A stretch of DNA of 12,297 nt. Origin: a candidate division Zixibacteria bacterium RBG_16_43_9 (lineage in GTDB: Bacteria > Zixibacteria > MSB-5A5 > RBG-16-43-9). Position 1 is the stretch's first letter. Every line of letters begins with the position of its first letter. The position numbers and the translations under genes were made by a program. Positions 1 to 12,297 of this stretch are shown in pieces. The notes beneath the pieces were generated by a model. It was not told the origin of the DNA. It saw only the letters and a program-made list of their open reading frames with translations, and made no database searches. The stretch lies in contig MEWM01000105.1 of NCBI GenBank assembly GCA_001775355.1, positions 1-12,297 on the forward strand, given 5' to 3'.

Positions 1-245
1 GTGTGGAGATCGAATTCGAGAAAGAGGCGATAGGGGAGATTGCCCATATAGCCAATTTAGTAAACGAGCGGACTGAGAATATAGGTGCTAGAAGACTGCA
101 TACGGTTATGACCACTCTTTTAGAGGATATTATGTTCAAGATACCGGAGATGAAAATGGAGAAAATCGTGGTGACGAAAAAGATGGTGGAAGATACTCTG
201 AAGGCGATAGTGGAGGATAAGGATTTAAGTAGGTATATTCTTTAA
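1..245 (+). CDS. hslU: HslU, ATPase subunit of the HslUV protease (C-terminal end, partial)
   Basis: This is the last 80 or so residues of HslU, the AAA+ unfoldase that feeds substrates to the HslV peptidase in the cytoplasm. What is visible is the C-terminal small AAA domain: the block NERTENIGARRLHTV carries the sensor-2 arginine region typical of HslU, followed by LLEDI and the very conserved end DLSRYIL, which in the family inserts its C-terminus into HslV pockets. The reading frame is open to the left edge. The GTG at position 3 is an internal valine codon, not a start, because the full protein is about 440-460 residues and the N-terminal Walker motifs lie outside the window. hslV would be expected further upstream. 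The identification is firm from the C-terminal signature. Confidence 0.95.
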   Translation, partial: VEIEFEKEAIGEIAHIANLVNERTENIGARRLHTVMTTLLEDIMFKIPEMKMEKIVVTKKMVEDTLKAIVEDKDLSRYIL

Positions 246-267
246 CCCTACCCTTCTACCCTTCACC

Positions 268-299
268 GGTTCAAGAGTTCAAGGGTTAAAAGGTTCAAA
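268..299. repeat. Four-copy 8-bp imperfect tandem repeat
   Basis: Four consecutive 8-mers are visible: GGTTCAAG, AGTTCAAG, GGTTAAAA and GGTTCAAA. No function can be assigned. It lies between the hslU stop codon and the first terminator-like hairpin. Confidence 0.6.
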
Positions 300-354
300 G
301 GGAAAAGAAAAAGACGTGATCGTTATCCGTTTACCGTGAGCGTGAAGTTCGTAG

Positions 355-385
355 CGTCCGGGTTTATCCCGGACGTTTTTCTTTT
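355..385 (+). terminator. Probable rho-independent terminator after hslU (also a GTAGCG-type palindrome)
   Basis: CGTCCGGG (355-362) pairs perfectly with CCCGGACG (368-375) across a 5-nt TTTAT loop, and is followed at once by TTTTTCTTTT (376-385). This is a classic intrinsic terminator layout about 110 nt after the hslU stop. The hairpin is preceded by GTAG, as in other palindromes in this window, so it may be a dispersed element recruited as a terminator. Confidence 0.6.
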
Positions 386-389
386 CGTA

Positions 390-422
390 GGGACAGAATC
401 CGCCTGAGGCGGATTCTGTCCT
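390..422. repeat. GGGACAGAA-type hairpin, copy 1
   Basis: GGACAGAATCCGCC (391-404) pairs perfectly with GGCGGATTCTGTCC (408-421) around a TGA loop, giving a 14-bp stem, with one further G-T pair outside (390/422). The outer word GTAGGGACAGAA also starts the hairpin at 2994, so this is a dispersed palindrome rather than a one-off. No T-run follows it. Confidence 0.7.
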
Positions 423-445
423 AATACCTTTAAGCGGATCTTTTT

Positions 446-471
446 CCCGTCGGGCTTAAACCCCACGCTAC
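446..471 (-). repeat. Inverted copy of the GTAGCG-type element
   Basis: Read on the - strand this is GTAGCGTGGGG, TTTA, AGCCCGACGGG. It matches the layout of the element at 351-375 (GTAGCGTCCGGG, TTTA, TCCCGGACG) in the opposite orientation about 100 nt away. The stem here is imperfect. Confidence 0.45.
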
Positions 472-477
472 TGAAGG

Positions 478-511
478 ACCTCACCCTGACCTTCTCCTAA
501 GAGGAGAGGGG
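478..511. repeat. CCTCACCCTGACC-type dispersed element (candidate)
   Basis: The stretch begins CCTCACCCTGACC and contains TCTCCT (493-498) pairing with AGGAGA (502-507) around a 3-nt loop. Words of this type recur in intergenic regions of many bacterial genomes. Only one copy is present here, so the call rests on recognition rather than on comparison within the window. Confidence 0.3.
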
Positions 512-529
512 ACATCATGTTGATTTTTC

Positions 530-557
530 TTGACTTGTAGGGAATCTTTCTTAAATT
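530..557 (+). promoter_or_regulatory. Candidate sigma-70-type promoter of argF
   Basis: TTGACT at 530-535 is followed after 16 bases by TAAATT at 552-557, about 30 nt before the argF start. The -35 box is good and the -10 box is weak (4 of 6). The same -10 word with the same 16-base spacer occurs upstream of the M28 peptidase gene (3101-3128), which makes both calls more believable. Confidence 0.45.
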
Positions 558-588
558 TATGCCAATTTAGCTTATTCCAGGAGCAAAT

Positions 589-1521
589 ATGAAAAGAGAT
601 TTTTTAGCGGTTTCAGATTTTTCCTATAAGGAGGTCAAAGAGGTTTTTAAACTGACTGGGGATATGAAGAAAGGGAAGATTAAACCCCAGCCCCTTAAGA
701 ATAAAGCTGCTGTATGCATATTCCACAAGCCTTCTTTAAGAACCAGGATAAGTTTCGAGGTAGGGATTCAGCAGTTAGGCGGCAGGTCTCTTTACATCAC
801 TGGGAATGAATTCAAGTTAGGTAAAAAAGATGATCCGGAAAAAAGGGAATGGTACTATGATGGGGCAGAGGTTTTGTCCCGGATGATAGACCTTATTGTC
901 ATCCGCACCTTCGAGCACTCCGGGGTCGAGGAATTAGCCAAATTCGCCAGGGTCCCGGTGATTAATGCCCTGACGAACCTTTATCATCCCTGCCAGATTT
1001 TAGGAGACCTTTTCACCATTTTCGAAAAGAAGAAAAAAATCGAAAATGTTTCCATCGCCTATCTTGGGGATGGCAATAACGTCTGCAACTCCTTTTTAGA
1101 TGCAGCTTCCTTAATACCTCTGGATTTACGCATAGGCACCTCTCCTGAGACTCTGCCGGATAAGGATGTTCTGGAAAGGGCAAAAAAATCGAATTTGAGC
1201 AAGATAAATTTGACCTATGACCCGGTTGAAGCTGTCAGAAATACAGATGTGGTTTACACGGACGTGTGGGCAAGTATGGGCCAGGAAAGTCAATATGAGA
1301 AAAAAGCCAATCTCCTGCGAAAATTTCAGGTTAATTCCGAACTATTAAGATATGCTAAAAAGGATAGTCTGGTGATGCACTGCCTGCCTGCTCATCGGGG
1401 TGAGGAGATAACAGATGAGACGATGGATGGGAAAAACTCGGTCGTTTTTGACCAGGCAGAGAACAGACTGCATATCCAGAAAGGGATCATCGTCGAGCTA
1501 CTAAAGAAGTCCAAAGGCTGA
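589..1521 (+). CDS. argF: Ornithine carbamoyltransferase
   Basis: Catalyses carbamoyl phosphate + L-ornithine to citrulline + phosphate, in cytoplasmic arginine biosynthesis. At 310 residues it has normal family length. Visible motifs in order: the carbamoyl-phosphate loop SLRTR at 49-53 (the STRTR motif with Leu, a common variant), RTFEHSGVEELAKFA near 106-120, HPCQ at 133-136, the beta-alpha turn LGDGNN near 159-164, the ornithine-side DVWASMG at 225-231, and HCLPAHRG at 264-271. The SMG motif favours true ornithine transcarbamylase over N-acetyl- or N-succinylornithine relatives. The segment after the first lobe (about 75-92, KLGKKDDPEKREWYYDG) looks a few residues longer than usual. The ATG follows AGGAG at 579-583. 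No other arginine gene adjoins it, so its regulation as part of an arginine operon is not evident. Confidence 0.93.
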   Translation: MKRDFLAVSDFSYKEVKEVFKLTGDMKKGKIKPQPLKNKAAVCIFHKPSLRTRISFEVGIQQLGGRSLYITGNEFKLGKKDDPEKREWYYDGAEVLSRMIDLIVIRTFEHSGVEELAKFARVPVINALTNLYHPCQILGDLFTIFEKKKKIENVSIAYLGDGNNVCNSFLDAASLIPLDLRIGTSPETLPDKDVLERAKKSNLSKINLTYDPVEAVRNTDVVYTDVWASMGQESQYEKKANLLRKFQVNSELLRYAKKDSLVMHCLPAHRGEEITDETMDGKNSVVFDQAENRLHIQKGIIVELLKKSKG

Positions 1522-1550
1522 AGGCTATAGTCTAAAGTCAAAAAAGATCG

Positions 1551-1573
1551 TAGCGCGACCCTTTCAGGGTCGC
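1551..1573. repeat. GTAGCG-type palindrome downstream of argF
   Basis: GCGACCCT (1555-1562) pairs perfectly with AGGGTCGC (1566-1573) around a TTC loop, and GTAG precedes it. No T-run follows, so it is less convincing as a terminator than the hairpin at 355, though it lies only about 30 nt after the argF stop. Confidence 0.6.
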
Positions 1574-1581
1574 TTAAACAA

Positions 1582-1656
1582 GTTGCTCAATTTATTGAGC
1601 CATTTTACTTGGTGCTGGTCTAAGACCAACGTCATTATTTTCGTCCATATGGGCGA
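1582..1656. repeat. Mosaic of three short palindromes
   Basis: Three palindromes follow one another. (a) GTTGCTCAA, TTTA, TTGAGC at 1582-1600, a member of the covarying hairpin family also seen at 6241-6262 and 6847-6896. (b) TGGTC, TAA, GACCA at 1616-1628. (c) TCGTCCAT / ATGGGCGA at 1641-1656, with one T-G pair. Together with 1551-1573 they fill most of the argF-1701 gap. Confidence 0.55.
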
Positions 1657-1658
1657 AG

Positions 1659-1678
1659 AGCAAAAGTCGAATAGCGAA
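1659..1678 (+). repeat. AGCAAAA..TAGCGAA leader repeat, copy 1
   Basis: AGCAAAAGTCGAATAGCGAA here matches 17 of 20 bases with 6346-6365. Both copies end shortly before a start codon (1701 and 6371). It may be a dispersed repeat fragment or a shared leader element. Confidence 0.4.
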
Positions 1679-1700
1679 CCGCGAAACCAAAGGAGGTTCT

Positions 1701-2453
1701 ATGTTCAACAAAAAATCTTTACTCTGGCTCTGCCTGTTCTTCTTTCTTGTCCAGATAACCAGTGCCCAGATGCCAGGAATTCCAGGTCCCGGCAACATGC
1801 CCAAGATGTTCGGTGAGTTCAAGATGCCACAGGTAGGAAGCTATGCCGAGTACAAAATGACCTACCCGTCTGAAAAGGTAGAGACAATCGTCAAAATGTC
1901 CATAGTTGGGAAAGAAAAAACTCCAGATGGTAAGGAGCTTTACTGGTATGAATACCAGACCACTGATCCCAAAACCGAGAATATCGACATCGTCAAGATG
2001 CTAATCTCTGGAGATCCTCAGAAAAAAGGGACCATAAACCGGATGATCTTCAAGCATAATCAGGATAAAGCAATGGAGCTTCCGGAAGAAATGATGCGGA
2101 TGATAAATGCCCCGATGAAGAAAGAAGAAAAAATCAAAAAAGAGGGAGAAGTCAAGAATCTGGGCAAGGAGAAGATGCAAACCCCTGCGGGAATTTTAGA
2201 ATGTTTTCACATGCAATATGTATCAGAAAATAAAGAGGTATCAGACGTCTGGCAGGCTAAGGAGGTTCCATTTTTTGGACTGGCAAAATCAGTTACCCAG
2301 GGAATGAGTATGGAGATCCAGAAATTCGGAAAAGATGCCAAGTCCGCCATAACTGAAGAGCCTCAGAAATTAGTTATACCCCGGACCGAGAAGATGGAAC
2401 AAGCACCAGGTATTGATACTTTGAAGAAAGAGCTTCCCAAAATACCCAAATAA
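1701..2453 (+). CDS. Secreted protein of unknown function with a TPAG...DVW segment
   Basis: 250 residues. Residues 1-22 are a clear Sec signal peptide (KK, then a hydrophobic core, then ITSA) with predicted cleavage before Gln23, so the mature protein is exported and has no further membrane segment. A short Pro/Met/Gly-rich stretch (24-43) leads into a beta-rich part (VGSYAEYKMTYPSEKVETIVKMSIVGKE, GKELYWYEY), a Lys/Glu-rich middle (about 138-160), and TPAGILECFHMQY (161-173) followed by SDVWQAKEVPFFGLAKS. The arrangement of a 'not-too-long beta sheet, TPAG, Cys, then DVW..VP..GL' recalls uncharacterised periplasmic proteins in Deltaproteobacteria and Acidobacteria whose role I do not know. 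The start is fixed by AAAGGAGG at 1689-1696. It ends in a strong terminator (2487-2531) and seems to be transcribed alone. Confidence 0.75.
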   Translation: MFNKKSLLWLCLFFFLVQITSAQMPGIPGPGNMPKMFGEFKMPQVGSYAEYKMTYPSEKVETIVKMSIVGKEKTPDGKELYWYEYQTTDPKTENIDIVKMLISGDPQKKGTINRMIFKHNQDKAMELPEEMMRMINAPMKKEEKIKKEGEVKNLGKEKMQTPAGILECFHMQYVSENKEVSDVWQAKEVPFFGLAKSVTQGMSMEIQKFGKDAKSAITEEPQKLVIPRTEKMEQAPGIDTLKKELPKIPK

Positions 2454-2486
2454 CCTAAGTAATCGGTGAAAAGCCTGAAGAACATC

Positions 2487-2531
2487 AAAATGGTGGTTTT
2501 CACTCTGAAATGATGACCACCATTTTTGTTT
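2487..2531 (+). terminator. Strong rho-independent terminator after the 1701-2453 gene
   Basis: AAAATGGTGGT (2487-2497) pairs perfectly with ACCACCATTTT (2516-2526), and an inner TTTCA/TGAAA stem (2498-2502, 2506-2510) tightens the loop. The T-rich tail TTTTTGTTT follows. The A-rich 5' arm would also allow some function on the other strand, but no - strand gene is nearby. Confidence 0.8.
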
Positions 2532-2551
2532 GAGAAATCAGAGGCAAGATT

Positions 2552-2983
2552 ATGGAGCTGATAAGAAGGTACTGCGACTGCTTTGTCTGCGGTAATCTGA
2601 ATGATTATGGATTGAAAGTCGATTTTTTTTATGACAAAGGCATAGCCAGAGCTGAGTATGTGGCTGGGGAAAAATTCCAGGGATATAAAGATTTACTGCA
2701 CGGCGGAATCATCTCTGCTCTTTTAGATGAGGTGATGATCAAAGCCGTGATTGCAAGGGGTATCTTAGTAGTTACCGCTGAAATCCAGGTCAAATTCATC
2801 AAGCCGGTGAGAATTGGTGAGAAGTTGTTTCTGGAAGGGAAGATCACTGGAGAACAGAAGAAAATATTCACAGCCGAAGGGACAGTCAGTAACTCGAAAG
2901 GGAAAATAGTCGCTGCAGGGCAAGGAAGGTTTTTTAAAGTCACGGAAAGGATGCAGAATGTCTTAGATGAGAGCCTGGAGTAA
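2552..2983 (+). CDS. PaaI/4HBT-family hot-dog thioesterase
   Basis: 143 residues, a single hot-dog domain, cytoplasmic with no signal peptide. The N-terminal CDCFVCGNLNDYGLKVDF resembles the CFVCG..N..GL opening of PaaI-like/THEM4-type thioesterases, and LLHGGIISALLDEVM carries the HGG turn and the helix with acidic residues that forms the active site in this fold. The later strand VTAEIQVKFIKPVRIGEKLFLEGKI is the usual central beta sheet. Such enzymes hydrolyse acyl-CoA thioesters, but the natural substrate cannot be read from sequence. GAGG (2541-2544) lies 7 nt before the ATG. It stands alone between a terminator and a hairpin. Family assignment is good; the specific reaction is open. Confidence 0.82.
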   Translation: MELIRRYCDCFVCGNLNDYGLKVDFFYDKGIARAEYVAGEKFQGYKDLLHGGIISALLDEVMIKAVIARGILVVTAEIQVKFIKPVRIGEKLFLEGKITGEQKKIFTAEGTVSNSKGKIVAAGQGRFFKVTERMQNVLDESLE

Positions 2984-2993
2984 GGTCTCGCTG

Positions 2994-3019
2994 TAGGGAC
3001 AGAACACCGTTCTGTCCCC
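2994..3019. repeat. GGGACAGAA-type hairpin, copy 2
   Basis: GGGACAGAAC (2996-3005) pairs perfectly with GTTCTGTCCC (3009-3018) around an ACC loop, and GTA precedes it. It shares GTAGGGACAGAA and the 3-nt loop with the hairpin at 390-422 but has a different inner stem. It lies just after the thioesterase stop. Confidence 0.65.
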
Positions 3020-3100
3020 ACAACCCCGAAAAGACGATTCAATTAAGTCTGTGATGCATTGAAACCCAGCAATTCGTCCCCATATTGTGGACAAGCACTC

Positions 3101-3128
3101 TTGACAATGCCATTTTTTTCCTTAAATT
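3101..3128 (+). promoter_or_regulatory. Probable sigma-70-type promoter of the M28 peptidase gene
   Basis: A perfect TTGACA (3101-3106), 16-base spacer, then TAAATT (3123-3128). The start codon is at 3175, so the leader would be about 40 nt and includes AAGGAGG at 3162-3168. Confidence 0.6.
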
Positions 3129-3174
3129 GCTCTATGAGTTAAAAGTTCTTTCTCAACCTTAAAGGAGGAGACTT

Positions 3175-6099
3175 ATGTTCTGGAGAAAGATTCAGTTTTT
3201 AGGTTTTGGGGCTTTGCTAGTTGTTTTTCTTTTTAACTTTTCTTCTGGTGCGCAGCCGGTCCTGGTCAAAATCGACCTTAAGACGGCAAAGGATTACCAG
3301 TTAGCAGCCGAAGCTGGGCTAAAAGCTTTTGTAAGACTGGATAAAGCTTATCTGGGTGAAATCGAGAAAGATAAGATCGAAAAATTAGAGTTTGCTAAAA
3401 TTCCTTACCAGATTATAGATGAAACTCCCTGGACCCAGGAATATTTCCTGGTCACAAAGTCTTTATTTAGAACGAAAGTAAATCTTTCAAATTACGGGCA
3501 GGTTTTATTAGATGAGGATGATTTAACCTTACTGAAAACTGATCAGAACAAAGCTCTGGAGCTTCTTAATTTCGGGTATCGTCTGACCAGGGTTACTCCA
3601 CAGGTTATTCCTTTGAAATACACTCCTCCTCCTTCACCTTCCATTCCGGTCTCATCCTATTCTCCGGAAAGAGACACTCTGGTTGGTCAGGTTTCCATAG
3701 ATTCTTTGAGGTCCTATCTGTTAAAACTGCAATCTTTTGACACCAGATTTGTTTATTCCGATTCGATTGTGAAAGCCCGGCACTGGCTTTATGATAAGTT
3801 TAAAGAGTTCGGGATCGATAGCGTTTATTTCTATCCTTTCACCACCTGGGATTGGTTCATAGAAGGTTGGCTACAGGATTCTAATGTGGTGGCAGTAATC
3901 CCGGGGACAGTTGCTCCGGATAAAGTTATTGTAGTAGGCGGACATTACGATTCTGTGAACTGGGGCATGTGGAATTTTAATGATCCAGCACCGGGAGCAG
4001 ATGATAATGGCAGTGGAACTGCGGCTACTTTAGAGATAGCCAGGCTATTAGCACATCGTCCTTTATCAAAGACAGTTATCTTGATGCCATTTGCGGCTGA
4101 GGAGCTTGGTCTTTACGGAAGCTCGGCTTATGCCTGGGATGCGGCTTCTCAAGGGAAGGATATTCAGTTGATGATTAATTTTGATATGATAGCTCACTGG
4201 CCAAACTCAACTGAAATGAATATCCATACAGACCTCCCTTCTCTGCCTTATGCTTTACTTTTAACCCAGATGGCAGGTTTATATACCAGCCTCACTCCTC
4301 ATATATTGGGGAATTCATCCAGCAGTGATAGCTGGCCCTTTTCTCAGGTAGGGTATAACATCATATACAGTGCTGAACGCATCTTCAGTAATAACTGGCA
4401 CCAACCTACAGATTCTGTATCTTATACGAATATCCCTTATATGAGCCAGATCGTCAAAATGAACTTAGCTACTTTAATCGAGGTAGCAGAGTCTCCCGGT
4501 CCAGTTGAGAGCTTGCAGGTAGTGGATGCCGGAGATGGAGAAAAGCTTTATTTAAGCTGGGCTCCTTTGCTGGAAAATAACCTGGTTGAATACAAGGTGT
4601 ATTATGGCACGCAGAGCGGGGTTTATACTGATACCCACACTGTTCCTTTAACCATCAACTCAGATACATTGCGAAATCTTCAAACCGGGGTGCCTTATTA
4701 TATGGCTGTTACAGCGGTGAATAATTTAGGTAAAGAAAGTTTTTACAAAATAGAGATTGTAGGCACCCCACATGCAATCCCACAGGCACCTTCAGGGCTT
4801 ACTGCCCAGACTGGCTATTTCAAGATAAACTTATCCTGGCAGCCCAATCAGGAGGCAGACCTTGCCTACTATAAGGTTTATCGCAGCACCACTTCCGACT
4901 CAGGTTATGACAGTATCGCTACCGGGATAAAGGGTCTTTCCTATCTGGACAGCACTGTCCAGGGAGGTTGGTATTATTATTGCGTAACCGCAGTGGACAC
5001 TTCAGGGAATGAGAGCAGTTTTTCGCCAGAGGTGAGGATGATCGCCATCACCTTAGATCAGGGAATCCTGGTAATAGACGAGACCGGCAACAGCATGGGA
5101 AATCCTCCTATGCCCTCCAGTGATTTTCAGCAGGACAGTTTATATTCGGAGCTATTTTCCGGGTATCAGGTGAGTTTTTATGAATATACCGAAATCTCCA
5201 CCCAGCCCTCGATCATCGACTTGGGCCCTTATTCGACAGTGGTATGGCTGGATGATGATTTTCAGATCTTCAATTTTGTAACGGATAAAGATGATAACCT
5301 GATAAAGGAGTATTTGGGGTATGGAGGCAGGTTTATCTTATTTAGCTGGACTGGTTTAAGGAGGTTTGCGGGAACTTTGCCCAAGCCATTTTATCCGGGT
5401 AGTTTTGTCTATGATTATCTGCACATAAGCTGGGCAAATGAGAACCCTGTAAACGATTTTGCCGGAGCTTTTTCCTATGACACTTTATTTTATCCGGAGA
5501 TTGAATCAGACACTTTGAAATATATAAGCGACTGGCAAGGTAGATTAAAGTATGTGAATATATTCAACTTGAGACCTGGAGCGCAAGCGTTATATTATTT
5601 TGATTCCTATTCGGATAACCCGGCTTATGAGGGTAAGGTATGCGGTTTGAAGTATGATGGCACCGATTACAAATTAGCCTTTTTTGGGTTACCCTTATAT
5701 TATCTGGAAGCACCGGGTGCAAAGGAAATGGTAAGGTCATTGATGAGGGATTTTGGAGAGCCATTGGGGGTGGAGGATAATCCTTCTGCAGCTCTGCCAC
5801 AGAGATATGACCTTGCGCAGAACTACCCGAATCCGTTTAACCCTTCCACCACCATACCCTTCCAAGCCGGTAGCAGGAAGCCTGGAGCTGGTAGACCCAG
5901 CCACACCACCCTGAAGATCTACAACATCCTGGGGCAGTTGGTGAGGACACTGGTGGATGAGGAAAAAGTTCCAGGAAACTATAAAGTCATCTGGGATGGG
6001 AAGGACAATTTGGGCAAAGAGGTAGGAAGCGGGATATATTTCTACCAGTTAAGAACTGAGGAATACACAGCTACTAAGAAGATGGTTTTGTTGCGGTAA
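3175..6099 (+). CDS. Secreted M28 zinc peptidase with FN3 repeats and a C-terminal sorting domain
   Basis: 974 residues, exported. The signal peptide covers about 1-26 (WRK, hydrophobic core, SSGA before Gln). A propeptide-like region follows. The M28 domain (about 180-440) shows all the co-catalytic zinc ligands: His257 in GGHYDS, Asp276 in PGADDNGSG, catalytic Glu309 and ligand Glu310 in AAEELGLYGS, Asp337 in NFDMIA, and His409 in WHQPTDS. Two fibronectin type III domains follow (about 443-533 and 536-620), then an alpha/beta domain beginning ILVIDETGNSM (about 628-865) resembling the ThuA/GATase-like modules in such proteins. The end (883-974) is YPNPFNPSTT, then IYNILGQLVRTL, WDGKDNLG and GIYFYQL, the FlgD-Ig-like/type IX-style sorting domain of FCB-group bacteria. 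Likely an extracellular aminopeptidase or related enzyme held at, or released from, the cell surface. Start fixed by AAGGAGG 6 nt upstream. Confidence 0.9.
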   Translation: MFWRKIQFLGFGALLVVFLFNFSSGAQPVLVKIDLKTAKDYQLAAEAGLKAFVRLDKAYLGEIEKDKIEKLEFAKIPYQIIDETPWTQEYFLVTKSLFRTKVNLSNYGQVLLDEDDLTLLKTDQNKALELLNFGYRLTRVTPQVIPLKYTPPPSPSIPVSSYSPERDTLVGQVSIDSLRSYLLKLQSFDTRFVYSDSIVKARHWLYDKFKEFGIDSVYFYPFTTWDWFIEGWLQDSNVVAVIPGTVAPDKVIVVGGHYDSVNWGMWNFNDPAPGADDNGSGTAATLEIARLLAHRPLSKTVILMPFAAEELGLYGSSAYAWDAASQGKDIQLMINFDMIAHWPNSTEMNIHTDLPSLPYALLLTQMAGLYTSLTPHILGNSSSSDSWPFSQVGYNIIYSAERIFSNNWHQPTDSVSYTNIPYMSQIVKMNLATLIEVAESPGPVESLQVVDAGDGEKLYLSWAPLLENNLVEYKVYYGTQSGVYTDTHTVPLTINSDTLRNLQTGVPYYMAVTAVNNLGKESFYKIEIVGTPHAIPQAPSGLTAQTGYFKINLSWQPNQEADLAYYKVYRSTTSDSGYDSIATGIKGLSYLDSTVQGGWYYYCVTAVDTSGNESSFSPEVRMIAITLDQGILVIDETGNSMGNPPMPSSDFQQDSLYSELFSGYQVSFYEYTEISTQPSIIDLGPYSTVVWLDDDFQIFNFVTDKDDNLIKEYLGYGGRFILFSWTGLRRFAGTLPKPFYPGSFVYDYLHISWANENPVNDFAGAFSYDTLFYPEIESDTLKYISDWQGRLKYVNIFNLRPGAQALYYFDSYSDNPAYEGKVCGLKYDGTDYKLAFFGLPLYYLEAPGAKEMVRSLMRDFGEPLGVEDNPSAALPQRYDLAQNYPNPFNPSTTIPFQAGSRKPGAGRPSHTTLKIYNILGQLVRTLVDEEKVPGNYKVIWDGKDNLGKEVGSGIYFYQLRTEEYTATKKMVLLR

Positions 6100-6124
6100 G
6101 CTTCTATTTTTGTAGCTGGTATCT

Positions 6125-6210
6125 GTCATTGCGAGGAGTCCATCAGGACGACGAAGCAATCCTTACAGGGTGGAGGGATTGCTTCGCTCCTTTAAGTCGC
6201 TCGCAATGAC
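6125..6210. repeat. GTCATTGCGAG...CTCGCAATGAC nested inverted-repeat element
   Basis: Outer arms GTCATTGCGAG (6125-6135) and CTCGCAATGAC (6200-6210) are perfect over 11 bp. Inner arms CGAAGCAATCC (6152-6162) and GGATTGCTTCG (6176-6186) are also perfect over 11 bp, with a 13-nt loop. I recognise this as a widespread intergenic repeat type found in many unrelated bacterial genomes. It has no coding capacity. It lies between the peptidase stop and the atpC promoter. Confidence 0.8.
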
Positions 6211-6222
6211 GATCGAAGACAC

Positions 6223-6262
6223 GTTGCTCGGCAATAAAATGCTTGATAAATCAAGCAACTAC
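6223..6262. repeat. Covarying hairpin family, copy with GCTTGA stem and AACTAC tail
   Basis: GCTTGA (6241-6246), TAAA loop, TCAAGC (6251-6256), then AACTAC. An outer pair GTTGCT (6223-6228) and AGCAAC (6254-6259) overlaps it. Related copies are at 1582-1600, 6853-6872 and 6875-6896. Confidence 0.6.
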
Positions 6263-6279
6263 GATTTTCAAGGAAAAAG

Positions 6280-6308
6280 TTGACAGAAGAACTATTTTTT
6301 GATATAAT
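6280..6308 (+). promoter_or_regulatory. Perfect-consensus sigma-70 promoter of atpC
   Basis: TTGACA (6280-6285), exactly 17 bases, TATAAT (6303-6308). All 12 consensus positions match at the optimal spacing. Initiation would fall near 6315, leaving a leader of about 55 nt before atpC. Confidence 0.85.
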
Positions 6309-6345
6309 TACTGTCTGAAGATTAATGATTTGGCAAATAGCCAAC

Positions 6346-6365
6346 AGCAAAAAGCGAGTAGCGAA
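6346..6365 (+). repeat. AGCAAAA..TAGCGAA leader repeat, copy 2
   Basis: AGCAAAAAGCGAGTAGCGAA, 17 of 20 identical to 1659-1678. It ends 5 nt before the atpC start codon and occupies the place where a Shine-Dalgarno sequence would be expected. Confidence 0.4.
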
Positions 6366-6370
6366 TCAAA

Positions 6371-6787
6371 ATGTTTCTTTTGAGCATCGTGACCCCGGAG
6401 AAAACCTTCTATGAGGAAGAGATATCCTCAGTTATTGCGCCGGGTATCGAAGGATATCTGGGAATTCTGACTGACCATGCTCCCTTGATCACCGTTTTAG
6501 TCCCAGGGAAGTTAACTGTGAAGAACTCAAAGGGACCAGAGGTGATAATGGCGGTAAGCGGTGGATTCTTAGAGGTATTGAAGAATAAAGTGGTGATTTT
6601 AGCTGATGCAGTGGAGTTTGCCAGAGATATCGATCCGGAAAGGGCGAAAAAAGCCCTGGAAAGGGCAAGACAGAGGCTCAAATCAAAAGAAAAAGATATT
6701 GATATCCCCAGGGCAATAGCTGCCCTAAAAAGGGCTCAGAACAGAGTTGTAATTTGCGAAGAATGTATAAAAGAGAGAACGATTTAG
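6371..6787 (+). CDS. atpC: F1F0 ATP synthase epsilon subunit
   Basis: 138 residues, the normal size for a two-domain epsilon subunit: an N-terminal beta sandwich (about 1-85) that binds the c-ring/gamma stalk and a C-terminal helical hairpin (about 88-135) that can inhibit ATP hydrolysis. The family opening MFLLSIVTPEKTFYEEE, the signature GIEGYLGILTDHAPLIT (26-42), and the Lys/Arg/Ala-rich helices DPERAKKALERARQRL and AIAALKRAQNR are all present. In most bacteria atpC directly follows atpD. Here it stands alone with its own consensus promoter, so the rest of the complex must be encoded elsewhere. No Shine-Dalgarno is visible before the ATG, yet the N-terminus aligns with the family at this Met, so the start is believable. 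Confidence 0.93.
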   Translation: MFLLSIVTPEKTFYEEEISSVIAPGIEGYLGILTDHAPLITVLVPGKLTVKNSKGPEVIMAVSGGFLEVLKNKVVILADAVEFARDIDPERAKKALERARQRLKSKEKDIDIPRAIAALKRAQNRVVICEECIKERTI

Positions 6788-6818
6788 CCCCGTTTTGACT
6801 TTTCCTTCAGGGCTAATC
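6782..6818 (+). terminator. Weak candidate terminator overlapping the atpC stop codon
   Basis: TTAGCCC (6784-6790) pairs with GGGCTAA (6810-6816); a bulged T allows two further pairs outside. The stem includes the TAG stop codon. The loop is long (19 nt) and the tail (TTAAATTT) only partly T-rich, so confidence is low. Confidence 0.35.
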
Positions 6819-6846
6819 TTAAATTTCTAAAGTCTCTACAAAGATT

Positions 6847-6896
6847 GTAGTCGCTCGATTTATCGAGCAACTGAGCCCAATGAATTGGGCAACTAC
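6847..6896. repeat. Double hairpin bounded by GTAG and CTAC (covarying family, two copies)
   Basis: GTAG at 6847-6850 is followed by GCTCGA, TTTA, TCGAGC (6853-6868) with AACT, then GCCCAA, TGAA, TTGGGC (6875-6890) with AACTAC (6891-6896). Both stems are perfect 6-mers with 4-nt loops. It lies between the convergent atpC and glutamate dehydrogenase genes. Confidence 0.65.
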
Positions 6897-6908
6897 ATTA
6901 ACTGGAGT

Positions 6909-6944
6909 AAAAATTACGCCATAGGCAGATCTGCCTATGGCGTA
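6909..6944 (-). terminator. Perfect 30-bp palindrome, probable terminator of the glutamate dehydrogenase operon
   Basis: TACGCCATAGGCAGA (6915-6929) is exactly the reverse complement of TCTGCCTATGGCGTA (6930-6944), with no spacer. On the - strand the palindrome is followed by A and then five T (6913-6909), about 50 nt beyond the stop of the last glutamate dehydrogenase gene. On the + strand no T-run follows, so it should act on the - strand transcript. Confidence 0.65.
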
Positions 6945-6955
6945 GCTTTATCAGG

Positions 6956-6973
6956 GTAAACCTAAAGGTTTAC
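6956..6973. repeat. GTAAACC-TAAA-GGTTTAC hairpin
   Basis: Perfect 7-bp arms (6956-6962 and 6967-6973) with a TAAA loop. An outer pair TGGAGT (6903-6908) and ACTCCA (6974-6979) encloses both this hairpin and the 30-bp palindrome, so 6903-6979 may be one compound element. Confidence 0.55.
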
Positions 6974-6994
6974 ACTCCAACTATATAATCTGTC

Positions 6995-8257
6995 TCACGG
7001 GAAGATCCCGCGTCTTTTATATACTCTTTCCAGCCGACTTAGCGCCGATGCATAAGCCGCAGTGCGCAAATCGGCTTTCAGCTCTTTTGACTTATCAATC
7101 ACCAGATTATAGGCACTGATGATTTTGGTGTGCAGCTTGCTATCCACTTCCTCCAGCTCCCAGAACTCGCTGCGTTTGTTCTGGAGCCATTCGAAGTAGC
7201 TGACTATCAAACCACCTGAGTTACACAGGATGTCAGGAATCAGATCGATACCTTTTTTACGGAGTATCTGGTCTCCTTCCGGATCAGTCGGTCCATTGGC
7301 TCCTTCAGCCAGCAGCTTCACGTTTAACAAAGGTGCGGTTTCGGAATTGATCTGATTTTCCAAAGCAGCAGGTACGAAAATATCGGCTCTGGTTTGGAGA
7401 AAGGTCTTGTGGTCAACTGATTTTGCCTGAGCATAGCCGGCGATTTTGCGATTCTTTTTGACGTATTCGCATAAATCATCGGGATCTATACCCTCCGGAT
7501 TGAAAATTGCGCCGGTAAAATCCTCAACTGCAATTAACCTGACACCAAGCGGTTTCAAGAGACGTGCTGTCCAGGAGCCAACGTTACCGAATCCCTGGAC
7601 AATGTAAGTGGCTCCTTTCAGATTGAAGTTCTTCTCCTCTGCCCACTTCTGCACTAAAAAAGCAATTCCCTGACCAGTAGCTTTATCTCGTCCCTGGCTC
7701 CCACCGGATTTTATAGGTTTACCAGTGACCACATGTTTACAAGCCTGGCGCTTATGAGGGGGCATAGTTGACAAATAGGTATCCAGGATCCAGGCCATAA
7801 TCTGGGAGTTGGTGCCGACATCCGGTGCGAGAATGTCATACTCCGGGCCAATATTATTTCCCAGGGCAAAAGTGAAACGGCGGGTTATTCTCTCCAGGTC
7901 GTTGAAAGTGTATCTGGTAGGGTCAAACTGAATTCCACCACTGGCTCCTCCAAACGGTATATTGGCTATGGCTGCTTTCCAGGTCATACAGTTAGCCAGT
8001 ACCCGTACCTCTTCAATTCCGAGGGTAGGATGAAAGCGTATTCCCCCTTCAAAAGGCCCCATAACATTGTTATGCTGTACCCGGTAACCGGTGAACATCT
8101 CGATCCGTCCATCCTCCATCTTCACTGGAAAGTTGATTGTGACCTCGTTGATTGTCTTGGTCAGAATGCTGTGGATATACGGGTCCAGTGAGATCAGGGT
8201 AGCGGCCTGGTTAACATGCTCGACCACATAATCGCAAAAACTTTTTTGTTTTGGCAT
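6995..8257 (-). CDS. Glutamate dehydrogenase paralogue lacking two active-site lysines (probable regulatory subunit)
   Basis: 420 residues, full length for the hexameric Glu/Leu/Phe/Val dehydrogenase family, and highly similar to the gene upstream (8291-9571). Retained: Lys94 (MTWK), Asp146 (APDVGTN), the dinucleotide motif GFGNVG (222-227), and Ser353 in GGLIVSYFEW. Lost: the substrate lysine of GPxKGG is Glu70 (GPFEGG), and the catalytic lysine of GGAKGG is Ser106 (GGASGG). In Clostridium symbiosum numbering these are Lys89 and Lys125, the latter essential for deamination. The reading frame has no stops or frameshifts. I infer a catalytically poor or dead subunit that assembles with the intact paralogue, as in the GdhA/GdhB hetero-oligomer of Thermus thermophilus. 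No Shine-Dalgarno precedes the ATG. It is 33 bp from the upstream gene, so translational coupling is likely. Confidence 0.88.
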   Translation of the reverse strand: MPKQKSFCDYVVEHVNQAATLISLDPYIHSILTKTINEVTINFPVKMEDGRIEMFTGYRVQHNNVMGPFEGGIRFHPTLGIEEVRVLANCMTWKAAIANIPFGGASGGIQFDPTRYTFNDLERITRRFTFALGNNIGPEYDILAPDVGTNSQIMAWILDTYLSTMPPHKRQACKHVVTGKPIKSGGSQGRDKATGQGIAFLVQKWAEEKNFNLKGATYIVQGFGNVGSWTARLLKPLGVRLIAVEDFTGAIFNPEGIDPDDLCEYVKKNRKIAGYAQAKSVDHKTFLQTRADIFVPAALENQINSETAPLLNVKLLAEGANGPTDPEGDQILRKKGIDLIPDILCNSGGLIVSYFEWLQNKRSEFWELEEVDSKLHTKIISAYNLVIDKSKELKADLRTAAYASALSRLERVYKRRGIFP

Positions 8258-8290
8258 AATTTTTAGGTTAAGTTGATTTCTTTGTTTTTA

Positions 8291-9571
8291 TCATGGGAAA
8301 ATCCCACGTTCTCTGTAAACTGTGTCCAGATGTGACAAAGCCACGATATAGGCAGCCGTGCGCCAATCAGTTTTATATTCTTTTGCCGTATCGCGCACCC
8401 GTTCATAAGCGCTGACAATCTTTCGATGCAGTTTAGTGTCCACTTCCTCCAGTTCCCAGAATTCACTCCGTTTATTCTGGAGCCACTCGAAGTAGCTGAC
8501 GATCACGCCACCGGCGTTGCAGAGTATATCCGGAATCAAATCTATCCCTTTCTGCTGGAGGACCTGGTCTCCGTCCGGGTCAGTGGGTCCATTGGCTCCT
8601 TCAGCCACGAGCTTCACATTTAGCAAGGGTGCAGTATCAGCCGTGATCTGGTTTTCCAGGGCAGCCGGAACAAAGATGTCTGCCTTAGTCTGGAACAGGG
8701 TTTTGCGGTCGATTGGCCTGGCTTTAGGATACTCGGAAATCAGCCCGTTATTTTTCTTAGCATAAGCTATGAGGTCCTCGGGGTCGATCCCTTCTGCATT
8801 GGCAATTGCTCCGCTGGCATCCTCGACTGCAAGTAATTTTGACCCGTGCTGTTTCAGGAGAAGCGCAGTCCAGGAACCTACATTTCCGAATCCCTGAACC
8901 GTGTAAGTGGCTCCTGCTAAATTAAAACCTTTATCCCTTGCCCATTCCTCAACGGTGTAGACTACTCCCTGACCAGTTGCCTTGTCACGGCCCAGGCTTC
9001 CCCCGGACTCGATCGGTTTTCCGGTAACCACGTGGATACAGGCCTGTCTTTCGTGTGCAGGCATGGTTGATATATAGGTGTCCAGAATCCAGGCCATTAT
9101 CTGGGGATTGGTATTCACATCCGGCGCGGGGATATCGTACTCCGGTCCGATGTTGTTTCCCAGAGCGAAAGTGAACCGGCGGGATATCCTCTCCAGTTCG
9201 CTTTGCGAATACTTGAAGGGGTCACACTGTATCCCTCCCTTGGCACCGCCGAACGGAATGTAAGTCAAGGCGCTCTTCCAGGTCATCCAGGTAGCAAGTG
9301 CCCGGACCTCATGGATGTCAACTGCCGGATGGAAACGCAGTCCGCCTTTGAAAGGACCCAGAGCGTTGTTGTGCTGGACCCGGTAGCCGGTGAACATCTC
9401 TATCCGGCCATCATCCATCTTGACCGGAAAATTCACAATGATCTCATTGGTTGTTTTCCCAAGGATCTTGCGTATATCCAGGTCAAGCTTCATCAGATCT
9501 GAGGCTTTATTGAATTGCCAGACCACATTTTCATAAACGTTTCCCCTTTTCCCAACTTCTGAATCTGTCAT
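8291..9571 (-). CDS. gdhA: Glutamate dehydrogenase, catalytic subunit
   Basis: 426 residues. Catalyses reversible oxidative deamination of L-glutamate to 2-oxoglutarate and ammonium, a cytoplasmic link between carbon and nitrogen metabolism. All family active-site residues are present: Lys75 (GPFKGGLRF), Lys99 (MTWK), catalytic Lys111 (IPFGGAKGG), Asp151 (APDVNTN), Arg195 (SLGRDKATG), the Rossmann motif GFGNVG, and the Ser of AGGVIVSYFEW. The second Rossmann strand ends AVED; the acidic residue suggests NAD(H) preference, but this does not decide it. It is first in a two-gene operon whose second member is a paralogue without two of these lysines. Start supported by AAGGAG (9577-9582 on the - strand) 5 nt upstream. 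Transcribed from the promoter at 9641-9669. Confidence 0.94.
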   Translation of the reverse strand: MTDSEVGKRGNVYENVVWQFNKASDLMKLDLDIRKILGKTTNEIIVNFPVKMDDGRIEMFTGYRVQHNNALGPFKGGLRFHPAVDIHEVRALATWMTWKSALTYIPFGGAKGGIQCDPFKYSQSELERISRRFTFALGNNIGPEYDIPAPDVNTNPQIMAWILDTYISTMPAHERQACIHVVTGKPIESGGSLGRDKATGQGVVYTVEEWARDKGFNLAGATYTVQGFGNVGSWTALLLKQHGSKLLAVEDASGAIANAEGIDPEDLIAYAKKNNGLISEYPKARPIDRKTLFQTKADIFVPAALENQITADTAPLLNVKLVAEGANGPTDPDGDQVLQQKGIDLIPDILCNAGGVIVSYFEWLQNKRSEFWELEEVDTKLHRKIVSAYERVRDTAKEYKTDWRTAAYIVALSHLDTVYRERGIFP

Positions 9572-9619
9572 ATTAACTCCTTAAATATCAGGTGTCTGAT
9601 TTATCTCCATATATAAACA

Positions 9620-9688
9620 AATGCTTGACGAGTATCAGCGAATATATATAAGCTGAATTTACTCGTCAAGCATTAACTTTTCAAGCAT
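9620..9688. promoter_or_regulatory. Long inverted repeat overlapping the glutamate dehydrogenase promoter (candidate operator)
   Basis: AATGCTTGACGAGTA (9620-9634) is the exact reverse complement of 9660-9674. A smaller pair TCAGC/GCTGA (9635-9639, 9652-9656) lies inside, leaving an AT-rich centre. Arm centres are 40 bp apart, near four helical turns. A third half-site TCAAGCAT recurs at 9681-9688, 15 bp from the one at 9666-9673. Symmetry around a promoter suggests a dimeric regulator. The hairpin could also end the transcript of the Cys-rich gene upstream. Confidence 0.6.
9641..9669 (-). promoter_or_regulatory. Sigma-70-type promoter of the glutamate dehydrogenase operon
   Basis: On the - strand: TTGACG (9669-9664), 17 bases, TATATT (9646-9641), each 5 of 6 to consensus. 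Initiation near 9634 gives a leader of about 60 nt. The -35 box lies in one arm of the inverted repeat and the start point lies in the other. Confidence 0.7.
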
Positions 9689-9721
9689 ACTAAACAACAG
9701 GGAAATTCTGGTTTAGCGAAT

Positions 9722-10060
9722 TTAAATATACTCCTCACATCTCCAGACGCCAGTTTCCGGTTTTGGAAAGATGCAGGTTGCGCGGTTTTCACAATTAATG
9801 CAAAGCCCTTTGAGCGAGTTCATCTTCTCAGGCCTGGATTCGGCCTGGGTGCGAGCAATGGCAAGAATTTTATCTACTGTAGTTCTCTCCATCGGCGTTT
9901 CATAGCAGTCAAACTCTTCACACTGCAATACCGGCTGATCCAAATTTCGCGGGTATATACAGGTGGAAGCATTCTGACAGGTCAGGCAAAGCCCGGTATA
10001 TTCCCGTTTCTTAGTGACCGGACTTACTTTCTCCATTACTTTGGTTGAGCGTTTAGACAT
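9722..10060 (-). CDS. Small protein with duplicated Cys-x2-Cys-x5-Cys motif
   Basis: 112 residues, no signal peptide or membrane segment. Two copies of one motif are visible: GLCLTCQNASTC, 12 residues, CEEF, and at the C-terminus GLCINCENRATC, 11 residues, CEEYI, i.e. GLC-x2-C-x5-C-x11/12-C-E-E. The linker holds a further Cys in CEEFDCYE and a helical stretch (TVDKILAIARTQAESRPEK). The four-Cys units look like small metal-binding knuckles (zinc or iron-sulphur), but no function is established that I know of; I have seen similar GLC..C motifs in uncharacterised proteins of anaerobic bacteria. The start chosen is the ATG at 10060 because AAGGAGG lies 8 nt before it. A TTG 17 codons upstream has no such site and overlaps the sigma-54 promoter. 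It is likely controlled by sigma-54 and perhaps by the adjacent NtrC-type regulator. Confidence 0.8.
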   Translation of the reverse strand: MSKRSTKVMEKVSPVTKKREYTGLCLTCQNASTCIYPRNLDQPVLQCEEFDCYETPMERTTVDKILAIARTQAESRPEKMNSLKGLCINCENRATCIFPKPETGVWRCEEYI

Positions 10061-10068
10061 TTTGTTTA

Positions 10069-10075
10069 CCTCCTT
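10069..10075 (-). promoter_or_regulatory. Shine-Dalgarno that fixes the start of the Cys-rich gene
   Basis: AAGGAGG on the - strand, 8 nt before the ATG at 10060. It settles the start in favour of MSKRSTK over the longer TTG reading. Confidence 0.85.
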
Positions 10076-10106
10076 CAGGTTTAATGTCAATCCAGAGTAA
10101 GGGAGA

Positions 10107-10122
10107 AGCAAACTCCGTGCCG
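10107..10122 (-). promoter_or_regulatory. Sigma-54 (-24/-12) promoter of the Cys-rich gene
   Basis: On the - strand the sequence reads CGGCACG, GAGT, TTGCT, against the consensus TGGCACG-N4-TTGCW. GG (10121-10120) and GC (10109-10108) are exactly 10 bases apart, as required. The predicted start is near 10096, giving a leader of about 36 nt that includes the Shine-Dalgarno. Only the first T of the consensus is missed. Confidence 0.75.
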
Positions 10123-10256
10123 TTCGAGATTTTAGTCTTAAGATTAGGTTAGAAGAGGCATCTGATTATAGAGCTTCGCATATAAGTCAAAGCCATACAA
10201 AAGATTTTTAGGAAGATATGTTAGTCAACTGAGGAGATGGATTTGTAGGTAGGTCT

Positions 10257-10275
10257 AATTTAAGCCCCTTAAATT
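10257..10275. promoter_or_regulatory. Palindrome, candidate upstream activator site
   Basis: AATTTAAG (10257-10264), CCC, CTTAAATT (10268-10275): perfect 8-bp arms with a 3-bp centre. It lies about 170 bp upstream of the predicted sigma-54 start, a usual distance for an enhancer bound by an NtrC-type activator. It could instead be a weak hairpin after the response regulator gene, but no T-run follows on that strand. Confidence 0.4.
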
Positions 10276-10321
10276 CTGGTTAGATTTGAACCATTGAGGA
10301 GAATTTACCCGGTCTCAGCTT

Positions 10322-11680
10322 TCACATAAAGCCATTCAGAGGTGGTATCTTCTGTATTTTTTCTCTAAGGGTTTTTCGATCGATCCCCAGAATTTGAGCA
10401 GCTTTAGTCTTATTTCCATTTACGCTCGCCAGCACGTTACGAATATATTCAGCTTCGACTTCAGCTAAGGTCCGGTTCAGTCCCGCAACCCTTTGTGCAG
10501 AGAAACGCATTAGCGAAGGGAGATCAGGAACGTCTATGGTATCGCTGTCAGTCATCAACAGCAGGCGCTGGATCACATTCTCCAGTTCCCTGACATTCCC
10601 GGGCCAGTCATAGGTCTTAAAAGCCCGGAGCACTTTCTCCGTGAAACGGGGAATCGGTTTGGAAAATTCTTTGGCAAATTTAGCTGAGAAGTGATTAGTA
10701 AAAAGAACAATGTCGTCTCCTCTTTCACGCAGGGGTGGGATCGCAATGCTGATGACGTTTAGCCTGAAGAATAAGTCCTCACGAAAGACTTCTTTCTCCA
10801 GTAATCTAAGTAAATCCTTATTGGTTGCCGCTAAAATCCTTACATCTACCTTGGTGGGATGAGTGGCTCCGACCATATAAACTTCCTTGTCCTGCAGAAC
10901 GCGAAGAAGCTTCACCTGCATCGCCAGACTGGTTTCGCTGATCTCATCCAGGAAGATTGTACCTCCATCTGCGGTCTGAAAAAAACCAGCCCTGGAATCG
11001 GTGGCTCCGGTGAAAGAGCCTTTGACATGTCCGAAAAGCTCGCTTTCCAAAAGCCCTTCAGGAATCCCCCCGCAGTTCACCGGGACAAATGGAGCTGAAG
11101 CACGCGAGCTGCTATAATGAATTGCCCTGGCAACAAGCTCTTTACCAGTGCCACTCTCTCCGGAGATCAACACAGTAGCTGAAGTCGATGCCGCTTTGGA
11201 GATTGCATCAAAAACTTTAAGCATCGCCCCGGATTCGCCAATCAAGCCATGCGGGGCTACGGACCTCGAAGGTGTTCGGTTGCGTGCAGCTCTGCGAGAG
11301 TGTAATTTAGCCAACACCCGCCTTACTGCAGAGAAAAGCTCTTCGTCGGTAAACGGTTTGGCAAGGTATTCTTCAGCCCCGATCTTAATAGCCTTGACCG
11401 CTCCTTCGATCGTAGCATAACCGGTGATCATCATCACTTCAGTGTCTTTGAGATTTTCACGGATATGTCTCACCAGGTCTAATCCGCTCACCTTAGGCAT
11501 CTTGAGGTCAGTTATAACCAGGTCCACCGGAGTTGACTCTAAAATCTTAATCGCCTGCGCCACATCCGGGGCAGTATATACCTGATACCCCTGGGAGGTC
11601 AGTTTTCTCTGAAGCAGTTCCAGAGTATTCGGAGTGTCATCTACGACCAAAAGACTCTCTTTTTTGGAATCAGGAGTCAT
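10322..11680 (-). CDS. NtrC-family sigma-54-dependent response regulator
   Basis: 452 residues in three domains. Receiver (about 10-125): acidic pocket DD at 14-15, phospho-acceptor Asp58 in ITDLKMP, Thr of MITGYAT, Lys108 in AKPF. AAA+ sigma-54 interaction domain (about 146-375): Walker A GESGTGKE (174-181), sigma-54 loop GSFTGA (221-226), Walker B TIFLDEIS (241-248), and NWPGN-type YDWPGNVRELENVI. Fis-type helix-turn-helix at the C-terminus (NGNKTKAAQILGIDRKTLREKI). The sigma-54 loop has Ser where most members have Ala (GAFTGA), a known natural variant. It works in the cytoplasm, driving open-complex formation by sigma-54 polymerase once phosphorylated by the kinase encoded one base upstream. 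The nearest target seen is the sigma-54 promoter of the Cys-rich gene. Confidence 0.94.
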   Translation of the reverse strand: MTPDSKKESLLVVDDTPNTLELLQRKLTSQGYQVYTAPDVAQAIKILESTPVDLVITDLKMPKVSGLDLVRHIRENLKDTEVMMITGYATIEGAVKAIKIGAEEYLAKPFTDEELFSAVRRVLAKLHSRRAARNRTPSRSVAPHGLIGESGAMLKVFDAISKAASTSATVLISGESGTGKELVARAIHYSSSRASAPFVPVNCGGIPEGLLESELFGHVKGSFTGATDSRAGFFQTADGGTIFLDEISETSLAMQVKLLRVLQDKEVYMVGATHPTKVDVRILAATNKDLLRLLEKEVFREDLFFRLNVISIAIPPLRERGDDIVLFTNHFSAKFAKEFSKPIPRFTEKVLRAFKTYDWPGNVRELENVIQRLLLMTDSDTIDVPDLPSLMRFSAQRVAGLNRTLAEVEAEYIRNVLASVNGNKTKAAQILGIDRKTLREKIQKIPPLNGFM

Positions 11681-11681
11681 A

Positions 11682-12297
11682 TTATTTGCTCTCCTTTTTT
11701 TCTGGACGGATTGTTATGGGAAATCTGATTTCAAAACGCGAGCCAGCACCGATTTTACTCTCTACCTTGATAACCCCTTTGTGTGAGCTGACTATTCCAT
11801 GAACCACAGAAAGTCCCAGTCCAGTTCCTTCCCCAACTTCCTTGGTAGTAAAGAATGGTATGAATATCTGTTTCATAATCTCCTCGCTCATACCTATGCC
11901 AGTGTCTTCTACGATCAGAGAGACATAGGCTTGATCAGACAGTGTCTTTATAGTCAGCTTCCCTCCATTCGGCATAGCCTGGATAGCGTTTACTACCAGA
12001 TTAACCAGAACCTGATGCAGTTGGGCTGGATCAGCCGTGATTTCCGGCAGGTCAGTCGAAAGTGAGCGCACCAGCTCTATTCCTTCCTGCGCGCATCTGG
12101 ACTCAAAGAAATAAAGCCCTTCTTCGACGATAAGGTTTAAATTAACCCTGGTTTTGGTAGTTGGCATCTGCCGGGCGAATATCAATAACTTCTTTACGAT
12201 CTCCCGGGCATGAAGGGATGCATTTATTATTTTCTCTAGATCCTGAGTTACTTGCGGAGTAAGCCCCGGGACTTTAGCTGTAAGCTGAGCAAACCCC
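11682..12297 (-). CDS. Sensor histidine kinase (C-terminal part, cut by the window edge)
   Basis: 204 residues are visible, open to the window edge. The N-terminal part seen is the end of the dimerisation helix (...INASLHAREIVKKLLIFARQ), just beyond the H box, so the phospho-accepting His and the sensor domain lie outside. The HATPase domain is complete: N box DPAQLHQVLVNLVVNAIQAM, G1 DTGIGMS, F box FIPFFTTK, G2 GTGLGLSVVHGIV. This is the NtrB-like layout common for partners of NtrC-type regulators. The stop codon is one base from the response regulator ATG, whose Shine-Dalgarno (11691-11697) lies inside this gene, so the pair is translated as a unit. A shorter start at 12185 (TTG) is an internal Leu within the conserved LLIFARQ and is not used. 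The signal sensed cannot be told from this part. Confidence 0.92.
   Translation of the reverse strand, partial: GFAQLTAKVPGLTPQVTQDLEKIINASLHAREIVKKLLIFARQMPTTKTRVNLNLIVEEGLYFFESRCAQEGIELVRSLSTDLPEITADPAQLHQVLVNLVVNAIQAMPNGGKLTIKTLSDQAYVSLIVEDTGIGMSEEIMKQIFIPFFTTKEVGEGTGLGLSVVHGIVSSHKGVIKVESKIGAGSRFEIRFPITIRPEKKESK

Follow-up and report, generated by a model that had tools for sequence, protein, structure and literature searches.

In this study, we analyzed a 12,297-nucleotide stretch of DNA from a candidate division Zixibacteria bacterium (RBG_16_43_9), here called the window, and found that it carries a full-length glutamate dehydrogenase (GDH) paralogue, gdhX, which lacks the catalytic lysine and follows an intact gdh gene. 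Our preferred reading, to which we assign a probability of roughly two-thirds (0.68), is that gdhX encodes a catalytically dead GDH subunit that is produced alongside the upstream catalytic GDH and most likely assembles with it, in a regulatory or structural role. The sequences themselves show the missing lysines, the kept fold and cofactor motif, the maintenance of the gene and its pairing with an intact copy. Judged from sequence, loss of GDH chemistry together with maintenance under selection is very likely, and joint expression with the catalytic partner is likely. In the proposed mechanism, the two proteins would be expressed jointly and form a mixed hexamer, whose subunit ratio would set activity; gdhX would carry effector sites at subunit interfaces, where residues of a leucine-type site are kept, and its own active site would be without the lysine needed for chemistry. 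That gdhX is inactive in vitro, enters hetero-oligomers and exerts allosteric control is inferred, and the shared hexamer and effector sensing are suggested by the identity of the two copies, the kept fold and the precedent in Thermus.

The gene pair and its active-site residues

The features of the pair, in the order of transcription, are:

8291..9571, minus strand: gdh, the intact catalytic GDH of 426 aa with its three lysines
8258..8290, minus strand: spacer of 33 bp between the two gdh genes
6995..8257, minus strand: gdhX, the 420-aa paralogue, full-length and free of internal stops but lacking the catalytic lysine
8048..8050, minus strand: codon GAA for Glu70, replacing the GPxKGG lysine
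7940..7942, minus strand: codon AGT for Ser106, replacing the catalytic GGAKGG lysine

An intact, full-length GDH frame had been claimed in the preliminary description of this DNA, and our analysis agreed with it. The gdhX product belongs to the superfamily over its full length, being covered by Pfam PF02812 (167 bits) and PF00208 (232 bits), and both GDH domains were detected in each of the two copies, which share 70% identity over 419 aa. Its fold was predicted with a pLDDT of 95 and a pTM of 0.92; a structure model built from dead-clade rows only (pLDDT 72) was set aside as poor. The two reported replacements were also borne out, since the upstream gdh has AAA and AAG at the sites where gdhX has GAA (position 70) and AGT (position 106). 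On the other hand, Lys94 of the MTWK motif, Asp146, Ser353 and the Rossmann motif (GFGNVG, of the type GxGxxG), all said to be retained, are present in gdhX. By analogy with the Clostridium symbiosum enzyme, we take the GPxKGG lysine to hold the substrate side-chain carboxylate and the MTWK lysine the alpha-carboxylate, and the GGAKGG lysine and Asp146 to be catalytic.

Sequencing error as the source of the replacements was considered and appeared unlikely, because a locus from a separate metagenome-assembled genome (L004) carries both residues in a protein with 96% identity to gdhX, and because at least 28 proteins among the 120 listed of 7,995 matches to gdhX have lost both lysines, with one more (P0035) having lost only Lys106. 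A contig of genome G102 has the same 7,492 bases and the same protein as L004. A profile built from the 28 proteins and gdhX revealed one further dead case (P0121) among the 120 listed of 7,912 matches, so that more may exist.

Some other features were observed near the pair. No obvious ribosome-binding site was found before gdhX in the window, a point against our preferred reading. Two hairpins lie 3' of gdhX (6900-6998, minus strand); the second has a long perfect stem, is absent at the matching place in L004 and may be a recent small insertion. The window also encodes an M28 peptidase (3175-6099, plus strand) that has an fn3 domain and ends in a low-scoring tail of the C-terminal sorting type, such as type IX secretion cargo carries. 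On the same contig, just beyond the window (14008-15357, plus strand), is a third GDH; it is 449 aa long, belongs to a distant type and has the lysines.

We then compared 40 aligned rows of the dead clade with 90 intact rows. Lys106 was kept in none of the dead rows but in all 90 intact ones, its place being taken by S, N, Y, A, H, T or M. Lys70 was kept in 4/40 and 90/90 rows, respectively, and Glu was the commonest residue at this position in the dead clade (21/40). Two changes that accompany the loss of the lysines are absent from the preliminary description: Pro143 was kept in only 6/40 dead rows (90/90 intact), with Leu in 31, and Trp90, present in 83/90 intact rows, was Cys in 28/40 dead rows. 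Beyond columns 106, 70 and 143, the same filter passed only conservative or partial shifts, at positions 73, 79, 147 and 148. The dead rows otherwise retained Lys94 (39/40), Asp146 (40/40), Ser353 (37/40), Glu245 (39/40) and the three glycines of the dinucleotide motif (40/40). Near the cofactor and substrate sites, some of them lost Asn321 (9/40), Arg190 (7) or Thr194 (10). Newly common in the dead rows were Ala95, Ala172 and Thr117, where most intact rows have Ser.

These data bear on the two readings offered in the preliminary description, a non-catalytic role and a changed reaction. In the latter, the pocket altered by Lys70 to Glu would act on a different amino- or oxo-acid, for which the retention of Asp146 and Ser353 and the preference for Glu at position 70 might speak. 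However, the seven residue types at the catalytic position fit loss better than new chemistry, and the newly common Ala95, Thr117 and Ala172 offer no obvious catalyst. To our knowledge, the catalytic lysine is needed across the Glu/Leu/Phe/Val dehydrogenase superfamily. Thus, a changed reaction is unsupported and appears quite improbable, whereas a non-catalytic role is favored by the age of the clade, its intact frames, dN/dS values well below 1 and the constant pairing described below. With respect to effectors, the leucine-site residues Arg127, Asp159, Arg416 and Pro420, mapped from PMC9570180 and a stretch of the bovine enzyme, were present in 40/40 dead rows; they were equally invariant in intact rows and thus do not single out a regulatory role. 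Position 419 of this site is Phe, where Thermus has Tyr.

Descent, pairing and selective constraint

A 134-row tree from which the three lysine columns had been removed grouped all 40 dead rows, P0121 included, apart from their intact partners (SH-aLRT 93). The second tree, of 90 rows, omitted 11 of the dead rows and every second one of the single intact rows, took in four rows from the Aminicenantes phylum and dropped seven active-site columns; with the bootstrap not quite settled, support was 100/96 for the zixibacterial dead rows, 97/91 for nine rows of the WOR-3 type and 95/84 for all 29 together. The row of L064 had a very long branch and was loosely placed (80/10). In these phylogenies, one dead clade spans Zixibacteria and WOR-3/Stahlbacteria, and the grouping of the dead rows indicates that their lineage probably branched off earlier than the divergence of today's pairs. 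A recent duplication within Zixibacteria was disfavored, if only on a borderline basis: forcing the zixibacterial dead copies together with their own partners cost 47.5 log-likelihood units (p-AU 0.051). That every dead copy, in the Aminicenantes phylum too, goes back to a single origin was not rejected (p-AU 0.41), and neither was a separate origin; the branches concerned are long.

Besides the window and L004, dead copies were found in the WOR-3 and Stahlbacteria loci L013, L014, L020, L029, L030 and L034, in L064, and, by a search of the WOR-3 phylum, in L166 and L167; this recurrence of the intact/dead tandem in other phyla goes beyond the preliminary description. Among the 143 unique full-length GDH frames in the loci read, all 12 dead genes lie directly downstream of an intact GDH gene on the same strand, so that gdhX and its relatives have the adjacent, paralogous, intact GDH that a subunit of the Thermus GdhA type would have. 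The gap between the two genes was 10-116 bp over these 12 loci, some of which are near-copies. All 117 frames without a GDH neighbor within 250 bp were intact; two more intact frames (L169 and L135) have a near neighbor that was not counted as dead, with 31% and 43% identity.

The dead copy was observed in 3/132 genomes of the window's phylum (the matches read include all with at least 60% identity and not most of the more distant ones), in 8/147 genomes of the phylum of G137 (every match with E up to 1e-150 read; G253 has a partial copy without the lysine region) and in 1/17 genomes of the phylum of G140. In the majority of genomes of these phyla no dead copy was seen among the matches read, so that it seems dispensable for GDH function in general, which counts against our preferred reading. 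A search of plasmids returned only GDHs of less than 60% identity. A different arrangement was found in the phylum holding Aminicenantes (297 genomes; 11 of 79 matches read), where G307 (L205:3697-6304) and G337 (L206) each have a pair of neighboring GDH-like genes that both lack the catalytic lysine; one gene of the pair also lacks Lys94, and both have Glu at the Asp146 position. In G307, a lysine-bearing GDH lies upstream of the dead pair, with one 918-aa gene between them whose product, judged by eye, looks like a PEP/pyruvate-binding enzyme. None of the kinase, regulator and Cys-rich genes described below was found in the stretches read around these two doubly dead pairs.

Stop codons in orthologues, which the preliminary description had named as evidence against its reading, were absent from all 11 dead coding sequences. 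The dN/dS comparison that it had proposed (here NG86 values) revealed that the dead gene is under purifying selection, weaker than that on the partner in some pairs, as the values and their bootstrap intervals stay below 1. For window/L004, dN/dS was 0.156 for the dead gene and 0.068 for its intact partner; the corresponding values were 0.243 and 0.108 for L014/L167, 0.139 and 0.156 for L014/L013, 0.128 and 0.101 for L167/L013, and 0.326 and 0.118 for L029/L034. In the pairs L020/L030, window/L005 and L013/L020, synonymous sites were saturated or near-saturated and the values were 0.04-0.09. Bootstrap intervals for three dead pairs were 0.08-0.23, 0.10-0.20 and 0.12-0.78. In the window/L004 dead pair, 30 of 54 differences fell within the first 60 codons, and outside them dN/dS was 0.065, compared with 0.073 for the partner. 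The first 60 codons of gdhX (8257-8078, minus strand, against L004:5001-5180) are far more diverged than the rest, as if exchanged by recombination.

The patchy distribution and the raised dN/dS in some pairs are what a redundant duplicate or a young pseudogene on its way to loss would show. Nevertheless, frames are unbroken, the eight dead pairs range from 0.04 to 0.33 rather than lying near 1, the upper bootstrap bounds (0.23, 0.20 and 0.78) are all below 1, and one clade extends across Zixibacteria and WOR-3/Stahlbacteria, which makes this explanation highly improbable. The faster evolution of dead copies than of their partners in several pairs (0.24 vs 0.11; 0.33 vs 0.12) also counts against a co-assembling subunit, which we still prefer.

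Operon context

Upstream of the pair, the following features were identified:

11682..12297, minus strand: histidine kinase, C-terminal part, running beyond the end of the window
10322..11680, minus strand: NtrC-type sigma-54-activating response regulator, its domains taken from the homologue in L014
10107..10122, minus strand: sigma-54 -24/-12 promoter-like site CGGCACGGAGTTTGCT, one mismatch to TGGCACN5TTGCW
9722..10060, minus strand: gene for a small Cys-rich protein that has two C-x2-C...C...C units; coordinates from the chosen ATG, a longer open reading frame beginning from TTG at 10111
9601..9720, minus strand: stretch with a 15-bp hairpin, lying between the Cys-rich gene and gdh (z -5.2; arms identical in L004)

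The kinase, regulator, Cys-rich, gdh and dead gdh genes are co-directional in the window and in L004, L013, L014, L020, L029, L030, L034 and L064; in L167 and L166 the gene order matches as far as the stretches reach, and L005 is too short. Among 71 loci without a dead copy (L004-L083), the kinase and regulator lie upstream on the gdh strand in 26, only the regulator does so in one, both are on the opposite strand in two, and neither was seen in 42, in some for lack of flank. Thus, this set of kinase, regulator and Cys-rich genes is also found with a single intact gdh and says little about the dead copy.

The same comparison is relevant to the idea that the dead copy is a stand-alone sensor, which would bind NAD(H) or an amino acid in hexamers of its own and act on a target such as the two-component system or the Cys-rich protein. 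Its near-invariant dinucleotide motif, Glu245 and Lys94 and its position beside a two-component system would suit such a function. However, an intact GDH is adjacent in all 12 clade loci read, the partner in the window is similar enough that the two could readily co-assemble, and the two-component system is shared with single intact GDH genes; we therefore consider a stand-alone sensor unlikely.

Matches to the sigma-54 consensus with up to two mismatches occur in the window at chance level (6 vs 5.0 expected), and the case for the putative promoter therefore rests on its conservation in other loci. A site with at most one mismatch was present in the interval from the regulator to gdh in 28/37 loci, including 9/10 that bear a dead copy; of the remainder, four had two mismatches and five had three or four. 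GDH of Geobacter is reported to be RpoN-dependent (PMC2725144), which provides a precedent for sigma-54 control of GDH. The hairpin between the Cys-rich gene and gdh is a possible attenuator or operator.

No convincing Pfam family was found for the Cys-rich protein, which precedes gdh in several phyla. In L006 (Gemmatimonadota) and seven Aminicenantes loci (L058, L059, L060, L062, L066, L074 and L076), such a unit is joined in frame to the N-terminal end of GDH, and translation there would start before the unit; such fusion ties the Cys-rich protein to GDH. An extended version of our reading would be a three-part GDH holoenzyme under dedicated sigma-54 two-component control, composed of the catalytic GDH, a pseudo-GDH with its former active site turned into an effector pocket, and a Cys-rich metal or redox protein. 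Since Lys70 to Glu reverses the charge that holds the glutamate side chain, the pocket would be expected to favor an amino acid of the cationic or amide type. We regard this version as speculative and rather doubtful.

Comparison with known systems

GDH links nitrogen with carbon metabolism. Our literature searches on inactive or regulatory GDH paralogues, sigma-54 control and zixibacterial GDH found, by titles and abstract openings, no description of this system, and the only regulatory GDH pseudo-subunit met was Thermus GdhA. The kind of device is thus known already; this lineage and operon are undescribed in the literature searched. The dead lineage in Zixibacteria and WOR-3/Stahlbacteria, together with the doubly dead tandems of the Aminicenantes phylum, points to a wider use of inactive paralogues in the control of GDH. 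Where named by their source, the dead proteins are called glutamate dehydrogenase or Glu/Leu/Phe/Val dehydrogenase, so genome-based pathway counts can overstate active enzymes.

The best-scoring solved sequence for gdhX was GDH of Thermotoga maritima (1b26; 390 bits over a nearly full-length alignment), a homohexamer that has the lysines missing from gdhX. Closer in the function proposed here is Thermus thermophilus with its regulatory GdhA and catalytic GdhB, a comparison already drawn in the preliminary description and apt as a working analogy: by this likeness, gdhX would co-assemble with the catalytic GDH. By score, Thermus GdhA (3aoe_E) reached 273 bits with gdhX and 263 bits with the intact copy, and the former value is below the 342 bits of Thermus GdhB with gdhX. 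Gene order differs as well, as gdhA presumably precedes the catalytic gene in Thermus whereas the dead gene follows it in the window, and the sigma-54 two-component and Cys-rich context further distinguishes the window from Thermus.

The Thermus study describes GdhA as regulatory, and AMP control of the enzyme through the TTC1249 product, an inactive homologue of adenine phosphoribosyltransferase (PMC9570180). This one precedent weighs against a weaker form of our reading, already included in the probability given above, in which gdhX would fill a place in the hetero-oligomer for stability or dosage and sense no effector; the sequence data fit it equally well, and we give it a minor but appreciable chance. 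S-adenosylmethionine decarboxylase (AdoMetDC) is an enzyme unrelated to GDH, also in fold. Its prozyme in Trypanosoma is reported to be likewise a dead paralogue that pairs with the active enzyme and regulates it (eLife 2016, PMC5201418).
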